From Clostridia bacterium (lineage in GTDB: Bacteria > Bacillota > Clostridia > Christensenellales > CAG-1252), in assembly GCA_017394805.1 (NCBI GenBank), contig JAFPXC010000005.1, positions 1 through 64,000 on the forward strand: 64,000 bases of DNA, written 5' to 3'. The translations under genes were made by a program, and so were the position numbers. The notes beneath the pieces were generated by a model. That model saw only the letters and a program-made list of their open reading frames with translations, had not been told where the DNA came from and searched no databases. Every line of letters starts with the position of its first letter. The first letter of the stretch is position 1. Below are positions 1 through 64,000 of the stretch, one piece after another.

Positions 1-2
1 AA

Positions 3-1376
3 TGCACCGATTACGACTTCAAACAGGCGTTGGAAGTCAAAAAGCCCAAGAGTTGGCTCAAAAGCGTGTCGGCGTTTGCCAATACGCTGGGCGGGACTCT
101 CTTTTTCGGTGTGACCAACGATAAAGTCGCCGTCGGCGTCGAGGATCCGCAAAGTCTCGGAGAAAAAATTTCCCAACTCATCAACGAGCGTATCAAACCC
201 ACGCCGATATACGTTCTCGGTAGCTTTATGGAAGACGGCAAAGCCATTGTGACCGTCAAAGTCTATGCCGGCACGTCCACGCCTTACTATTACGTTGCGG
301 ACGGCGTGCAGGAAGCCTATATCCGTAGTGGGAACGAATCCATCATCGCTCCACCGCATATTCTGAACGAATTGGTGTTGAAAGGTCTCAACCAAACCTA
401 CGACACCTTGAAAACCAACTATAAAAAGAGCGACTATTCGTTTACCTTCTTCGAGGCGACTTTCTATGATATTACGCGGACGAAGATCACCGAGAGCGAT
501 TATCTCTCGTTTAACCTCGTGGATAAGGACGGATACTTGACGAACGCCGGCGTATTGCTCGCCGATCAAAACATCTATACGCATAGCCGTATCTTCTGCA
601 CTCGTTGGAACGGACTGACCAAGACGTCTGTTAACGGCGAAGCGGTGGACGATAAAGAAATATCGGGCGGTCTGCTACAACAACTGTTTTCCGCGATGGA
701 GTTTGTCCGCAACAACACCAAGAAGAAATGGCACAAATCGGGTATGACGCGCGTGGAAATGCCCGAGTACGACGAAGAAGCCGTGCGAGAAGCCATCGTC
801 AACGGCATCATTCACAGGGAATATACCCGTCTCGGCGCAGAAGTGTGCGTCGATATCTACGACGACCGTCTCGAAGTCACCTCGCCCGGCTGCATGATGT
901 CCGGCAAGATCATCGACAAAGAAGTGGACGACGTGGTCGCGTCCGAACGCCGCAATCCCGTCCTCGCAGACATCTTCGCCCGTATGAAGTTTATGGAACG
1001 CCGCGGCTCGGGATTGAAGAAGATCACCGACAACACCAACGCCCTCTTCAACGACGGCAAAAACCACGTCGAATTCTTCTCGGACAGGAACTACTTTAAG
1101 GTGACGATCCATAACGCTCTGTATGGTAAAAAACAAAAGGGCGCCAGTGTAAATGCCAATGTAAACGCCGGTGTAAATGCAGGTGTAAAATTGTCTGCAA
1201 CACAAAAAGCAATTATACAGTTAATGCGAGAGAACACCCAAATCACAATAAAAGAAATGGCAAGCGCACTTGGCAAAAATGAGACAACGGTATCTAGGAA
1301 TATAAGCCAACTGAAAGAAGCAGGCGTTGTTAAAAGGGTTGGATCGGATAAAACAGGACATTGGGAATTATATTAA
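3..1376 (+). CDS. AlbA_2 / ATP-binding transcriptional regulator-like protein, 5' partial
   Basis: The frame is already open at the window edge, so the N-terminus is missing; the first in-frame TTG at 30 is not the true start. Seen: an AlbA_2 (Schlafen-like) domain ending in AFANTLGGTLFFGV, then a GHKL-type ATPase region with AIVNGIIHREY as the N box and RRGSGLKKI as the G-rich box, a low-complexity hinge of alternating N/A/G-V units encoded by a 12-nt tandem repeat near 1145-1190, and a C-terminal winged helix (TIKEMASALGKNETTVSRNISQL). This domain order is that of a widespread family usually called putative transcriptional regulators; some members sit in defence islands. It lies 45 bp upstream of the TIR gene on the same strand, but its base composition is closer to the GC-rich core than to that gene. 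Its target is unknown. Confidence 0.85.
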   Translation, partial: CTDYDFKQALEVKKPKSWLKSVSAFANTLGGTLFFGVTNDKVAVGVEDPQSLGEKISQLINERIKPTPIYVLGSFMEDGKAIVTVKVYAGTSTPYYYVADGVQEAYIRSGNESIIAPPHILNELVLKGLNQTYDTLKTNYKKSDYSFTFFEATFYDITRTKITESDYLSFNLVDKDGYLTNAGVLLADQNIYTHSRIFCTRWNGLTKTSVNGEAVDDKEISGGLLQQLFSAMEFVRNNTKKKWHKSGMTRVEMPEYDEEAVREAIVNGIIHREYTRLGAEVCVDIYDDRLEVTSPGCMMSGKIIDKEVDDVVASERRNPVLADIFARMKFMERRGSGLKKITDNTNALFNDGKNHVEFFSDRNYFKVTIHNALYGKKQKGASVNANVNAGVNAGVKLSATQKAIIQLMRENTQITIKEMASALGKNETTVSRNISQLKEAGVVKRVGSDKTGHWELY

Positions 1377-1421
1377 ATAGAATATACATAAACACAATCA
1401 GCAAAATTGAGGGATTGGCTA

Positions 1422-3917
1422 ATGAAGAAAGAATGTGACATTTTTATTTGTTATAGAGGAAACAATAATGTGTTATTGCCAAAGTTATTTGCACAGTATA
1501 TTGAAGGAATTAACAAAGACACATCAGATAAAAGAAATTATGGAAAAGTATGGTTTTCCGATTTAGAGACAAGTGGGAATTATGCAAATGAAGATGAGTT
1601 GTCCTCACTTATTAGTTCTGCAAAATATTTTGTCATGTTTCTTTTTTCGGGCTTTACAAATGGCTTTTTCGATGAAAGACAACAATTGAACCCGAAATGC
1701 ATTACGGCAAAAGAATTAAAAGTTGCTGAAATAGTACGACAAAAGAGAAAGAATACCGATAACGAATTAGTCTTTATTAGCGCAAATATTAACGGCGAGT
1801 CTTTTAGTGAACAAGATGTCGCCAACATTCGTCGACTATTTGAACTCAACGGTATATTAAAAGATGATACAATAGATGCATTTACACAATTAAATAAAAA
1901 CAATTTCGATTTAAGGCAAGGTGATGAACAAGCCTTTTTCGATCGCTTAATCGTGGGAATTACACCAAAGAATTACTCGAATATAAACAATTCGCAAGAA
2001 AACGTAGAAGTAGAATGGACTGCTGATTATGCGAGAACTTGGCATTCAATGAAAGCGCCGTCGCGTCCTTCTAAAAGCGAGCTAGAAATATATGGAGAAT
2101 ATTTCGAAATAGTAAAAAGGAAAAAATCGTCCACTATTGTTCCCAATGTTTTGATTTTGGGTTCAACTGTGGAATTTAGACAATTAGCCTATTCGAAAGG
2201 ATTTAAGGTATATGTCATAGATTATAGTCGTGAATACTATGACGAAATTTCAACGGAAATAGATCCTAAAATAAAAGAAGAAGAATCCTTTATTTACGCT
2301 GATTGGCTTCAGATGGCAAGTATTTTTAGCCAGAATAAGACGATATTTGATATTATTATCGGTGATTTGGCCATAGGAAATGTGGCACCAAACAGTATCT
2401 CTGTATTTTTCTCTAACATAGAGCAAATACTGTCTCAAGAAGGCTATTTGTTGGGAAAAAGTGTTTACAAGTTTTCTAATTACTACAAAAGCCATGAACA
2501 AATAATAGCAAAACTTAAAGAAATTGCGGAAGACGAAAGAATAACAAAAGAATCTTTGTATGGTCATGTCATGTTTCCTTTGTCAATATTTGCTAGTCAA
2601 CCTGTCCCCCGAGAAACAGGTTGTTATAAAATAGATTTTCAATCGTTGTATGGTACCGTGGGAAATTTTGTTAAAGATAATAAGGAAATAATATCTCCTT
2701 ATGACAAATTTGATATATATTTGAAAGATGGTACTAGGTTTGACACTAAGATGCCCAAAAATTTCTATGTTTATAGTTATAAGAAAATTATAGAAACAAT
2801 AGAAGAAAACAATCTGTATATCGATGATACAAGATATGGAACGGATGTTTTTAAAAATGAATTTCCACTTTTTATAATAAAAAAAGGAAAACCACAAGAA
2901 ACTATTGTTTCGATGGAAAGTTTTATTGAACAAACTCCTACTGATATTAGAAAAGAATGGGATAATTCTATAACATCTCTTTTCTTTATACAATCCATTA
3001 TATTGTGGGATGATGATAATGATGATGAAACTATTTTTCGATATATTGAAAAACTTATTTCAGAATCAAAAATACAAATAGATAAAAACTATAGGTACTA
3101 TTTATCTGAAATTCCAATTGATAAGATGAAAAACGAGACTGCTGTTTTGTCAAAACAAGCTGCTTTATCTGATTCGCAAGAAGATGATTTGCAATTTAAT
3201 TACACCTGTGGTTTGCTAATAAGTATTCTATTTAAACTAAAAAAAGTTGATAATTATTTGCTACGATTTGTCACACGTTCACTTTTTGCAAAGCTAAAAA
3301 ACCTTTCTCTATGGGAACCATCACAAGCACCATGGATGTCAGCAAGAATATGTATATGTATGTTTCCAATGTATCAAGATTGGAGAAATGGAGTAGGATT
3401 AACAAAACAAGACGAAAACTATTTAAAGCGGTTGGAAAAAGTAGTTAAACAATTAGCAGATAGACGGAAAACAGGTGAGGAGTTTTGGGCTTCTGAAACA
3501 GGAAGTCATTTTGACACATCAGCTTTATGCTTGGAAGTTTTAAACTTATATAAAGAATATATTCCTGGATTAGATTCAAAAATTAAGGAGATTCTTGATA
3601 TTCATGTTAATAATAATGTTATTAAAGAAACCTTTATAAGATTTCCTATAGGCGATTCCTTAATACAAGATGTTATTGACGAAAACACTATTAATGGAAA
3701 GTCGGCATACAAAAAACTGTGTGGAAGAATTAGTTGGTATTCTATTCTATACTTATTAGCAAATGAAAACGATAAACCAATTATTGCAACACAACTTAAA
3801 GCATTTTGTTATAAATTTAGGAACTCCTATATTTCTTTGTTGGAAAAAACGCACAATAAAGAAATCGCATTAGTTCCACAGATTATTTATTCTTTGAAAA
3901 GAACTGGAATTTTTTAA
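1422..3917 (+). CDS. TIR domain - methyltransferase-like - helical C-terminal protein (putative defence effector)
   Basis: 831 residues. ATG 1422 is chosen over TTG 1407 because a GAGGG Shine-Dalgarno lies at 1409-1413. Residues 1-150 look like a TIR domain: DIFICYRG at 6-13, a VMFLFSGF strand at 71-78, and E98 in the KEL motif as a candidate catalytic glutamate. Residues 240-350 look like a Rossmann SAM-methyltransferase core: VLILGST at 243-249, an acidic strand end in VIDYS (D267), ADW at 293-295 and DIIIGDL at 310-316. Residues 500-831 are helical, and the stretch WASETGSHFDTSALCLEVL resembles an alpha/alpha-toroid repeat; that is a weak resemblance. The gene is strikingly AT-rich compared with the core, so probably acquired. 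The fusion does not match a named defence gene known to me. NAD+ hydrolysis by the TIR part is family knowledge, not seen here. Confidence 0.7.
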   Translation: MKKECDIFICYRGNNNVLLPKLFAQYIEGINKDTSDKRNYGKVWFSDLETSGNYANEDELSSLISSAKYFVMFLFSGFTNGFFDERQQLNPKCITAKELKVAEIVRQKRKNTDNELVFISANINGESFSEQDVANIRRLFELNGILKDDTIDAFTQLNKNNFDLRQGDEQAFFDRLIVGITPKNYSNINNSQENVEVEWTADYARTWHSMKAPSRPSKSELEIYGEYFEIVKRKKSSTIVPNVLILGSTVEFRQLAYSKGFKVYVIDYSREYYDEISTEIDPKIKEEESFIYADWLQMASIFSQNKTIFDIIIGDLAIGNVAPNSISVFFSNIEQILSQEGYLLGKSVYKFSNYYKSHEQIIAKLKEIAEDERITKESLYGHVMFPLSIFASQPVPRETGCYKIDFQSLYGTVGNFVKDNKEIISPYDKFDIYLKDGTRFDTKMPKNFYVYSYKKIIETIEENNLYIDDTRYGTDVFKNEFPLFIIKKGKPQETIVSMESFIEQTPTDIRKEWDNSITSLFFIQSIILWDDDNDDETIFRYIEKLISESKIQIDKNYRYYLSEIPIDKMKNETAVLSKQAALSDSQEDDLQFNYTCGLLISILFKLKKVDNYLLRFVTRSLFAKLKNLSLWEPSQAPWMSARICICMFPMYQDWRNGVGLTKQDENYLKRLEKVVKQLADRRKTGEEFWASETGSHFDTSALCLEVLNLYKEYIPGLDSKIKEILDIHVNNNVIKETFIRFPIGDSLIQDVIDENTINGKSAYKKLCGRISWYSILYLLANENDKPIIATQLKAFCYKFRNSYISLLEKTHNKEIALVPQIIYSLKRTGIF

Positions 3918-4126
3918 TTGTTTTTGAGAAAACGATGAGGAACCTTGCTGAGTTGAGAGAATTAAGGGAGAATCAAATACTAATTTAGGAAATCTAAAAT
4001 ATCGCAATTATTTTAATTGAGGAATCATTAAACATACGATAAATATTTCACCGTTCAATATTGGGAAGTGTAAATTTGAAACGGCTGACGGCTTTGTGAT
4101 ATGATAAAGAAGTCAAAGAGTAGTAT
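3918..4126. other. AT-rich intergenic tail of the TIR gene
   Basis: About 210 bases with no open frame of note and no clear promoter or terminator. The composition matches the TIR gene upstream, so it probably travelled with it. Confidence 0.4.
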
Positions 4127-4217
4127 GCTCGTTAGGAGTATATTCGATGGACGTCGAATATATGGAATGAAACCCTGCAAATAGGGCTGGCGGGAGCATT
4201 ACGCCGTTCACCCGAGC
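4127..4217 (+). ncRNA. possible multi-branched structured RNA
   Basis: By eye the strand folds into a closed junction. GCTCG (4127-4131) pairs with CGAGC (4213-4217) and encloses three hairpins: a 9-bp stem 4139-4147/4154-4162 with a 6-nt loop, CCCT/AGGG at 4173-4176/4183-4186, and GGCG/CGCC at 4189-4192/4202-4205. It matches no RNA family I recognise, and it is not a tRNA. It sits directly upstream of the dispersed repeat, but the second copy of that repeat does not carry it. Transcription is not shown. Confidence 0.3.
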
Positions 4218-4231
4218 GATCCGAAAAGCAG

Positions 4232-4289
4232 AAAACGAACAACTAAAATTGGGTTTCCCGATTGTTCGGCGCGCCGTCGGCGACGCCAT
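4232..4289 (+). repeat. dispersed structured repeat, copy 1
   Basis: 58 bp matching 61042-61099 at 56 positions. It folds into a hairpin with stem ATTGGG/CCCGAT around a TTT loop, a bulge on the left arm, and an outer stem CGAACA/TGTTCG, followed by a second compact hairpin built from CGCC/GGCG. Both differences between copies keep the fold: one becomes a G-U type pair, the other is in a loop. A 9-bp inverted repeat with a 29-nt loop follows 15 nt downstream (4305-4313/4343-4351). Confidence 0.75.
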
Positions 4290-4304
4290 ACAAAATACGC
4301 CACC

Positions 4305-4351
4305 CTTGGCTATTTTCTTATCCTGCTTCCCGAAAAAGATGGATAGCCAAG
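4305..4351 (+). repeat. 9-bp inverted repeat following the dispersed repeat, copy 1
   Basis: CTTGGCTAT at 4305-4313 pairs perfectly with ATAGCCAAG at 4343-4351 around a 29-nt loop containing CCTGCT. The stem sequence is unrelated to that of the second copy, but distance, stem length and loop length match it. Confidence 0.6.
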
Positions 4352-4370
4352 CAAATAGCTAATAAAAAAG

Positions 4371-4556
4371 TTGAAAAAGCGGTACTCTCTAGAGGACAAA
4401 TACAGCGACTTCGAAGAATTGACGCCTGAAAACCTGCGAGCGTTCATAGACAACGTGCTTATCTACGAAAAGCAGAAAGTTGACGGACATTACAAACACA
4501 CAATAGAAATCATTTACAACTTCGTCGGAGCCGTTGATATCCCCGACTTCGACTAA
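4371..4556 (+). pseudogene. C-terminal remnant of a large serine recombinase (DUF4368)
   Basis: About 61 codons, opened only by an in-frame TAG at 4356-4358, with no proper start. The translated text FEELTPENLRAFIDNVLIY, followed by HTIEIIYNFVG, is the hallmark of the DUF4368 domain that ends TnpX/TndX-type recombinases of about 500-550 residues. The catalytic, recombinase and zinc-ribbon parts are absent. It therefore marks the decayed end of an integrated element. It is not a piece of the recombinase at 62601, which has a different C-terminus. Confidence 0.75.
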
Positions 4557-4571
4557 AACAACCAAGAGAAA

Positions 4572-4594
4572 AGGCGTGGCATCACGCCACGCCT
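4572..4594. terminator. strong hairpin after the recombinase remnant
   Basis: AGGCGTGGC pairs with GCCACGCCT around a 5-nt loop. There is no clear T-run, so it may be a Rho-assisted or merely structural hairpin. Confidence 0.45.
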
Positions 4595-4599
4595 GATTC

Positions 4600-4900
4600 T
4601 CAAAGGACAGCCTTACCGAAAAATCCCTAATGGAAGTGCGGTGACGGAAGGGCTTGTTTGGATGAGGTGCGGGATTCGCTTTACACACGAGCGAAGCGAG
4701 GGGTGCAGCACGGCCCGCCGTGAGTTCTTCCCGTCCCCTCGCCCAAAAAGAGGATGCTGGTATGCAAACGCATAAAGCGTTGTCATTCCACGGCGCAAGT
4801 CGGCGCTATAAGCGCCTGCCGCATACAAAAAGACGATGCGCTCGATTACTCGGCACACCGTCTTTTGTCTGCTTGGTGGCGATTGCATCGCCAACTCTTG
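4600..4900. other. gene-free stretch rich in small hairpins
   Basis: No credible gene. It holds several compact inverted repeats: 4709-4722 (CACGG/CCGTG), 4767-4781 (AACGC/GCGTT), 4802-4816 (GGCGCT/AGCGCC, 3-nt loop) and 4878-4892 (GGCGAT/ATCGCC, 3-nt loop). The last two have the same 6-3-6 geometry as the hairpins at 47313-47393, but without regular spacing. Confidence 0.45.
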
Positions 4901-4904
4901 CTTG

Positions 4905-4981
4905 TGGTCGAGGTGACGGGATTCGAACCCACGGCCTCTTGGTCCCGAACCAAGCGCGCTACCAAACTGCGCTACACCTCG
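4905..4981 (-). tRNA. tRNA-Pro (anticodon CGG), CCA encoded
   Basis: Read on the minus strand. The acceptor arms CGAGGTG/CACCTCG pair over 7 bp, the D arm is GCGC/GCGC, and the anticodon stem CTTGG/CCAAG holds a loop TTCGGGA giving anticodon CGG (proline CCG). The T loop is TTCGAAT. Discriminator A (4908) and CCA (4905-4907) follow. The first 13-14 nt and 6 nt of 5' flank are duplicated 184 bp away, which suggests an insertion scar. Confidence 0.95.
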
Positions 4982-4986
4982 AAATA
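4968..4986. repeat. 19-bp direct repeat at the tRNA-Pro 5' end (att-like), copy 1
   Basis: Identical to 5152-5170. It covers the first nucleotides of the tRNA plus six bases of its leader. Duplicated tRNA ends are typical of integrase attachment sites; use of the 5' rather than the 3' end is less common. Confidence 0.5.
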
Positions 4987-5151
4987 TTTAATTTACGTTT
5001 GGAAGTGCTATGCACAACCCTTATTCTATGCGCCGACAGGCATACCGTGGCGCGTACAGCGAAGCGAGACGTGACACGGAGAGGACAACCCGCGCAAAAG
5101 GCGAAGTTGCAACCAACGGGCGCAATAAGCAATGGCGCGAGGTCGGACGAG

Positions 5152-5170
5152 TGCGCTACACCTCGAAATA
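5152..5170. repeat. 19-bp direct repeat (att-like), copy 2
   Basis: Exact second copy of 4968-4986. The rest of the tRNA is not repeated here. The 165 bp between the copies holds no gene, so any element that made the repeat has been lost or reduced. Confidence 0.5.
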
Positions 5171-5282
5171 ATCAAATAATAACCGCTTGCGGTACGTTTC
5201 TCTTGCCTTTATATAATAGCAAGTTTTTCCCCGTTAGTCAACGCGAATTGCATATTTTTTCTATTTTGTACAAATACTGCCA

Positions 5283-5312
5283 TTGACATATACCCCCGCC
5301 GCTTGCTATACT
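5283..5312 (+). promoter_or_regulatory. sigma-A promoter of the 5349-6649 operon
   Basis: TTGACA at 5283-5288 and TATACT at 5307-5312 with an 18-bp spacer; a Shine-Dalgarno AAGGAG at 5337-5342 precedes ATG 5349. Confidence 0.75.
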
Positions 5313-5348
5313 TAATACGACGCAATCTTTATCGACAAGGAGATTATT

Positions 5349-5921
5349 ATGGCCAAATCCAAATCCACGCCCGCCCCGAGCGGTGTTCGCAATTTTAGCC
5401 CCGCGTCCGTCCGTTTGATGGGCGCCGTCTTGATGTTCGTCGGTCTTATGTTGTGCGTTTTGCTCAACTCTACGACCTCTATGTTCGTCACCGTGTTCGG
5501 TCTTACGGCGTTGGTCGCGGGCTTCTATCTCACGGTCAGCGGCATTCGCGTATTGGCGGGGCGTAGTGCCAAGCGCACCAAGAATGCGGGTATCGTGTGG
5601 CTTTTGGTCGGCTTATTGCTCATCGCTGCGGGCGTGCTGGCGCTTATCTATCGCGGTACCATCGCCACGTGGGTGTTGATCATCGTGGGTGCGCTCATCG
5701 CCGTATTCGGCCTTGTTATGCTCATCGTCCTGGCCGTCGCCCAGCGCGGTCCAAAGAAGGTCATTCTCGACGTCATCTTGTCCGTCTTCACGATGATCGT
5801 CGGCATATTGATCGCCCTTTTGGTGTTGCCCGCCGTCGGCAACGCCGTCAATCATCTTTGCTACTATTTGTTCGGCAGTCTTGCCATCGCCGTCGGCGCG
5901 GTGGAATTGATCATGTACTGA
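5349..5921 (+). CDS. multi-pass membrane protein, DUF308/HdeD-like
   Basis: 190 residues. After about 20 basic, proline-containing residues come six evenly spaced hydrophobic segments, among them VRLMGAVLMFVGLMLCVLL, GIVWLLVGLLLIAAGVLAL and ATWVLIIVGALIAVFGLVM, with short loops. This regular pattern is that of DUF308/HdeD-type membrane proteins, whose biochemical role is unclear. It has its own promoter and a good Shine-Dalgarno site. The stop overlaps the start of the next gene by one base (TGATG), so the two are probably translationally coupled and may act together. No catalytic motif is visible. Confidence 0.8.
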   Translation: MAKSKSTPAPSGVRNFSPASVRLMGAVLMFVGLMLCVLLNSTTSMFVTVFGLTALVAGFYLTVSGIRVLAGRSAKRTKNAGIVWLLVGLLLIAAGVLALIYRGTIATWVLIIVGALIAVFGLVMLIVLAVAQRGPKKVILDVILSVFTMIVGILIALLVLPAVGNAVNHLCYYLFGSLAIAVGAVELIMY

Positions 5922-6649
5922 TGGCCATTGACCTTGCGCGTATCTACGACAAATTGGAATCGTTGTTTGCTCGGCACGATCTCGTCGCTGCCGAGCAACT
6001 TTTGCTGTATTGGCGCGACGAAGCCGTCGCTCTCGGCGACGAGGTCGGAGAGAAGCAGATAGACAACGAACTTTTGGGGCTTTACCGTCGCACCGACGAG
6101 CGCGAAAAGGCCCTTGCCGTCGCCGAACGGCTCTTGCCCCGCTTGTCCCCCGACAACGTGGGCGACGCCACCATACGCCTCAATTTGGCTACCGATTATT
6201 GCCATTTCGGTCTTCCCGAGCGCGCCTTGCCCCTCTATCGCGAGGTCGAGGCCGTCTATTTGGCGCACCTTGCCGCGGACGATTATCGTCTGGCGAGCCT
6301 GTACAACAATATGGCGTCCTACGCCATGACCACCAAGGACTATCGAGAAGCGGAAGCGACGTACCAAAAGGCGTTGGACGTGCTCAGCCGCATCGAGCCG
6401 CCCTTGCCCGAGACTGCCGTCACCTTGGTCAATTTGGCCACCGCCGCCTATCACCGCAACCCCCTCGACAGGCAGGTGGACGAGCGTATGCTCGCCGCCT
6501 ACGACCTTTTGATGACGCCCTCTATGCCCCGCGACGGCAATTTTGCCTTCGTACTTTCCAAGGTCATTCCCATCTTCGAGCATTTGGGCTATCGTGAGCA
6601 GACCGCCACTTTGAAGGCGCTTCTTGCCTTCGTCGAAGAGACCGTTTAG
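5921..6649 (+). CDS. tetratricopeptide-repeat protein
   Basis: 242 residues, helical throughout. ATG 5921 overlaps the preceding stop by one base; longer in-frame starts would lie inside the upstream gene. TPR-like pairs are visible, for example NELLGLYRRTDEREKALAVA, SLYNNMASYAMTTKDYREAE and LVNLATAAYHRN, with the usual small and aromatic residues at helix contacts. There is no signal peptide, so it is probably cytosolic. TPR proteins act as scaffolds. Coupling to the membrane protein upstream suggests a membrane-associated partner, which is inference only. Confidence 0.85.
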   Translation: MAIDLARIYDKLESLFARHDLVAAEQLLLYWRDEAVALGDEVGEKQIDNELLGLYRRTDEREKALAVAERLLPRLSPDNVGDATIRLNLATDYCHFGLPERALPLYREVEAVYLAHLAADDYRLASLYNNMASYAMTTKDYREAEATYQKALDVLSRIEPPLPETAVTLVNLATAAYHRNPLDRQVDERMLAAYDLLMTPSMPRDGNFAFVLSKVIPIFEHLGYREQTATLKALLAFVEETV

Positions 6650-6759
6650 CCGCGTAATTCTTCTTTTCTGCCCCTTGTTCGGGCTTCCCTTGTCACGACC
6701 ATACGCATTCTCTCATATCCTTTAGAGAGGGTTATTCCTCTTTACAAAGGAGAGTATAT

Positions 6760-7404
6760 ATGTGCATTTTCAATAATCATTGTTTCGATCCGTGCCGTCC
6801 TCGTTGCGACGACGCGCCCATTCCCCGTCCCATTTTCACCGCCGCCACCACGCAGTATATCCAAGGCCCCGTTGGCCCCGCAGGTCCCCAAGGAGAACAG
6901 GGCATTCAAGGTGAGCAAGGCCCCGTCGGTCCCGCCGGCCCCCAAGGCGAGCAGGGCATTCAAGGCGAGCAAGGCCCCCAAGGTGAGCCCGGTGCCTCCA
7001 ACGGCGTTTACGCCGCGGCCGAGGCGGGTGCGGTAGATGCCGATGCGGTCATTCCCCTCACCTTGCGCACGGCTGCCGAAGGTACCGACATTACGGTAGA
7101 CGCCAATGCCGTCAATCTGCCCGCGGGCACCTATTTGGTGGCGTACGGCGCGGGTGCTGTCGGGCAGGACGCACAAACGACCACCCTTACCGAGTGGCAG
7201 GTGTCCCTCTATGCCGACGGTGCGGCCGTCACGGGCGAAGTGCTGACGTTCGGTGCAAGTGGCGCTATGGGCGCTCGCGCCGAGAAGACCATTCTCTACA
7301 CGGCCACTGCCGCTACGGCTTTGACTTTGGTCAACACTTCGGCCGCTTCTATGAACCTTACCGACGCCAACGTCACGGTGCTTCAACTTTCGACGCAAGG
7401 TTAA
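6760..7404 (+). CDS. collagen-like repeat protein, BclA-type
   Basis: 214 residues, preceded by AAAGGAG at 6746-6752. The N-terminus has four cysteines among the first 17 residues and no classical signal peptide. Residues 36-78 are an uninterrupted Gly-X-Y collagen tract carrying a tandem 18-residue unit [18 protein letters not shown], encoded at 6865-6918 and 6919-6972. Residues 80-214 are a beta-rich C-terminal domain with alternating A/T/V strands, as in the trimeric head of exosporium BclA-like proteins. In the Bacillales and Clostridia such proteins coat spores or cells. It is monocistronic, with the rplI terminator hairpin lying beyond it. Confidence 0.85.
6865..6972 (+). repeat. tandem 54-bp repeat encoding the collagen unit
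   Basis: Two adjacent 54-nt units differ mostly at third codon positions and encode the same 18 residues. This shows selection on the protein repeat rather than recent DNA duplication. Confidence 0.85.
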
Positions 7405-7493
7405 AGTCACGGCGTTTTGCCGCAAGGGCGGGGCGGGTCGTTCTACGCCGTCGCCATCTTGCGGTCGATTGCCACCCTTGCCGTTTGGACGAC

Positions 7494-7522
7494 AAAAAAA
7501 GCGGGACTGTCATCAGTCCCGC
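7494..7522 (-). terminator. rho-independent terminator of rplI
   Basis: GCGGGACTG/CAGTCCCGC with a 4-nt loop; on the minus strand it is followed by seven Ts (A-run 7494-7500 on the plus strand). Confidence 0.85.
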
Positions 7523-7538
7523 CATATTTTCCATGCGT

Positions 7539-7982
7539 TTACAGGGCTTCCACCACCACGTTGACGCGCGCCACGATGCCCGTGAAGAGTTTGATACTCA
7601 CCATCGTTCTGCCCAACTGTTTGAGGGGTTCCTCGAGTTCCACGTCCTTCTTGTCCACCTCGTAGCCGAGGTCGCACAAAGCCTGCGCGATTTCCTTTGC
7701 GGTCACCGAGCCGAATATCTTACCCGATTCGCCCGCGCGCACCTTGATATGGACGGTCTCTTTGTCCAATACTTCTTTGTCGGCCTGCGCTTTTGCCTTG
7801 CGTTTTTCCAGTTGATACGCCTCCGACTGTTTCTTTTGCAAGGCCTCGTTGAGTGCTTTGCCCTCGGCGGGCACGGCCAATTTGCGCGCCAAAAGGAAGT
7901 TGCGCGCGTATCCGTCGCTTACCGATATGATATCGCCCGCCTTGCCCTGGTCTTTTACGTCTTTTATCAGCAATACTTTCAT
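7539..7982 (-). CDS. rplI: 50S ribosomal protein L9
   Basis: 147 residues, full length for bL9. The N-terminal domain reads [21 protein letters not shown] followed by [14 protein letters not shown], the L9 signature. A long charged connecting helix (about residues 45-75) and the C-terminal rRNA-binding domain with [13 protein letters not shown] follow. L9 binds the base of the L1 stalk of 23S rRNA and helps keep reading frame. The Shine-Dalgarno AAAGGAG lies just upstream of the ATG. The gene has its own promoter and terminator here, and is not in the common rpsF-ssb-rpsR-rplI arrangement. Confidence 0.97.
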
Positions 7983-8012
7983 AACGTATCTCCTTTGCGT
8001 TCGTCTACGTCC

Positions 8013-8042
8013 ATTATATCACAACTGCGCGGCTTTTTGCAA
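8013..8042 (-). promoter_or_regulatory. promoter of rplI
   Basis: On the minus strand, TTGCAA (8042-8037) and TATAAT (8018-8013) are separated by 18 bp. Confidence 0.65.
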
Positions 8043-8104
8043 GTCCCATTTCGATAATGTATATATTCCCCCGCACCGTGCATACTACGCCCCAAGGAGG
8101 CGTT

Positions 8105-8410
8105 ATGAAAGGATTACGATGTACTACCGCAAATTGCGAATTCAACACGATGGAGCGCTGTCAAGCGGGCATTATCGACGTGTCCAAAGGAGCCGTGTGC
8201 CGCAGCAAGACCAAGCGCGAGGGCGGCGCGTTGTCGCAGGTGTTCGCCGGCTACGAGGCCGCGAGTGCCTACCCGATGGAAGAGCCCGAGATCATCATCG
8301 CGTGCGACGCCGATTGCATCTACAACAGCAACAGCCTGTGCACGCGCGAGCACGTCAACATTGCCGACGGCGTTATGCGCACGCGATGCGTCAGTCGCAA
8401 ACGAAGCTAA
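8105..8410 (+). CDS. DUF1540 cysteine-rich protein, tandem domain
   Basis: 101 residues. ATG 8105 is preceded by AAGGAGG at 8094-8100; the in-frame ATG further upstream lacks such a site. Two similar cysteine blocks are present: C6-x4-C11-x7-C19-x12-C32, and a second C-x3-C-x7-C-x15-C block near the C-terminus. This is the DUF1540 pattern, found in small proteins of spore-forming Firmicutes and probably metal-binding. The function is unknown. It is a single gene followed by a strong terminator. Confidence 0.85.
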   Translation: MKGLRCTTANCEFNTMERCQAGIIDVSKGAVCRSKTKREGGALSQVFAGYEAASAYPMEEPEIIIACDADCIYNSNSLCTREHVNIADGVMRTRCVSRKRS

Positions 8411-8454
8411 GGCGGGGGCGCGGGCGCTTCTTCATTGTGTATTTGCAGTCAAAA

Positions 8455-8478
8455 GGCAGGGTACGTCCCTGCCTTTTT
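8455..8478 (+). terminator. rho-independent terminator after the DUF1540 gene
   Basis: GGCAGGG/CCCTGCC with a 5-nt loop, followed by five Ts and preceded by four As. Confidence 0.85.
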
Positions 8479-8606
8479 GCGTTACGCGTGGCGCACAAGT
8501 AGGTAAAAACGGGTTCGTCGCCGTCACTTTTTCCCTTTGCACGGGGCGCTTTGGCGGCGAAGTAAAAGATTTTTTTCGGAAAAACCGCGCGAATGTCGGC
8601 AAATTA

Positions 8607-8636
8607 TAGACTTGACTTGCCCGAATATAGTATAAT
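8607..8636 (+). promoter_or_regulatory. promoter of proBAC
   Basis: A perfect -10 TATAAT at 8631-8636; the best -35 at correct spacing is TAGACT at 8607-8612 (18-bp spacer), overlapping a nearer TTGACT. Shine-Dalgarno AGAGAGG follows before ATG 8661. No T-box or attenuator is seen. Confidence 0.6.
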
Positions 8637-8660
8637 CATTATAGAAAGAGAGGTATTTTT

Positions 8661-9431
8661 ATGCGTATTGCCATCAAAGTCGGCACGTCCACCCTGGCGT
8701 TCGACACCTACCGCATCAATATTCGCAGAGTGGAAGCGCTGTGCAAAGTGCTTTCCGACGTCAAAAACATGGGGCACGACGTCATTTTGGTGACTTCGGG
8801 CGCCATCGCCATGGGCTCGGGCAAGTTGCGTTTGCCCTCCCGTCCCACCGACATTCCCACCAAGCAGGCCGCGGCCGCCGTCGGGCAATGCGAGTTGATG
8901 TACGTCTACGACGAGTTGTTCTCGCGCTACAATCATATCGTCGGCCAAGTGTTGTTGACGGGTAGCGACGTCAACGACTCCGAGCGCCGTCAGCACTTCT
9001 GCGACACGATGAACAGGCTTATGGAGATGGGCGTCATTCCCATTATCAACGAGAACGACACCGTCACCACCGAGGAGATTCGCTTCGGTGACAACGACAC
9101 CTTGGCGGCGGTGGTCGCCGTCAACGTCAAGGCCGACTTGCTCATCATTCTGTCCGACATAGACGGATTGTACGACGCCGATCCCAAGAAGGTGGCGGGG
9201 GCCAAATTGATACCCCACGTACCCCAAGTTACCGAGGCCATCGAGGCCTTGGCCGGTCAGCATCAAAGCACGTTGGGCACGGGCGGCATGGTCACCAAGC
9301 TCAACGCCGCCAAAATGTGCATTGCGGGCGGGGTGGAGATGATCATCGCCAACGGCGGCGATCCCAACTGCTTGTACGACATTTTGGAAGGCAAACCCGT
9401 CGGCACCGTATTCGGGGAGAAGAAACTATGA
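8661..9431 (+). CDS. proB: glutamate 5-kinase
   Basis: 256 residues. It phosphorylates L-glutamate with ATP to glutamyl 5-phosphate, the first step of proline synthesis. The amino-acid-kinase fold is clear: IKVGTSTLA at the N-terminus for phosphate binding, [19 protein letters not shown] for glutamate binding, [20 protein letters not shown], and [12 protein letters not shown] near the end. The C-terminal PUA domain of the E. coli enzyme (367 residues) is absent, a common form in Firmicutes. The stop overlaps the proA start by four bases (ATGA), so the operon is coupled. Proline feedback is expected from the family. Confidence 0.97.
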
Positions 9432-10684
9432 CTACGCAAGAGATTTTAGTTAGAGCGTGCGCCGCCAAGTCCGCGGTCGCCATGCTGACAGCCACAGAGA
9501 AAAAATCCGCGCTTCGCGCCATGGCCAAAGCACTGACGGACGATGCGGACGCCATTTTGGCGGCCAACGCCCAAGACATCGAGGCCAACCGCGAGCGCAT
9601 CGGCGAAGTGATGATAGACCGCTTGCGCCTGACCGAGACGCGCATTGAAGGTATGGCACAAGGCATTCTGGACGTCGCCGCTTTGGACGATCCCGTGGGC
9701 AAGGTGCTGTCTTCCTATCGCCATCCCAAAGGTATGCTCATCGAGAAGGTGTCCGTACCCATGGGCGTGGTGGCCATCATCTACGAGTCGAGGCCCAACG
9801 TCACTTCGGACGCGGCCGCTTTGGCTCTTATGAGCGGCAACGTCTGCGTGCTGCGCTCGGGCAAAGAGGCGCACCGTTCGGCGGCGGCCATCGTCACCGC
9901 GTTGCGCGCGGGGCTTCGCGCGGCGGGCGTCACCGAAGACGCCGTCAATTTGGTAGAGGATACCTCTCGCGCAGGGGCCAACGAGTTGATGACGGCGGTG
10001 GGCTACGTGGACTTGCTCATTCCGCGCGGTGGCGGCGGACTCATCCGCGCCTGCACCGAGAACGCCAAGGTTCCCTGCATTCAGACGGGCATGGGCATTT
10101 GTCACGTCTACGTGGACGGTGCGGCCGACTTGGATATGGCGATCGATATTCTCGTCAACGCCAAGACTTCCCGCCCCTCCGTATGCAACGCGTGCGAGGT
10201 GTGCTTGGTGGCGCGGTCGGTTGCTCCCGCGTTTTTGCCCAAACTCGTCAAGGCGTTGGTCGACGAAAGGCGTGCAAAAGGCTTGCCCCCCGTCGAGTTG
10301 CGCCTGGACGGCGAGGCCGCGGCCATCGTGGACGGCACGCCTGCGGGCGAAGCCGACTTCGACACCGAGTTTTTGGATTATATTTTGGCGGTCAAGGTCG
10401 TGGGGGACGTCTACGAAGCCGTCCAGCATATCAACGCCCATTCCACTCACCACAGCGAGGCCATCGTCACCGAGGACGCCCAAGCGGCGGACTATTTCCT
10501 CCGCACGGTGGACAGCACGTCCGTCTACCACAACGTGTCCACGCGTTTCACGGACGGCGGCGAATTCGGCTTGGGGTGCGAGATGGGCATTTCCACCCAA
10601 AAATTACACGCTCGCGGCCCGATGGGGATATGCGAGTTGACCACATACAAATACGTTATCAAAGGAAACGGACAGGTACGATAA
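9428..10684 (+). CDS. proA: gamma-glutamyl phosphate reductase
   Basis: 418 residues, full length. It reduces glutamyl 5-phosphate to glutamate semialdehyde with NADPH and belongs to the aldehyde-dehydrogenase superfamily. Visible: [39 protein letters not shown] for cofactor binding, the catalytic cysteine in [13 protein letters not shown], and HSEAIVTED. The start overlaps proB; proC begins one base after the stop. Confidence 0.97.
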
Positions 10685-10685
10685 T

Positions 10686-11468
10686 ATGAGCAAGATTACG
10701 TTTGTAGGAGCAGGCAATATGGGCGGCGCGTTGCTTAGCGCGGTCGCCGCACTCAACGAGCACGAGATTTTCGTCATCGAGCCCAATGCGGCGCGAATGG
10801 CCGAGGTGTGCCGTCTGTACGGCGCAAAAGCCGCCACGGCGGCGGACTTGACGGATAGTGACGTGGTGTTTTTGGGGGTTAAGCCGCAAATGCTGGCGGC
10901 CACCGTCGAAGGGTTGACGCTCAACGAGAGGCCCCTCTACGTCAGCATGGCGGCGGGCGTACCGCTCGCGCGGTTGTCGGCGTTGCTTCCCCGAGGCGCC
11001 GCTATCGTCCGCATTATGCCCAATACGTCGGTCGCCGTAGGCGAAGGGATGATTTTGTATGCGCCCAACGCCGAGGTGAGCGCCGACCAAACGCAACTCT
11101 TCTTGTCCATTCTCGCCAAGGCGGGCAAAGTGGACGAGTTGGATGAGCGCCTCATCGACGCGGCTTCCGCCGTTTCGGGTTGCGGCCCCGCATACGTCTA
11201 TATGTTCATCGAGGCGTTGGCCGACGGCGCCGTGGCGTGCGGTCTGCCTCGACAAAAAGCCTTGTTCTATGCCGAGCAAACCCTCTTGGGCGCGGCCAAA
11301 ACGGCCATGTCCACCGCCAAGCATCCCGAGCAACTCAAGGACGAGGTCTGCAGTCCCGCGGGTAGCACCATCGAGGGCGTCCGCGCGTTGGAAGAGGGCG
11401 GTTTGCGCGCCGCGTGCATCGACGCCGTCACCAAGGCCTATCTTCGCACCAAAGAGTTGGGCAAATAG
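10686..11468 (+). CDS. proC: pyrroline-5-carboxylate reductase
   Basis: 260 residues. It reduces pyrroline-5-carboxylate to proline, the last step of the pathway. The N-terminal Rossmann motif FVGAGNMGGALL is followed by VFLGVKPQ and RIMPNTS. The C-terminal dimerisation and active-site region contains SGCGPAYVYMFIEALADG and the signature SPAGSTIEGVRALEEGG. It is the last gene of the proBAC operon, so the whole glutamate-to-proline route is in one transcript ending at the hairpin at 11545. Confidence 0.97.
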   Translation: MSKITFVGAGNMGGALLSAVAALNEHEIFVIEPNAARMAEVCRLYGAKAATAADLTDSDVVFLGVKPQMLAATVEGLTLNERPLYVSMAAGVPLARLSALLPRGAAIVRIMPNTSVAVGEGMILYAPNAEVSADQTQLFLSILAKAGKVDELDERLIDAASAVSGCGPAYVYMFIEALADGAVACGLPRQKALFYAEQTLLGAAKTAMSTAKHPEQLKDEVCSPAGSTIEGVRALEEGGLRAACIDAVTKAYLRTKELGK

Positions 11469-11544
11469 CGTGGTCGCCGATAGCGGCATACGTCACGGCT
11501 TTTTTGATACCAAATACGGTTTTCGATATTGAAACAATCAAAAA

Positions 11545-11583
11545 CGCGGCTCTTTCCACAAGGGGAAGGGCCGCGCTTTTTTT
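11545..11583. terminator. bidirectional terminator between proC and the alpha-galactosidase
   Basis: A 13-bp stem 11545-11557 / 11563-11575 with two G-U pairs, As before and seven Ts after; it serves both convergent operons. Confidence 0.85.
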
Positions 11584-11591
11584 GCGTTCGC

Positions 11592-13775
11592 CTATTCGAC
11601 TTCGGTCAGTATGATCAGGCGACAACTGAATTCGTCCAGCCATTCGCGCGAGTAATTGATGCCCACCTGCATATAGTATTCGCCCGTGTGCGCGGCTTTC
11701 TCGTAGTCGTTGTAGTAGACGGCCTTTTCGTCCAACCCTCTCAGGCGCAGGAAGCGGAAGCGGTCGAGTTCTTTTTTTCGATTCATCACCACGACGAGCG
11801 AGGTCTTTTTGTCTTGGCTCACGCATTGCATACTCATATAGTTGCTTTGATAGGGATTGAGCAAGTGGTACAAGGTGCCTTCCTCCACGACCGATTTGTG
11901 GTAGCGGTGATACACGTCGGCCACGTCGTTGAGGTCTTTCCTCTCGTCTTCGGACAATTTGTTGGGGTTCATCTCATACCCGTAGGTGCCGAACAGCGCC
12001 AAAACGGCTTTGGTGTGGTAGCTCGCCACGGGGCTTGCGTTGACGTGCGCCCCGACAGCGGACAGCGGATAGCCCAAAGAGGTGGTATAGTTTATCTCCA
12101 TTCTTTGCGCGGGGTCGGACTCGTCGCTCGCCCATATTTGCGGCGCGTAGTACAACGTGCCCAGGTCGAATCTGCCGCCGCCTGACGCGCACCCCTCGAT
12201 GAAGAGGTCGGGGTAGCGTTCGCTCAGCCTTGCCAACAGGTTGTAGTAGCCCAGCGTAAGGCGGTGGTAGATTTCCCCTTGCCTATCCGCGCCCCAAGCG
12301 GGGGAGAAGTGTTCGCACACGATGCGGTTGTAGTCCCACTTGATATAGTTCACGGGGTATTCGTCGAAGAATGCGGACAGTTGCCGAAAGATTTCGTCCA
12401 CCACGGACGGATTGCTCATATCCAGATGGAATTGATGGCGTATGCACGACGCTTCCTCGCCCCCGCCCAATAGGGCGTATTCGGGATGCGCGCGGAAGAG
12501 GTCGGAATCGTAGTTGATCATCTCGGGCTCGAACCAAATGCCCACCTTGACGCCGCGCTCCTTGCAATGCGCCAGCACTTTGTGCAGGTCTACTTTCTTG
12601 GTGTTGACCACCCAGTCGCCCAATCCCGCCGTGTCGTCGTTCCGCCCGCCGAACCAGCCGTCGTCCAACACGAACATTTCCATGCCTATCTTAACGCCGT
12701 CGTCGATATAATTCAGCACGCGTTCGGTGTCGAAGTCGAAGAAGCACCCTTCCCAAGAGTTGAACAAGATGGGTTTTTCTATATCGTCCAGCCGCTTGTT
12801 GACGAGGTTTTGTTTGACGAAGGCGTGCATGGCTTGCGCCATACCGTCCACGCCGTCAAGGGAGTAGGCGATGACGGCTTGGGGCGTTTGAAAACTCGTA
12901 CCGGGCGCCAGCACCCAGTCGAAGTCCTCGTCCGCCATGCCGTACACGACGTGCGGCGCGCGATAGGTGGACGTTTCTATGCGGCAGGCGAAGTTGCCGC
13001 TATACACGAGGTTGAGGCCGATGGCCTCGCCCGTGGCTTCGGTCGTCTCGGGGCGTTTGAAATAGACGAAGGGGTTTTCTTCGTGCGAGGTGCGGCCTCG
13101 GTTGGAGCCTATGCCCTGCACGCCGTCCGCAATGGGCGTCACCACCATATCCCGTTCCTTTTGCCACCGCCCGCAGAAATGCACCCATTCCCAGCGGTCG
13201 TCCGTGAGGTCCATTTGCATACTCATGGCACGAATAAGGTGCAACGTATGGGGGGTATCGTTGACAATGCGTATGCTTTTCAAGAGGATATTCTTGTCGT
13301 TATAGAGTGTCACGAGGTAATGCGCCTCCACGCCGTAGCGGTCGCGCAATAGAAAGTCCACCGTGTCGCAGTCGCCCCCTCTCGCGTGCGGCATATCCTC
13401 TATGACGGGCACGCCTTTCACTATTTCGTGCGAAACGTATCGCAGATCGGTTTCGTACGATCCGTCCGCGTGGCGGCATACCAGGGGCGCGTACCGCTTG
13501 TCCATCACTGCGTGCGCCGACAACTCCAACGGGGCGGTGTTGTTCATATAGAGGTCGGTGTAGCGGCGTTCCTCGCCCGTCCGACGGTCGTAATAAAAAC
13601 TACTGTCGTGGCGTTCGGCGTATTGGCGGCGTATACAGTCGATATCGTCGATATCGCCGATGGCCTTGCCTTGGTACACGGTTTCCAGATAGCCGAAGTC
13701 GTTGACGTAGATCATATAAGACAGATATCCGTTGGTCAAATGCAGCACTTTCGTTTTGGGGTTGTACTTTATCAT
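11592..13775 (-). CDS. alpha-galactosidase, GH36
   Basis: 727 residues. The start at 13775 is chosen because AAAGGAG sits just before it; an upstream in-frame ATG at 13817 lacks a site. It removes terminal alpha-galactose from raffinose-type sugars and galactomannans. A beta-sandwich N-terminal domain leads to a TIM barrel with ILFNSWEGCFFDFD, FVLDDGWFGGRNDD and KVGIWFEPEMI. The nucleophile is D481 in KWDYNR and the acid/base D551 in SDESD; both agree in spacing with characterised GH36 enzymes. No signal peptide, so cytoplasmic; imported sugars are its likely substrates. It is transcribed divergently from the lipoprotein operon across a palindromic operator. Confidence 0.95.
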   Translation of the reverse strand: MIKYNPKTKVLHLTNGYLSYMIYVNDFGYLETVYQGKAIGDIDDIDCIRRQYAERHDSSFYYDRRTGEERRYTDLYMNNTAPLELSAHAVMDKRYAPLVCRHADGSYETDLRYVSHEIVKGVPVIEDMPHARGGDCDTVDFLLRDRYGVEAHYLVTLYNDKNILLKSIRIVNDTPHTLHLIRAMSMQMDLTDDRWEWVHFCGRWQKERDMVVTPIADGVQGIGSNRGRTSHEENPFVYFKRPETTEATGEAIGLNLVYSGNFACRIETSTYRAPHVVYGMADEDFDWVLAPGTSFQTPQAVIAYSLDGVDGMAQAMHAFVKQNLVNKRLDDIEKPILFNSWEGCFFDFDTERVLNYIDDGVKIGMEMFVLDDGWFGGRNDDTAGLGDWVVNTKKVDLHKVLAHCKERGVKVGIWFEPEMINYDSDLFRAHPEYALLGGGEEASCIRHQFHLDMSNPSVVDEIFRQLSAFFDEYPVNYIKWDYNRIVCEHFSPAWGADRQGEIYHRLTLGYYNLLARLSERYPDLFIEGCASGGGRFDLGTLYYAPQIWASDESDPAQRMEINYTTSLGYPLSAVGAHVNASPVASYHTKAVLALFGTYGYEMNPNKLSEDERKDLNDVADVYHRYHKSVVEEGTLYHLLNPYQSNYMSMQCVSQDKKTSLVVVMNRKKELDRFRFLRLRGLDEKAVYYNDYEKAAHTGEYYMQVGINYSREWLDEFSCRLIILTEVE

Positions 13776-13805
13776 TCTTTCGCTCCTTTGGCGTTCGCCA
13801 TTTCC

Positions 13806-13834
13806 ATTGTACCCCAATTACCGCCTTAATGCAA
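13806..13834 (-). promoter_or_regulatory. promoter of the alpha-galactosidase gene
   Basis: On the minus strand, TTGCAT (13834-13829) and TACAAT (13811-13806) are separated by 17 bp. Confidence 0.65.
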
Positions 13835-13846
13835 TAGCCTATTGCA
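13830..13846. promoter_or_regulatory. palindromic operator shared by two divergent promoters
   Basis: TGCAATAG-C-CTATTGCA is a perfect 8-bp inverted repeat around one base. It overlaps the -35 boxes of both the minus-strand GH36 promoter and the plus-strand lipoprotein promoter, so one regulator could control both. No regulator gene is adjacent. Confidence 0.5.
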
Positions 13847-13869
13847 ATTTAAGAAATTTGTAGTATAAT
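13842..13869 (+). promoter_or_regulatory. promoter of the 13876 operon, leaderless
   Basis: TTGCAA at 13842-13847 and TATAAT at 13864-13869 (16-bp spacer). The ATG at 13876 is exactly seven bases after the -10, where transcription would start, and there is no Shine-Dalgarno. Confidence 0.65.
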
Positions 13870-13875
13870 AATAGT

Positions 13876-16800
13876 ATGAGAAAGGTGCGCACGCGTGTTT
13901 TCATCTTGCTTATTTTGCTTCTGGCGGTGATTTCCGTCTCGTTTTTTGCGTGCGAAAAAGAGAAAGAACCCCTTATCAAGATCCAGTTGGACGGCGAGGT
14001 CTACAGAGGCGCCGAGATAGGGCTTTCGGCCGAGATATCCAAGTCCATCATCGCCGCCGGCGTGCAGTTCGAGATCGTCGAAGGCAAGGAGTTTTGCTAT
14101 ATCTACGACAAGAAACTCAAAGTGCTCAATTCGGCGGTAGTCGGCGCGGACATCGTCGTCAAGGTCACCGCGGGCATCTACAGCGAGTCCGTGCGTTGCA
14201 CCATAGGCCGCACGCCCGTCGAAGGGGTTTCGTTCGCCCCCGTGTCGCCCATGCGGGCGGGAGAATCACTCACCTTGTCCGCCGTCGTTACGCCCGCCTA
14301 TGCCGACGACAACGTAATAACCTATACGCTCACGCGCGGAGCGGAGTGCGCGCGCCTTGAGGGCGAAGTGCTCACCCTCTCGCCTTTGGCGGACAGGTCG
14401 TGCACGGTCGAGGTAGTGGCCGAAGCGGGCGGCGTGCGTTCCGCGCCGTTGGTCGTGCCCGTTTCCACCGTGCAAGCCACCGATTTGGCGCTTTCCGTTG
14501 AGCGGACCACCTTGCGCCGAGGGGATAGCGTCCGCATCGAGACCGCCGTCACGCCCGCCATGGCTACGGTCGATCTTCGCTTCGAGAAGGAGCGCAGCGA
14601 TTTCGCCGATTTGTTCGTCACGCTAAGCGAGGACGTCGTCTACGTGTCCGAGGACGCGCCCGAGGGCGAGTTCTCCGTCAAGGTTACGGCGGGCACCGTC
14701 GCGCGCACCGTGTCGTTTACCGTGGTCAAGACGCCCGTCTCAAGCGTCGTTCTCAGCCGTCAGGAAGAGGGCTATCGCGTGTCGTACGGCGAGGTCGTCA
14801 CTACGGCTTGTCGCGTATACCCCATAGACGCTACCTACCGATCCGTTACCTATACGGTCGTGGAGGGGGCGGAATACGTGGAGACGTTGCCCACTACGGG
14901 CAGTTACCGCGTTATCACGCGCGAGGTAGGCGTCGCCATCGTCATTCGCGCCACGGCGGACGGCCGGCACAGCGAGTTGCACCTCGTTACCGTCGCCGTA
15001 GAACCCACCCAAATCGTCCTGTCTACGGACGGCTCCACATCGGTTGAGGTGGGCGACGTGCGCCGCGTCTTTGCCGAGGTCTCTCCGCGCGATGCGGTCG
15101 GCACGGTCGTCTATACCATAGAAGAGGGCGCGGACTATTGCGCCATAGACGGGGATACTCTCACCTTCCTTTCGATGGGCGAGGGTAACGACGCCGTCGT
15201 TGTCAAAGGCTCGGTCGGCTCGGTCTTCGGACTGTTGGAGTTCCGCGTGGTGCCCGTTCCCGTCGCGGAAGTGGTGTTGTCCACCGCCGATCCCACTACG
15301 GGTTTACACGAGGGAGATACCGTCACGTTCGAGGCGACGGTCTCGCCACAGAACGCCTCATTTGGGGACGTAGTCTATTACGTCGTCGAGGGCAATGCGT
15401 TCGGCGTTATCGAAGGCAACGTATTCACGGTCACCAACGCCTCCGCCTACGGCGAGGTGGTCGTAGAAGCGCGGTCTGCGGACGGCGTCACGTCCAATCG
15501 CGTCACCTTGCAGGTGGACGCCTATTCCTACAGTCCCGCGTTCACCCGTTGGGCGGATTTGGACGCGGATCCGCACTTGTTCGACGGCCACTCGGTGGTC
15601 AGTCTGGACTTGCGCGGCTTGCCCTATGCGGCCGCGGACAGCGTGGTGGTCGTCAGCGACGACGTGGACGTTTTGACGTTAGTCGGCGCCTACGACGGCA
15701 ATTTGGGCACCTGCTACACCAATCTCTATTTCTATTTTCTCACCACGGACGCCATCACCGTCTATCTCAACGGCTTCGGCGTGATCGTCGACAACGGCTT
15801 CACCGACACCGTGCTGGATTTCGGCGGTAACGCCACGGTCACGTTGGTCGCCGAGAACGCCAATTATATCGCGGCGGGCGACGCCTACGCCTTGTCCACC
15901 ATCGGCTTTATGATAGCGGACGACGCGGGCGATATGCGCTTTGCGGACGGTATGGACGGCTTTGCGGGGCAGAACGGCGGCAACGCCGTATGCGCCTACG
16001 ATCTCACGTTGTCCGGCGCGGGCAGTCTCACGCTCAAAGGGGGCGACGCTTCCTCGGGCACGGACGGCACCAACGGCCTCGACGCCACGGACGCCGCCAC
16101 CTACGCGGGCAATGGCGGCTTGGGCGGCAACGGCGGCTTGGGCGGCTACGCGATATACGCCGAGTCCCTCACCTACGATTTTACCGGCAGTCTCGTTTTG
16201 ATAGCCGGTTCGTCCGCCACGGGCGGCAAAGGCGGCCTTGCGGGTACGGGCGTCACCGATGCCTACAACGGCACCCGCGGCCGCGACGGCGCGGCGGGCG
16301 TCGCGCACGATCCCGTGCGCGCTTCCACGGTCACCGCCCAAAACGGTCGTCCCCTGCAATATATGGGCGCCGTCAAGGCCAACTTGACCGCCCGCACGTT
16401 CGAGAGCGTTTCGTCGGGCGCGGAACTTCTTGCCAACCACTTCAAGGTCAATATCTACTACGCGGCTTCGTGGCGCGCGGGGCATACGTCCGACTATTCC
16501 ATGACGCAGTTGAGCGCCACTTCGGACGTGGGCGAACTCATGCGCCTTCTGCACGGCGTGGAGTACGCCTTGCAGGTCTTCGGGCACAACGTCATGATAG
16601 ACCTTGCCGACGTGAACGCCAAGGTCACCTACTATTTGTGCAAGAGCATTCGCAAGGGCACCAACGTCATCTACGGTCTTACGGACGACGGCAACAACGT
16701 GTGGTATTCGGCTTTCTCCACGCGCAAACGCGACGTAAGTATGTACAGCACCTACTACAACATTATGGTGCACGAGAACTTCCACTTGCTGTATTTTTCC

Positions 16801-17160
16801 TCTTCGGCGACCACGCAAAACAATCTTCTTTCCACGTCGGCGTTGTCCACCTACAACGGTGGCGTGCCGTACTACTACAAAGGCAAGACGTACGTCGCCG
16901 CCAACAACAACACCCGCGGCGTGTACGACCGCACCAACGGCCTATCCGCCTACTTCCTCACGACGTACGGCAAGGCCAACAATCAAGAGGATATCAGCGA
17001 AACCCTTTCTATGATGTGCGTACAGGCCGCGCCGTGCGATTTCCTGCAATCCACGTCCAAGGTGTACGCCAAAGCCGTCTATATCAGCACGATATTCGCC
17101 GCGGAATACGCGGCGTTGGATACGTGGAAACCCCAAGCGTGGTTTAGATTTGCGAGGTAA
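13876..17160 (+). CDS. Ig-like lipoprotein with C-terminal zinc-metallopeptidase motif
   Basis: 1094 residues. A basic N-terminus and hydrophobic stretch end in a lipobox with acylated C26 (SFFAC), so the protein is exported and anchored to the membrane. Residues 30-540 are about six Big-type immunoglobulin-like units, recognisable from repeated VxLS...V..GD.V...A.V.P.NA segments. Residues 680-830 are glycine-rich. The C-terminal 200 residues contain H966-E-N-F-H970, a classical HExxH zinc motif, with E1038 or E1042 downstream as third ligand. This points to a surface gluzincin or metzincin-like peptidase whose substrate is unknown. It is the first gene of an operon with a kinase one base downstream and a flavoprotein, an odd mix. 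The translation start appears leaderless. Confidence 0.8.
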   Translation: MRKVRTRVFILLILLLAVISVSFFACEKEKEPLIKIQLDGEVYRGAEIGLSAEISKSIIAAGVQFEIVEGKEFCYIYDKKLKVLNSAVVGADIVVKVTAGIYSESVRCTIGRTPVEGVSFAPVSPMRAGESLTLSAVVTPAYADDNVITYTLTRGAECARLEGEVLTLSPLADRSCTVEVVAEAGGVRSAPLVVPVSTVQATDLALSVERTTLRRGDSVRIETAVTPAMATVDLRFEKERSDFADLFVTLSEDVVYVSEDAPEGEFSVKVTAGTVARTVSFTVVKTPVSSVVLSRQEEGYRVSYGEVVTTACRVYPIDATYRSVTYTVVEGAEYVETLPTTGSYRVITREVGVAIVIRATADGRHSELHLVTVAVEPTQIVLSTDGSTSVEVGDVRRVFAEVSPRDAVGTVVYTIEEGADYCAIDGDTLTFLSMGEGNDAVVVKGSVGSVFGLLEFRVVPVPVAEVVLSTADPTTGLHEGDTVTFEATVSPQNASFGDVVYYVVEGNAFGVIEGNVFTVTNASAYGEVVVEARSADGVTSNRVTLQVDAYSYSPAFTRWADLDADPHLFDGHSVVSLDLRGLPYAAADSVVVVSDDVDVLTLVGAYDGNLGTCYTNLYFYFLTTDAITVYLNGFGVIVDNGFTDTVLDFGGNATVTLVAENANYIAAGDAYALSTIGFMIADDAGDMRFADGMDGFAGQNGGNAVCAYDLTLSGAGSLTLKGGDASSGTDGTNGLDATDAATYAGNGGLGGNGGLGGYAIYAESLTYDFTGSLVLIAGSSATGGKGGLAGTGVTDAYNGTRGRDGAAGVAHDPVRASTVTAQNGRPLQYMGAVKANLTARTFESVSSGAELLANHFKVNIYYAASWRAGHTSDYSMTQLSATSDVGELMRLLHGVEYALQVFGHNVMIDLADVNAKVTYYLCKSIRKGTNVIYGLTDDGNNVWYSAFSTRKRDVSMYSTYYNIMVHENFHLLYFSSSATTQNNLLSTSALSTYNGGVPYYYKGKTYVAANNNTRGVYDRTNGLSAYFLTTYGKANNQEDISETLSMMCVQAAPCDFLQSTSKVYAKAVYISTIFAAEYAALDTWKPQAWFRFAR

Positions 17161-17161
17161 A

Positions 17162-18067
17162 ATGGAACAGATCAATTGGAGCAAAGTGGATCAAATGGCG
17201 CGCTTCGACATGGCGCAGCTTGTGTTCGACGCAGAGGAAGGCTTCGATCGGCAGGTCGACCGCATCGCGCGGCAGTTGTACGAAGTGCCCGAGTTGCGCG
17301 TGGCGATGATAGCGGGCCCGTCCTCTTCGGGCAAGACTACCTTCTGCAACTTGCTGGCGGACAGGATCGAGCACTACGGCGTGCGTGCGCACCGCATTTG
17401 CATGGACGACTATTTTATCGACCGTGACAAAGTGCCTTTTCTTCCCTCGGGATTGAGAGATTACGATTCGCTCGCGGCGTTGGACCTGAAGGCGTTGCAC
17501 ACGACCATCGCGGGCATTATGAAGGACGAGTGGGTGGAGCTTCCCCGCTACGATTTTCTCACGGGCAAGTCCATGCCGCGCGCTTCCCTTCTTCGCCTCT
17601 ATCCCGAGGATATCGTCCTCATCGAGGGCATTCACGCGCTCAATCCCATACTCGTCGAGGGGCACGACCGTTCGCGGTTTTGCAAAATAGGCATCAAACC
17701 CCGTCGTTCGTACCTCATGCCCTCGGGGCGCGTGCTGTCGCCCGACGAATTGCGGCTTATCCGTCGCACCGTCCGCGATTACTACACGCGCGGGCACACG
17801 CTGGAAGCCACGATGAAACAATGGACGGAAGTATGCCGCGCCGAGGCGGAATACATAACGCCCTATATCAACAAGGCGGACTTCGACGTGGACAGCGGGT
17901 TTCATTACGAATTATTCGTGCACAAGCATTGTCTCGGGCGCATTATGGACGACTGCGAAATGGAGGCGTTCGCCAACGTCAAAGCGGTCATGGATGAAGT
18001 CAGAGACGTTCCGTTTATCAACATTCCCGAGACTTCGTTGCTCAACGAATTCGTCATTCTCAAATAA
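17162..18067 (+). CDS. uridine kinase-like nucleoside kinase
   Basis: 301 residues. The start is ATG 17162, after GAGG at 17152-17155, one base after the previous stop. P-loop GPSSSGKTTFCNLL, MDDYFIDRDKVPFL for nucleoside binding, YDFLTGKSM, and IEGIHALNP with the second acidic strand are those of the uridine kinase/phosphoribulokinase family. It probably phosphorylates uridine or cytidine in pyrimidine salvage. The family also includes clostridial proteins with a fused N-terminal TGS domain; that part is absent here. Substrate is by homology only. Confidence 0.85.
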   Translation: MEQINWSKVDQMARFDMAQLVFDAEEGFDRQVDRIARQLYEVPELRVAMIAGPSSSGKTTFCNLLADRIEHYGVRAHRICMDDYFIDRDKVPFLPSGLRDYDSLAALDLKALHTTIAGIMKDEWVELPRYDFLTGKSMPRASLLRLYPEDIVLIEGIHALNPILVEGHDRSRFCKIGIKPRRSYLMPSGRVLSPDELRLIRRTVRDYYTRGHTLEATMKQWTEVCRAEAEYITPYINKADFDVDSGFHYELFVHKHCLGRIMDDCEMEAFANVKAVMDEVRDVPFINIPETSLLNEFVILK

Positions 18068-18079
18068 TAAGGAGTCACT

Positions 18080-19447
18080 ATGAAAGCAAAGATCGCCGTT
18101 ATCGGTATGGGGCAGGGCGGCATGGTAGCCGCCGTCAAATTGGCGCAAAAGGGCGCGGACGTCACCGTCTACGAGCGCAAGGAGCGCGGCGCCGTCAGTT
18201 ATCCTTGGCGCGACGACATCCGCTCGGATATTTTCGAGAAAGTGGGCTTGCCCCCCTTGCCCGAAGCCGCCTACGTACAAAAGCCGAATTGGGTGTTCGT
18301 TCCGCCCGATTGGAAGGGCGCTTTGGCGGTACCCGTGCTCAAACCTATGGAAGAGATTTCGGTTTTACGCCGTCGGCTCACGGATTATTTCGTGGACTTG
18401 GCCGAGAAGGCGGGCGCAACGTGCCGCTTCGGTCAAGCGGTGTCGGATCTATGGATAGAGGAGGGCAAAGTGGTTGGCGTCGTCGTGGACGGCACCCCCT
18501 TGCGGTACGATTTGGTCATAGACGCTACCGGGCTTTTCTCGCCATTGCGGGCGCAAGTGCCCGCCGAGTACGGCGTACAGGCCACCCCGCGCGACACCGA
18601 CGTTTTGTACGGATATCGCGCGTTCTATCGCGTGCCCGAGGGTGCTGAGACGTTCGCCGACGGCGTGCGCTGTACCATGTCCGTGCGCCCCTTGGGCTGG
18701 GAGGGCATCTCCTGGTGCAACTACGGCCCCGACGGCGAGTGCGACGTGCTCATCGCCCGCATGGGCGGCTTGACGCAAGCGCAGATCGACCGGATGATCG
18801 ACGAGCTTCGGGCGCGTCACGCCATCTTCGGCGAGGAGTTGCTGCACGGTCAGGTCGTACCTATCTGCTTGCGCAAGGGCATTGCCTGTCCCGTCGCCGA
18901 CGGCTACGTCGTTTTGGGCGACAGCGCGTTTATGACCATTCCCGTGATGGGGAGCGGCATCGAGGCATCTATGCAGGGCGGTCAAATCTTCGCGGATTAC
19001 GTGGCGTCGCAACAGACGCCCGATTTTACCGCCGAGGGAATGTGGGGTTTCTACGTCGAGTATATGCGTGTCTTGGGCAAAGGCTTCGCCTTTTTGGACG
19101 CCTTGCGCCGTTGCGCGTTGCGCTGGCCCACTTCGCTTTTCGATTGGGCGTTGTCGGGCAAGTTCCTGCAATACAAAGAGTTGGCCTACGTCATGCTGGC
19201 CAAAGGGTACGGCAAGCCTCCCCTTCCCTTGGGCGCGTTCCTTGCCACCGTGTGCAAGTTGATTTTCAAACCTTCCGTCAACGGCAAATTGCTCGCCGCG
19301 GTCGGGCACGGGCTCAAAGCGTCTTCCATCGCGGGCAAGATGCCCAAGCGGTACGACGCCAAGCGCGTCGCCAAGTGGCGCAGAAAATACGACGGGCATA
19401 TCGAGACGTTGGACAGAGTGACCGCCAAGTACGACAAGAAACGATAA
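18080..19447 (+). CDS. FAD-dependent oxidoreductase, geranylgeranyl-reductase-like
   Basis: 455 residues, with Shine-Dalgarno AAGGAG before the ATG. N-terminal dinucleotide motif VIGMGQGGMVAAVKLAQKG followed by the acidic strand end VYERK; the second flavin motif is YVVLGDSAFMTIPVMGSGIE, which matches the GD motif of p-hydroxybenzoate hydroxylase and geranylgeranyl reductase families. The C-terminal 100 residues are basic and helical, with hydrophobic patches that may touch the membrane. The substrate is unknown; lipid or isoprenoid reduction is a reasonable guess. It lies 12 bp after the kinase gene and ends the operon. Confidence 0.8.
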   Translation: MKAKIAVIGMGQGGMVAAVKLAQKGADVTVYERKERGAVSYPWRDDIRSDIFEKVGLPPLPEAAYVQKPNWVFVPPDWKGALAVPVLKPMEEISVLRRRLTDYFVDLAEKAGATCRFGQAVSDLWIEEGKVVGVVVDGTPLRYDLVIDATGLFSPLRAQVPAEYGVQATPRDTDVLYGYRAFYRVPEGAETFADGVRCTMSVRPLGWEGISWCNYGPDGECDVLIARMGGLTQAQIDRMIDELRARHAIFGEELLHGQVVPICLRKGIACPVADGYVVLGDSAFMTIPVMGSGIEASMQGGQIFADYVASQQTPDFTAEGMWGFYVEYMRVLGKGFAFLDALRRCALRWPTSLFDWALSGKFLQYKELAYVMLAKGYGKPPLPLGAFLATVCKLIFKPSVNGKLLAAVGHGLKASSIAGKMPKRYDAKRVAKWRRKYDGHIETLDRVTAKYDKKR

Positions 19448-19511
19448 ATTCTCGGTGCATTTACAAAAATCAAGTACGAAAAAACGATAAACTCCCGTTC
19501 ACTCGGGCAAG

Positions 19512-19545
19512 AAAAAAGCGCGGCCTTGCGGCAGCGCACTTTTTT
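19512..19545. terminator. bidirectional terminator between the flavoprotein gene and rho
   Basis: Stem GCGC-G-GCC / GGC-A-GCGC with one mismatch and a TTGC loop, flanked by an A-run and a T-run. Confidence 0.75.
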
Positions 19546-19554
19546 CGTTTTGCG

Positions 19555-21003
19555 TCAAATACGGAATCCGTCTTTGCGCATTTTCGCTATTTGCAGTTCC
19601 AGCCCTTGCAGGAATTCGGCGTTCGAGGCGGTCTTGCTCATCAGGTTGATGATGGCTTCGGCCGCTTCTTGGCTGTCACCCGACGCCAACAGTCTTCGCA
19701 GATTGTACTCGCCTTCCAGCTCTTTTTGCGTCAACAGCAATTCCTCTTTGCGCGTTCCGCTACGCGCCAAATCGATAGCGGGGAATATGCGCTTTTCGCT
19801 GAGTTTGCGGTCGAGATGCACTTCCATATTGCCCGTGCCCTTGAATTCCTCGTACACGATATCGTCCATACGGCTGCCCGTATCCACCAGCGCGGTGGCG
19901 ATGACGGTCAGGCTGCCGCCGTTTTCGATATTACGCGCCGCGCCGAAGAATCGTTTGGGAAAATAGAGCGCCACGGGGTCCACGCCGCCCGACAGGGTTT
20001 TGCCCGAGGAGGGCACCACTACGTTGTTGGCGCGCGCCATACGCGTCAGGCTGTCCAGGAGTATGACCACGTCTTGTCCCTCTTCCACCAAGCGCTTGGC
20101 TCTCGCCAGCACCATTTCGGCCACTTTGATATGATTGTCGCATTCCTCGTCGAAGGTGGAGTAGTACACGTCGCCCTTGATGCTTCGTTGCATATCCGTC
20201 ACTTCTTCGGGACGCTCGTCGATCAACAGCACCAGCAGTTTTACTTCGGGGTGATTGGTCGTCAAGGAGTTGGCGACCATTTTCAGCAGGGTGGTTTTAC
20301 CGGCCTTGGGGGGCGAAACGATCATCGCGCGCTGTCCTTTGCCGATGGGGGCGATGAGGTCTATACAGCGCGTCGCCAATTCGTTGCGCTTGCCCGCGAC
20401 TTCCAAGCGGAATCGCTGGTCGGGATAGACGGGCGTGAAGTTCTCAAAGGTGGGACGCGGGGTTTCGGGCGTCCAATTCTCGTGTCCGTTGACCGAAATG
20501 AGGTCGACGACGGCGGGGGGCTTGCCCTCGGTGGTCGTGCGGACGTAGGCGCGGATATTGTCGCCCATGCGCAGGTTGTACCGTTTGATACGCACGGCTG
20601 CCACGTAGGCGTCTTTGGGGGTGTTGCGGAAGCCCTCCACGCGGATAAATCCGTATCCGTCGGGCAGTATTTCCAACAAGCCTTCGCGTATTTCGCCGGG
20701 CCCCGCGCTTTGTTCGGCGAAGCCCTCTTTGCCGAGTGCGTCGCGCACGAAAGGTCTGGACGATCTGGTTTGACCTTCCTCTCTCGTCTGCTCGGTCGCG
20801 TTTTCGGGCGTAACGCCCTCTTTGGTATCGAATACCTCCCCCACGTATTGGGCTTTTTTGGCCAAAAGCGCTTCGCAAATGGCGGTGGAAGACATAAAGA
20901 AGTAGTCGGTTATGCCCGCACGTTTCGCCAATGCGCGCAACGAGGGCAAGGGCAGAGTGCGCAACGCCTCGTGTGTGATTTCATTCCAAAAAGTTTTATC
21001 CAT
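19555..21003 (-). CDS. rho: transcription termination factor Rho
   Basis: 482 residues. An N-terminal helical domain (LPLPSLRALAKRAGI) leads, after a variable charged linker at about 50-95, to the RNA-binding cold-shock-like domain (LEILPDGYGFIRVEGF, then DAYVAAVRIKRYNLRMGD). The hexameric RecA-type ATPase has Walker A SPPKAGKTTLLK, LLVLLIDERPEEVTDM as Walker B region, and the R-loop and arginine-finger text VDPVALYFPKRFFGAARN. It unwinds RNA from RNA polymerase at Rho-dependent sites. It is transcribed alone. Confidence 0.97.
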   Translation of the reverse strand: MDKTFWNEITHEALRTLPLPSLRALAKRAGITDYFFMSSTAICEALLAKKAQYVGEVFDTKEGVTPENATEQTREEGQTRSSRPFVRDALGKEGFAEQSAGPGEIREGLLEILPDGYGFIRVEGFRNTPKDAYVAAVRIKRYNLRMGDNIRAYVRTTTEGKPPAVVDLISVNGHENWTPETPRPTFENFTPVYPDQRFRLEVAGKRNELATRCIDLIAPIGKGQRAMIVSPPKAGKTTLLKMVANSLTTNHPEVKLLVLLIDERPEEVTDMQRSIKGDVYYSTFDEECDNHIKVAEMVLARAKRLVEEGQDVVILLDSLTRMARANNVVVPSSGKTLSGGVDPVALYFPKRFFGAARNIENGGSLTVIATALVDTGSRMDDIVYEEFKGTGNMEVHLDRKLSEKRIFPAIDLARSGTRKEELLLTQKELEGEYNLRRLLASGDSQEAAEAIINLMSKTASNAEFLQGLELQIAKMRKDGFRI

Positions 21004-21116
21004 AAAACCTCCGTATATGGTAAAATATCGTCGTAAAGAAAAATGCCAAATGCGGCAATGAGTTTAGGGTTTGCCTAAAATAAGTATACGCCCGTGGGGC
21101 GCGAATAACGATGCGA

Positions 21117-21764
21117 TTAGCGACGGAAAACGATGACTTTTGTCGAGTAGTCGCCGTCGAATTGCGTGCGATCCAAATCGAGGCTATCCCCCTCCAGATA
21201 GGTGATATCCTCTTCGTCGAACAAATCGAGGAAAGCGTCCACTTCGTCTATGTCGATGTTGCAGTCCTCGGTCTTATAATGCATGGGAATGACGATGTCG
21301 GGCATGATTTTGTCCACGTAGTCCTTGGCCGTTTCGGCGTCTATGGTGTAGTTGCCGCCCACGGGGATAAGCAGCACGTTCACCGAACCGATGGCGTCGC
21401 AGATACGCGCGGTGCAGGGTTGGCCGATATCGCCCAAGTGGCATACGTCCACGCCGTCCAAGCGGAAGTTGAACACGTTATTCTCGCCCCGCTTCTTGCC
21501 TTTCTCTTCGTCGTGATAGGTCAAAAACGCCGCGATATGCACGCCGTTGATTTCGTACGAGCCGACGCTGTCCAGCACTTTGGGATTGCCGCCGACCGCT
21601 TTGACGTTGGCGTGGTCGTAGTGTTTGTGCGACACGGACACGGCGTCAGCCGATATGGGAGGCATACAAAAACCCACTTCCTTTCCGTACGGATCGGTAA
21701 CGATAACGGTGCCGGTACTCTCGGTAAGCACAAAGCAGGAATGGCCGAGCCATCTTATGTTCAT
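21117..21764 (-). CDS. MBL-fold metal-dependent hydrolase
   Basis: 215 residues. The fold starts with IRWLGHSCFVL and carries the metal motif SHKHYDHAN (HxHxDH type), then CHLGDIGQP as the later aspartate/glycine site, and PMHYKTEDC with the terminal histidine. This resembles the UPF0173/UlaG-like subgroup of metallo-beta-lactamase proteins. The natural substrate is unknown. It is transcribed on its own between the PRPP synthetase and rho genes, both also on the minus strand. Confidence 0.88.
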   Translation of the reverse strand: MNIRWLGHSCFVLTESTGTVIVTDPYGKEVGFCMPPISADAVSVSHKHYDHANVKAVGGNPKVLDSVGSYEINGVHIAAFLTYHDEEKGKKRGENNVFNFRLDGVDVCHLGDIGQPCTARICDAIGSVNVLLIPVGGNYTIDAETAKDYVDKIMPDIVIPMHYKTEDCNIDIDEVDAFLDLFDEEDITYLEGDSLDLDRTQFDGDYSTKVIVFRR

Positions 21765-21806
21765 ATAGCCTCCAATATCGAATTTGTCGAAAACTCTTTT
21801 TATATT

Positions 21807-22973
21807 TTAACCGATTTGATTTCGTTTGTCAATAAGTTCCGTGATTTTATCGTGCGGATCCAACAAGCCGCTCACGGACATATCCTGGTTGCAACTGCTG
21901 ATGATGTACGCTGTGAACTTGCTCATATCGGCCACGATAAACCAAGGTTCGGCCAACGCCTCGGGATTGTTGTAGGTGAGGTTGGTGGTGACGACCGCGT
22001 CGAATAACCCCTCCGCATACGCTCTGCTGAACTTCTCCACGCCCTCGGTGAACAACGCGAACGTCGCGCACAGGAAGATGCGGTTGGCGCCTTGCTGTTT
22101 GAGGTGTTGGGCCAGGCTGAGGAGAGACTCGCCCGTCGCGATGATATCGTCGGCGATAAAGACGTCCATACCCATCACCGAACTGCCGATATACTCGTGC
22201 GCAATGATGGGGTTACGGCCGTTGACCACGGTGGAGTAGTCGCGCCGCTTGTAGAACATACCGAGGTCTACGCCCAGGATGGACGCGTAGTACATATTGC
22301 GTCCCAACGCGCCTTCGTCGGGCGATACCACCATAAAGTGGTTCTTGTCCATCTCGAGATCGCGATATTTGCCGAGCAGGGCTTTCATCACCTGATAGGG
22401 GGGCATAAAGTTATCGAAGCCGACCAACGGCGTGGCGTTTTGCACTCTGGGATCGTGCGCGTCGAAGGTGATGATTTCCTTGACGCCCAGATTCTCCAAT
22501 TCCTGCAGCATCATGGCGCAGTCCAACGACTCTCTCGCGGTGCGGCGATGCTGTCTGCCACCGTAGAGGATGGGCATTACCACCGAGATACGCGCGGCCT
22601 TGCCGCCGATGGCGCCGATGACTCTCTTGAGGTCGGCGTAGTGATCGTCGGGCGACATGGGCACCATTTGACCGAACATATTATATTTGATGCTGTAGTT
22701 GCCTACGTCGCATACGATATAGATATCCATACCGCGCACGGATTCCTTGATGAGCGCTTTGCCGTCGCCCGAGGTGAACCGCGGAAACACGCAATCCAGG
22801 ATGAAGGTGGATTTGCGGAAAGGCTTGTTTTGCTTCTCCGCTTCGGCGTTGTACCATTGCACCAGATACCCGTCTACCATTTTGGCAAAATCTTTTGCCC
22901 CGTCCAAAGTGATGATGCCGAGGTTGGGCCGTTGCTTGTCGAAGTCGAACGTCGTGTCCAAAAACGCTGTCAT
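21807..22973 (-). CDS. prs: ribose-phosphate pyrophosphokinase (PRPP synthetase)
   Basis: 388 residues, longer than the usual 310-320. It makes PRPP from ribose 5-phosphate and ATP for purine, pyrimidine, histidine and tryptophan synthesis. The ATP-binding loop region LYGGRQHRRTARES, the histidine in ITFDAHDPRVQN, and the ribose-phosphate loop VFIADDIIATGESLLSLA are present. The extra length is spread over N-terminal and C-terminal additions found in a clostridial subgroup. AGGAGG lies seven bases upstream of the start. Confidence 0.92.
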   Translation of the reverse strand: MTAFLDTTFDFDKQRPNLGIITLDGAKDFAKMVDGYLVQWYNAEAEKQNKPFRKSTFILDCVFPRFTSGDGKALIKESVRGMDIYIVCDVGNYSIKYNMFGQMVPMSPDDHYADLKRVIGAIGGKAARISVVMPILYGGRQHRRTARESLDCAMMLQELENLGVKEIITFDAHDPRVQNATPLVGFDNFMPPYQVMKALLGKYRDLEMDKNHFMVVSPDEGALGRNMYYASILGVDLGMFYKRRDYSTVVNGRNPIIAHEYIGSSVMGMDVFIADDIIATGESLLSLAQHLKQQGANRIFLCATFALFTEGVEKFSRAYAEGLFDAVVTTNLTYNNPEALAEPWFIVADMSKFTAYIISSCNQDMSVSGLLDPHDKITELIDKRNQIG

Positions 22974-23237
22974 GTTATCCTCCTATGTACGCATATTTTG
23001 ATATGTATATATCATATCATAGCGTACATCGAATGGCAAACGTTTTTTGCAGATTGCCTCTATTTTGTTTGTTCCGCGCCCGTTTCCATGTGTTTCCATT
23101 CGCATTCGCGCATCGCACCGTGCGCCGCAAATCGCCGTTTTTCTCGTGCAATCCCGCATTTTTCGATTTTCTTCTCCGCGTTCGACGCGCCCGAACGCTC
23201 CCTCGTCCGTTTTGTCGCGCCCGCCGTGCTTTGGTTG
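22974..23237. other. divergent intergenic region between prs and the 23304 operon
   Basis: About 260 bases without a gene. The prs-proximal part is AT-rich with overlapping ATAT boxes suitable for a minus-strand promoter; the rest has no recognised site. Confidence 0.4.
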
Positions 23238-23266
23238 TTGACAAATATGGTTTTGTATAGTACAAT
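23238..23266 (+). promoter_or_regulatory. sigma-A promoter of the surface-protein operon
   Basis: TTGACA at 23238-23243 and TACAAT at 23261-23266 with a 17-bp spacer; transcription would start near 23273. Confidence 0.8.
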
Positions 23267-23286
23267 ATAGTGGGAGTATGGTGCGT

Positions 23287-23313
23287 ATGCGCACGCACCG
23301 CGTATGTATATGA
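23287..23313 (+). CDS. possible leader peptide (8 codons)
   Basis: ATG 23287 lies ten bases after a GGGAG site and reads MRTHRVCI before TGA at 23311-23313. That stop overlaps the second start codon of the lipoprotein (ATG 23310) as ATGA, an arrangement suited to translational coupling. An in-frame ATG at 23278 would add three residues. The lipoprotein itself has no Shine-Dalgarno of its own. Confidence 0.35.
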   Translation: MRTHRVCI

Positions 23314-25097
23314 CACGCAGATTGATTACGTTTATCTTCATCGTTCTTCTATGCGCGACGGCGTTGGCACTATCGTCGTGCGGTTTCGTCGAGGCCGAAG
23401 ACGTCAATCTGCATTTCGTCATAGACGGCACTCCCTTCCGCGATATGACGCGCACCGCGTTCCTCTCCACCGGCTTGGACGTCGGTGAGAAAATGGGCTA
23501 CGTTTTCGACGGCTGGTACATCGATTCTTCCTATACGCAGTACGTCAACCCCGGCAAGGTCACCGCGGATACCACCCTCTACGGCCGCTGGGTCAAGGAG
23601 CAGATCAAGACCAACACCTTCACGATTACTTTCGTGATGGACGACGGCACGTTCGTCGGCACGCGGCAGGCGGCTTCGGTGGGGGATATCGTCTATCCCG
23701 CCGCACCCCCCAAGGACGGCTACGTGTTCGGCGAGTGGACGGGCAAACCCGCCGTGCTTACCGAGAACGTCACCATCACGGGCGTCTATCGTCGCGTGTA
23801 CGTCGTCACGTTCCGGGGCGAAGACGACGAGGAGTTGTCCGTGGAGCGGGTGCCCGACGGTTCGTTTGCCACGCCCCCCATTCCGCCAAAAAAAGAGGGT
23901 GATGAGGAATACAGTTACGAGTTCGCGGGGTGGGTCTCCGACGAGGGGGACTACAACGACGTGCGGCAGGATATGGTCGTGCACGCCACCTACGACGCCA
24001 TTACCAATCGCTATACCTACACCCTGCATTTGCAGAACGGGCAGGTCGACTACGTGCGCACCGTAGAGTACGGCACGCAGATCACCTTGCCTTCTCCCAC
24101 CAAAGATTCCACCGAGGACAAGACCTATACCTTCCTCGGTTGGGACGTGGACGAGGACGGCGTCAAGGACGACGTCAAAAACAAATTCCGCCTGTACGCC
24201 GACTTCGAGGCGTGGGCGCTCTACGAGGAAGCGGCGCGCTACTATACCGTCACGTTCGACGTGGACGGCGCAACGACCGAGGCCCAAACGACCTATCGCG
24301 CGGCGGCCGCCTATCCCGAGGAGACCGCGCCCACCCGTGCCGCCACCGCCGAATTTACCTTCGCTTTTGTGGGGTGGGATACGGACGAGGACGGCATAGC
24401 GGACGAGGGACTTGCCTCCGTCGAGGGCGATCTCGTCGCGGTGGCCGTATTCGGCGCCACCGTCAACCGCTACACCTATCGCTTCGCGTTGCCCGACGGT
24501 ACCGCATACGGCGAGGAGACCACCGCGCCTTACGGCACGCCTATCGAGTTGCCCGAGGTCTCTCCCGAGAAAGAGGCCACCGATTCCTACGCGTACACCT
24601 TTTCCCATTGGAGCGGGTACGAAGAAGGTATGACGCTCGCTGCGGACGTTACCTTCGTGGCCGTGTTCAATATGCACGTCCGCCTCTACATCGTTTCGTT
24701 CAAATACAAGGGGCAGACGCTTGCCTCGTACAAGTTGTCCTACGGCACGGTCATCGATTACGACGAGGCGATCAAGCCCTATCCCTATCCGCTCTATCCC
24801 GACGAGGACGACAAGGCCTACGCCTACAGTTGGAATAATTGGACGCCCGATTACGTGGTCACCAAGGACATCACCTTCACTTTGGACAAGAACAGCAGCT
24901 ACGACTACGTGGTCACCTGGCAGGTGGAAGAAGGGCGTTCGTTCGACACCTATTATTGCGCGGGCGACGTGCTGGCTTTGCCCAAGCAACCCACGCGCGA
25001 CGGGTACGAGTTCGTCTGTTGGCAGGACTACGACGCGTCCTTGCGCGTGCAATCCGATATGACCGTCGTCGCCGTATGGCGCGAGGTGCAGGCATAG
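23304..25097 (+). CDS. lipoprotein with InlB-type beta-grasp repeats
   Basis: 597 residues from ATG 23304; ATG 23310 gives two fewer and is equally likely. Signal peptide with lipobox ALSSC, so membrane-anchored. The rest is a chain of about eight Listeria-Bacteroides (InlB B) repeats of 60-80 residues, each with a GY.F..W motif near the end (GYVFDGWYIDSSY, GYVFGEWTG, YSYEFAGWVSD, YTFLGWDVDEDG, GYEFVCWQDYD). Such repeats act as extracellular spacers or adhesion modules. The DNA is GC-rich like the core. First gene of a five-gene operon reaching 31457. Confidence 0.85.
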   Translation: MYMTRRLITFIFIVLLCATALALSSCGFVEAEDVNLHFVIDGTPFRDMTRTAFLSTGLDVGEKMGYVFDGWYIDSSYTQYVNPGKVTADTTLYGRWVKEQIKTNTFTITFVMDDGTFVGTRQAASVGDIVYPAAPPKDGYVFGEWTGKPAVLTENVTITGVYRRVYVVTFRGEDDEELSVERVPDGSFATPPIPPKKEGDEEYSYEFAGWVSDEGDYNDVRQDMVVHATYDAITNRYTYTLHLQNGQVDYVRTVEYGTQITLPSPTKDSTEDKTYTFLGWDVDEDGVKDDVKNKFRLYADFEAWALYEEAARYYTVTFDVDGATTEAQTTYRAAAAYPEETAPTRAATAEFTFAFVGWDTDEDGIADEGLASVEGDLVAVAVFGATVNRYTYRFALPDGTAYGEETTAPYGTPIELPEVSPEKEATDSYAYTFSHWSGYEEGMTLAADVTFVAVFNMHVRLYIVSFKYKGQTLASYKLSYGTVIDYDEAIKPYPYPLYPDEDDKAYAYSWNNWTPDYVVTKDITFTLDKNSSYDYVVTWQVEEGRSFDTYYCAGDVLALPKQPTRDGYEFVCWQDYDASLRVQSDMTVVAVWREVQA

Positions 25098-25105
25098 GGG
25101 GCTTT

Positions 25106-25675
25106 ATGAAAATGTGTAAGTTGCGTAGAGTGTTCAAGAGTCCTTTGGGTTTCACGTTGGTGGAACTCGCGCTGGTCATCGCCCTTATGAGCATTTTGGC
25201 CGCCGCCGTCACGCCCGCCATACGCAGCGGCATCAAGAAGACGACCGACGAGCAACTCATCGCGTACTTCGACGACGTGCGCAAGCAGGTGGGGTATATC
25301 CGCACCAAATACAACGACGCCACCAAAGTGGGCGAAACCCCGCGTGTCGCCGGGTATTCGCTGGCGACGGCGCGCGGTATGCAGGAGCTTTTGCGCTCGT
25401 CCAACAATCATACCGACGTCTTCGATATCGAGGTGACGACCATCAGCGACGCGCCCGATCCCAATATGTACAATTATATAGATACCATCGTCGTTTGCGT
25501 GCAGTTCTACGCCAAGGGCTCTTCCACACCCATGGTCAACGCACAGGGCAATCCGTGCTCACCCGAGCAAGCCGTGGGCGGCGTTTCGCCGTATAGTTGC
25601 AAAGTCGTGCGTATCTGGTATATCAAAAAAGACAAAAAGGACAAAGAATTCAGAGCCGGAGGTGCCGTAACGTGA
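25106..25675 (+). CDS. type IV pilin-like / pseudopilin protein
   Basis: 189 residues. The N-terminus is a class III signal: basic leader of 15 residues ending in glycine, then FTLVELALVIALMSILAAA with cleavage between G15 and F16 and the conserved glutamate at +5 (E20). This is what prepilin peptidase PilD recognises. The C-terminal globular part (residues 45-189) has two cysteines and resembles no named pilin. No pilus motor or peptidase gene is in the window. It starts eight bases after the lipoprotein stop and overlaps the next gene by four bases, so the three are made together. Confidence 0.8.
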   Translation: MKMCKLRRVFKSPLGFTLVELALVIALMSILAAAVTPAIRSGIKKTTDEQLIAYFDDVRKQVGYIRTKYNDATKVGETPRVAGYSLATARGMQELLRSSNNHTDVFDIEVTTISDAPDPNMYNYIDTIVVCVQFYAKGSSTPMVNAQGNPCSPEQAVGGVSPYSCKVVRIWYIKKDKKDKEFRAGGAVT

Positions 25676-28600
25676 AAAAAGTCTGCGTGGTTTTATGTGT
25701 TATTACGTGTTTCGTCGTACTGTCGTTCTCTTTGACGGGTTGCGCCAAGATTGTCGAGTGGATGGATTCCATCGCCGGCAAAGACAAGACCAACGAGCAG
25801 AACGTCACGCCCGAAGTGCAGACGTTGGCCACGCCCACCATGCGGTTGGACAACGGCGTCGTCGTGTGGAACGCCGTTTCGGGTGCCGACCAATATCGTA
25901 TCAAATGTATCGACAAGACCACGCACGAGGTCTTGGACGAGCGGGTTATATTGCCCAATTCTTTCGATCCTTCCGTGCTTTCCCTCTCTGCCGGCGCCTA
26001 CCTTTTCCTCGTTCGCGCCGAGACCACGGGGGATAAATATATCAACAGTCCCTTCGTCGCGGATGCGGACGGCGTCACCTACACGGTGGAGGCCGAGGTC
26101 AGTCTGGACGAAGTGACGGTGGACGCGTTGCGCGTGGACGACGGCAGGATTTTGTGCGTTTGGTCGGACGTGGAGGGCGCCGAGGTCGTGCACTTGCGCG
26201 TGGGCGACGCCACGGTCGACAGCCGCGCCAATTTCGCGCTTTTGACGGTGGACGCCACGGCCGATCAAACGGTCGTGCTCACGGTCACCGGCAGAGCGGG
26301 CTACAACTACGCCGCCAAAGAGAAAGTCGTTTCGTACGTAGCGGCTTCGGCCAAGACGGCGGAGAGCGCCGCTTACGACAAAAAGGACGCGTCGTTCACC
26401 TACGACGAATATTCCCCCCGCGAGGTGGAATGGGACGGCGAAGTGCTGTCGCAGACCTTCTCGGGGCTGTTGACCTTGTCGGCGGATATGCTCCGCGAGC
26501 AGACGGTCGGCTTGCACTATATGCGCGTGGTGGGTACGTTGAGCGTGCATCACGTTTTAGTCACCGTCACGGACACCAGGCCCATGTCGTTCGTGGGCGG
26601 GTCGGGCCTTCCCATCGAGGAGATGGATTACGAGTTGTCCAAAGCCTCGTTGGTCGTCGGTTTGGTCGTCAACGCCAACACTCTCGTCGGCGTCAGTTAC
26701 GACGGCGCGGCGCTTTCGGCCGACCAATATACGTTCTCTTCGTCGCAGTTGGTCATTCCGCGAGATTACGTCTACGGCGTAGGCGAGGGCGACCACGTCT
26801 TGCGCGTTACCTATACCGATTGTCAGGGGGACGAGCACGCCATATCCCTTACGGTGCACGTTTCCTTGCCCGCCGCCATTTTGTACGACGTAGCTTCGGG
26901 GCAGGACCTCAAATTGACGGGCGTACCCGCGGGCGCTACCGCCGTCATCGGCGGGGGCATTTCCACCGCCGACTACACCTTCGACGCTTCGTCCGTCACC
27001 CTCAAAGCGTCCTATCTCGCCACCTTGCACGCGGACAAATACGCCTATTGCGTGCAAGCGCCCCAATCGGCGGATTTCTCGTTGCAGATTTACAATTCGC
27101 AGTCCGCGCCCTACGACGTGGTCTTGTCCTACGACGAGGACGTCACCGTGGCCTACGGCAAGTTCCGTTGCGATTGCGGCGGCACTCAGCACTACTATCA
27201 GTTGGACGGCGCGGCCCGTCGCTTGACGGCGGACGACGCGGTCAACTTGGGCGAGTTGGTCAAGAGTGACGCGCACACCTTCACGGTCTATTGTCCCACC
27301 AACGACCGCACCACGTCCTACACCATACACCCCACGGACAAGGCCTATCCCTACCTCGAGGCCCGCTACGAGTTCGAGGGGCGCAAGCCCGACCTCTACG
27401 TAGGCTCCATCGCCGAGTTTATCGACGTGGCCAAGTTCTTGTCCTACGGCGGCAATATCGACTACACCAAAGGGGAGTACGGCACTTCCGAGATAAAGGT
27501 GTTCGTGGACGACAACGTTGTCAAGACCACCGACACCAACGCCGTGCTCAATATGCTTTTGGCCGAGTCCAACGCGGGCTACAGTTCTCCGTACAGTTGT
27601 TCCATTCTCCTGTCCGGCACGTTTGATTCTTCCTCGCATACCTGCGAGTTGACCGTCACGGTCAAATTCAATCAACAGATTGCCAAGTCGCACGTCAACG
27701 GCATCGAAGCGGCCGAATACGGCGATACGCGCACCCTGCTTACCGCCAACGCCACTTCGCGCACGACCTATATCGAGGGGCTTACCACCACCGCCAAGGT
27801 GGCCAACGTGCAGGCTTTGGCCGACCTTCCCTTGGGCGTCAAACCCGTCTTCGGCGGCGTGGATACGGCCACTACGCTGGCCAAGGCCGCCTACGACGCG
27901 GCTTTGGACGTGTGCAAGACCTACGTTCGCGACAGCATGACCGACGTGCAGAAGTTGCAGGTGTTCTACGATTATCTGGCCCGCTACGTCACCTACGATT
28001 ATTATTCGTTGGTCTGGTACGAAATCACCAACAATCTCGGCATTTTGGAGCACAATCAATACGCGGTATGGCACAACGCCGCCGTTGCCACCAATCAATG
28101 GAACGCGTTCTCGGACGAGGAGCGCAAGGACGTCAACGGTAGCACCAACTACCGTGCCGCCTCCGCTTTGGTGCGTCGTCGCGCGGCGGAGCCCGGCGCC
28201 AAGGCGTTTTGGACGAACTGGCTTGCCACCTTCGAGCAGTTCGAGGCCGATACGATGGTGCAGATCAAAGATTACGCCCGCAATCAAGTGACGTCGCGCG
28301 GCTATACGGGCACTTCGCTCGATACGGATATCGAGGGCGTATGCGCCCAGACGACCTACGCCGACATGGTGGCGGCCTTGGACGCTTTGACGTCCAGCGC
28401 CTTCGACGCCTACGGCGCGTTGGTGGGCAAGGTCGCCGTTTGCGACGGCATTTCGGACGCTTTCCGCATCTTGTGTTTGGTGGAAGGCATCGAGTGCGTC
28501 AAGGTGTCGGGCGTGGGCATCAATTCGTCGGGCAGTAGCGAAGCGCACGCCTGGAACAAGGTCGAGGTGGGCGGCGTATGGTACTGCGTGGACGCCACTT

Positions 28601-28974
28601 GGAGCAAGGCGGCCGATTGCGTCACGCACCGTTACTTCATGGTGTCGGACGACGTGCTCCAAGCCAATCACAGCGAAAAGGACGGCGATCGTGTATGCGT
28701 TGATACGCTTGCCACCGCCGAGGCCTACGACTATTATCGCAATACCCAAGTGGCGGGCCGTTCTCTCTATGCGGCCGACACGTCCGAGTTTACCGACGCC
28801 TTCAAGGCGATGTATCGCGCGGGCGAGCGGACTATCGAGATGTACATCGCGTCCCAACCCACCGAACAGCAGTTCAAGGACGCCATCAACGACGCCCGCT
28901 TGGCGCTCATGCTCAGCGGCACGTTCTCCTATACCTACACCTACGCCAACGGCTTTGCGTTGGTGCAATTCTGA
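25672..28974 (+). CDS. lipoprotein with C-terminal transglutaminase-like domain
   Basis: 1100 residues. GTG 25672 is chosen since GGAGGT lies at 25658-25663 and the lipobox follows at the right distance (SLTGC). The first 650 residues are beta-rich, probably Ig-like and fibronectin-like modules. The last 300 residues form a transglutaminase/protease-like domain with an intact triad: C924 in VCDGISDAF, H959 in EAHAWNKV and D974 in CVDATWS. Bacterial members are mostly cysteine proteases or amidases of the cell surface. Its start overlaps the pilin-like gene's stop by four bases, suggesting these act together on the envelope. The antisense strand is almost stop-free, an artefact of codon use. 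Confidence 0.85.
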   Translation: MKKVCVVLCVITCFVVLSFSLTGCAKIVEWMDSIAGKDKTNEQNVTPEVQTLATPTMRLDNGVVVWNAVSGADQYRIKCIDKTTHEVLDERVILPNSFDPSVLSLSAGAYLFLVRAETTGDKYINSPFVADADGVTYTVEAEVSLDEVTVDALRVDDGRILCVWSDVEGAEVVHLRVGDATVDSRANFALLTVDATADQTVVLTVTGRAGYNYAAKEKVVSYVAASAKTAESAAYDKKDASFTYDEYSPREVEWDGEVLSQTFSGLLTLSADMLREQTVGLHYMRVVGTLSVHHVLVTVTDTRPMSFVGGSGLPIEEMDYELSKASLVVGLVVNANTLVGVSYDGAALSADQYTFSSSQLVIPRDYVYGVGEGDHVLRVTYTDCQGDEHAISLTVHVSLPAAILYDVASGQDLKLTGVPAGATAVIGGGISTADYTFDASSVTLKASYLATLHADKYAYCVQAPQSADFSLQIYNSQSAPYDVVLSYDEDVTVAYGKFRCDCGGTQHYYQLDGAARRLTADDAVNLGELVKSDAHTFTVYCPTNDRTTSYTIHPTDKAYPYLEARYEFEGRKPDLYVGSIAEFIDVAKFLSYGGNIDYTKGEYGTSEIKVFVDDNVVKTTDTNAVLNMLLAESNAGYSSPYSCSILLSGTFDSSSHTCELTVTVKFNQQIAKSHVNGIEAAEYGDTRTLLTANATSRTTYIEGLTTTAKVANVQALADLPLGVKPVFGGVDTATTLAKAAYDAALDVCKTYVRDSMTDVQKLQVFYDYLARYVTYDYYSLVWYEITNNLGILEHNQYAVWHNAAVATNQWNAFSDEERKDVNGSTNYRAASALVRRRAAEPGAKAFWTNWLATFEQFEADTMVQIKDYARNQVTSRGYTGTSLDTDIEGVCAQTTYADMVAALDALTSSAFDAYGALVGKVAVCDGISDAFRILCLVEGIECVKVSGVGINSSGSSEAHAWNKVEVGGVWYCVDATWSKAADCVTHRYFMVSDDVLQANHSEKDGDRVCVDTLATAEAYDYYRNTQVAGRSLYAADTSEFTDAFKAMYRAGERTIEMYIASQPTEQQFKDAINDARLALMLSGTFSYTYTYANGFALVQF

Positions 28975-30272
28975 TGAAAAAATCCTCTGCGCCCATCGAA
29001 ATCGAACGCGGCGAGGCCCGCGTCGGGTGGCATTACTGCACGGGGCAGGTGGAGAGCCTTGAGTTGGTGCCATCCGCCCGTCCTTTCACGTGGATACGCG
29101 GGGTTTTCGGTATGCCCTACGGTATGTGCTATCTCGACAAGCGCGAGGGGATAGCGGACGGCGTTCGCCACGTCTACGAGTATATGACCGACCTTCGCCT
29201 TACGGTCACGCGCACCCTCACGGACGAGGGCTATACCGAGCGTTACGTTTGGCAAAACGTGGGCAAAAAGGCTATTTCCATCGCCGAGGGCGAAGTGGGC
29301 GTCTACGTCACCTTTGCCGAGCAATACGATATACGTAGGGTGGCTATTCACTACCGCGCCTTTACGCATTGTCTGTTGGCGGGCGACGTGTTCTATATGG
29401 CCAACGCCCGTTTCAACGGCGCGTCGGACGGCTACGGCCTCGTTATGCACGAGGGCAGGGTGGCCGCCGTCAAAGAGGAGCGTTTGCGTCCTACCGAAAG
29501 AGGGGATCTCATCGCGTTTATGCCCGCAGGGACGCTTGCGCCCGAGGAGACCGTTGCTTGGGAGTGGACGGTGTTCGCCTACGAGAATATCGAGGCGTTC
29601 TGGCGCTTCGTGCGGCGATTTGCGCCCAAGATAGAGATTACGCCCCTGTTGCCCGAGGCGGGGCAGACCGTCACCGTCAAAGTCGACGACGAGGTCGTTC
29701 CCACCGTCGTAGTGGACGGGGAGACGGTGCCCAATCCCTTCGTCGCCAAGGCAGGCGCGTTCTCGTTGGTCCCCGTCGCCGAGCGTCCCGATACCGTGCT
29801 TTCTCTTTCGGGCGTTTCGCACGAGGAAAGATGGGCTTCGTCCTATCGCGGCTGGTGCCGCGCCCGTTCGGCCAATCCGCGCAGACCTATCGCGGATAGC
29901 GTGGCGTATGCCCGCCGTTTCGCCTTGTCCGCCGATCGCGAGGACTACCAAAAGGCGGTGGACAGTCTTTCCGCCTACTATCGCAAATTCGGCGCGTACA
30001 AGATGCCGCAGGCCTTTATGCCCGGCGTGCTCATCAAGAGCAACGACGGCCTTACGGCGCAATTTGCCCGCCACGTCACCACCGTTTTACGGACAAACAA
30101 CCGTCCGTATACGGCGGACGTAGCCTTCGCCGAGTACGATATGCTGCGGGTGGCGGACTACGTTTTCGAGGGCAAATATCGGCAGGAAAAGGATTCCGCC
30201 TATTTGCGCGCTCTTCCCCTTATCAAGACGCCGTTCGGCGATTTATATTCCTACACTTCGGACGAGAGATAG
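28974..30272 (+). CDS. uncharacterised protein, possibly carbohydrate-related
   Basis: 432 residues, coupled to the transglutaminase gene by TGATG. There is no signal peptide or membrane segment, so it is cytosolic unless exported otherwise. The N-terminal 220 residues are beta-rich (EGVRHVYEYMTDLRLTVTRT-like strands, then MPAGTLAPEETVAWEWTVFAY), like the beta-sandwich of some sugar-processing enzymes. The C-terminal 130 residues are helical (SVAYARRFALSADREDYQKA). I do not recognise the family. Six bases separate it from the serine dehydratase gene. Confidence 0.6.
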   Translation: MKKSSAPIEIERGEARVGWHYCTGQVESLELVPSARPFTWIRGVFGMPYGMCYLDKREGIADGVRHVYEYMTDLRLTVTRTLTDEGYTERYVWQNVGKKAISIAEGEVGVYVTFAEQYDIRRVAIHYRAFTHCLLAGDVFYMANARFNGASDGYGLVMHEGRVAAVKEERLRPTERGDLIAFMPAGTLAPEETVAWEWTVFAYENIEAFWRFVRRFAPKIEITPLLPEAGQTVTVKVDDEVVPTVVVDGETVPNPFVAKAGAFSLVPVAERPDTVLSLSGVSHEERWASSYRGWCRARSANPRRPIADSVAYARRFALSADREDYQKAVDSLSAYYRKFGAYKMPQAFMPGVLIKSNDGLTAQFARHVTTVLRTNNRPYTADVAFAEYDMLRVADYVFEGKYRQEKDSAYLRALPLIKTPFGDLYSYTSDER

Positions 30273-30278
30273 ACTTTT

Positions 30279-31457
30279 ATGGAAAGTATCAAAGAGATTT
30301 TCAAGATAGGCAACGGCCCTTCTTCCTCCCACACGATGGGGCCCAAACGGGCGACGGAAGATTTTCTTTCGCGCTATCCCTACGCGACCTACGTCAAGGT
30401 GACCTTGTTCGGCTCTTTGGCGCAGACGGGCGAGGGGCACCTCACCGATTATATCGTAGACAAGACCTTGGGCGACAGACCGCACGAGGTACTGTTCGAC
30501 GCGGACGCGCCGTGCGACCACCCCAACACGATGCGTTTCGAGGCGCAGGTTTTGGGCGAAACGGTCACCGAGACCTACGTGTCCATAGGCGGCGGCAGTA
30601 TCGTCCGCGTGGGTGACGCGCCCAATCCCGCCACCGAGATCTATCACCACAACAGCCTACGCGAGATCGAGGCGTATTGCGATATGCACGGGTTGGATTT
30701 CTGCGGGTACGTGATGCACTTCGAGGGCGAGTCCGTGCGCGATTTTTTGCAGACGGTCGCCGACGTGATGAACGAGGCGGTCGAGCGAGGGCTACGGACG
30801 CAGGGCAAGTTGCCCGGACGGTTGCAAATCGACCGCAAAGCGCCGCGTATGTACCGCGCCGCCAAGGATATACACGCGAGGTTGTACGCGTACGCCTACG
30901 CCGTGTCCGAAGAAAACGCGTGCGGCGGTCGCATCGTATGCGCGCCCACCTGCGGCTCTTCGGGCGTATTGCCCGCCGTCGTTCGCTATTCGGTCGAGCA
31001 GTTGGGCTTGACGCGGGATGCGGTCGTGGACGGCTTGGCCGTTGCGGGCCTGTTCGGCAATCTGGTCAAACGCAACGCGTCCATTTCGGGGGCCGAGGCG
31101 GGCTGTCAGGCCGAGGTGGGCACGGCGTGCGCCATGGCCGCCGCCTACTACGCCTACGTGCGCGGTATGAGCAATCGGCATATCGAGCAAGCCGCCGAGA
31201 TTGCCTTGGAGCACCACTTGGGGCTTACCTGCGATCCCATTTGCGGCTACGTGCAGATTCCCTGCATCGAGCGCAACGCCGTCGCCGCCAAGCGTGCGGT
31301 GGACGCCTACGATTTGGCTTCCCTTCTCATGCCCGACGACGAAAAGATCACCTTCGATATGGTATGCCAAACCATGCTCGAGACGGGCAAGGACCTCACT
31401 TCGCTCTACCGCGAGACGGCCAAAGGCGGCCTCGCCAAACTGTACGCCGACGATTGA
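30279..31457 (+). CDS. L-serine ammonia-lyase, iron-sulfur, single chain
   Basis: 392 residues. It deaminates L-serine to pyruvate and ammonia using a [4Fe-4S] cluster. The beta domain comes first (IFKIGNGPSSSHTMGPKRA), then the alpha domain with CAPTCGSSGVLPAV, AGCQAEVGTACAMAAA and CDPICGYVQIPCIERNA, whose cysteines are the likely cluster ligands. Many Firmicutes split this enzyme into sdaAA and sdaAB; here it is one polypeptide, shorter than the 450-residue E. coli form. It closes the five-gene operon, although it has no evident link with the surface proteins. Confidence 0.93.
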   Translation: MESIKEIFKIGNGPSSSHTMGPKRATEDFLSRYPYATYVKVTLFGSLAQTGEGHLTDYIVDKTLGDRPHEVLFDADAPCDHPNTMRFEAQVLGETVTETYVSIGGGSIVRVGDAPNPATEIYHHNSLREIEAYCDMHGLDFCGYVMHFEGESVRDFLQTVADVMNEAVERGLRTQGKLPGRLQIDRKAPRMYRAAKDIHARLYAYAYAVSEENACGGRIVCAPTCGSSGVLPAVVRYSVEQLGLTRDAVVDGLAVAGLFGNLVKRNASISGAEAGCQAEVGTACAMAAAYYAYVRGMSNRHIEQAAEIALEHHLGLTCDPICGYVQIPCIERNAVAAKRAVDAYDLASLLMPDDEKITFDMVCQTMLETGKDLTSLYRETAKGGLAKLYADD

Positions 31458-31473
31458 TTTCCCGTATACCAAA

Positions 31474-31506
31474 ACGCCTTGCCCGACGTTCGGACAAGGC
31501 GTTTTT
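31474..31506 (+). terminator. terminator of the surface-protein/serine dehydratase operon
   Basis: ACGCCTTG pairs with CAAGGCGT around a 13-nt loop, then TTTTG. Confidence 0.85.
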
Positions 31507-31566
31507 GTTTCTCACGATGCGCGTTTCGCGCCTAACCTATGTCGAGTGCCGTCGGCAAAGGCAATC

Positions 31567-34011
31567 CTATTTCTTGGTCAAGGCTTTGATGGCGTGCGGA
31601 ACGCCGCTCAGGATATGCCCCCAGCCCTTGAAGAAGTGGCCGTTGGCACGCTCCACCACGCCCTCGGCGACCTTGTGCGTCACGATGCCCGAGCTCATAC
31701 CCACGAAGTTGCGGATAGGCACGTCCAAAAAGCCCGCTTCCATCATCATCATCGTGGTCATATCGCCGTCTTTCACCGTACCCTTCAACGCCTTGACGCC
31801 TACCTTGGCGAACGCCCTGCCGAAGCGGGTGGCTTTGAGGTCGCGCACGGTACTGCACATATCGAACTCGCCTTTTTTCAAGGGCGTATTGTCGGGGATG
31901 TCGAAGCCCAATAAGGCGCGGAATTGCTCGTCGGGTATGGCGTCCACGCCCGCGATATCATAATAGGCGGGCAGGTCGCCTTTGCGGTCGTCCTGTTTGA
32001 CGCCGTCGCGGCCTATGACGGTCACTTTTTCGGTCAGGCGTATATCTCTCGAGGACGCGCCCACCGACAGCACGAACACGCCGCTTTCCACCACCCAATC
32101 CTTTTCATTCACGTTGTAGTAGGCGAAGCTGCGCTTATCAAGGTGGATTGTCACCTCTTTGCTTTCGCCCGCTTTCAGGAATACTTTGCAGAAGCCCTTC
32201 AATTCTTGTTGGGGGCGATAGGCGGTGCTCACTTCGTCCGTCACGTACACTTGCGCGATCTCGCTGCCGTCCGTTTTGCCCGTGTTGGTCACCCGGAAGG
32301 TCACGTCCACGCCCTCGTCCTCGGTGGCCGTTTTGGCGGATGTTTTGAGGTCGGAGTAGGCAAAGGTCGTGTAGCTCAACCCGTGCCCGAAGGGGAAGCG
32401 CACGGCTTTCTTCGCGCTGTCGTAGTAGCGGTAACCCACGTACAAACCTTCGCGGTGTTCCACGGTGCGCGGTCCTTGTTGGAAGTATTTGTCCGACAGT
32501 CCTTCGTCGGCCATGGGATAGGTTTCGGCCAATTTGCCCGAGGGGTTGACGTCCCCCCACAGCACGTCGTAATAGGCTTCGCCCGCCGCTTCGCCCGCGA
32601 GGTACGCGTTGAGAATGGCGGGTACGTCGTCCGCCCAAGGCGTCAGCACGGGTGCGCCGCCCACCAGCACCACCACGACGTTCTCGTTGACTTTGCGCAC
32701 GGCTTCGATGAGCGCGGTGTGCCCGGCGGGAATGTCGAGATTGTTGCGGTCGAATCCTTCGGATTCGTAGTTGGCGGTTAGTCCCGCGAACACGACCACT
32801 TTGTCGTTCTTTTTGGCCACTTCCACGGCCTCTTTGATCAGCGCCTCGTCCATGCCGTCCCCTTTCAGCGAGTAGCCGTCCGCATAGTCGTAGGGCTGTC
32901 CCGCCGCGTCCAGCACTTCGGGCAGGTGCACGAGGTGTTTGGGCACGATGAGCGAGGAGCCCGCGCCTTGGTAGCGCGATTCTTTGGCGAGCGCGCCGAG
33001 AATGGCCACTTTTTCCCCTTTGCGGAGGGGCAACAGGCCGCCTTCGTTTTTCAGAAGCACCGCGCCTTCGGCCGCTATGCGGCGGGCCAAACGGTGGCTC
33101 TTTTCGTAGTCGTATTCAAAATCGGGCGTGATTTGCTCGCTGTATTTGAGGATATAGGTCAGCATACGCTTGGCCACTTTGTCGAGGACTTCTTCTTTCA
33201 GACTGCCGTCTTTCACGGCCTCGGCGATCTTCTTGTCGTTGTAGCCGAACGAGGAGGGCATTTCGAGGTCCAGCCCCGCTTCCACGCCTTTCACTCGGTC
33301 GGAAGTCGCGCCCCAGTCGCTCACGACGATGCCTTCGAAGCCCCATTCGTCGCGGAGTATATCCGTCAGCAAATACTTGTTTTCGCTGGCGTAGGTGCCG
33401 TTTATGCGGTTGTACGAGCACATCACGGTGGCGGGTTGGGCCTGCTTGACGGCGTTCTCGAAGGCGGGCAAATAGATTTCGCGCAAGGTACGCTCGTCCA
33501 CCACTTCCGAGATGCTCATACGCAGGTATTCCTGGCTATTCACCGCGAAGTGTTTGAGCGAGGTGCCGATGCCTTTTCCCTGCACGCCCGCAATATACGC
33601 GGCGGCCAGTTGCCCCGCGAGGTAGGGGTCTTCGCTGTAATACTCGAAGTTTCTGCCCCCTTTGGGCGAACGCTTGATATTGGTGCCGGGGCCCAACACT
33701 GTCACCACGCCTTGCGCTCTCGCTTCGTCGGCGATATGGGCGCCCATCTCTTTCAAGAGGTCGGGATTCCAGGTGCACGCGCAGGTCACGGCGGGCGGGA
33801 AGCAGGTGGCGGGGATAGAGCGTTTCATACCCACGGACGTATCCGTATCGTCCTCTTTGCGCATTCCGTGCGGGCCGTCGGTCATCATCACGGAGGGCAC
33901 TTTCAATCTCTTGTTGGGCTTGGTATGCCAGAAGTCGAGTCCCGAGCAAAGCGCGGCCTTTTCTTCTATCGCCATTTCGGCGAGTATTTCGTTTACTCTT
34001 GCTTCGTCCAT
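31567..34011 (-). CDS. beta-glucosidase, GH3
   Basis: 814 residues. The start at 34011 follows an AAGGAG-like site; an upstream start 75 bases away is not needed. It hydrolyses terminal beta-glucosides or related sugars. The GH3 N-terminal barrel has DGPHGMRKEDD, KHFAVNSQE for substrate binding and the nucleophile D232 in VVSDWGA. The C-terminal alpha/beta sandwich has AEGAVLLKNEGGLLPL, and a fibronectin-III-like domain follows (FRVTNTGKTDGSEIAQVYV). An unusual 130-residue C-terminal tail with methionine-rich MTTMMMMEAG lies beyond the normal end. No signal peptide. Confidence 0.93.
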   Translation of the reverse strand: MDEARVNEILAEMAIEEKAALCSGLDFWHTKPNKRLKVPSVMMTDGPHGMRKEDDTDTSVGMKRSIPATCFPPAVTCACTWNPDLLKEMGAHIADEARAQGVVTVLGPGTNIKRSPKGGRNFEYYSEDPYLAGQLAAAYIAGVQGKGIGTSLKHFAVNSQEYLRMSISEVVDERTLREIYLPAFENAVKQAQPATVMCSYNRINGTYASENKYLLTDILRDEWGFEGIVVSDWGATSDRVKGVEAGLDLEMPSSFGYNDKKIAEAVKDGSLKEEVLDKVAKRMLTYILKYSEQITPDFEYDYEKSHRLARRIAAEGAVLLKNEGGLLPLRKGEKVAILGALAKESRYQGAGSSLIVPKHLVHLPEVLDAAGQPYDYADGYSLKGDGMDEALIKEAVEVAKKNDKVVVFAGLTANYESEGFDRNNLDIPAGHTALIEAVRKVNENVVVVLVGGAPVLTPWADDVPAILNAYLAGEAAGEAYYDVLWGDVNPSGKLAETYPMADEGLSDKYFQQGPRTVEHREGLYVGYRYYDSAKKAVRFPFGHGLSYTTFAYSDLKTSAKTATEDEGVDVTFRVTNTGKTDGSEIAQVYVTDEVSTAYRPQQELKGFCKVFLKAGESKEVTIHLDKRSFAYYNVNEKDWVVESGVFVLSVGASSRDIRLTEKVTVIGRDGVKQDDRKGDLPAYYDIAGVDAIPDEQFRALLGFDIPDNTPLKKGEFDMCSTVRDLKATRFGRAFAKVGVKALKGTVKDGDMTTMMMMEAGFLDVPIRNFVGMSSGIVTHKVAEGVVERANGHFFKGWGHILSGVPHAIKALTKK

Positions 34012-34129
34012 ATATACTCCTTTCGGCGACCGCAAGCCGCCATTATACTCTATTTTGATTATATAATAATAGCGAAACGATGTCAATACTCATTTTTGCG
34101 TGCGTGCGCGAGTATTCCGTCTATCTCTA

Positions 34130-34158
34130 TTGACTTTTCGCGCCTTTCGCGCTACAAT
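34130..34158 (+). promoter_or_regulatory. promoter of hflX
   Basis: TTGACT at 34130-34135 and TACAAT at 34153-34158 with a 17-bp spacer. Confidence 0.7.
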
Positions 34159-34199
34159 AATATAGGCGTCCCACCGTGGACGCGGTTTTGGTGCACGAT

Positions 34200-35777
34200 A
34201 TGATATACGGCAATTTGGAAGGTATCAAAAAAGCGACCCTTTGGGCGATGAAGGAGTGGCCGGAGCAATACGACCGCACCCTTTTTATCGACCGCGAGTT
34301 GCTTGCCGAGATGGTGCGCACTTCCCTTTCTCTCAATCGGGAGTTGTGCGTCTTTTTGTCGCGTAGCGGCCGACTATTGGCCATCGGCGTAGGCAACGCG
34401 TCCACCGTCCCCCTCAAAGACCTCAGCAAGAAACGGAGCGACAAACGGCTTAACGGCGTGCGTTGCATTCACACCCACCCCAACGCGTCGGGGCGTTTGT
34501 CCGACGTGGACGTCAGCGCTCTCACGGCTTCGCGCTTCGACTGTATGTGCGCGGTGGGCGCTCGGGACGGCAGAGTAGTGGATATGGAAGTGGCCTATCT
34601 CACCCCCGCGGGCGTGGAGAAGGTCTATATTCGCGGCAGTCATTTCGACGACGCCGATCTCTTGGGGCGCATAGGCGTGGCCGAGGCCGATACCAAGCGG
34701 CAGGCCATACCCGAGCGCGAGGCGGGGCGTTGTCTGTTGGTTCACGCGGGCGACGAACGCGACGTCAAGGAGTCTTTGTCCGAGTTGGCGGCATTGTCCC
34801 TCACGTTGGGGTATACCCCCGTGGACGAGCTCGTGCAGAAGAGAGAGAAGCCCGACCGCCTTACCTACGTGGGTAGCGGCAAAGTGTCCGAGCTGGCGCT
34901 TACTTGCCAAGTCAAAGGGGTAGATACCGTCATTTGCGACCACCAACTGTCGGGCGTGCAGATCCGCAATTTAGAGAACGCCTTGGGGCTTACGGTCATC
35001 GACCGCACCACGGTCATTCTGGACATTTTCGCCCGCCACGCCACCACCAACGAGGGCAAGTTGCAGGTGGAGTTGGCGCGGTTACAGCACAGCCTTCCTT
35101 TGGTCGGCAACGGGGAAGAGGGGCTCAGCCGTCAGCGCGGCGGCTTACACGCCATGGCGGGCGCGGGCGAGACCAAGGCCGAGACCGACCGCCGCACCAT
35201 TCGCCGTCAAATCGTGCAGGTTCGGGAGAAACTCAAAAAACTCGAAGAGGAGCGCGATTCCCGTCGCCAAACGCGGCAGGCGGGCGGGCTCAAAAACGTG
35301 GTCATCGTGGGCTACACTAACGCGGGCAAGAGCACGTTGATGAACTATATCACCAAAGCGGGCGTATTGGAAGAGAACAAACTGTTCGCCACCTTGGATT
35401 CGGTCAGCCGCACGGTGTGGGACGACGGTTACAAATATCTACTTACGGACACGGTCGGTTTTATCCGCCGTTTGCCGCACGAGTTTATCGAGGCGTTCAA
35501 GAGCACCTTGGACGAGGCGCGTTATGCCGATTTGCTGTTGCACGTGGTGGACTGCAGCAGTCCGCATATGACCGAGGAGTTCGACGTTGTAGAGGACGTT
35601 TTGCACCAAATAGGGGCATACGCCCCCACCCTTATCGTGTACAACAAGGTCGACCGAGGGGTTTCGGGCCCCTTGCCGCGGCTGGTGGACGCCGTCCGCG
35701 TCAGCGCCAAGACGGGCGAGGGCATAGACGACCTTCGCCGTCTTATCAAGCAAAAATTAACCCAAGAAGGAGAGTAA
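34200..35777 (+). CDS. hflX: GTPase HflX with clostridial N-terminal domain
   Basis: 525 residues from ATG 34200 (MIYGNLEGIKKA matches the usual start of clostridial HflX); GTG 34176 would add eight and cannot be excluded. HflX splits stalled 70S ribosomes and is GTP-dependent. The GTPase has P-loop GYTNAGKSTLMN, switch TLDSVSRTV, DTVGFIRRLPHEFIEAFKSTL and NKVD. The HflX-specific domain has the glycine-rich loop GGLHAMAGAGETKAE. The N-terminal 190 residues hold HTHPNASGRLSDVD, which fits the JAMM metalloprotease pattern HxHx7SxxD. GH31 starts one base after the stop. Confidence 0.93.
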   Translation: MIYGNLEGIKKATLWAMKEWPEQYDRTLFIDRELLAEMVRTSLSLNRELCVFLSRSGRLLAIGVGNASTVPLKDLSKKRSDKRLNGVRCIHTHPNASGRLSDVDVSALTASRFDCMCAVGARDGRVVDMEVAYLTPAGVEKVYIRGSHFDDADLLGRIGVAEADTKRQAIPEREAGRCLLVHAGDERDVKESLSELAALSLTLGYTPVDELVQKREKPDRLTYVGSGKVSELALTCQVKGVDTVICDHQLSGVQIRNLENALGLTVIDRTTVILDIFARHATTNEGKLQVELARLQHSLPLVGNGEEGLSRQRGGLHAMAGAGETKAETDRRTIRRQIVQVREKLKKLEEERDSRRQTRQAGGLKNVVIVGYTNAGKSTLMNYITKAGVLEENKLFATLDSVSRTVWDDGYKYLLTDTVGFIRRLPHEFIEAFKSTLDEARYADLLLHVVDCSSPHMTEEFDVVEDVLHQIGAYAPTLIVYNKVDRGVSGPLPRLVDAVRVSAKTGEGIDDLRRLIKQKLTQEGE

Positions 35778-35778
35778 T

Positions 35779-38142
35779 ATGTCGCGTTTTTCCATTCCCA
35801 TGGCGCCTGCCGCCGCCGAGAATACCTACGTCTACGGAGACGCCCGCGTCAGCGTTATATGCGACGGGCTTCTGCGCGTGGAGACCAAGCCGTTCAGCGA
35901 TTATCCCACCCAAAAGGTGTGGCATCGCAACTTGGGCGTCGTTCGCTATCAGACCACGCAGCAGGACGGCGTTCTCACCGTCACCACGTCCCGCGCCGCA
36001 TTCGCCGTGTCCGACAAGGGCAAGTTGCTACACGTCAAGTTGGGCAACGCCGTCGTCACGGATTTCGCTCGCGGCAATCTCAAAGGCACCGCGCGAACTT
36101 TGGACAACGCGTGGGGCGCCATCAAATTGTCCGAGGGACTCGTCTCGGCGGGCGGCGTTACCGTTATGACGGACGACAGCCTTCTTCTCAAGGGCGAGGA
36201 TATCGTCAAGCGCGCCGCCGGCAAGGATTATTACGTCTTCGCCTATGGCCGCGACTATCGCGCGTGTATGCGCGCATTCTATGGCATTTGCGGCCAAGTG
36301 CCCCTCATTCCCAAGTACGCTTTGGGCAACTGGTGGAGCCGCTACAAGGCCTACACGCAAGAGGAGTACGAGGGCGTTATCGCGCGCTTCGAGCGGGAGA
36401 AAATCCCCGTCACGGTGGCCACCATCGATATGGATTGGCATTGGGTTGACGTCATCAAGCGCTTCGGCAAAGAGGCCAAGGCCAAGGGCGGGCGCAACTT
36501 CGCCGACAGAGCCATGGCCAAGTTCATGCCCGGTTGGACGGGTTACAGTTGGAATACCGACCTCTTCCCCGATCACAAGGCATTTCTCCGTCGGCTTCAA
36601 GAGGGCGGCTACCACGTCACGCTCAACGTGCACCCCTCGCACGGCGTGCGCTTTTTCGAGGACAGATATCCCGAGATGTGCGAGGCGATGGGGCTCGATC
36701 CCGACAAGAAGCCGTACATTCGCTTCAAATTGGGCGACAAGCGGTTTTTACAGGCCTATTTCGACGTATTGCACCACCCCTTGGAGAAGGAAGGCGTGGA
36801 CTTCTGGTGGTTGGATTGGCAGCAGGGCAAACGCTCGGACGTAGAGGGGTTGGATCCCCTTTGGGCGGTCAATCACTACCACTACCTCGATTCCGACCGA
36901 GGTGACAAGCGTCCCCTCATCTTGTCGCGCTATGCGGGCGACGGTTCGCACCGCTACCCCTTGGGCTTTTCGGGGGACAGCGCCCAAAATTGGGCGAGTC
37001 TGCGCTTCCAACCCTACTTTACGGCCAACGCCGCCAATGCGGGCTACACTTGGTGGAGCCACGATATCGGCGGGCATCATTTCTGCCGCAAGGACGACGA
37101 ACTGTTCACGCGTTGGGTGCAATTCGGCATTTTCAGCCCCATTCATCGCCTGCATTCCACGGCCAACGAGTTTATGAGCAAGGAGCCGTGGCGTTGCGGG
37201 GGCGAGGCGCACCGCACCATACGCGACTGTATGCGTTTGCGCCACCGTCTCATTCCGTACATTTATTCGGCGGCCTACCGCACGCACAAAGAGGGCGTGG
37301 CCCTGTGCGAGCCCATGTATTACGGCAATCCGCTCAGCCCCGAGGCCTACACCGTGCCCAACGAGTACCGCTTCGGCTCCCAACTCATCGTCGCGCCCAT
37401 CACCGAAAAGGCCAACGAGACCACTATGCGCGCTTCGGTCAAGGTATGGCTGCCCGAGGGTACCTACACCGACGTCTTCACGGGCGCGGTCTATCGCGGC
37501 GGACGCTACTACACGATGTGCCGCGACCTCACCAAGATACCCGTGCTGGCCTCGGCGGGCGCCATCATTCCCATGTACCGCGACGCGGACAGCAACAATC
37601 TGTCCAACGACCAACCCCTCGAGGTATATATCTATCACGGCAACGGTCAATTCGTTCTATACGAGGACGACGGCGAGACCAAGGCCTACAAACGGGGCGT
37701 TTACGCCAAGACCGAGATGTCCGTCCGCGAGGAGGGCAATCGGCTCACCTTCACTATAGCGCCCTTCGAGGGGGACGAAAGCGTCGTGCCCTCTCGCCGC
37801 GAGGTCACCTTGCGTTTCGCCGACGTGGACGCGGGCACTGTCGTATACGACGGCGTGTCCCAACCCCTGGTCGACGGGGCGTTCACCGTCGCGTTTGACG
37901 CGGATAAGGGGGTGACGGTATGCCTCGAATCGTGCCGTTACCACGACAACGCCCCCGTCAAGGAGCAGGTCATCGACGTCATTTCGTCCTACCAGATGAA
38001 TCACGGGCGCAAGCTTCGTCGGTTCGGCTATATGGTCAAGCGGCCTATGGCCAAGTTGCGCGCGGGCAAGGCGCTGCGCCTTCCCGTCGAAGAGGTGCAG
38101 GCCATTCAGCGCGGCATGAACGCCGAGCGGGACAAACGCTGA
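35779..38142 (+). CDS. alpha-glucosidase / alpha-xylosidase family protein, GH31
   Basis: 787 residues, with AAGGAG upstream inside the hflX end. The barrel shows PKYALGNWWSRYKAYTQEEY, IDMDWHWVD, nucleophile D346 in WWLDWQQG and acid/base D400 in SGDSAQNWASL, then WWSHDIGGHH. The flanking beta domains are as in GH31 (YRFGSQLIVAPITEKA and the DDGE motif in LYEDDGETKAY). The C-terminus has a basic extension of about 60 residues. No signal peptide, so cytoplasmic, acting on imported alpha-glucosides. Co-transcription with hflX is likely, but a functional link is not evident. Confidence 0.93.
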   Translation: MSRFSIPMAPAAAENTYVYGDARVSVICDGLLRVETKPFSDYPTQKVWHRNLGVVRYQTTQQDGVLTVTTSRAAFAVSDKGKLLHVKLGNAVVTDFARGNLKGTARTLDNAWGAIKLSEGLVSAGGVTVMTDDSLLLKGEDIVKRAAGKDYYVFAYGRDYRACMRAFYGICGQVPLIPKYALGNWWSRYKAYTQEEYEGVIARFEREKIPVTVATIDMDWHWVDVIKRFGKEAKAKGGRNFADRAMAKFMPGWTGYSWNTDLFPDHKAFLRRLQEGGYHVTLNVHPSHGVRFFEDRYPEMCEAMGLDPDKKPYIRFKLGDKRFLQAYFDVLHHPLEKEGVDFWWLDWQQGKRSDVEGLDPLWAVNHYHYLDSDRGDKRPLILSRYAGDGSHRYPLGFSGDSAQNWASLRFQPYFTANAANAGYTWWSHDIGGHHFCRKDDELFTRWVQFGIFSPIHRLHSTANEFMSKEPWRCGGEAHRTIRDCMRLRHRLIPYIYSAAYRTHKEGVALCEPMYYGNPLSPEAYTVPNEYRFGSQLIVAPITEKANETTMRASVKVWLPEGTYTDVFTGAVYRGGRYYTMCRDLTKIPVLASAGAIIPMYRDADSNNLSNDQPLEVYIYHGNGQFVLYEDDGETKAYKRGVYAKTEMSVREEGNRLTFTIAPFEGDESVVPSRREVTLRFADVDAGTVVYDGVSQPLVDGAFTVAFDADKGVTVCLESCRYHDNAPVKEQVIDVISSYQMNHGRKLRRFGYMVKRPMAKLRAGKALRLPVEEVQAIQRGMNAERDKR

Positions 38143-38186
38143 TGCCGCTACTATTATCGTTAATCACTCAATAAGGAGATGCAAAT

Positions 38187-40034
38187 ATGAGAAAATTCAA
38201 AACGGAATCGCAAAAGATATTGGACATCATGATCAATTCCATCTACACCAACAAGGAGATATTCTTGCGCGAACTCATATCCAACTGCTCGGACGCCATC
38301 GACAAATTGTATTTTAAGAGCCTGTCCGAGAACATTTCTGGGCTTACGAGAGACAGTTTCTCCATTCGCGTGGACGTAGACAAGGACGAGCGCACCATCA
38401 CGGTGTCCGACAACGGCATCGGCATGACCGCCGAGGAGTTGGACTCCAATCTGGGCGTCATCGCGCGTTCGGGCTCGTCCGAGTTCAAGGCCGCCAACGT
38501 GGACGACAATATCGACATTATCGGCCAATTCGGCGTGGGATTCTATTCGGCCTTTATGGTGGCCAAGAAGGTCAAGGTGCTTTCCAAAAAGTACGGAGAG
38601 ACCGAGGCCAACGTGTGGACGTCTTCGGGCGTCGAGGGCTACGAGATCAAGCCCGCCGAAAAAGAGGGCTACGGCACCGAGATCACCCTCTACCTCAAGG
38701 ACGACACGGACGAGGAGAATTACGACCGCTTCTTAGAGGAGTACACCTTGCGCGACCTCATCAAGAAGTATTCGGATTATATTCGCTATCCCATCGTGAT
38801 GCAGGTCACCGAGTACCAAAAGGCCGAGGAGGGCGAAGAGGAGCAAGAGGTCAAGGTGGACAAGACCGTCAACTCCATGACGCCGTTGTGGGTCAAAAAC
38901 AAGAGCGAGGTCAAAGAGGAAGAATACAACGAGTTCTACAAGGCCAACTTCTACGACTACGAGGATCCTTTGTTGGTCATTCACACCAAGGTAGAGGGCA
39001 AGGTGGACTACAAGGCTTTGCTGTACGTCCCCGCCAAAGCCCCCTACGATTATTACAGCAAGAATTACGAAAAAGGGCTCAAACTGTACACGGCGGGCGT
39101 GATGATCAGCGAGAAGTGCGCCGACCTCTTGCCCGACTGCTTCTCCTTCGTCAAGGGCTTGGTGGACAGCGATCTGCCCCTCAACATTTCGCGCGAGACC
39201 ATTCAGCAAAATCACCAGCTCAAAGCCATCGCCGCCAACCTCGAGACCAAGATTCAAAAGGAACTCTTGTCTTTGATGGAAAAGGACCGCGAGAAGTACG
39301 AGAAGTTCTACAAGGCGTTCGGTCTCCAACTCAAATACGGCGCCTACGCGGATTGGGGTATGCACAAAGACCTCGTGCAGGATCTTCTGTTGTGGCGTAG
39401 CGTCAAGGACGACAAGATGGTCAGCCTCAAAGAATATGTGGAAGCCATGCCCGAGGGGCAACCCGCCGTCTACTACGGCGTAGGGCGCTCGGTCGAGATG
39501 GTCAAGGCCATGCCGCAGAGCGAGCAGATCCTCGACAAAGGCTACGACGTCCTCTGTTTCGACGCCGATATCGACGAGTTCGCGGTCAAAATGCTCCGCG
39601 ACTACAAAGAGAAGACCTTTGCCAATATCGCCGACGAAGTCGCCGAGGAGAGCGAGGAAAAAGCGGACGACCACCAAGACGTCTTCGACTTCGCCAAAGA
39701 GCATTTGGGCGACAAGGTGTCCAAGGTCAAGCCCACCCAGCGGCTCAAATCGCACGCCGTATGCCTCACGGCCATGGGCGACGTCAGCTTGGAGATGGAA
39801 CGCGTGCTCAACGCCATGCCCAACGCCGAGGGCAACGTCCGCGCCGAGCGTGTGCTGGAGATCAACACCACCCATCCCGTGTTCGACAAACTCGTCAAAC
39901 TGTTCGCCGAGGACAAGGACAAAGCCGCCGACTTGGTGGACGTGCTGTACGACCACGCGTGTATGTCCGTCGGGCTTGCCGTCGACAATCCCGCTTCCTA
40001 CGTCGCCAAAGTCACCAAACTCCTCACCGAGTAA
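38187..40034 (+). CDS. htpG: molecular chaperone HtpG (Hsp90)
   Basis: 615 residues. N-terminal GHKL ATPase: FLRELISNCSDAIDKL, TVSDNGIGMTAEEL, IIGQFGVGFYSAFMVA. The middle domain has NISRETIQQN and the C-terminal dimerisation region ends without the eukaryotic MEEVD. It has its own AAGGAG site, 44 bp after the GH31 stop. No CIRCE or CtsR-type operator is visible just upstream, so heat-shock control is not evident here. Confidence 0.96.
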   Translation: MRKFKTESQKILDIMINSIYTNKEIFLRELISNCSDAIDKLYFKSLSENISGLTRDSFSIRVDVDKDERTITVSDNGIGMTAEELDSNLGVIARSGSSEFKAANVDDNIDIIGQFGVGFYSAFMVAKKVKVLSKKYGETEANVWTSSGVEGYEIKPAEKEGYGTEITLYLKDDTDEENYDRFLEEYTLRDLIKKYSDYIRYPIVMQVTEYQKAEEGEEEQEVKVDKTVNSMTPLWVKNKSEVKEEEYNEFYKANFYDYEDPLLVIHTKVEGKVDYKALLYVPAKAPYDYYSKNYEKGLKLYTAGVMISEKCADLLPDCFSFVKGLVDSDLPLNISRETIQQNHQLKAIAANLETKIQKELLSLMEKDREKYEKFYKAFGLQLKYGAYADWGMHKDLVQDLLLWRSVKDDKMVSLKEYVEAMPEGQPAVYYGVGRSVEMVKAMPQSEQILDKGYDVLCFDADIDEFAVKMLRDYKEKTFANIADEVAEESEEKADDHQDVFDFAKEHLGDKVSKVKPTQRLKSHAVCLTAMGDVSLEMERVLNAMPNAEGNVRAERVLEINTTHPVFDKLVKLFAEDKDKAADLVDVLYDHACMSVGLAVDNPASYVAKVTKLLTE

Positions 40035-40060
40035 CGCAAAACCCCCTATACGGTATATAC

Positions 40061-40095
40061 AAAATCGCACCATTCCATAGAGTGGTGCGATTTTT
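40061..40095. terminator. terminator between htpG and the giant lipoprotein gene
   Basis: AAAATCGCACCA pairs with TGGTGCGATTTT around a 10-nt loop; As on one side and Ts on the other let it serve both convergent genes. Confidence 0.85.
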
Positions 40096-40122
40096 ATTGA
40101 CGGCAAATTCTCTATGCCGTTT

Positions 40123-43100
40123 CTATTTGGACAGGATATTCCAGTCGGGATAGGTCGCCTTGTAGGTTTCCACCAAGGCCGACGGCACGTATATCGTTCG
40201 GGTGGACAGGAAGGTGGCGATATAGCTTACGTCTACCACTGCGTTTGCGTCCAAATACACATTGCCGATGGTCGTGAATTTCTCGATGAGGTTGCCAAAG
40301 GATTGCGTTATGCTATCCCCCGTTATATGCAATTCGTTCAGCGTGTCGGGATAGTTGACTTGCCCCGACGTGGTATTGAACATGGTCGCAATGGCAACGT
40401 TGCCTTTGACGTACAATTTGGAGAGCGCGCTTGCGCCCACCAACGCTTTCACGCCCACGGTGTCGCAGTCGAGGGTCACGGTTGTCACCTTGGCGCAACC
40501 GTACAGCATATTGCTGTTGTCCGCTATCGTGCAGTCGCGGATGGTGACCGTGGTCAAGGTGGTACAGCCCGAGAAGAGGTAACTGTTCGCGCCTATCGCG
40601 CCGCCCAGAATGGTGGCGGTCTTCAAGGAGGTGCACCCCGCAAAGGCGTCGCTGCCGATGGTCGTCACGGTGGCGGGCAGGGTGACGGCGCTTATCTTGC
40701 ACCCCGCGAACGCGCGGCGCCCGATGCTCGTATATCCCGTGGGAATATTGATGGACGAGGTCGCCTTGCCGTCGAACACGCCGTTTGCTATGGCGGTCAC
40801 GGGTATTTCCGTTCCGGCCGCGTACATGGCGGCGGTACCCATCGTGGTGGGTAGTACGCAGGTATTCGCCCCTTCGTAGCGGCACACCACGCCCGCCGTT
40901 CCGTCGGCGTTATAGCCGAGGTAGGTCTTGGCGGTCGTGCCCTTGTTGGCAAAGAGGGGCGTCACGGTCACGTCGCGGTCGATACCCGTTAAGGTCACGC
41001 CTACGTTGCCCACGTCTTCTATATACCAGCCCGCGAACACTTTGTCCGAGTAGACGGCGGTCGGCAGCGTCACCACGTCCGCCGTCGTGAAGCGCACGGT
41101 GGGATTCGTCAGTTCGTCCGCGCCCGCCAAATCGTAGGTAATGGTACGGTATGCCTCCATACGTCCCCACAAAACGAGGTCTTCGGCCGCCACCAGATTG
41201 TTGGTGCTCTTGTTGATATTGACGTTTTGCACGCGTTGAGAGTAGGTCTCGTCCGTGTACCAGCCGAACCACTTGTGCGTCTCCGTGCTGTCCAATTCCT
41301 GCAAGGCTTTTCCCTCAAAATAGGTAAAGGTCGTATCCGCGGGCAACGCCGCGCCCTCCACGCCACAGCGGAAGGACAGCGTGTACGTTTGCGCTTCGAA
41401 GCGGCTGTACACCGTCAACGTCTTGGTCGTCGTGCCCGTCAGGAGCGATTTGTAGGACTCCAATAGGTCCACGGTCAGCACGCCGTCCGCTATGGGCTTG
41501 GTGAAGGTCTTATCCGCGTACCAATCCCGTTGCGTCACGTATCCCGTTTGGCTCATTTGCGGCAGTTGATACCCGTCGCCTATGTCTTCCACGGTCATAG
41601 ACCTGCTCTTCGCGCCCCATTCGGCGGCCACGTAGTCGGCGGTCGTGCCCGTGGGTGTCGTGTACTTCAACGCCACGACGTAGGTCACCGTGGCCCAATC
41701 GCAGTACAGCACGACGTCTTTACAGTAGGGCGCGTTGGTGCCGTTGGGCGAGGCGCTGCCCAGCATAGTCACCGCCGTACCCGACAAGTCTTCGGTTTCG
41801 TACACGGCGACGATGGTGTAGCCGAAGCGCACCAGTTTATTCTTCAGGTTGGTGTTGAAAGAGCTCGCCGCGCTCAGGTTGCCGCTCAACTGGTAGGTGG
41901 TCGGCAGGTTCAGCGCGGTCACTTTCTCTTCGGTCAAATTGCCATAGGCAATTTGGTAGGTCGCCTTTTCCCATTTGGGATACAGCGCGGTATTCTCAAA
42001 CAATTCCGCGGTCGAGCGCACCTGCCGCGCGTAGGTGTTGTCCGTGTACCAGCCGAGGAACGCGTAGCCGTTGGCGGTGGCGTCGGCGAGTGTCACGGGG
42101 TAGTCCGCCGTAAAGGTCAAGGTGGTGTCGCTACCTTCCGTATTGGGGTTATCCCATACGCTCACGGTCGTATTGCCCGCCTTTCCGTTGCCGAACGTAA
42201 TGGTATAGGGTATGGCCGTCCACTTGGCGTATGCGGTCACGACGTATTGCATATTGCCGTCGTCCGGCCGCAATGTGTCGCCTATCTCGTCCAGCACGTC
42301 GCCGATATTCACCACGTACTGTCCCGCGTCGTTCTGCGCCATCTTTTCGGTGGCGGCTCTATCCCGATACCACCCCTCGAAGGCGTAGCCGCGTTTCGCG
42401 GGCGTATACAGCACGACGTCACCCGTGCGGTAGGTCACTTCGTGTATCTGGTTGCCGTCCAAGGTGCCGCCGAAGGCGGACGTGCCCTTGTCGTAGAAGC
42501 GTATGCCGTACACGGTGGGCGTCCACTTGGCGTACAATTCGGTGATACCCACCGTTCCTTGCGTCAATTCGCCCACCCTCGTGCGGGGGGAGAACTCCAT
42601 CGAGGTGTACCACCCGCCAAAGGTGTTGTATTTGGCCGACACGGTCGTAAAGGCCAAGGTCGGGCTTTCCACGGTGTAGTCGTAGGTATCCACGGTATAG
42701 GCCGCGGTGGACTTGACGTTTTCCAACTTTTTGGTCAAGAGGGACGCGTCGTCCAATAGGTAGTAGAATCTCACGGTGTACGAGGTCACTATCCACTTGG
42801 CGTAGAAGGACAGGTCGGCGTTTTCCTCGCAACCGCCTATCTCGGTATAGGTTGCGCCCGACAAAAGGCTGTTGCGTTTCCACCCTGCGAAGTAGTAGCC
42901 GGCTCTTTCGGGTTCCATCAGCACGGTGCCGAGGTAGGTGTCGTATGTTGCCGTTACCTGCGTGTTTCGGTCGTCGTTATAGTAGTAGGTTATGGTGCGT
43001 TCGTAGCCTTTCCACACGGCGGTCAAAGTTTTGCCGTCGTAGGCGGCCAACGCTTCCGTCGTCGCGGATACGGCGGTTTCGTCCCCCGTTTCTATGCGCA

Positions 43101-45045
43101 GCGACAGCGCGTCGAGCGTGTCGTCCCCCGCATAATACCAATGGTCCAACAGGCAATTCCGTCTTGTCGAAGCGTCGCGCCAAGCGGACAGGTAAGCCTC
43201 GTCCTCGTCCTCGCCCACAGCGAATTGCACGGCGGTTTTACCCTCGCGGTCTTCCCTTGCGAGGTACAAGGTATACACGGGCGTGGTCTTGGCGTACAAG
43301 GTGAAGTCAGCCGCGAACGCCCCGCGGCGTATCACGTACACGCCGTTGTTGAAGATATTTTCGCACCCTTCATCCGTATACCAGCCCTCGAAGCGGTAGC
43401 CCACCACTTCGGCGGGTTTGATTGCGATATCGTCCGTCGCGCCCGCGCTGAAGCCGAGTTTCGTGCCGATCTCGCGGCCCGTTTCGGCTTGGATAAAGGT
43501 GACGTAATAGGTGTTGGCCGTCCAGTTGGCGTAGAGCGTCAAGTCGCCCGTTAGGCCGCCGAACGAAGAGACCATTCGGGTGCCGTTCTGCTCGGTGCTC
43601 CAGCCTACAAAGGTGTACCCCTCGCGCACGGGCGCGGTGAGCGCACGCGTATCCTGCGTCGTATATTTCGCGGGCGCAAAGGCTTCCTTGTTGGTCACGG
43701 GGTAGGTCAAGCTGTCGTTCAGCACGTAACTCACGTCGTATTCGATGGCGTGCCACACGGCCACGAGGTCCAGATTTTCGGCATACGTACCCGCGTAAAT
43801 GGTGTTATTTTCGATGGGCGTGCCGTTGTAGGTGTAGTAGAGGAATTCATAACCGTCCTGCGCCAGCGGTTCGTCCAAGGTCAAGGTGTCCGCCACCGTA
43901 TAAAAGCGCGTACTGCCGTAGGGCTGCCCGAAATTGGTGATTTTGACATAGTAGTCTTGTGTCTGCCACTTGGCGACGAGCAACAGGTCGTCCTCCACCA
44001 CCGAGTTGAAGTTAAAGCGTTCGCCGCTTTCGCTCCCTACGTACCAGCCGAGGCAGGCGTAGCCTTTGCGGTTGTAATTCTGCTGCGCCACCTTGCCCGT
44101 CCATTCGCTCGACCGCACGGTCACCCTTGCCGCGCTTTCGAAGTTGGGTTCAAAGGTAACTTCGTGTATCGCATAGCGTTCCACCACCGCGTAGGGCACG
44201 CTCACCTTGACGGTGCGCCCCTGCGCGTCGGTCACGGTCACGTTCACGGCGTTGTTGGCGCTCACGGCTTCGGTGGAGAAGTTGCGGTCTATGGCGTTCG
44301 CGTCCCGCACGTACACTTGTTCCACGGTGTCGTCCGAGTAGGTCACCTCGAAGGGGTAGGCGGATAGCGCCGTCGCAAATTCCGCCCGCGTGTCGTCCAC
44401 GAAGACCACGAGGGGTTGATTATAGGTGTATGTCGCTTTGGTGATTTTGGCGGGTTGCGCCACTTGATAGGCGTAGTCCGCCGTGATCATGCCGTAGACC
44501 GAGTCAAAGGACAACTGACACACGAAGTTGCCGGCCTTGTCCGTTTTGAATCCGTTGACGTTCAGCGTGCGGCGTATGCTTTCCAGCGTCCATTCGCCCG
44601 AGGTACCGTCGTCAAAGGTAGCGGACAACGTGCCCTCGTAGCTCATACTTTCGTTTACTTTGTAGTTGGTCTTTATACCCGTCAATTCGACGGACAGCAC
44701 GTGCGACGCGGCGGCGGGGGCCACCACGGTGTACGAGAATTTGCAACTTTGGTCGGAGTAGGTCACGATGATGGAGCGGCTGCCTTCGGATTTGGTATTG
44801 AATTCGCCCGACAGCATATTCTCGGTCAATTCGATTTCTTTGGTACTGCCGTCCGAGTAGGAGAGGACGAGGCGCGCGCCGTCGAGGTTCAATTCGTCGC
44901 CCACAGTATAGGCGTTTTTCAAGGAGCCCGTTGCCACCTTGATAGACGTCAACTTGGCCTCTTGGGTGCCGCAGGCGGCCAGACCGCAAGATAGCGCAAG
45001 CACCAACAGCAATATTATAGCAATCGTCGTCAGGTTTTTTCTCAT
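40123..45045 (-). CDS. giant lipoprotein with InlB repeats and BspA-type leucine-rich repeats
   Basis: 1640 residues. Lipobox LAAC with C25 anchors it to the membrane. Residues 30-330 are Ig-like modules (TSIKVATGSLKNAYTVGD). Residues 330-1400 carry about a dozen Listeria-Bacteroides repeats, each with a G(Y/W)..F.GW motif. The C-terminal 230 residues are BspA-like leucine-rich repeats (AFAGCKISAVTLPATVTTIG, SDAFAGCTSLKTATI), ending in the loose repeat NVYLDANAVVDVSYI. Such proteins act in adhesion or host interaction. No LPXTG motif is needed because of the lipid anchor. The promoter is a perfect consensus, implying high expression. Confidence 0.88.
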   Translation of the reverse strand: MRKNLTTIAIILLLVLALSCGLAACGTQEAKLTSIKVATGSLKNAYTVGDELNLDGARLVLSYSDGSTKEIELTENMLSGEFNTKSEGSRSIIVTYSDQSCKFSYTVVAPAAASHVLSVELTGIKTNYKVNESMSYEGTLSATFDDGTSGEWTLESIRRTLNVNGFKTDKAGNFVCQLSFDSVYGMITADYAYQVAQPAKITKATYTYNQPLVVFVDDTRAEFATALSAYPFEVTYSDDTVEQVYVRDANAIDRNFSTEAVSANNAVNVTVTDAQGRTVKVSVPYAVVERYAIHEVTFEPNFESAARVTVRSSEWTGKVAQQNYNRKGYACLGWYVGSESGERFNFNSVVEDDLLLVAKWQTQDYYVKITNFGQPYGSTRFYTVADTLTLDEPLAQDGYEFLYYTYNGTPIENNTIYAGTYAENLDLVAVWHAIEYDVSYVLNDSLTYPVTNKEAFAPAKYTTQDTRALTAPVREGYTFVGWSTEQNGTRMVSSFGGLTGDLTLYANWTANTYYVTFIQAETGREIGTKLGFSAGATDDIAIKPAEVVGYRFEGWYTDEGCENIFNNGVYVIRRGAFAADFTLYAKTTPVYTLYLAREDREGKTAVQFAVGEDEDEAYLSAWRDASTRRNCLLDHWYYAGDDTLDALSLRIETGDETAVSATTEALAAYDGKTLTAVWKGYERTITYYYNDDRNTQVTATYDTYLGTVLMEPERAGYYFAGWKRNSLLSGATYTEIGGCEENADLSFYAKWIVTSYTVRFYYLLDDASLLTKKLENVKSTAAYTVDTYDYTVESPTLAFTTVSAKYNTFGGWYTSMEFSPRTRVGELTQGTVGITELYAKWTPTVYGIRFYDKGTSAFGGTLDGNQIHEVTYRTGDVVLYTPAKRGYAFEGWYRDRAATEKMAQNDAGQYVVNIGDVLDEIGDTLRPDDGNMQYVVTAYAKWTAIPYTITFGNGKAGNTTVSVWDNPNTEGSDTTLTFTADYPVTLADATANGYAFLGWYTDNTYARQVRSTAELFENTALYPKWEKATYQIAYGNLTEEKVTALNLPTTYQLSGNLSAASSFNTNLKNKLVRFGYTIVAVYETEDLSGTAVTMLGSASPNGTNAPYCKDVVLYCDWATVTYVVALKYTTPTGTTADYVAAEWGAKSRSMTVEDIGDGYQLPQMSQTGYVTQRDWYADKTFTKPIADGVLTVDLLESYKSLLTGTTTKTLTVYSRFEAQTYTLSFRCGVEGAALPADTTFTYFEGKALQELDSTETHKWFGWYTDETYSQRVQNVNINKSTNNLVAAEDLVLWGRMEAYRTITYDLAGADELTNPTVRFTTADVVTLPTAVYSDKVFAGWYIEDVGNVGVTLTGIDRDVTVTPLFANKGTTAKTYLGYNADGTAGVVCRYEGANTCVLPTTMGTAAMYAAGTEIPVTAIANGVFDGKATSSINIPTGYTSIGRRAFAGCKISAVTLPATVTTIGSDAFAGCTSLKTATILGGAIGANSYLFSGCTTLTTVTIRDCTIADNSNMLYGCAKVTTVTLDCDTVGVKALVGASALSKLYVKGNVAIATMFNTTSGQVNYPDTLNELHITGDSITQSFGNLIEKFTTIGNVYLDANAVVDVSYIATFLSTRTIYVPSALVETYKATYPDWNILSK

Positions 45046-45119
45046 AGCCTACTTCCTTTCGTCGCATACGCGTCGCGCTTGATAGCGCACGCACACGCGT
45101 GCACACTTATCTATTCTAC

Positions 45120-45148
45120 ATTATACTATTATTCTTCTACCTTGTCAA
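45120..45148 (-). promoter_or_regulatory. consensus sigma-A promoter of the giant lipoprotein
   Basis: On the minus strand, TTGACA (45148-45143), 17-bp spacer, TATAAT (45125-45120): an exact consensus. An AAGGAAG site precedes the ATG after a roughly 70-nt GC-rich leader. Confidence 0.85.
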
Positions 45149-45270
45149 TACGCAATACGCGTGGTACCCAAGGGCTTTGCGCCTCGGGTTTCGCCGCCCC
45201 GATCGGCCTTCCCCTCCAACTTTCTCCAAGCTATTCCAAATTTCCTCTTTATTTTTACCACGATCCGTAG

Positions 45271-45276
45271 TATAAT
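45271..45276 (+). promoter_or_regulatory. -10 box of the 45283 gene, leaderless
   Basis: TATAAT ends exactly seven bases before ATG 45283, so the transcript probably begins with the start codon. The -35 is weak, and no Shine-Dalgarno is present. Confidence 0.55.
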
Positions 45277-45282
45277 AGCGGT

Positions 45283-46056
45283 ATGAAGCGCTTTCTTGCC
45301 CTATTTCTTATAGTCGTCGTTTCGGCGTTTGCTTTCGTCGTTTCCCCCGTCGCAGGTGCGGAGGAGATTTACTACGTCGTACCCGAAGGGCAAGAGGTCT
45401 ATATGCAGTATGCCCGAATGGCCAACGTCAACGGCGAGTTTACGCTCGACCAAGCGCGCGTCCTTTTGCCCGCGGGCTACACCGTCAAGGTGGTCGCCAC
45501 CGAGAGCGCGCAGGTTCGCGTGACCTATTGCGGTCTCACCGATTGCTTCATCGCCAAGTCGGATTTGGACAAAATGACCGTTTCCCCGTCCGAGAACGCC
45601 TTGCCCACCATCATCGTCGACGTGGACGGTCCCACCGTCTATCACTACGTCAAGGATGCGGAGGGTGAGCGGATTGAGATGCGCGGCAATATCACGGCCA
45701 CCACTCGGTTGACCTATCTTGGCTCGTACGAGAGCGGCGGTTTTGTCTATTACGCGGTCAGGAAAGAGGAAGAGAACGACGTCTATTACGTTTTGCCGTC
45801 GGCTGCCACCGTGGCCAAGGTGGAGGCGGTTTTGCATCCCGCCGCCAACGTCGTCGAGTCCAAGCCGCGGCAGAGTGCGGCCGAGACCGCCAAAGAGAAG
45901 GAGTTTACTTGGGTGCGTTTCGTGCTCATCTTAGGCGTTATCGTGCCCCTCATCACCATCGTTTTGATGATCGTTCGCCCCTCGGCGCGCCGCCGCCGTC
46001 AGCACCGCGAGATATACGACGACGAGGACGATTACGACGGCATCGACGAGGTATAG
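45283..46056 (+). CDS. secreted membrane-anchored protein of unknown function
   Basis: 257 residues. A signal peptide (MKRFLALFLIVVVSAFAFV, cleavage near AGA) exposes about 185 residues outside, with two cysteines in TYCGLTDCFIAKSDL. A single membrane segment (VRFVLILGVIVPLITIVLMIV) is followed by a basic cluster RRRRQHR and an acidic tail DDEDDYDGIDEV inside. The extracellular part looks like a pair of small beta domains, perhaps SH3-like. I do not recognise the family. It is separated from the giant lipoprotein by a divergent intergenic region, so the two may be co-regulated. Confidence 0.75.
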   Translation: MKRFLALFLIVVVSAFAFVVSPVAGAEEIYYVVPEGQEVYMQYARMANVNGEFTLDQARVLLPAGYTVKVVATESAQVRVTYCGLTDCFIAKSDLDKMTVSPSENALPTIIVDVDGPTVYHYVKDAEGERIEMRGNITATTRLTYLGSYESGGFVYYAVRKEEENDVYYVLPSAATVAKVEAVLHPAANVVESKPRQSAAETAKEKEFTWVRFVLILGVIVPLITIVLMIVRPSARRRRQHREIYDDEDDYDGIDEV

Positions 46057-46120
46057 GCACGGAGTAGAGCAGAGCGACGAACGCAACGAAAAACGCTACG
46101 AGAAACTACAAAAAGCAACG

Positions 46121-46152
46121 AAAAAAGCGACGTCCCGCGACGTCGCTTTTTT
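46121..46152. terminator. bidirectional terminator
   Basis: AAAAAA-GCGACGT pairs with ACGTCGC-TTTTTT around a 6-nt loop, between the 45283 gene and the minus-strand TM2 gene. Confidence 0.85.
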
Positions 46153-46164
46153 CGATTGGATTAC

Positions 46165-46392
46165 TTAGTCTTTCTTGTAGCCGATGTTCTTCTCTTTGGT
46201 CTCGTCGAACGAGAAGTTGCAGATGGAAGCCACCAAGCCGTAGATGCCGAACGTGATCATCGACAGGAAGATATAGCCGCCCGTTCTGCAGGTGAAGCCG
46301 TTGGGTTTCAGGCTGCTGTGGTTGATGATGATGCTACCGATCCAGCCCAAAAAGAACGTCAATAAAAAGCGAGTCAAGTTTTTGTTATCCAT
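46165..46392 (-). CDS. small TM2-domain-like membrane protein
   Basis: 75 residues with AAAGGAG upstream. Two hydrophobic segments (FLLTFFLGWIGSIIINHSS and YIFLSMITFGIYGLVASI) are joined by a short loop with one cysteine, as in TM2-type proteins; the C-terminus is charged. The function is unknown. A pair of 20-bp-spaced direct repeats overlaps its -35 region, suggesting regulated expression. Confidence 0.75.
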   Translation of the reverse strand: MDNKNLTRFLLTFFLGWIGSIIINHSSLKPNGFTCRTGGYIFLSMITFGIYGLVASICNFSFDETKEKNIGYKKD

Positions 46393-46420
46393 AATTTATT
46401 CTCCTTTGTTGGTATAATTT

Positions 46421-46470
46421 ATGTTAGCATATCGAAAATAGCAATGTCAATTCGAAAATAGTAATGTCAT
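46421..46470 (-). promoter_or_regulatory. promoter of the TM2 gene with direct-repeat sites
   Basis: Minus strand: TTGACA (46450-46445), 18-bp spacer, TAACAT (46426-46421). A 19-bp unit (TCGAAAATAG followed by AATGTCA) occurs at 46432-46450 and 46452-46470, in phase at 20 bp, about two helical turns. Confidence 0.55.
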
Positions 46471-46492
46471 TAAATTCTTTTATAAATATTTC

Positions 46493-47287
46493 TTATTCTT
46501 CCCGATACGGTTTGGGCACTTTGCCGTGGTAGGGGGCGTTGGCGATATTCCTCGCCGACAAAAAGACTTTGAGTCGCGTTTTCACGGTGCCCCGCTTTTT
46601 CGACTTGGGCAGCGTCGCCACCGTCTTCACGCGCACGTCGCCTTCGATCGTTCCTATTTTTCGCACCGTTTTCGTTTCGCCGGGCAATAGGTCGAAGAAG
46701 TTGTCCGAGTAGTGTCCTTTCCCCTCGTCTTCTATCATTACCAGCCGTTGATATACGTCCGTATGCAAGGTGATATTGTCGCCGTCCACCGCTATCCGTA
46801 TATCCCCCACGGGCAATTTGAGTTTCTTTTCGGGGCGCAACAGGCAGTTTTTTTGCGCGAGCATAGCGCCGTTCTCATGCAGCCGCACGGCCACGCCCTG
46901 CCGTTTTTCGTCTATCTCGGCGGTCGCCATCTCGGCTACGACCATGTTGCCCAATGGCGGCACCGTGCTTTTACGCAAAAAGGTGGGGGACGTACCCTCC
47001 AAATCGAATACACACCACGCCACGTCCACGGTTTTTGCGTAGGGGTAGTCGTTTATGACGATAAGGCGCACTTTGTCCTTTTCGTCCTCGATGGACGCGG
47101 TGAGGGGCGCGTTGAAGCGCCGCGCCGCGTATTGCAGGGCCTTGTATTCGCCGTAGTAGTCGTAGCTCGACCAGGATGCGGTCGGCCAGCAGTCGTTCAG
47201 TTGCCGGTACGTTGCGCCTGTTTCCGCGCCCTTTGCGCCGCCCGGGCATAGCCTTTTTGTCTTTTCAACGGTATGCTTTAACCACAT
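46493..47287 (-). pseudogene. C-terminal remnant of a GH2 beta-mannosidase
   Basis: 264 codons. From about residue 23 on it matches the end of GH2 beta-mannosidases (YRQLNDCWPTASWSSYDYYG, then KALQYAARRF). The sugar-binding, Ig-like and catalytic barrel domains of the 800-plus-residue enzyme are missing, including the catalytic glutamates. The first 22 residues are unrelated and come from DNA next to the hairpin array, so the break lies at about 47221. Translation of such a fragment is unlikely to matter. It shows that mannoside use was once part of this locus. Confidence 0.75.
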
Positions 47288-47288
47288 C

Positions 47289-47393
47289 CCAAAACTTTGT
47301 TTTGGATTTCACCTTGCCGCCGGCAAGATTTCTCCTGCGTGTAACGCAGATTTCTCCCGTGCAAAGCACGGATTTATTTATCGCTATGCGATA
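47289..47393. repeat. array of five micro-hairpins with constant linkers
   Basis: Five perfect inverted repeats in a row: 47289-47305 (7-bp stem), 47313-47327, 47335-47349, 47357-47371 and 47379-47393 (6-bp stems), each with a 3-nt loop. The stems CCAAAAC, CTTGCC, CTGCGT, CCGTGC and TATCGC are unrelated, while the linkers are ATTTCAC, ATTTCTC, ATTTCTC and ATTTATT (7 nt). The last four units have a period of exactly 22 bp. The right end contains the mscS stop codon, the left end abuts the beta-mannosidase remnant. Confidence 0.85.
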
Positions 47394-48229
47394 GGTTTCT
47401 CCACCACGTTGACGTAGCGATAGGGAATCTCCACGCCCGCTGACAATAGCGCCTCGCGCACGGACACGTTGATTTGGTCGCGCACCTGCTCGGTGCGGCT
47501 GGTGGGCAGGTAGTACACGGTGGTCTGCATGATGAGCGCGCTGTCCGTGAATTGCCAGAAGTACACGTCGCCGTATTGTTCTTCGCCCTGTTTATTCACG
47601 AAGCCGGGCACCGAATATTCGCTGGCCTCCACGGTGTCGTGTATGACCTTCTTGACCATTTCCATATCGCTCTCATATCCCACCGCGAATTGGAATGTGA
47701 TCGAGCGCGTCTTGGTCTTGAAACTGAAGTTGTCCAACCGCATGGCGTTGATGACGTGATTGGGCACGACGTAGCGCAGGGATTCCGCGCCGATCAGCAC
47801 CACGTGGCGCAAGGTCATTTCTTCCACGATGCCCGCCGTACCGTCCTGCAATATGATCCTGTCGCCCACCTCGAAGGGGCGATGGATGCTTATCATGATG
47901 CCCGCCAATATGTCCTTGATGATGTCCTGCGCCGCGAAGGCGATGACCGCACTCACGATGGCCGTACCGCCGAAGATGGTCGTCCACACGGTTTTCACGC
48001 CCGCGAAGGAACTGATCACCAACACGATGAAACCCAACACGATGAGGACGGAGATAAGATGCTGGAAGAACAGCAAATGCAGTCCGCTCCGTGTCTTTTG
48101 AATGCGCTTGAATATGATCTTGTTCAGTTTGGTCAATAAGATGCACACGATGAGCACCGCGAGCACCATCGCCACCCATGCGAGTATATTCCAAGGTTTT
48201 TCCAGTTTATTGATGAAATCCAACAACAT
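47384..48229 (-). CDS. small-conductance mechanosensitive channel MscS family
   Basis: 281 residues. Three N-terminal membrane segments (ILAWVAMVLAVLIVCILL, LISVLIVLGFIVLVISSFA, TIFGGTAIVSAVIAFAAQD), the last being the pore helix with glycine/alanine packing, then the beta domain with HRPFEVGDRIILQDGTAGIVEEM and the C-terminal vestibule. It releases solutes on osmotic downshift. The last codons (EKPIA, stop) are encoded by the first unit of the hairpin array, so the normal C-terminus may have been replaced. Confidence 0.92.
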   Translation of the reverse strand: MLLDFINKLEKPWNILAWVAMVLAVLIVCILLTKLNKIIFKRIQKTRSGLHLLFFQHLISVLIVLGFIVLVISSFAGVKTVWTTIFGGTAIVSAVIAFAAQDIIKDILAGIMISIHRPFEVGDRIILQDGTAGIVEEMTLRHVVLIGAESLRYVVPNHVINAMRLDNFSFKTKTRSITFQFAVGYESDMEMVKKVIHDTVEASEYSVPGFVNKQGEEQYGDVYFWQFTDSALIMQTTVYYLPTSRTEQVRDQINVSVREALLSAGVEIPYRYVNVVEKPIA

Positions 48230-48327
48230 AGGGCAATCTCTCTCGTAAGTATATATTGTATTATATCGTTTGTTCCGTCAAAAATCAAATAGTTAACGCG
48301 CAAAACGAAGCAAAGATACGAAAAAAA

Positions 48328-48345
48328 AACGCTTTTATAAGCGTT
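48328..48345 (-). terminator. terminator of the 48354-50649 minus-strand genes
   Basis: AACGCTT/AAGCGTT with a TTAT loop; on the minus strand it is followed by a long T-run (A-run 48321-48329). Confidence 0.8.
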
Positions 48346-48353
48346 TCGTTTTC

Positions 48354-48662
48354 TCAATTCCCGTACGGATTTTTGAAAGGGCCGCGCGTCTTGATGAACG
48401 CCAACTCTTTTTTGGCGTTCTCTATGCGCGCCGCTATCGTTTCCAATTCCCTTTCAGCGTATGTTGCGTCGTAGTCGCTCGCGTGCTGGTGTACGTAGGT
48501 CAGCAGTTGCCACGCCTTGTCGCGTTGGCTTAGCGTGCCGCTCAAAAAGTCCGTGCACAAACTACTGTATCGGTAGTTTCGGATACTTTTGACGTCCGCG
48601 ATGATCTCGTCGAACGCGGCGATATACGCCTCGCATTTTGCATACGCTTCTTCTCTCGTCAT
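48354..48662 (-). CDS. small helical hypothetical protein
   Basis: 102 residues, almost wholly helical and charged (EAYAKCEAYIAAFDEIIADV, then ERELETIAARIENAKKELA). No signal peptide or membrane segment. I do not recognise the family. It lies 46 bp after the flavin-reductase-like gene and just before a terminator, so it is probably the last gene of that transcript. Confidence 0.65.
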   Translation of the reverse strand: MTREEAYAKCEAYIAAFDEIIADVKSIRNYRYSSLCTDFLSGTLSQRDKAWQLLTYVHQHASDYDATYAERELETIAARIENAKKELAFIKTRGPFKNPYGN

Positions 48663-48708
48663 CGTATTCTCCCGTTTTTCGTTTTCGGCGTTCTCGTCCG
48701 TCGCACGC

Positions 48709-49617
48709 CTATTTCTTCTTCTCTTTCCGCCGTTTGTCGTTGATGACGGCGAGGGCGGCCTCGTCTATCACCGATATTCCTTCCTCTTTGGCTATCTCAA
48801 CCATCTGCGTGAGGGCGGCTTTCAAAAAGACGCGCGGTATCTTCACCAATTTGGCGCACGCCTCGTCCGTAAAGGTCACGGTGGGGTCGATGCGTTTGGC
48901 GCAGTAAATGACCGACTTGACGTCCCCCTCGTGTTCGGGTATCTTCTCCGCGAAGGGCTTGCGGAAAGCGGAGCACCAAAAATCAGTGCTGTCGCGGTAG
49001 CCGTAGTCCACGGGCACCGAGGGGAAGTTGTTACGGTTTACTCCGTTTACGATGGCGTCGTAATACTTTTCTTCCATCCATATCTTGTCTATTTTCAGGA
49101 TGAAATGCGCGCCGAATTTGCTCGTAATGCCGTTGAACTTGCGGTAGGGCGGCTCGTACCCCTCCAACTGTCCCGGCTTGTCTTGGTAGGCGTCTTCGAG
49201 ACTGCTGTCCCAGGTGCATTCGAATACCTGAAACGCCTCTTCCACCAGTTGCGGCCGTCCCTCGCCCAAAGGGCTGTCCACCAGGGTGAAGATGCAGTCC
49301 TTCATCTTTTCCGCCGTGGTGTCCCCCGGGAAGCCCAATCGCACGGCCTCTTTGAAATACTTGCGCTTGTCGGGGATGAAGTTCAATGTCACCTTGCCCG
49401 TCCGCAGGATATTTTGCGCGGTGTTGGAACTGTTGCGCACCTCGAAGATCATGGCGTAGTAGTCCTTGCCCGCCACGTAGTACGGGAAGCACAGCGAATA
49501 CGCGCCCAGGTTGGTCTGTCCCGTCTCCGCCACCGTGCTCGCCAAAATGGTGGGCATGGGGAAGAACGCGGACGTTTGATAGAAGTTGTCTACGATGCGT
49601 AAGTCTTTGAATTTCAC
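48709..49617 (-). CDS. flavin reductase-like (split-barrel FMN-binding) protein
   Basis: 302 residues. The first 150 residues match the flavoprotein DIM6/NTAB type: FPMPTILASTVAETGQTNLG, SLCFPYYVAGKDYYAM and NILRTGKVTLNFIP are FMN-contacting segments of this split-barrel fold. The C-terminal 150 residues are a less typical extension with FGAHFILKIDKIWMEEKYYD, which continues the barrel, then a helical tail. Bound FMN and reduction of an unknown substrate are likely from the family. Confidence 0.75.
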   Translation of the reverse strand: MKFKDLRIVDNFYQTSAFFPMPTILASTVAETGQTNLGAYSLCFPYYVAGKDYYAMIFEVRNSSNTAQNILRTGKVTLNFIPDKRKYFKEAVRLGFPGDTTAEKMKDCIFTLVDSPLGEGRPQLVEEAFQVFECTWDSSLEDAYQDKPGQLEGYEPPYRKFNGITSKFGAHFILKIDKIWMEEKYYDAIVNGVNRNNFPSVPVDYGYRDSTDFWCSAFRKPFAEKIPEHEGDVKSVIYCAKRIDPTVTFTDEACAKLVKIPRVFLKAALTQMVEIAKEEGISVIDEAALAVINDKRRKEKKK

Positions 49618-49684
49618 CTTATTGTCTCCTTATGCCTTTCTCCCTTGCATTATCGCACGCTTTCCTCGTTTTGTCAATGCGCGC

Positions 49685-50143
49685 TCACGCCAAAGCCTTT
49701 TCCACCGCCGCCGCCGTGGCACGGAGCCGAGCGACCGTTTCTTCGTCGAAGCGGTTTTCGATGGGGCTGTCCACGTCCAATACGCCGAATATCCCCCCGT
49801 CCTTGTGCAAGGGCACCACCATCTCGCTCTTCGTGGCGCAGTCGCAGGCGATATGCCCCGCGAAGGTGTGCACGTCCCCGACTACCGTTACGTCGTCCGC
49901 TTCCACCGCCGCCCAGCACACGCCGCGCCCGCGCTTTAACCTCACGCACGCGGGCTTGCCCTGGAATGGGCCCAATACCAGTTCGTTCCCGCGCAAAAAG
50001 TAAAATCCCACCCAGTTGATTTGGGGCACTTGGTCATAAATAAGTGCCGACGTATTGGCCAAATTCGCTACCACGTCGCTTTCTCCCGCCAACAGAGCGG
50101 CCGCTTGCGCAGGCAGTAATGCAAGGTTCATATTCGCGTTCAT
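49685..50143 (-). CDS. msrC: free methionine-(R)-sulfoxide reductase (GAF domain)
   Basis: 152 residues. The start at 50143 follows GGAGGG; a longer frame upstream overlaps msrA. It reduces free methionine R-sulfoxide using thioredoxin. The GAF domain carries NWVGFYFL, GPFQGKPACVRL, GRGVCWAAV and GHIACDCATKSEMVVPL. C66, C76 and C100 have the 10- and 24-residue spacing of the E. coli enzyme's C84, C94 and C118, so all three redox cysteines are present. It follows msrA by 29 bp. Confidence 0.93.
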   Translation of the reverse strand: MNANMNLALLPAQAAALLAGESDVVANLANTSALIYDQVPQINWVGFYFLRGNELVLGPFQGKPACVRLKRGRGVCWAAVEADDVTVVGDVHTFAGHIACDCATKSEMVVPLHKDGGIFGVLDVDSPIENRFDEETVARLRATAAAVEKALA

Positions 50144-50172
50144 TCCGTTCCCTCCAAGGTGCAAATTGTCTC

Positions 50173-50649
50173 TCAAAACTTTACGAAGATATGGCAATAT
50201 CCGTTCGGGTGCTTCTCCAAATACTTTTGGTGGTATTCTTCCGCCGTCCAATAGTTACTAAGGGGCGCCACTTCCACCGCGCACTTTCTGCCGCTTGCTT
50301 CTTCCACTTTGCGCACCTCTTCCTCGGCGATCCGTCTATCCTCTTCGTTCTCGAAATATATCCCCGTGCGGTATTGCTCGCCTTCGTCTTCTCCCTGCTT
50401 GTTGACGGCGAAGGGATCTATCACTTCGAGAAATCGCCGTACCAAGCGTTCGGTCGGCAGCACCCGTTCGTCGTAGTCCGCTTTCACGGTCTCGGCGTAC
50501 CCCGTCGTTTGGCTCTTGACCTCTTGATAGGTCGGCCTGTCCGTTCTGCCGTTGGCGTATCCCACTTCTGTCTTCGTCACGCCCTCGGCCCCGTCCAGAA
50601 ACCGTTGCATTCCCCAAAAGCATCCCCCCGCCAAATATATCCTCTTCAT
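50173..50649 (-). CDS. msrA: peptide methionine-(S)-sulfoxide reductase
   Basis: 158 residues. GAGGAAT precedes the start at 50649. The catalytic motif GGCFWGMQ has C10, and further hallmarks are EVGYANGRTDRPTYQEV, QYRTGIYF and LSNYWTAEEYHQKYLEKHP. It repairs the S-form of oxidised methionine in proteins. With the adjacent free R-form enzyme it covers two stereoisomer pools in one transcript. The promoter is TTGACT-17-TATGAT on the minus strand (50715-50687). Confidence 0.95.
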   Translation of the reverse strand: MKRIYLAGGCFWGMQRFLDGAEGVTKTEVGYANGRTDRPTYQEVKSQTTGYAETVKADYDERVLPTERLVRRFLEVIDPFAVNKQGEDEGEQYRTGIYFENEEDRRIAEEEVRKVEEASGRKCAVEVAPLSNYWTAEEYHQKYLEKHPNGYCHIFVKF

Positions 50650-50686
50650 AATTCCTCGTCCTCCCTTGTTTTCCTTCGTTGCCATA

Positions 50687-50715
50687 ATCATAATATATTC
50701 TACCGCAACAGTCAA
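50687..50715 (-). promoter_or_regulatory. promoter of msrA-msrC
   Basis: Minus strand: TTGACT (50715-50710), 17-bp spacer, TATGAT (50692-50687). Confidence 0.7.
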
Positions 50716-50926
50716 TCACTTCAAAGGCACGGCTTATTCCCGCAATATAGTTTACGCGCCGTTCGGCGTAGGGCTCCTTGCACTTCTTGCATTAACGGTC
50801 ATATTATTTATACGCCCTAACCCCCAACTGTCCGCAACAAAAACCCCGCACGACGTTCGTACGGGTTTGTGGCGGGGAAAATGGGATTTGTAATGCTTTG
50901 GTCGTAAGCCCAACAAACGGCTTGCG

Positions 50927-51694
50927 TTATCTCTTTTTGTAGAGTACAAGTTCGGGGTCGGCGCCATTCTCGCCATAGGTACAGATGAGGATAAATTCCA
51001 CGTTGGCCAAAACGCCAAAGCACCGCTTGGCGTCTCCAAGCGACACCAGTTGGGTGCCAAGATAGGTGATGTTGTCGTCGAGGAATTTGACCTTGGCGCC
51101 ACCGGGCAGAGTATACTCTATGTTGACATAGGCACCCACCAAAGCGTGCAGTTTGTCTACCGTGGGCATGCCCTCGATATGCAAGGCGTTGATCTCCTCG
51201 ATCAGTTGCTTCTTGAGCGCCTCGAAACGCCCGCTGTCCCCCAGCGCCTTGTGATTTTTCCAATATTTGAGGTTGGGGAGCACGCCCTTGATATACGTGC
51301 GTGCCTCCTCTCGTGGAAACCCCTCGCCCGCCATGTGCTCGACGCACACGTCGATGAGGTCGTCCATATCATCATAGGTAAACGTGCCGTCGGCATAGCA
51401 CCACTTGCAATACTCCTCGTTGAGGGCGCCGTCACTGTCGCGGCCCAAGATCGAGTCGTCCTCGAGGGGCATGCCACAACATTGACAGATAAGCTTGTGC
51501 GGGGAGCCCAGTAGCGTATTGATGGATACGTCGTAGAGTTTGGAAAGCAAGATGAGCGAGTCGGTGTTAGGCACAGTATCGCCGTTTTCCCATCGAGACA
51601 CAGCCTGCCGCGTCACAAACAGTTTTTCTGCCAGTTCGTCTTGCGACCAACCCATTTTTGTCCTCAATTCGTATAGAATGTCCTTCGTGTCCAT
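50927..51694 (-). CDS. XRE-family regulator with zinc-ribbon domain
   Basis: 255 residues with GGAGG upstream. Residues 5-60 are a Cro/CI helix-turn-helix (WSQDELAEKLFVTRQAVSRW, then YDVSINTLL). Residues 68-125 match the putative zinc-ribbon family PF12674: CQCCGMPL, then EYCKWCYADGTFTYDDM, with C70, C72, C73, C96 and C99. The rest is a mixed alpha/beta domain. It is a probable DNA-binding regulator and lies at the border between core and the defence island; its target is unknown. Confidence 0.85.
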   Translation of the reverse strand: MDTKDILYELRTKMGWSQDELAEKLFVTRQAVSRWENGDTVPNTDSLILLSKLYDVSINTLLGSPHKLICQCCGMPLEDDSILGRDSDGALNEEYCKWCYADGTFTYDDMDDLIDVCVEHMAGEGFPREEARTYIKGVLPNLKYWKNHKALGDSGRFEALKKQLIEEINALHIEGMPTVDKLHALVGAYVNIEYTLPGGAKVKFLDDNITYLGTQLVSLGDAKRCFGVLANVEFILICTYGENGADPELVLYKKR

Positions 51695-52196
51695 AGCGCA
51701 ACCTCCATCATTATTCTACTACGTTTCGTTCGGTTTTTCAAGCAACTGCCCGTTGCTTTTCCCTATTACTTCTCTCGCAAATAGACGCCCCTTGTCAAAT
51801 GGATGGATAATTTTCTATCATCCCATTTTGCGCTTAGGGATGGGCTACTCGCTTCCTTCGTAGCCGTCCCTACCCCGCGCGATGTGGCGAATAAAGTGAG
51901 ATTAATAATGACCCACGATTGGTTTTGCAAAACCAATAAAAAATGCAATGCAGTATTTTGAGAGCGAAATGTACGCAATAGTGGAGATATAAAGAAAACG
52001 CTGTACGAACCCCATTTTGCCTAAATTGGCACGGTTTTAAGTACAACGTGTCCCTTAAAACGAAATCGGGATAAATAGTGGGGTCACTATTTATCCCAAT
52101 TGGCGGCGCAACTGAATGTCAGTTTGAACTATATATATTTTGCATCAAAAATCAATTCGTCGTAAACAGACATTTCGAAACGCTTTGATATTTGTA
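51695..52196. other. gene-free border of the defence island with two long palindromes
   Basis: About 500 bases with no credible gene. A perfect 20-bp palindrome (ATTGGTTTTG and its complement) lies at 51918-51937. A 13-bp perfect stem with a 4-nt loop lies at 52068-52080/52085-52097. Neither has a T-run, so they are not simple terminators. Composition changes here from GC-rich to AT-rich. Confidence 0.5.
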
Positions 52197-54755
52197 CTAA
52201 TCGTCGACAAATAAGTCGTAGTAGTTATATTTTACTCGTTTAGCTTCTTCTGATATTTTAGGGCACTTCAAAAGGCTGTTTTTTATTGCTTTTATTTTGC
52301 CTTCTTTAGTTGTCACTTTATCTTTATGTTGGGAATAAATGTATATTGCGCTTTCTCTTGTAAAGCCTATCTTTTGCAATAAAACAACTTGTTTGTTGCA
52401 AGTTCCATACTCCACATACTCATACCAATCATTATTACTAATATCTTGTCCACTAATCATTTTCCGTTCGGAAAACTTAAGGAAATAGTTTTTGATCTTG
52501 AATTGAATGATACGTTCAATGGTGTCCAGTATTTCATTGATTAAATGATTGCGTTGATCTATGTCATCAATGTATGGAATTATCTCCCCGGCAATGAATA
52601 TTTCACCCTTATTTCGATAAAAATCTATTGTTTGCTCTATAATTTGCTTAATTCCTAATCCATTCATCCACTGTAACAGTATAACAGAATAATACATCAA
52701 ACACGTTTCTTTCCCGATATCCTTTTTACTTTCATATTTTTCCCAATTGAAAAGTTTATGAAGTAGACATAAAAAGCCCAATACAGACTGATAAGACATA
52801 TTGGGGGGATAAGCAATTTGAGACAGTTTAATTTCGTTGTCAACAGATTGTATTTGGTCGGGAGTAGTCGTGATATCATCTTGAACACAAGGATTATCTT
52901 TAAAATGAGCCTTGATCTGTTCAATTATTTCGGGAGTTAATTGTTTTTCAAACAACTTATGAAATTTACCTTTTTGACCATTTAAGATATCTTTCAATAG
53001 AATATTCATTACATATCTAGCGAATGTATATTGGTCATAAGTATCACTTTTCTTTTCAAGCACGGTTTTTCCTTGGGATAATGCTTTTATAATGTCTTTT
53101 TTCTTGCTGTCAGATAAATAATAATCTACAGATAGTTGTTGATCATCAACTTCACACCCAATGGCTGTTTTATATTTTTCTTTCGTGTCTTTATCTGATA
53201 TTAAAAATATGTTACCAAACATATTGAACTCAATTCGTCCAACTCTTCCTATTAAATTCTTAAAATCTACACGATAAGTATCTTTTAACCAATTGGAAGA
53301 AGAATTCAGCATTAAAAATAAGTTTTCAGCAGGGAAATTTACTCCTTCCAATAAAGTTGAAGTGCAAAAAACAGTTTTTATCTTATTTTTCTTGAATAGA
53401 GTTTCGATCTTTTCTTTTATTCTTGAAGGAATATATGCTACATGATATGCTACGCCTTTTTTTAATGATTTTGTCAGATAACAGTCATCGTGAATATCTT
53501 CTGCGATGTCTTTTATTAAAGCATCTAATTCTTGGTCATCTATATCCGGTTCGCCGTTCATATATTCCATTGCCCATTCAACAGCATTCTTTTTGCTTTC
53601 GCAAAACACTATGTTGCTTTTATTATGCCCTAATTTTTTAACAATTGATACTACATTATCTTGTTCAGATAATAATCTTGCAGAATCCGGTAGGTCATAG
53701 AAAGCAGAATCAACATCAGAATAAAAACTCATTTTATTAAGATCACGCTCAATAAGAATTTTACTTTGATTAACTGGAGAATACTTAATTCTAGTTGAAG
53801 TTTTATTGAGATTATCATTAACTAATTCCAAGTATACTTGTGGATTCGGAATATTAGGGCTTGAAAAGTATATTTTTGCACCGCTATGCTCTTTGTTAAT
53901 AATGCTCATAATTTTGTAGAAGAAAGCACTGCGATCTTCACCTTTTGAAATCTTATGAGCTTCGTCAATAAAAACATAGTTTATAGACACATTTTTAATT
54001 TGTAGTAAATGATAAAGCAATCTTTCTTGTGTATATATCATTACGTAGTTATAATTATCTTCTTCCTCGATAATCATAGCAGGTGTTTTAACAACTTTAT
54101 ACTTTTTCTCCCATAAATCCTCGTTTATATCTTCGATAATACGCTCATATAACTCGTTAATAAGAGCGTTTGTGGGAACAACAATAACGAAATTGGAACG
54201 TTCCCCTTTACGAATGATATCCTTAATGAACATTCTAATTACGAATGTTTTTCCAAGAGAAGTTGGGGCTGAAAAACTATAACATTCATTGCGTTTTAAA
54301 CAATCAAAAGCAATCCTTTGCTTATTAATAAAATAACTTTCGCTTTCCCAAGGAATCCTGTATTCTTCTTTTACTATTTGTTCTTTACAGCATTCAATAA
54401 CATCTTGATTGATATAATTGGGTGTATTCTGATTAAGCCCGAAGTAATTGTTTACATTTGATAGCACTGAACCCATACAATACTTTACCAATTCATCTTG
54501 TTCAAATATTTTGTTAAGCATCGTTACAATGTTTTGTGCATAATTGAAGCACTGGTCTTTTTTTGCTTCAATAGTGCATTTAGATAGGACATCGGCAAAC
54601 CGTAATGCGTCAACTTTTTCTTTTTGCGTTAGCGTCACAGTAAAACTACTGTTTAATAATAGATTGCAATAGTTATATGCGATTTTATTAAACAAATCAT
54701 GCAAGTAATTGTTTTCAGTCAAATTGTTATACAAACGGTCTTCTAATTTTAACAT
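52197..54755 (-). CDS. hamB: Hachiman defence helicase HamB
   Basis: 852 residues, AT-rich. Superfamily 2 helicase: motif I SAPTSLGKTF at 162-171, motif Ia VVPTNALINELYERI, motif II DEAH at 264-267, motif III near FSSPN, motif IV IVFCESKKNAVEWA, motif V FCTSTLLEGVNFPA and motif VI NLIGRVGRIE. Identity as HamB rests on the four-base gap from a clear HamA. In Hachiman the helicase senses aberrant DNA and licenses the HamA nuclease. N-terminal 130 residues are helical without known motifs. Confidence 0.88.
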   Translation of the reverse strand: MLKLEDRLYNNLTENNYLHDLFNKIAYNYCNLLLNSSFTVTLTQKEKVDALRFADVLSKCTIEAKKDQCFNYAQNIVTMLNKIFEQDELVKYCMGSVLSNVNNYFGLNQNTPNYINQDVIECCKEQIVKEEYRIPWESESYFINKQRIAFDCLKRNECYSFSAPTSLGKTFVIRMFIKDIIRKGERSNFVIVVPTNALINELYERIIEDINEDLWEKKYKVVKTPAMIIEEEDNYNYVMIYTQERLLYHLLQIKNVSINYVFIDEAHKISKGEDRSAFFYKIMSIINKEHSGAKIYFSSPNIPNPQVYLELVNDNLNKTSTRIKYSPVNQSKILIERDLNKMSFYSDVDSAFYDLPDSARLLSEQDNVVSIVKKLGHNKSNIVFCESKKNAVEWAMEYMNGEPDIDDQELDALIKDIAEDIHDDCYLTKSLKKGVAYHVAYIPSRIKEKIETLFKKNKIKTVFCTSTLLEGVNFPAENLFLMLNSSSNWLKDTYRVDFKNLIGRVGRIEFNMFGNIFLISDKDTKEKYKTAIGCEVDDQQLSVDYYLSDSKKKDIIKALSQGKTVLEKKSDTYDQYTFARYVMNILLKDILNGQKGKFHKLFEKQLTPEIIEQIKAHFKDNPCVQDDITTTPDQIQSVDNEIKLSQIAYPPNMSYQSVLGFLCLLHKLFNWEKYESKKDIGKETCLMYYSVILLQWMNGLGIKQIIEQTIDFYRNKGEIFIAGEIIPYIDDIDQRNHLINEILDTIERIIQFKIKNYFLKFSERKMISGQDISNNDWYEYVEYGTCNKQVVLLQKIGFTRESAIYIYSQHKDKVTTKEGKIKAIKNSLLKCPKISEEAKRVKYNYYDLFVDD

Positions 54756-54759
54756 ATAA

Positions 54760-55683
54760 TTATACCTTATACGAAGAATTGTTTAAAAGTTGATCCATTA
54801 TGTTTGCTCTATCAGCATCGACTTTGTTAAATGGCAAAAAGAAAATATAGAATGACATTCCTTCTAGTTGCGCTTTCTTAATCTCAGTGTTTAATTTTTG
54901 TGTGATTTGGGGAATTAGTGCTCGAATAGCTTCAACATTCTTTTTGCGAGTTTGTATTGTGTCATCACATGGATTAACCTCTTGATTATATCCAATAAAA
55001 ATACCGGCAGCTGTTTCTTTAATCACATTGTTTATATAATCAGATGTAAGATTAGGCACTATTTGCTCTATTATATATTCTGCTTCTTTCTCCGAGATGG
55101 TTTCTTTAAAGATTTCCGTGGATACAAGTGAAAAATCATAATCTCTATTTTTTAAAGAGATTTGCAAAGATTTAAAGGCATTTGTAATCGCGTCATTAAC
55201 ATCCCCTATAAGTTTAGATTCGCACAGAATGATTTGATTGTGTTGTCCATTTTCAGTTTGAAATGAAAAGAAATGAACAGCATCTGAATTATAATTGTAT
55301 TGATTTCTCGTTCCTTTTAATTCCATTTTGGATAACAATTTAGGAGCACCTAATACTGTTTCTAAAAACATATATAGCAAAATCTCGCCCAATTCTCCGC
55401 CGGCACCCGTACCAGCATTCTGAATTTCATGGAAACGAGAAATGGCTTTTGAAATAGCCATTTCGGGATCTTTGTCAAACTCTTTGCGAGATAAAGCATA
55501 CCTACCCAAGTTTCTTTTTAATATCTCAAACATTCTATAGTAACAATAGTTATTGTTTTCGATGTCTAGCATGAAAAATTTTAATTCTCGATTATTGCCA
55601 ACACAAAGAGTTTCATTATGTTCAATTTCTAAGAATACCTTGTCAAATTCGGTTTTATCAGTCTTAACTGTTTGATTTAACAT
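54760..55683 (-). CDS. hamA: Hachiman defence nuclease HamA (DUF1837)
   Basis: 307 residues with AAGGAA upstream. A DUF1837 domain with the order of a PD-(D/E)xK nuclease: GGELGEILLYMFLETVLG (E97/E100), D134 in NSDAVHFF, and E155-S-K157 in ILCESK. All expected acidic and basic residues are present. HamA is kept inactive by HamB and degrades DNA when released, killing or protecting the infected cell. It is separated by 25 bp from the AAA/DUF4143 gene upstream. Confidence 0.9.
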   Translation of the reverse strand: MLNQTVKTDKTEFDKVFLEIEHNETLCVGNNRELKFFMLDIENNNYCYYRMFEILKRNLGRYALSRKEFDKDPEMAISKAISRFHEIQNAGTGAGGELGEILLYMFLETVLGAPKLLSKMELKGTRNQYNYNSDAVHFFSFQTENGQHNQIILCESKLIGDVNDAITNAFKSLQISLKNRDYDFSLVSTEIFKETISEKEAEYIIEQIVPNLTSDYINNVIKETAAGIFIGYNQEVNPCDDTIQTRKKNVEAIRALIPQITQKLNTEIKKAQLEGMSFYIFFLPFNKVDADRANIMDQLLNNSSYKV

Positions 55684-55708
55684 ACAAAACTATTCCTTCT
55701 AAATGCAG

Positions 55709-56965
55709 TTAGTAATCGATACTGTTTTCATCGAGCAAAAAGTCGTAAATGCTCATAGTTACGATGCCGTTTTCGTCGCGCTTGCGCTTAATATCGTCCT
55801 TGACGATGATTATTTTTTTGAAGAAGTCCTTTATTTTTATCAAAGATTTCTTTTCTTGTTCTTGCTTTTCTTCGGCGTCCATCGCAAACGCTGACTGAAT
55901 ATAAAATTTGTTGTTGCCGCGATTAGCGATAAAGTCTACTTCATAATAGTTGCGAACGACTTTGCCTTCTTCGTTGCGCTTGGCGACTTCTACGATCCCA
56001 ACGTCTACGGAGAAACCACGCTTGATGAGTTCAAGGTAGATAATATTTTCCATAATGTGGTTTTCTTCTTGTTGGCGGAATCCGAGCGCGGCGTTACGCA
56101 AGCCGAGGTCGGTAAAATAGTATTTCGATGGGGTAGATAGGTATTTCTTACCTTTTACGTCGTATCGCTTTGCCTTGTCAACAAGGAAAGCGTCCTCTAA
56201 ATATGATAGGAAGTTGGAAACTGTTTTATCCGCAATAGGCAAATTGGCTACGCTCTTGAAAGTGTTGGACAATTTCAATGGGTTGGTAAGTGAACCGATA
56301 CTTGATGCCAAAATTTCTACGACAGCATTAATCTGTTCTTCGTTTTGAACGTGGTTCCGATCAATAATATCGTTGAGATAAACGTTTTTCAGTTGTCCTT
56401 TGAGATAATTCATCTTTGCTTCTTCGCTTTTTTGCAAAAGGACAAGGGGAAGACCGCCATAGGTATAATAATCCTTCCAGCCGTTGGATACACTTCCATC
56501 ATATACAGACATAAACTCCGAGAATGAAAGCGGTAGAATTCTAACCTCGTCCCCGCGTCCGCGGAACTCGGTCACGATATCGGTAGATAAAAACTTCGAA
56601 TTGCTACCGGTGACGTAAATATCTACGTTGGGCCGTTTCAACAATCCGTTCAGAACGCCAACGAAATTGTCCGCGAGTTGGACCTCATCAAGTAAAATGT
56701 AGTAAAGGTCATTGTCAACAATCAAGCTTTTGATGTGACGGCTTAATGCTTTTGGCAAGAGTAGATCTTCATTTTCATCATCGTCGAGAGAAATCTTGAT
56801 GATGTGACTATCAGCAATCCCTTTTCCTTTTAAGTAATCATAAAAAAGATTATTAAGAAGATAGGATTTACCGCAACGTCGAATTCCGGTAATAATTTTG
56901 ACTAATCCGTTTTGTTCTCTGTCAATCAGCCTTTTGAGATATATATCTCGTTTGATGCTTTCCAT
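55709..56965 (-). CDS. AAA ATPase with DUF4143
   Basis: 418 residues. The start at 56965 has GGAGG eight bases upstream; ATG 56977 is less likely. P-loop GIRRCGKSYLL at 27-37, Walker B YILLDEVQ (D93, E94), VYVTGSNSKFLS as sensor 1, then a DUF4143 domain with a nuclease-like end (YYEVDFIANRGNNKFYIQ, where E, D and Q recall restriction-like nucleases). Such proteins are common and of unsettled function. Here it leads hamA and hamB by 25 bp and shares their only clear promoter, so it may be a third Hachiman component or a bystander. Confidence 0.8.
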   Translation of the reverse strand: MESIKRDIYLKRLIDREQNGLVKIITGIRRCGKSYLLNNLFYDYLKGKGIADSHIIKISLDDDENEDLLLPKALSRHIKSLIVDNDLYYILLDEVQLADNFVGVLNGLLKRPNVDIYVTGSNSKFLSTDIVTEFRGRGDEVRILPLSFSEFMSVYDGSVSNGWKDYYTYGGLPLVLLQKSEEAKMNYLKGQLKNVYLNDIIDRNHVQNEEQINAVVEILASSIGSLTNPLKLSNTFKSVANLPIADKTVSNFLSYLEDAFLVDKAKRYDVKGKKYLSTPSKYYFTDLGLRNAALGFRQQEENHIMENIIYLELIKRGFSVDVGIVEVAKRNEEGKVVRNYYEVDFIANRGNNKFYIQSAFAMDAEEKQEQEKKSLIKIKDFFKKIIIVKDDIKRKRDENGIVTMSIYDFLLDENSIDY

Positions 56966-57013
56966 TTCATCCTCCATTGCGGATAATTGCAACATTTTAC
57001 ATTTATCATATCC

Positions 57014-57042
57014 ATTATACAATAGACTTAATAATAAGTCAA
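57014..57042 (-). promoter_or_regulatory. promoter with internal inverted repeat for the AAA-hamA-hamB genes
   Basis: Minus strand TTGACT (57042-57037), 17-bp spacer, TATAAT (57019-57014). The perfect inverted repeat GACTTA-4-TAAGTC at 57025-57040 overlaps the -35 and spacer, where a repressor would block polymerase. Confidence 0.7.
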
Positions 57043-57130
57043 GACACATTTACGAAAAAATGCAACTGTTGCAATTAAATGAAATATAGAGATTTCGGTG
57101 TTTTATTGTTAAATGTGTTCGATTAACGGA

Positions 57131-57159
57131 TTTACTATATTGATAAATTGTGTTATAAT
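57131..57159 (+). promoter_or_regulatory. promoter of the membrane/TIR cassette
   Basis: TTTACT at 57131-57136, 17-bp spacer, TATAAT at 57154-57159; Shine-Dalgarno GGAGG at 57172-57176 precedes ATG 57185. Confidence 0.7.
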
Positions 57160-57184
57160 AGAAGTAAATGCGGAGGTTTAGATA

Positions 57185-57634
57185 ATGGAAGAGGATAATG
57201 TAAAAGATAAGATTAACGATAAACACCTTGAATTTTTACAAGCAAATATTACAAGGATGAATCAATGCTCGTTCCAAATGAAAGGATGGGCTATTGCGAT
57301 TGTATCAGCGCTGATCGCCATTTATGTTTCTACCGTCTCAGAGGATACAGGCAATAAACTGTTTATTTGGATTAGCATCGCACCGACAGTGTTGTTTTGG
57401 GTTCTTGATGCGTTCTACCTTTCTAGAGAATATAAGTTTATTGGGATTTATAATGATGTTGCGGGAATAACGCCAGTGGCTGAACAAAAGAACTTAAAAG
57501 AATTTGAAATGGCATTAAATCGTTATAAGGGATGGAAATATTCATTTTTCCGCGCTTTTTTAGCATCTGTTTCGACTATCTGTTTTTATGGATTAATAAT
57601 TATTGGACTCATTTTACTTGGGGCTTTGTTATGA
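57185..57634 (+). CDS. four-helix membrane protein, putative defence effector
   Basis: 149 residues. Two hydrophobic hairpins: AIAIVSALIAIYVSTV with LFIWISIAPTVLFWVL at 33-72, and a pair near the C-terminus (FRAFLASVSTICFYGLIII and GLILLGALL). A cytosolic loop of about 55 residues lies between. The pattern resembles small S-4TM-like proteins tied to bacterial signalling defence. Its stop overlaps the start of the TIR gene by four bases, so the pair is made together. Pore formation on activation is inference. Confidence 0.65.
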   Translation: MEEDNVKDKINDKHLEFLQANITRMNQCSFQMKGWAIAIVSALIAIYVSTVSEDTGNKLFIWISIAPTVLFWVLDAFYLSREYKFIGIYNDVAGITPVAEQKNLKEFEMALNRYKGWKYSFFRAFLASVSTICFYGLIIIGLILLGALL

Positions 57635-58143
57635 AAGTATTTATAAGCTATCATAGATTAGATTCAAATTATCGGCATAAAGTCGAGAGCATTCTTATCG
57701 AGCAAGGAATAGATTATTATGCAGTGCCGGAGGATGCGGATTTTAATGGGAAGACTGCAGAGAGTATAAAGAGTTTTATTTGCAATAAACTCAAAAGATG
57801 TGATGTGTTATTATGCTTAATAGGAAAAGAAACATATAGTAGACCACACGTTGATAGAGAGATACACACGGCATTAAAAGGAAACCCGGGAAATAGACTG
57901 GGAATCATAGGCGTTATATTACCTACGAGAAATGAACCTCTTAATTCTATTGATCTAAACACATTTCCAACCAAACTATGGGATAACAAAGATTATGTGG
58001 TTTGGACAGCATGGGACAGATTAAAAAAGGATATAATAGACCTAATACAAAAAGCCGTATCAAACTCACAAAACAAATATATACAAACGAATCACGCTAA
58101 TCCTTGTATGCCCTTAAAAAGTAAAAAATACTATGATAATTAA
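57631..58143 (+). CDS. TIR-like (DUF1863) protein, Thoeris ThsB-like
   Basis: 170 residues. The domain begins MKVFISYHRLDSNYRHKVES, the usual first strand and loop, continues with CDVLLCLIGKETYSRPHVDREI (E77 as candidate catalytic glutamate), and RLGIIGVILP. This is the DUF1863/ThsB type, whose members turn NAD+ into a signal molecule upon infection. No ThsA-like partner with SLOG or Macro domain is present; the membrane protein upstream is the only effector candidate. AT-rich. Confidence 0.8.
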   Translation: MKVFISYHRLDSNYRHKVESILIEQGIDYYAVPEDADFNGKTAESIKSFICNKLKRCDVLLCLIGKETYSRPHVDREIHTALKGNPGNRLGIIGVILPTRNEPLNSIDLNTFPTKLWDNKDYVVWTAWDRLKKDIIDLIQKAVSNSQNKYIQTNHANPCMPLKSKKYYDN

Positions 58144-58157
58144 AGGGAGATAAATCC

Positions 58158-58490
58158 ATGTATTCAAGATTTAATTTTAAGCCAACGGATTATTTTTTTA
58201 ACAGTAAACTAAATAGCCATCTCTCAAAAGGGAGTGCAATATTTGAAAAACACCAACAAGAAGTACAAGACAGTTTAGCTAATTATATATCAGAAGATGG
58301 CGTAATTAATGGAACAGCTCTAAAAAACGATTGGTTTTCAATATCTAAAAAAGACATATTTATTTCCCATTCTCATAGAGACATTAATCGAGTTAAAGCT
58401 TTTGCTGGCTGGCTGCACGAAGTATTCGGGTTAACGGCTTTTATTGACTCTTGCTGTTGGGGGTATTGCGACGAATTATTAAAAAAATAG
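58158..58490 (+). CDS. TIR-like protein, N-terminal part before a -1 frameshift site
   Basis: 110 residues, 14 bp after the ThsB-like gene, with GGGAG upstream. Residues 65-110 begin a TIR domain (KKDIFISHSHRDINRVKAFAGW, read in pieces) that stops abruptly at TAG 58488-58490. The stop directly follows seven As in phase for a -1 slip (A AAA AAA at 58481-58487). The missing half of the domain continues in the -1 frame, so this is one gene read in two frames or broken by a one-base change in the A-run. Confidence 0.7.
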   Translation: MYSRFNFKPTDYFFNSKLNSHLSKGSAIFEKHQQEVQDSLANYISEDGVINGTALKNDWFSISKKDIFISHSHRDINRVKAFAGWLHEVFGLTAFIDSCCWGYCDELLKK

Positions 58491-58969
58491 ACAACAAGTA
58501 TTGTTATAATCTAAGGACTAAGACTTATGACTATAATCTGCGCAATTATACGACCAGTCATGTACATATGATGCTATCGAGCGCATTAACAGAAATGATT
58601 GACAAAACGGAATGCATTATTTTTTTTAATACGCCAAACTCAATCAATATGAAAAATGAACTTGATAAAATAGGAAGTAAGAAAAAAGAAGAAACGGAAT
58701 CACCATGGATTTATCATGAATTATTTGTAACTTCAATAATAGAACAAAAAGGGCGTCAACAACGAATTCTTGCTGAAAGTATAAGAAATACTTTTACTGA
58801 TAGTAGCCTGCAAATTAGCCATGACGTAGAAAAATACTTAAAAAAATTAACACCTTTAACCGAAGATAACTTAATAGAATGGGAGCGTACGTGGAACACA
58901 CAGAAGAAAACCGGGGTGCAAACGCATGCGCTAGATTTACTCTATCAGATTATTTCAAAAAAAGAATAA
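58487..58969 (+). CDS. TIR-like protein, C-terminal part in the -1 frame
   Basis: About 160 residues from the slip site, reading IDNKYCYNLRTKTYDY and then HMMLSSALTEMIDKTECIIFF, the later strands of the TIR fold, with E in SPWIYHELF as a possible catalytic residue. The frame has no Shine-Dalgarno start of its own at the right place; earlier codons back to 58451 in this frame overlap the first part. Joined to the N-terminal part, the product would be about 270 residues, normal for this class. Confidence 0.65.
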   Translation: MDNKYCYNLRTKTYDYNLRNYTTSHVHMMLSSALTEMIDKTECIIFFNTPNSINMKNELDKIGSKKKEETESPWIYHELFVTSIIEQKGRQQRILAESIRNTFTDSSLQISHDVEKYLKKLTPLTEDNLIEWERTWNTQKKTGVQTHALDLLYQIISKKE

Positions 58970-59130
58970 TTCGTGGTTTTGTGAGAATAATACTATGGAA
59001 ATTGCACTTTTGAGAAGTCAACGAATACGGATTTGGAGATAATTCCAAGTCTTTTTTGTTTGTGTTGCGTACCGTAATTGACAAAAAAGATATAGAAATG
59101 ATAAAATAAACGACATAAAAACATGTGAGA

Positions 59131-60093
59131 ATGAGTATGGAACAAAGAGAAATTCGTCCTGTCAGCAAGAAAGAGGCACAGACTTTTGCAATGACGGTAC
59201 TTGAAAATACATATAGCGCAACAGTCATGAATATCAAATACGTCGGCGGTGGTTCGTTCGGTTTCGTATATAAAGTTGAAATCGACAAAGAGCCGTTTAC
59301 TATTATTATGAAGGCGTGCAGGACAGAGGGTATCTGCGTGCGTGAAGCAAATGAACTCACCTTGCTCGGATCGGATAGCCTTGCCAGAATTCCCAAAGTG
59401 TATTTTACTTTTCTTGCATCACCTGAAATACCGATTGATTTTATAGGTATGGAATTTGTTGAAGGCACAAATTGTTTTACGGATTTTGCGAAACTGCTTA
59501 ATTCAAAAAAGGCAAAAGCTCATTTTGCGGATGATATTACTACGATCATTCATCATTGGCACGAGCGGACAAACGATAAATTCGGTTTGATCGGGAATGC
59601 TGTTTATGATGAGTGGCTTGATTTTTATCAGCCGTTTGCTCTTGAAATCTTGGACTGTGCAAGGGATTTATCGAATAACGGTAAACTTGAAAAGAAGGTC
59701 ATTGATACCATGGAACGAGCGTGGTCCGCTTTTGATTATATCTTTAGTGATAAGGTAGAAACGGCAAGTCTAATTCACGGCGATATGAACGTGATGAACA
59801 TTATGAGCGATAAGCACCTGAATTCACTTGCTATCATTGATCCGCTCGAAAGCAAATGGGCGGATAAAGAATACGAGTTGTTTCAACTTCGCAATTTGAC
59901 GGGTGATAGATTCGGTTTATACGCTACCTACAAAGCAAAGTATCCCGTATCTGATAAATGCGATATAAAGACTGCTTTTTATGCTCTCTATCACGAGGTT
60001 TATGCTTATATTATTTCGGGAGTAAAAGTTAATTTTATTCTTATGCCGCTTGTTAAAAGAATGAATAAGGAGTTGGATAAATGCAATCTTTAA
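59131..60093 (+). CDS. aminoglycoside/fructosamine kinase-like phosphotransferase
   Basis: 320 residues from ATG 59131 (ATG 59137 or GTG 59125 are possible). Kinase fold: GGGSFGFVYKV at 40-49 as nucleotide loop, K61 region, HGDMNVMN with H216, D218 and N223 as catalytic loop, and D237 in IDP as metal ligand. These are the hallmarks of the APH/choline/fructosamine kinase superfamily. Whether it phosphorylates a drug, a sugar or a protein adduct cannot be told. The next gene starts 13 bases before its stop. Confidence 0.8.
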   Translation: MSMEQREIRPVSKKEAQTFAMTVLENTYSATVMNIKYVGGGSFGFVYKVEIDKEPFTIIMKACRTEGICVREANELTLLGSDSLARIPKVYFTFLASPEIPIDFIGMEFVEGTNCFTDFAKLLNSKKAKAHFADDITTIIHHWHERTNDKFGLIGNAVYDEWLDFYQPFALEILDCARDLSNNGKLEKKVIDTMERAWSAFDYIFSDKVETASLIHGDMNVMNIMSDKHLNSLAIIDPLESKWADKEYELFQLRNLTGDRFGLYATYKAKYPVSDKCDIKTAFYALYHEVYAYIISGVKVNFILMPLVKRMNKELDKCNL

Positions 60094-61004
60094 GTGGAAA
60101 GGTTATAAGCACTCTGCTTTGCGCTATCTTTCATTCTCCGCTTATAAATAATTCCGAATTATCCAATAAAGCCGGCAAGAAAACAAAAAAGTATCGATCA
60201 CACTATAAGCCCGCAAAGGAATTCGATTATTCTATTTGCGAACTAAATGGTGTTAATCATGAAATCCTTGAAGCAAAACGGAAAGGCAACGACAAAGTTG
60301 TATTACTGTTGCACGGTGGAAGTTACAAGGTACGGTTGATTGATATGTATCGCCGTCTTTCTGAAAAGATAAGCAGAACGCTTGATTATTGTACGGTTTA
60401 CGATCTTGACTACAGAACCTTTCCGGAATACAAGTATCCGGCACAGATCGAAGATACGGTTGCACTGTTTCAGAAAATGCTACGGAAGGGAATAAAAGCA
60501 GAGGATATTGTTATTATCGGCGATAGCGCGGGAGCCAATCTTGCGCTTGCTTCAACACTTTATATGCGTGATAACGGAATGAAATTGCCCGCTGCCGTTA
60601 TTTGCTTTTCTTTATGGGGAGATGCTACCAATTCAGGGAAGTCTATTGTAGAGAATTGCTATCGTGATCCGTTTGGCGGAATTGCAAGGCGGAAAAAGCC
60701 GGAAGAGAATTGGGAATATTTACACCGTATATCCGCTTTCGCCAAAGACCTTGACAGAAACAGTCCTTATGTATCACCGAGTTTTGCTGATTTTACAGGT
60801 TTTCCTCCGGTAACTTTAATATGCGGCGAAGCGGAGATGGATAGGAGTGCCAACGAACTTGCCTACGAAAACATGAGAAAAGTCGGCGTAGATGTTGAAC
60901 TTCATATGTTTGACGGAATGTTCCACGATTTCCAGTTAATTTCGTTTTTTCCCGAAACCAAAAGATCATTTGGGATAATGAAGGATAGAATTAAACAATT
61001 GTAA
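60081..61004 (+). CDS. alpha/beta hydrolase, HSL-type esterase
   Basis: 307 residues. Oxyanion motif HGGSY at 78-82, nucleophile S149 in GDSAG, an acidic residue near EAEMDRSANE and the histidine in GMFHDF complete the triad. This is the hormone-sensitive-lipase family of small-ester hydrolases. It overlaps the kinase gene, so both probably act on one compound. Composition is between that of the defence genes and the core. The dispersed repeat copy 2 begins 38 bases after the stop. Confidence 0.85.
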   Translation: MQSLSGKVISTLLCAIFHSPLINNSELSNKAGKKTKKYRSHYKPAKEFDYSICELNGVNHEILEAKRKGNDKVVLLLHGGSYKVRLIDMYRRLSEKISRTLDYCTVYDLDYRTFPEYKYPAQIEDTVALFQKMLRKGIKAEDIVIIGDSAGANLALASTLYMRDNGMKLPAAVICFSLWGDATNSGKSIVENCYRDPFGGIARRKKPEENWEYLHRISAFAKDLDRNSPYVSPSFADFTGFPPVTLICGEAEMDRSANELAYENMRKVGVDVELHMFDGMFHDFQLISFFPETKRSFGIMKDRIKQL

Positions 61005-61041
61005 GCGTTAAAGGAATTTATATTTCCCACGTCGAATAAAT

Positions 61042-61099
61042 AAAACGAACAACTAAAATCGGGTTTCCCGATTGTTCGGCGCGCCGCCGGCGACGCCAT
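61042..61099 (+). repeat. dispersed structured repeat, copy 2
   Basis: Matches 4232-4289 at 56 of 58 positions, same orientation. Here the inner stem is a perfect ATCGGG/CCCGAT. Like copy 1 it lies just downstream of a plus-strand accessory gene and upstream of serine-recombinase sequence. Confidence 0.75.
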
Positions 61100-61114
61100 T
61101 CGGAAAAGCGTTTT

Positions 61115-61160
61115 GGTGTTTTTCCCTTTACCTGCTCTATGGAAATCGGCAAAAAACACC
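61115..61160 (+). repeat. 9-bp inverted repeat following the dispersed repeat, copy 2
   Basis: GGTGTTTTT at 61115-61123 pairs with AAAAACACC at 61152-61160 around a 28-nt loop containing CCTGCT. It starts 16 nt after the repeat, as in copy 1. Confidence 0.6.
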
Positions 61161-61390
61161 GAAAAAAGTGTTAGGGTGTACGCAAAAACGAACACCTTAA
61201 CCTTTACAAATACGCTCAAAAGCTGTATAATGAGTGTACAAACTGAATATGGGCGGCAGGTAAAATACCATTGCCTGTTGCTGACGTTCGTTAAGCGATT
61301 AGAATTGGCAGAAGCCGTATTGACTTAAACCGCATAAAAACCCAAGAGCGGGCGGAGAGAACAGTACGAAACCGTGAACCTTTAGACTTC

Positions 61391-61454
61391 GGGCGAACAG
61401 ATAGACCTTATTTTTGTGTTGCAGAAACACATGTAGAGTTTTGTCTGTTCGCCC
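61391..61454. terminator. long inverted repeat, possible terminator
   Basis: GGGCGAACAGA pairs with TCTGTTCGCCC over 11 bp with a 42-nt loop; a T-rich stretch follows on the plus strand. It lies in an otherwise gene-free part of 61161-61495. Confidence 0.45.
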
Positions 61455-61509
61455 TTTGTTTTTAACGGCGCATATTCGTTTGAATACAACCACACAAGGA
61501 GGAATGCCT

Positions 61510-61617
61510 ATGAATGCAAGAGATCGACCTATGAATTGACAGCCACGGACGGGAGAGAAACTTCGTTTAGAATTTTGGGAATCCGTAAGGAAATGGAGGC
61601 TTGAGGAAAGCAGGTAA
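61510..61617 (+). pseudogene. 36-codon ORF interrupted by one TGA
   Basis: ATG 61510 sits seven bases after a perfect AAGGAGG (61496-61502). The frame reads MNARDRPMN, then TGA at 61537-61539, then QPRTGEKLRLEFWESVRKW and on to TAA at 61615. Either a nonsense-mutated small element gene or one that needs TGA readthrough. Family unknown. Confidence 0.4.
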
Positions 61618-61746
61618 AGGGATTTCCCAAAATCAATAATTTTCGTCAATCCGACTCGTGGACAAGTGGGAAACCCACATTCCCTTTTTCGGCAAGTAAT
61701 TGCCAAAGATTACAGGCCCATATCTCTCTGCGCGGAGAAATATTCG

Positions 61747-61760
61747 TCGTATATATACGA
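61747..61760. promoter_or_regulatory. operator candidate O1 (14-bp palindrome)
   Basis: TCGTATATATACGA is a perfect palindrome upstream of the -35 box of the 61850 gene. It shares 12 of 14 bases with O2 at 61806-61819. Confidence 0.6.
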
Positions 61761-61768
61761 GAAAGAGT

Positions 61769-61797
61769 TTGACACGCCCTCGTTAATGGAGTAGAAT
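61769..61797 (+). promoter_or_regulatory. promoter of the 61850 gene
   Basis: TTGACA at 61769-61774, 17-bp spacer, TAGAAT at 61792-61797. Confidence 0.8.
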
Positions 61798-61805
61798 ATG
61801 GACAG

Positions 61806-61819
61806 TCGTATCAATACGA
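61806..61819. promoter_or_regulatory. operator candidate O2 (near-palindrome)
   Basis: TCGTAT-CA-ATACGA covers the predicted transcription start; with O1 it brackets the promoter at a centre spacing of 59 bp. Confidence 0.6.
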
Positions 61820-61849
61820 TTATGATATTCACCAAAGGAGATGAAAGAG

Positions 61850-62077
61850 ATGACGAAACCGAGAGCGGAAAAAGATAAGAGATATGAGGATAGACACAAG
61901 GAAGAACGGAAAGCCAAGTGCATGGTTTGGGGAACGAGCGTTAACAGAAAAGAAGCGGAAGAGATAAACGCTTTCCTCGAAGAGTACGGTTATTCGAAAG
62001 TCCAACTGATCCGGGCGGGATATCAAGCGTTAATGGACGAAGCCGCCGAGAAAGATTTGGGATTAGCGGACAAATAG
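61850..62077 (+). CDS. small ribbon-helix-helix-like DNA-binding protein of the mobile element
   Basis: 75 residues. ATG 61850 is nine bases after AAAGGAG (61834-61840); ATG 61841 abuts that site and is unlikely. A basic N-terminus (TKPRAEKDKRYEDRHKEERK) is followed by KCMVWGTSVNRKEAEEINAF and YSKVQLIRAGYQALMDEA, a short strand and two helices as in ribbon-helix-helix repressors. Such proteins bind short palindromes as dimers, and two matching palindromes flank its own promoter. Self-repression and control of excision are likely roles, by inference. Confidence 0.65.
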   Translation: MTKPRAEKDKRYEDRHKEERKAKCMVWGTSVNRKEAEEINAFLEEYGYSKVQLIRAGYQALMDEAAEKDLGLADK

Positions 62078-62329
62078 GGCTCCCGCAAAACTTTTTTCAA
62101 AAGATTTGTGGGAAGAGGAGCAACCGACCGAAAAGTCTTGCCCTTTCCGATGTTACTGAAAGGGCTGACAAAAGGGCGAGTTGTGACGAGGATGAATACG
62201 ATGATTTCTTCAGCGGAGAAATTGAAGAGTTCGAAAAGCGGAAGAATCAGGATAAATAACGTCTTCAAGGATGAAGAACATACACAGCTAACGTAGGGAA
62301 AAGGATTACTCGGAAGAAGCATTGGCGTA
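62078..62329 (+). other. degenerate coding remnants
   Basis: No intact gene. One frame reads KLFSKDLWEEEQPTEK from about 62090 and, after a one-base shift near 62128, another reads DEDEYDDFFSGEIEEFEKR up to TAA near 62257. This looks like a small acidic protein broken by a frameshift, but the family is not recognised. Confidence 0.35.
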
Positions 62330-62518
62330 ATGGACTCCCTTAGATTCCTTGTGAGAGTGAGGGCAAAAAATACATCGGATTCCCTCACCGTCCAAAAGGA
62401 ATGAATAATAAAACACCAAGTAAAGAACGTTGTCACCGTGGATTTAACAAGCGGTGCGATCGACAAAACTCCTTGCGACTTGTCGCGGGAACAAATCAAC
62501 AAAAGCGCAAACATATAG
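62330..62518 (+). pseudogene. 63-codon ORF interrupted by one TGA
   Basis: The frame opens at ATG 62330 (MDSLRFLVRVRAKNTSDSL), meets TGA at 62402-62404 after VQKE, and continues IIKHQVKNVVTVDLTSGAID to TAG at 62516. Both halves are coherent and protein-like. Without the stop it would be a 62-residue protein of the recombinase region. It lacks a strong ribosome-binding site. Confidence 0.4.
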
Positions 62519-62600
62519 GCAAACGTATTGATAGACTTTGTTAAAAACGGCGGAAGCCTTCAATATCTTACGCCAAAGAACGTATTCGGGAGGAAAGGCA

Positions 62601-64000
62601 ATGAATTGAGCAGTCATTTATGCAAGATTCAGTTCGCACAGTCAAACGAAACAATCCATCGAAGGACAACTCCGCGAGTGCTATGAATATGCCAAACGGC
62701 AAAACATTATGATCGTCGGCGAATATATAGACAGAGCCTTGACGGGAACGACGGACAAGCGTCCAAATTTCTTAAAGATGATCGAAGACAGCAAGAAAAA
62801 GAACTTTGACTTCGTTCTCGTGTATCAATTGGATCGTTTCGCTCGCAACCGATATGACAGCGCAAACTACAAAGCAAAACTCAAAAAGAACGGCGTGCGT
62901 GTTCTCTCCGCAAAAGAGAATATCAGCAACGACGCAAGCGGTATCTTGATTGAGGGCGTACTGGAAAGTATGGCGGAGTATTACTCCGCCGAGCTTTCCC
63001 AAAAGGTCAAACGTGGTATTCGTGAGAGCCTGACCAAAGGATATTTCATCGGCGGTTACGGACTCTTCGGTTATGACGTCGTGGACAAAAGATGGGTGAT
63101 AAACTCCTTTGAAGCGGACGTCGTGCGAGACGTGTTCAATCGGTACAGAAACGGCGAAAAACTGAACGACATCATCAAGAGGCTCAATCGTGACGGTATC
63201 AAGACGAAAGCGGGTTCGGCGTTCAATATGAACAGCGTTGCTCGTATGATCCGTAACGAGAAGTATATCGGTATCGTTCGCTCCAACGGCAATGTCTATA
63301 TCAACGTCGTTCCCGCCATCGTGGACGAAAGACTATTCCGAGAGTGTAACGAAATGATGGACGAACACAAGCACAAACGGCGTGAGTGTAAGGCGGAGAA
63401 TCCGTATATATTGAGCGGTAAACTGTTCTGCGGCTACTGTGGCAGCATGATGACGGCGGAAGCCGGCACGAGCAAAACAGGCAAAGTCCATCGCTATTAC
63501 AAGTGTTTCAATCGCAAGAAGAATCATTCTGCCTGTGGTAAGAAAAACTACAAGCAAAAGGACTTGGAAGACCTCGTGTTCGACACGACGGTGGACTATA
63601 TCTTGAAACCGAAATTCATCGACCGAATCGCGCAGATCGTGGTGGAACGCTTTAACACAGAAATAACAAAACCGGCGAACCTCGCCAACCTTGAAAACGA
63701 GCTAAAATCCAAAGAAAAAGCGATAAACGGCTTGCTCACCGCAATGGAACAAGGCGTCGTCACGAAAACGACCAAAGATAGAATGCTCGCATTGGAAGCG
63801 CAAAAGGAAGAGTTGGAAAGCAAGATCGCTTTAGAAAAGTCAAGACAAACCGAGCCGTTATCTTATGAAAAGGTACGCGCTTTTTTGAACTATTTCGCAC
63901 GGAAAAAGTACGAAAGCGACGAAGCGAAAAACGAATTCTTCAATTCGTTCATCAATCGTGTGATTTTGTACGACGACAGAGTGCTTATCTTCTACAACAC
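62601..64000 (+). CDS. large serine recombinase, 3' partial, with an in-frame TGA at codon 3
   Basis: About 466 codons to the window edge. ATG 62601 has GGAGG seven bases upstream, but codon 3 is TGA (62607-62609); the next in-frame ATG is 62709. After the TGA: AVIYARFSSHSQ with the catalytic serine, QSIEGQLRECYEYA, LVYQLDRFARNRYDSA, the recombinase domain ending GGYGLFGYDVVDKR, a zinc ribbon (CGYCGSMM, then YYKC and SACGKKNY), and a coiled coil from 63660 on. It integrates and excises the element by a serine-linked intermediate. If translated from 62709 the catalytic serine is lost, so expression depends on how the TGA is read. Confidence 0.85.

Follow-up and report, generated by a model that had tools for sequence, protein, structure and literature searches.

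What kind of element is the series of small hairpins that closes an mscS-family gene in this Clostridia genome, and how did it come to lie there? Within the window (the whole 64,000-nt stretch of DNA that was analysed), five perfect hairpins stand in series at 47289-47393, and units 2-5 are spaced exactly 22 bp start to start. A sequence-only reading had described these hairpins, with their 3-nt loops, 6-7-bp stems and regular period, and the coordinates, fold z-scores and surrogates bear the description out: the z-score of the array was -5.15 on the plus strand and -4.48 on the minus strand (0/200 shuffles were as stable), and the longest chain of hairpins of at least 6 bp had five members in the window versus one or two in 20 first-order Markov surrogates of the whole window.

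A hairpin array at the end of mscS

The features of the region are as follows (where no strand is given, the feature is strandless).

46493..47287, minus strand: N-terminally truncated beta-mannosidase (GH2) fragment, C-terminal part only (Pfam Ig_mannosidase)
47281..47289, minus strand: distal boundary motif ACCACATCC (sense strand GGATGTGGT), the same motif as at the end of most arrays in the genome
47289..47305: hairpin 1 (distal), CCAAAAC-TTT-GTTTTGG, 7 bp, loop TTT, perfect
47301..47380, minus strand: match to RF01706 (Gut-1), positions 1-77, 36.3 bits, E 9.7e-06, gathering cut-off 50
47306..47312: linker ATTTCAC (sense GTGAAAT), identical to the Gut-1 linker and nearly invariant in 138 units
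47313..47327: hairpin 2, CTTGCC-GCC-GGCAAG, 6 bp, loop GCC, perfect; stem found again elsewhere in the genome
47328..47334: linker ATTTCTC (sense GAGAAAT), from the linker comparison
47335..47349: hairpin 3, CTGCGT-GTA-ACGCAG, 6 bp, perfect; GNA triloop on the plus strand
47350..47356: linker ATTTCTC, from the linker comparison
47357..47371: hairpin 4, CCGTGC-AAA-GCACGG, 6 bp, loop AAA, perfect; stem found again elsewhere in the genome
47372..47378: degenerate linker ATTTATT
47379..47393: hairpin 5 (gene-proximal), TATCGC-TAT-GCGATA, 6 bp, perfect; contains the mscS stop codon, with the layout of the relatives' junction palindromes
47384..48229, minus strand: mscS-family mechanosensitive channel gene, its end supplied by the array (Pfam MS_channel_2nd 44 bits, MS_channel_3rd 28 bits)
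47394..47401, minus strand: linker-like GGTTTCTC, the fifth such stretch, in-frame end of mscS (E-K-P)

The array does supply the last codons of mscS, as had been proposed: its stop codon (minus strand, 47384-47386) falls within hairpin 5, and the last residues, E-K-P, are encoded by the linker-like stretch ahead of it. The mscS orthologues have no array and differ from the window gene after YVNVV; in the window, one arriving array copy may have ended mscS early and given it its last codons. On the other side, the beta-mannosidase gene is a C-terminal fragment (its full-length homologues have 851-872 aa), and the ATG of its ORF comes from the distal boundary motif of the array. Truncation by a breakpoint at the array, as first suggested, holds in part: the gene is indeed cut short, but mannosidase homology picks up again roughly 50-75 nt past the array end, so that the array lies beside the breakpoint and not demonstrably at it. 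A short tandem repeat (TCGAAAATAGCAATGTCA / TCGAAAATAGTAATGTCA) is found between two genes at 46434-46474.

Repeat finding detected no direct-repeat family inside the array, because the stems differ. The statement that they share nothing is correct within the array and fails across the genome, where other arrays again contain CTTGCC/GGCAAG and CCGTGC/GCACGG.

Relation to Gut-1

The array had been offered as a possibly undescribed repeat class, a suggestion that we withdraw, as Rfam family RF01706 (Gut-1) covers it. Gut-1 RNA has three hairpins joined by GUGAAAU linkers and comes from gut bacteria. The minus-strand hairpins of the window follow the same plan, with (G)UGAAAU linkers (GTGAAAT, GAGAAAT) and an alignment over positions 1-77, at a score under the 50-bit gathering cut-off; two other arrays of the same genome exceed that cut-off (C16, 56.9 bits; C33, 58.7 bits). 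Judged by plan and sequence, the window array is thus a member of the Gut-1 class, though this copy falls under the Rfam cut-off, and not a new class.

The catalogue entry treats Gut-1 as a single RNA gene whose stems are fixed and whose only known source is human gut metagenomes (it is listed as "human gut only" in a table of Weinberg et al. 2010, PMC2864571). The arrays seen here differ from that entry: they are multi-copy, vary in unit number and stems, include G[T/A]G linker variants and lie behind stop codons. The pattern GATTTCNC-8..34-GATTTCNC gave 73 matches in this genome, two of which look coding, versus 0 for the reversed control. The genome holds dozens of arrays of three to six hairpins each, with recurring stems in loose order, and most share a common distal end (CCACATCCC/CCACGTCCC). 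A search of related genomes, proposed with the original observation, found similar arrays there too: RF01706 matched in 38 of 151 genomes of the order (26 over the cut-off), with up to ~30 copies per genome, and in none of 14 control genomes over the cut-off. A scan of contigs with the linker pattern was not used as a distribution; among the matches listed, most were chance hits across phyla, together with some uncultured Clostridia MAGs. In our literature search, Gut-1 was the only description of such hairpin arrays that came up. From these comparisons, Gut-1 behaves as a dispersed, lineage-specific hairpin-array element and not as one fixed RNA, which is what is new here.

Several further repeats were seen along the way. 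Sister arrays with linkers GTGATAT, GTTATAT, GTGAATT and GTGAAGT have the same plan (L091, L092, L097 and L299 in genome G002; L008, L014 and L085 in the window's own genome) and some are fused at their ends to arrays with GTGAAAT linkers. In two species, GTTATAT arrays are headed by a 17-18 bp hairpin (GAAAGAAACCCGATTTG vs GAAAGGAACCTGATTTG; L317:491-720 in C33 of the own genome, L309 in G001), in which only two compensated pairs differ between the two species. Genome G003 carries another dispersed repeat, GATTTCTC-GACTACGCTCGAAATGACA-...-GATTTCTC, of ~38-bp period (e.g. G003:C2:51242-51444); the linker-like word GATTTCTC is common to this repeat and the hairpin arrays.

Stem turnover and the folding strand

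Across 138 linker-bounded units the linker (consensus G[T/A]GA[A/T]AT) is nearly invariant, the exception being base 2 (sense G[A/T]G); the same units contain 114 distinct hairpins, and in related species the linker is the same and the stems are others. Pairing is nevertheless kept while the sequence changes, as had been claimed from five hairpins: among 75 distinct units of this genome, the outer five pairs are Watson-Crick in 92.3% of cases, versus a mean of 56.4% and a maximum of 63.7% when the right arms are re-dealt, and all four pair types are in use at pair 4. The same test disfavours stems that differ by drift alone, and the pattern points both to a copying process and to a repeat or mobile-type element, each of which had been raised before.

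The mismatches and loops give a hint as to which nucleic acid folds. G-U and A-C mismatches are equally rare (GT/TG 11 and AC/CA 9, versus 1348 paired), so neither strand carries an RNA wobble signature. Triloops of the type c(GNA)g make up 82/142 on the ATTTC strand versus 3 on the other strand, and the closing pair is C-G in 110 of 116 distinct triloops. Likewise, tetraloops of the type GNNA number 29/57 on the ATTTC strand versus 1 on the other; their third base is A (13), C (8) or T (8) and never G (0), and hence they are not RNA-type GNRA loops. As a point against the reading favoured below, GNA triloops are rarer in this genome (13/28) and in G002 (3/15), and in the window array they account for one of five. 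To our knowledge, no genomic repeat family is built from d(GCGNAGC)-type mini-hairpins. Nearest-neighbour energies did not separate GNA from TNC loops, so the loop argument is based on composition and on published biophysics; energy models omit the extra stability of C-G-closed GNA loops in DNA. Such C-G-closed GNA loops form DNA mini-hairpins of exceptional stability (Hirao 1994 and Yoshizawa 1997, cited in PMC6479982). The arrays resemble the d(GCGNAGC) mini-hairpins of the same source in having C-G-closed GNA triloops, here on one strand, and differ from them in being genomic arrays, whereas the mini-hairpins are known from biophysics and aptamers. Together, the strand bias of the loops and the absent wobble preference point to folding of the antisense DNA strand, in place of the RNA-stability or processing role first entertained.

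Arrival behind stop codons and possible routes of spread

The arrays have a preferred position. In 80 arrays with sufficient flank, the stop codon of an ORF of at least 90 codons, read in the gene sense direction, lies at the 5' end of 37, and a convergent stop lies at the 3' end of only 2. (An earlier gene-context count with a crude ORF caller, giving convergent 12, divergent 8, and tandem 5 and 2, is superseded by this test.) Many arrays are located between a stop codon and an intrinsic terminator. At L261 and L299, convergent gene pairs have an array of their own for each gene, inverted, flanking a shared bidirectional terminator. For nine array-bearing genes, readable orthologues in the same genus are array-free (recA, a trpB-like gene, oadB/pycB, nnrD, recF, a vWA gene, trmL, a HAD gene and thyA), and the stop codon is usually at an unchanged place, which makes the arrays lineage-specific gains. 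A second filled and empty site is seen where G001 (L309) has a GTTATAT array right after CCCCGCCA, behind a gene, and the window orthologue of this gene (50840-50960, minus strand) runs on with no array, in the empty state.

In several relatives, the hairpin on the gene side forms a perfect palindrome, unique and 9-17 bp long, with AGT(G/T)AWAT after it. In 12 of the 17 distinct palindromes that we found, a long ORF has its stop codon there; at random positions a palindrome of this kind occurred in 25 of 18000 cases. In recF, array-free G005 retains CAGTAAC, and G002 reads TGCAGTAACG-agaa-CGTTACTGCA-AGTTATAT. In another case, a G093 gene has the same final residue as its array-free G073 orthologue, and its last ten coding bases have been added to it in inverted form. 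Since array-free orthologues keep the near arm, this arm is the old one where it is formed by coding sequence. The simplest account would be that the gene end was copied by fold-back when the array arrived, giving the junction palindrome. At the window junction the layout is alike but smaller, with 6 bp around the mscS stop codon, and is not decisive; the mscS orthologues are too divergent to show which arm of hairpin 5 is ancestral.

A possible reading, which we favour tentatively and which may well prove wrong, is that the window carries one copy of a dispersed Gut-1-type DNA element which is non-autonomous and which DNA template switching both spreads and keeps palindromic. Copies would arise when DNA synthesis snaps back on the end of the target gene and then jumps, by microhomology, into an existing array, whose linkers and hairpins are copied. 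On the antisense strand, where the GNA mini-hairpins form, later template switching of the quasipalindrome kind would keep or rewrite perfect stems, so that the stems would turn over and the linkers stay. Template switching is known in E. coli to make quasipalindromes more perfect (PMC7202029), and the likeness to our case is that inverted repeats are improved via the nascent strand (PMC7202029); it is known, though, as a point process at existing quasipalindromes and not as a source of constant-linker arrays. The process would account for junctions of the fold-back type, for perfect stems that turn over and for DNA-type loops on the antisense strand. By itself it leaves the invariance of the linkers unexplained, and selection or a recognising enzyme may fit the linkers better. 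A bolder form of the proposal, which we regard as doubtful, is that the arrays are mobile DNA with neither transposase nor reverse transcriptase of their own, carried by replication template switching to gene 3' ends, with the host end copied backwards and the stems rewritten, such that structure and linkers would be inherited and stem sequence would not.

Enzymes were also looked for. The reverse transcriptase domain RVT_1 (PF00078) is absent from G000 (this genome), G002, G005, G112, G136 and G148, all of which bear arrays, which rules out a self-sufficient reverse-transcription route in these six. Y1_Tnp/RAYT (PF01797) is absent from G000, G001, G002, G004 and G005 and, among the genomes checked, present only in G003; RAYT-type transposition is thereby ruled out for this genome and G002.

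Two rival explanations deserve attention. The arrays could be 3'-UTR RNA elements, in which mRNA hairpins with UGAAAU linkers are bound or processed, selected per locus, and protect or terminate transcripts. This would fit their sense orientation behind stop codons, the common position ahead of an intrinsic terminator, which suggests transcription, the nearly invariant linkers, the covarying stems and the modelling of Gut-1 as an sRNA in Rfam; yet the sense strand has no G-U enrichment (11 vs 9), it is the antisense strand that has the stable loop types (82 vs 3), and orthologous genes do without arrays, so that no locus has a conserved function. On these grounds an RNA element seems unlikely. 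We consider it rather unlikely, too, that a REP- or MITE-like element is moved in trans by a transposase recognising folded ssDNA (linker plus hairpin), the junction palindrome being made at integration. REP/BIME and REPIN sequences are short palindromes dispersed in intergenic DNA that probably act as folded ssDNA (PMC3116915, PMC8266576), and our arrays are alike in both respects; their copies are dispersed, lineage-specific and fixed in orientation, the termini CCACATCCC and AGTGAWAT are conserved, and the loops are of DNA type. Against such an element, the Y1/RAYT gene is absent from the five genomes named above (this genome and G002 included) and a candidate enzyme was not found; furthermore, the constant part of the arrays is the linker while the stems vary, unlike the REP stem that the enzyme recognises.

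Neutral decay of an old dispersed repeat, with stems differing by drift alone, would be in keeping with the stem mismatches in about a quarter to a third of units and with the one-sided differences between nearest-neighbour stems (35 one-sided, 17 two-sided; too few changes for a strong claim, so that the covariation evidence is the re-dealing test). The pairing excess over re-dealt arms, the linkers that hardly change while stems and loops vary, and the lineage-specific copies, too young for saturated drift, make it highly improbable. A chance cluster, a terminator array or a CRISPR remnant is scarcely credible. An intrinsic terminator is a G+C-rich hairpin with a T run behind it; a loose terminator scan did call hairpins 2 and 4, on the plus strand only, whose linker tails, ATTTCTC and ATTTATT, contain no real T run. 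Chains of five hairpins are absent from the surrogates, and the same class occurs at dozens of loci in the genome. CRISPR arrays have identical repeats of about 25-40 bp with unique spacers between them, whereas here 7-nt linkers join palindromic units of 15-17 nt; with this repeat/spacer layout absent and no direct-repeat family present, the original dismissal of CRISPR stands.

Altogether, a catalogued "RNA of unknown function" shows the behaviour of a DNA element that is dispersed and common in gut Clostridia. Its array junctions are a readable trace of the mode of landing, so that comparing strains can test directly how the arrays originate. If host enzymes can, by template switching alone, spread and diversify a repeat, this would be a new route by which bacterial repeat families form, and covariation in such repeats would no longer be evidence for a functional RNA.
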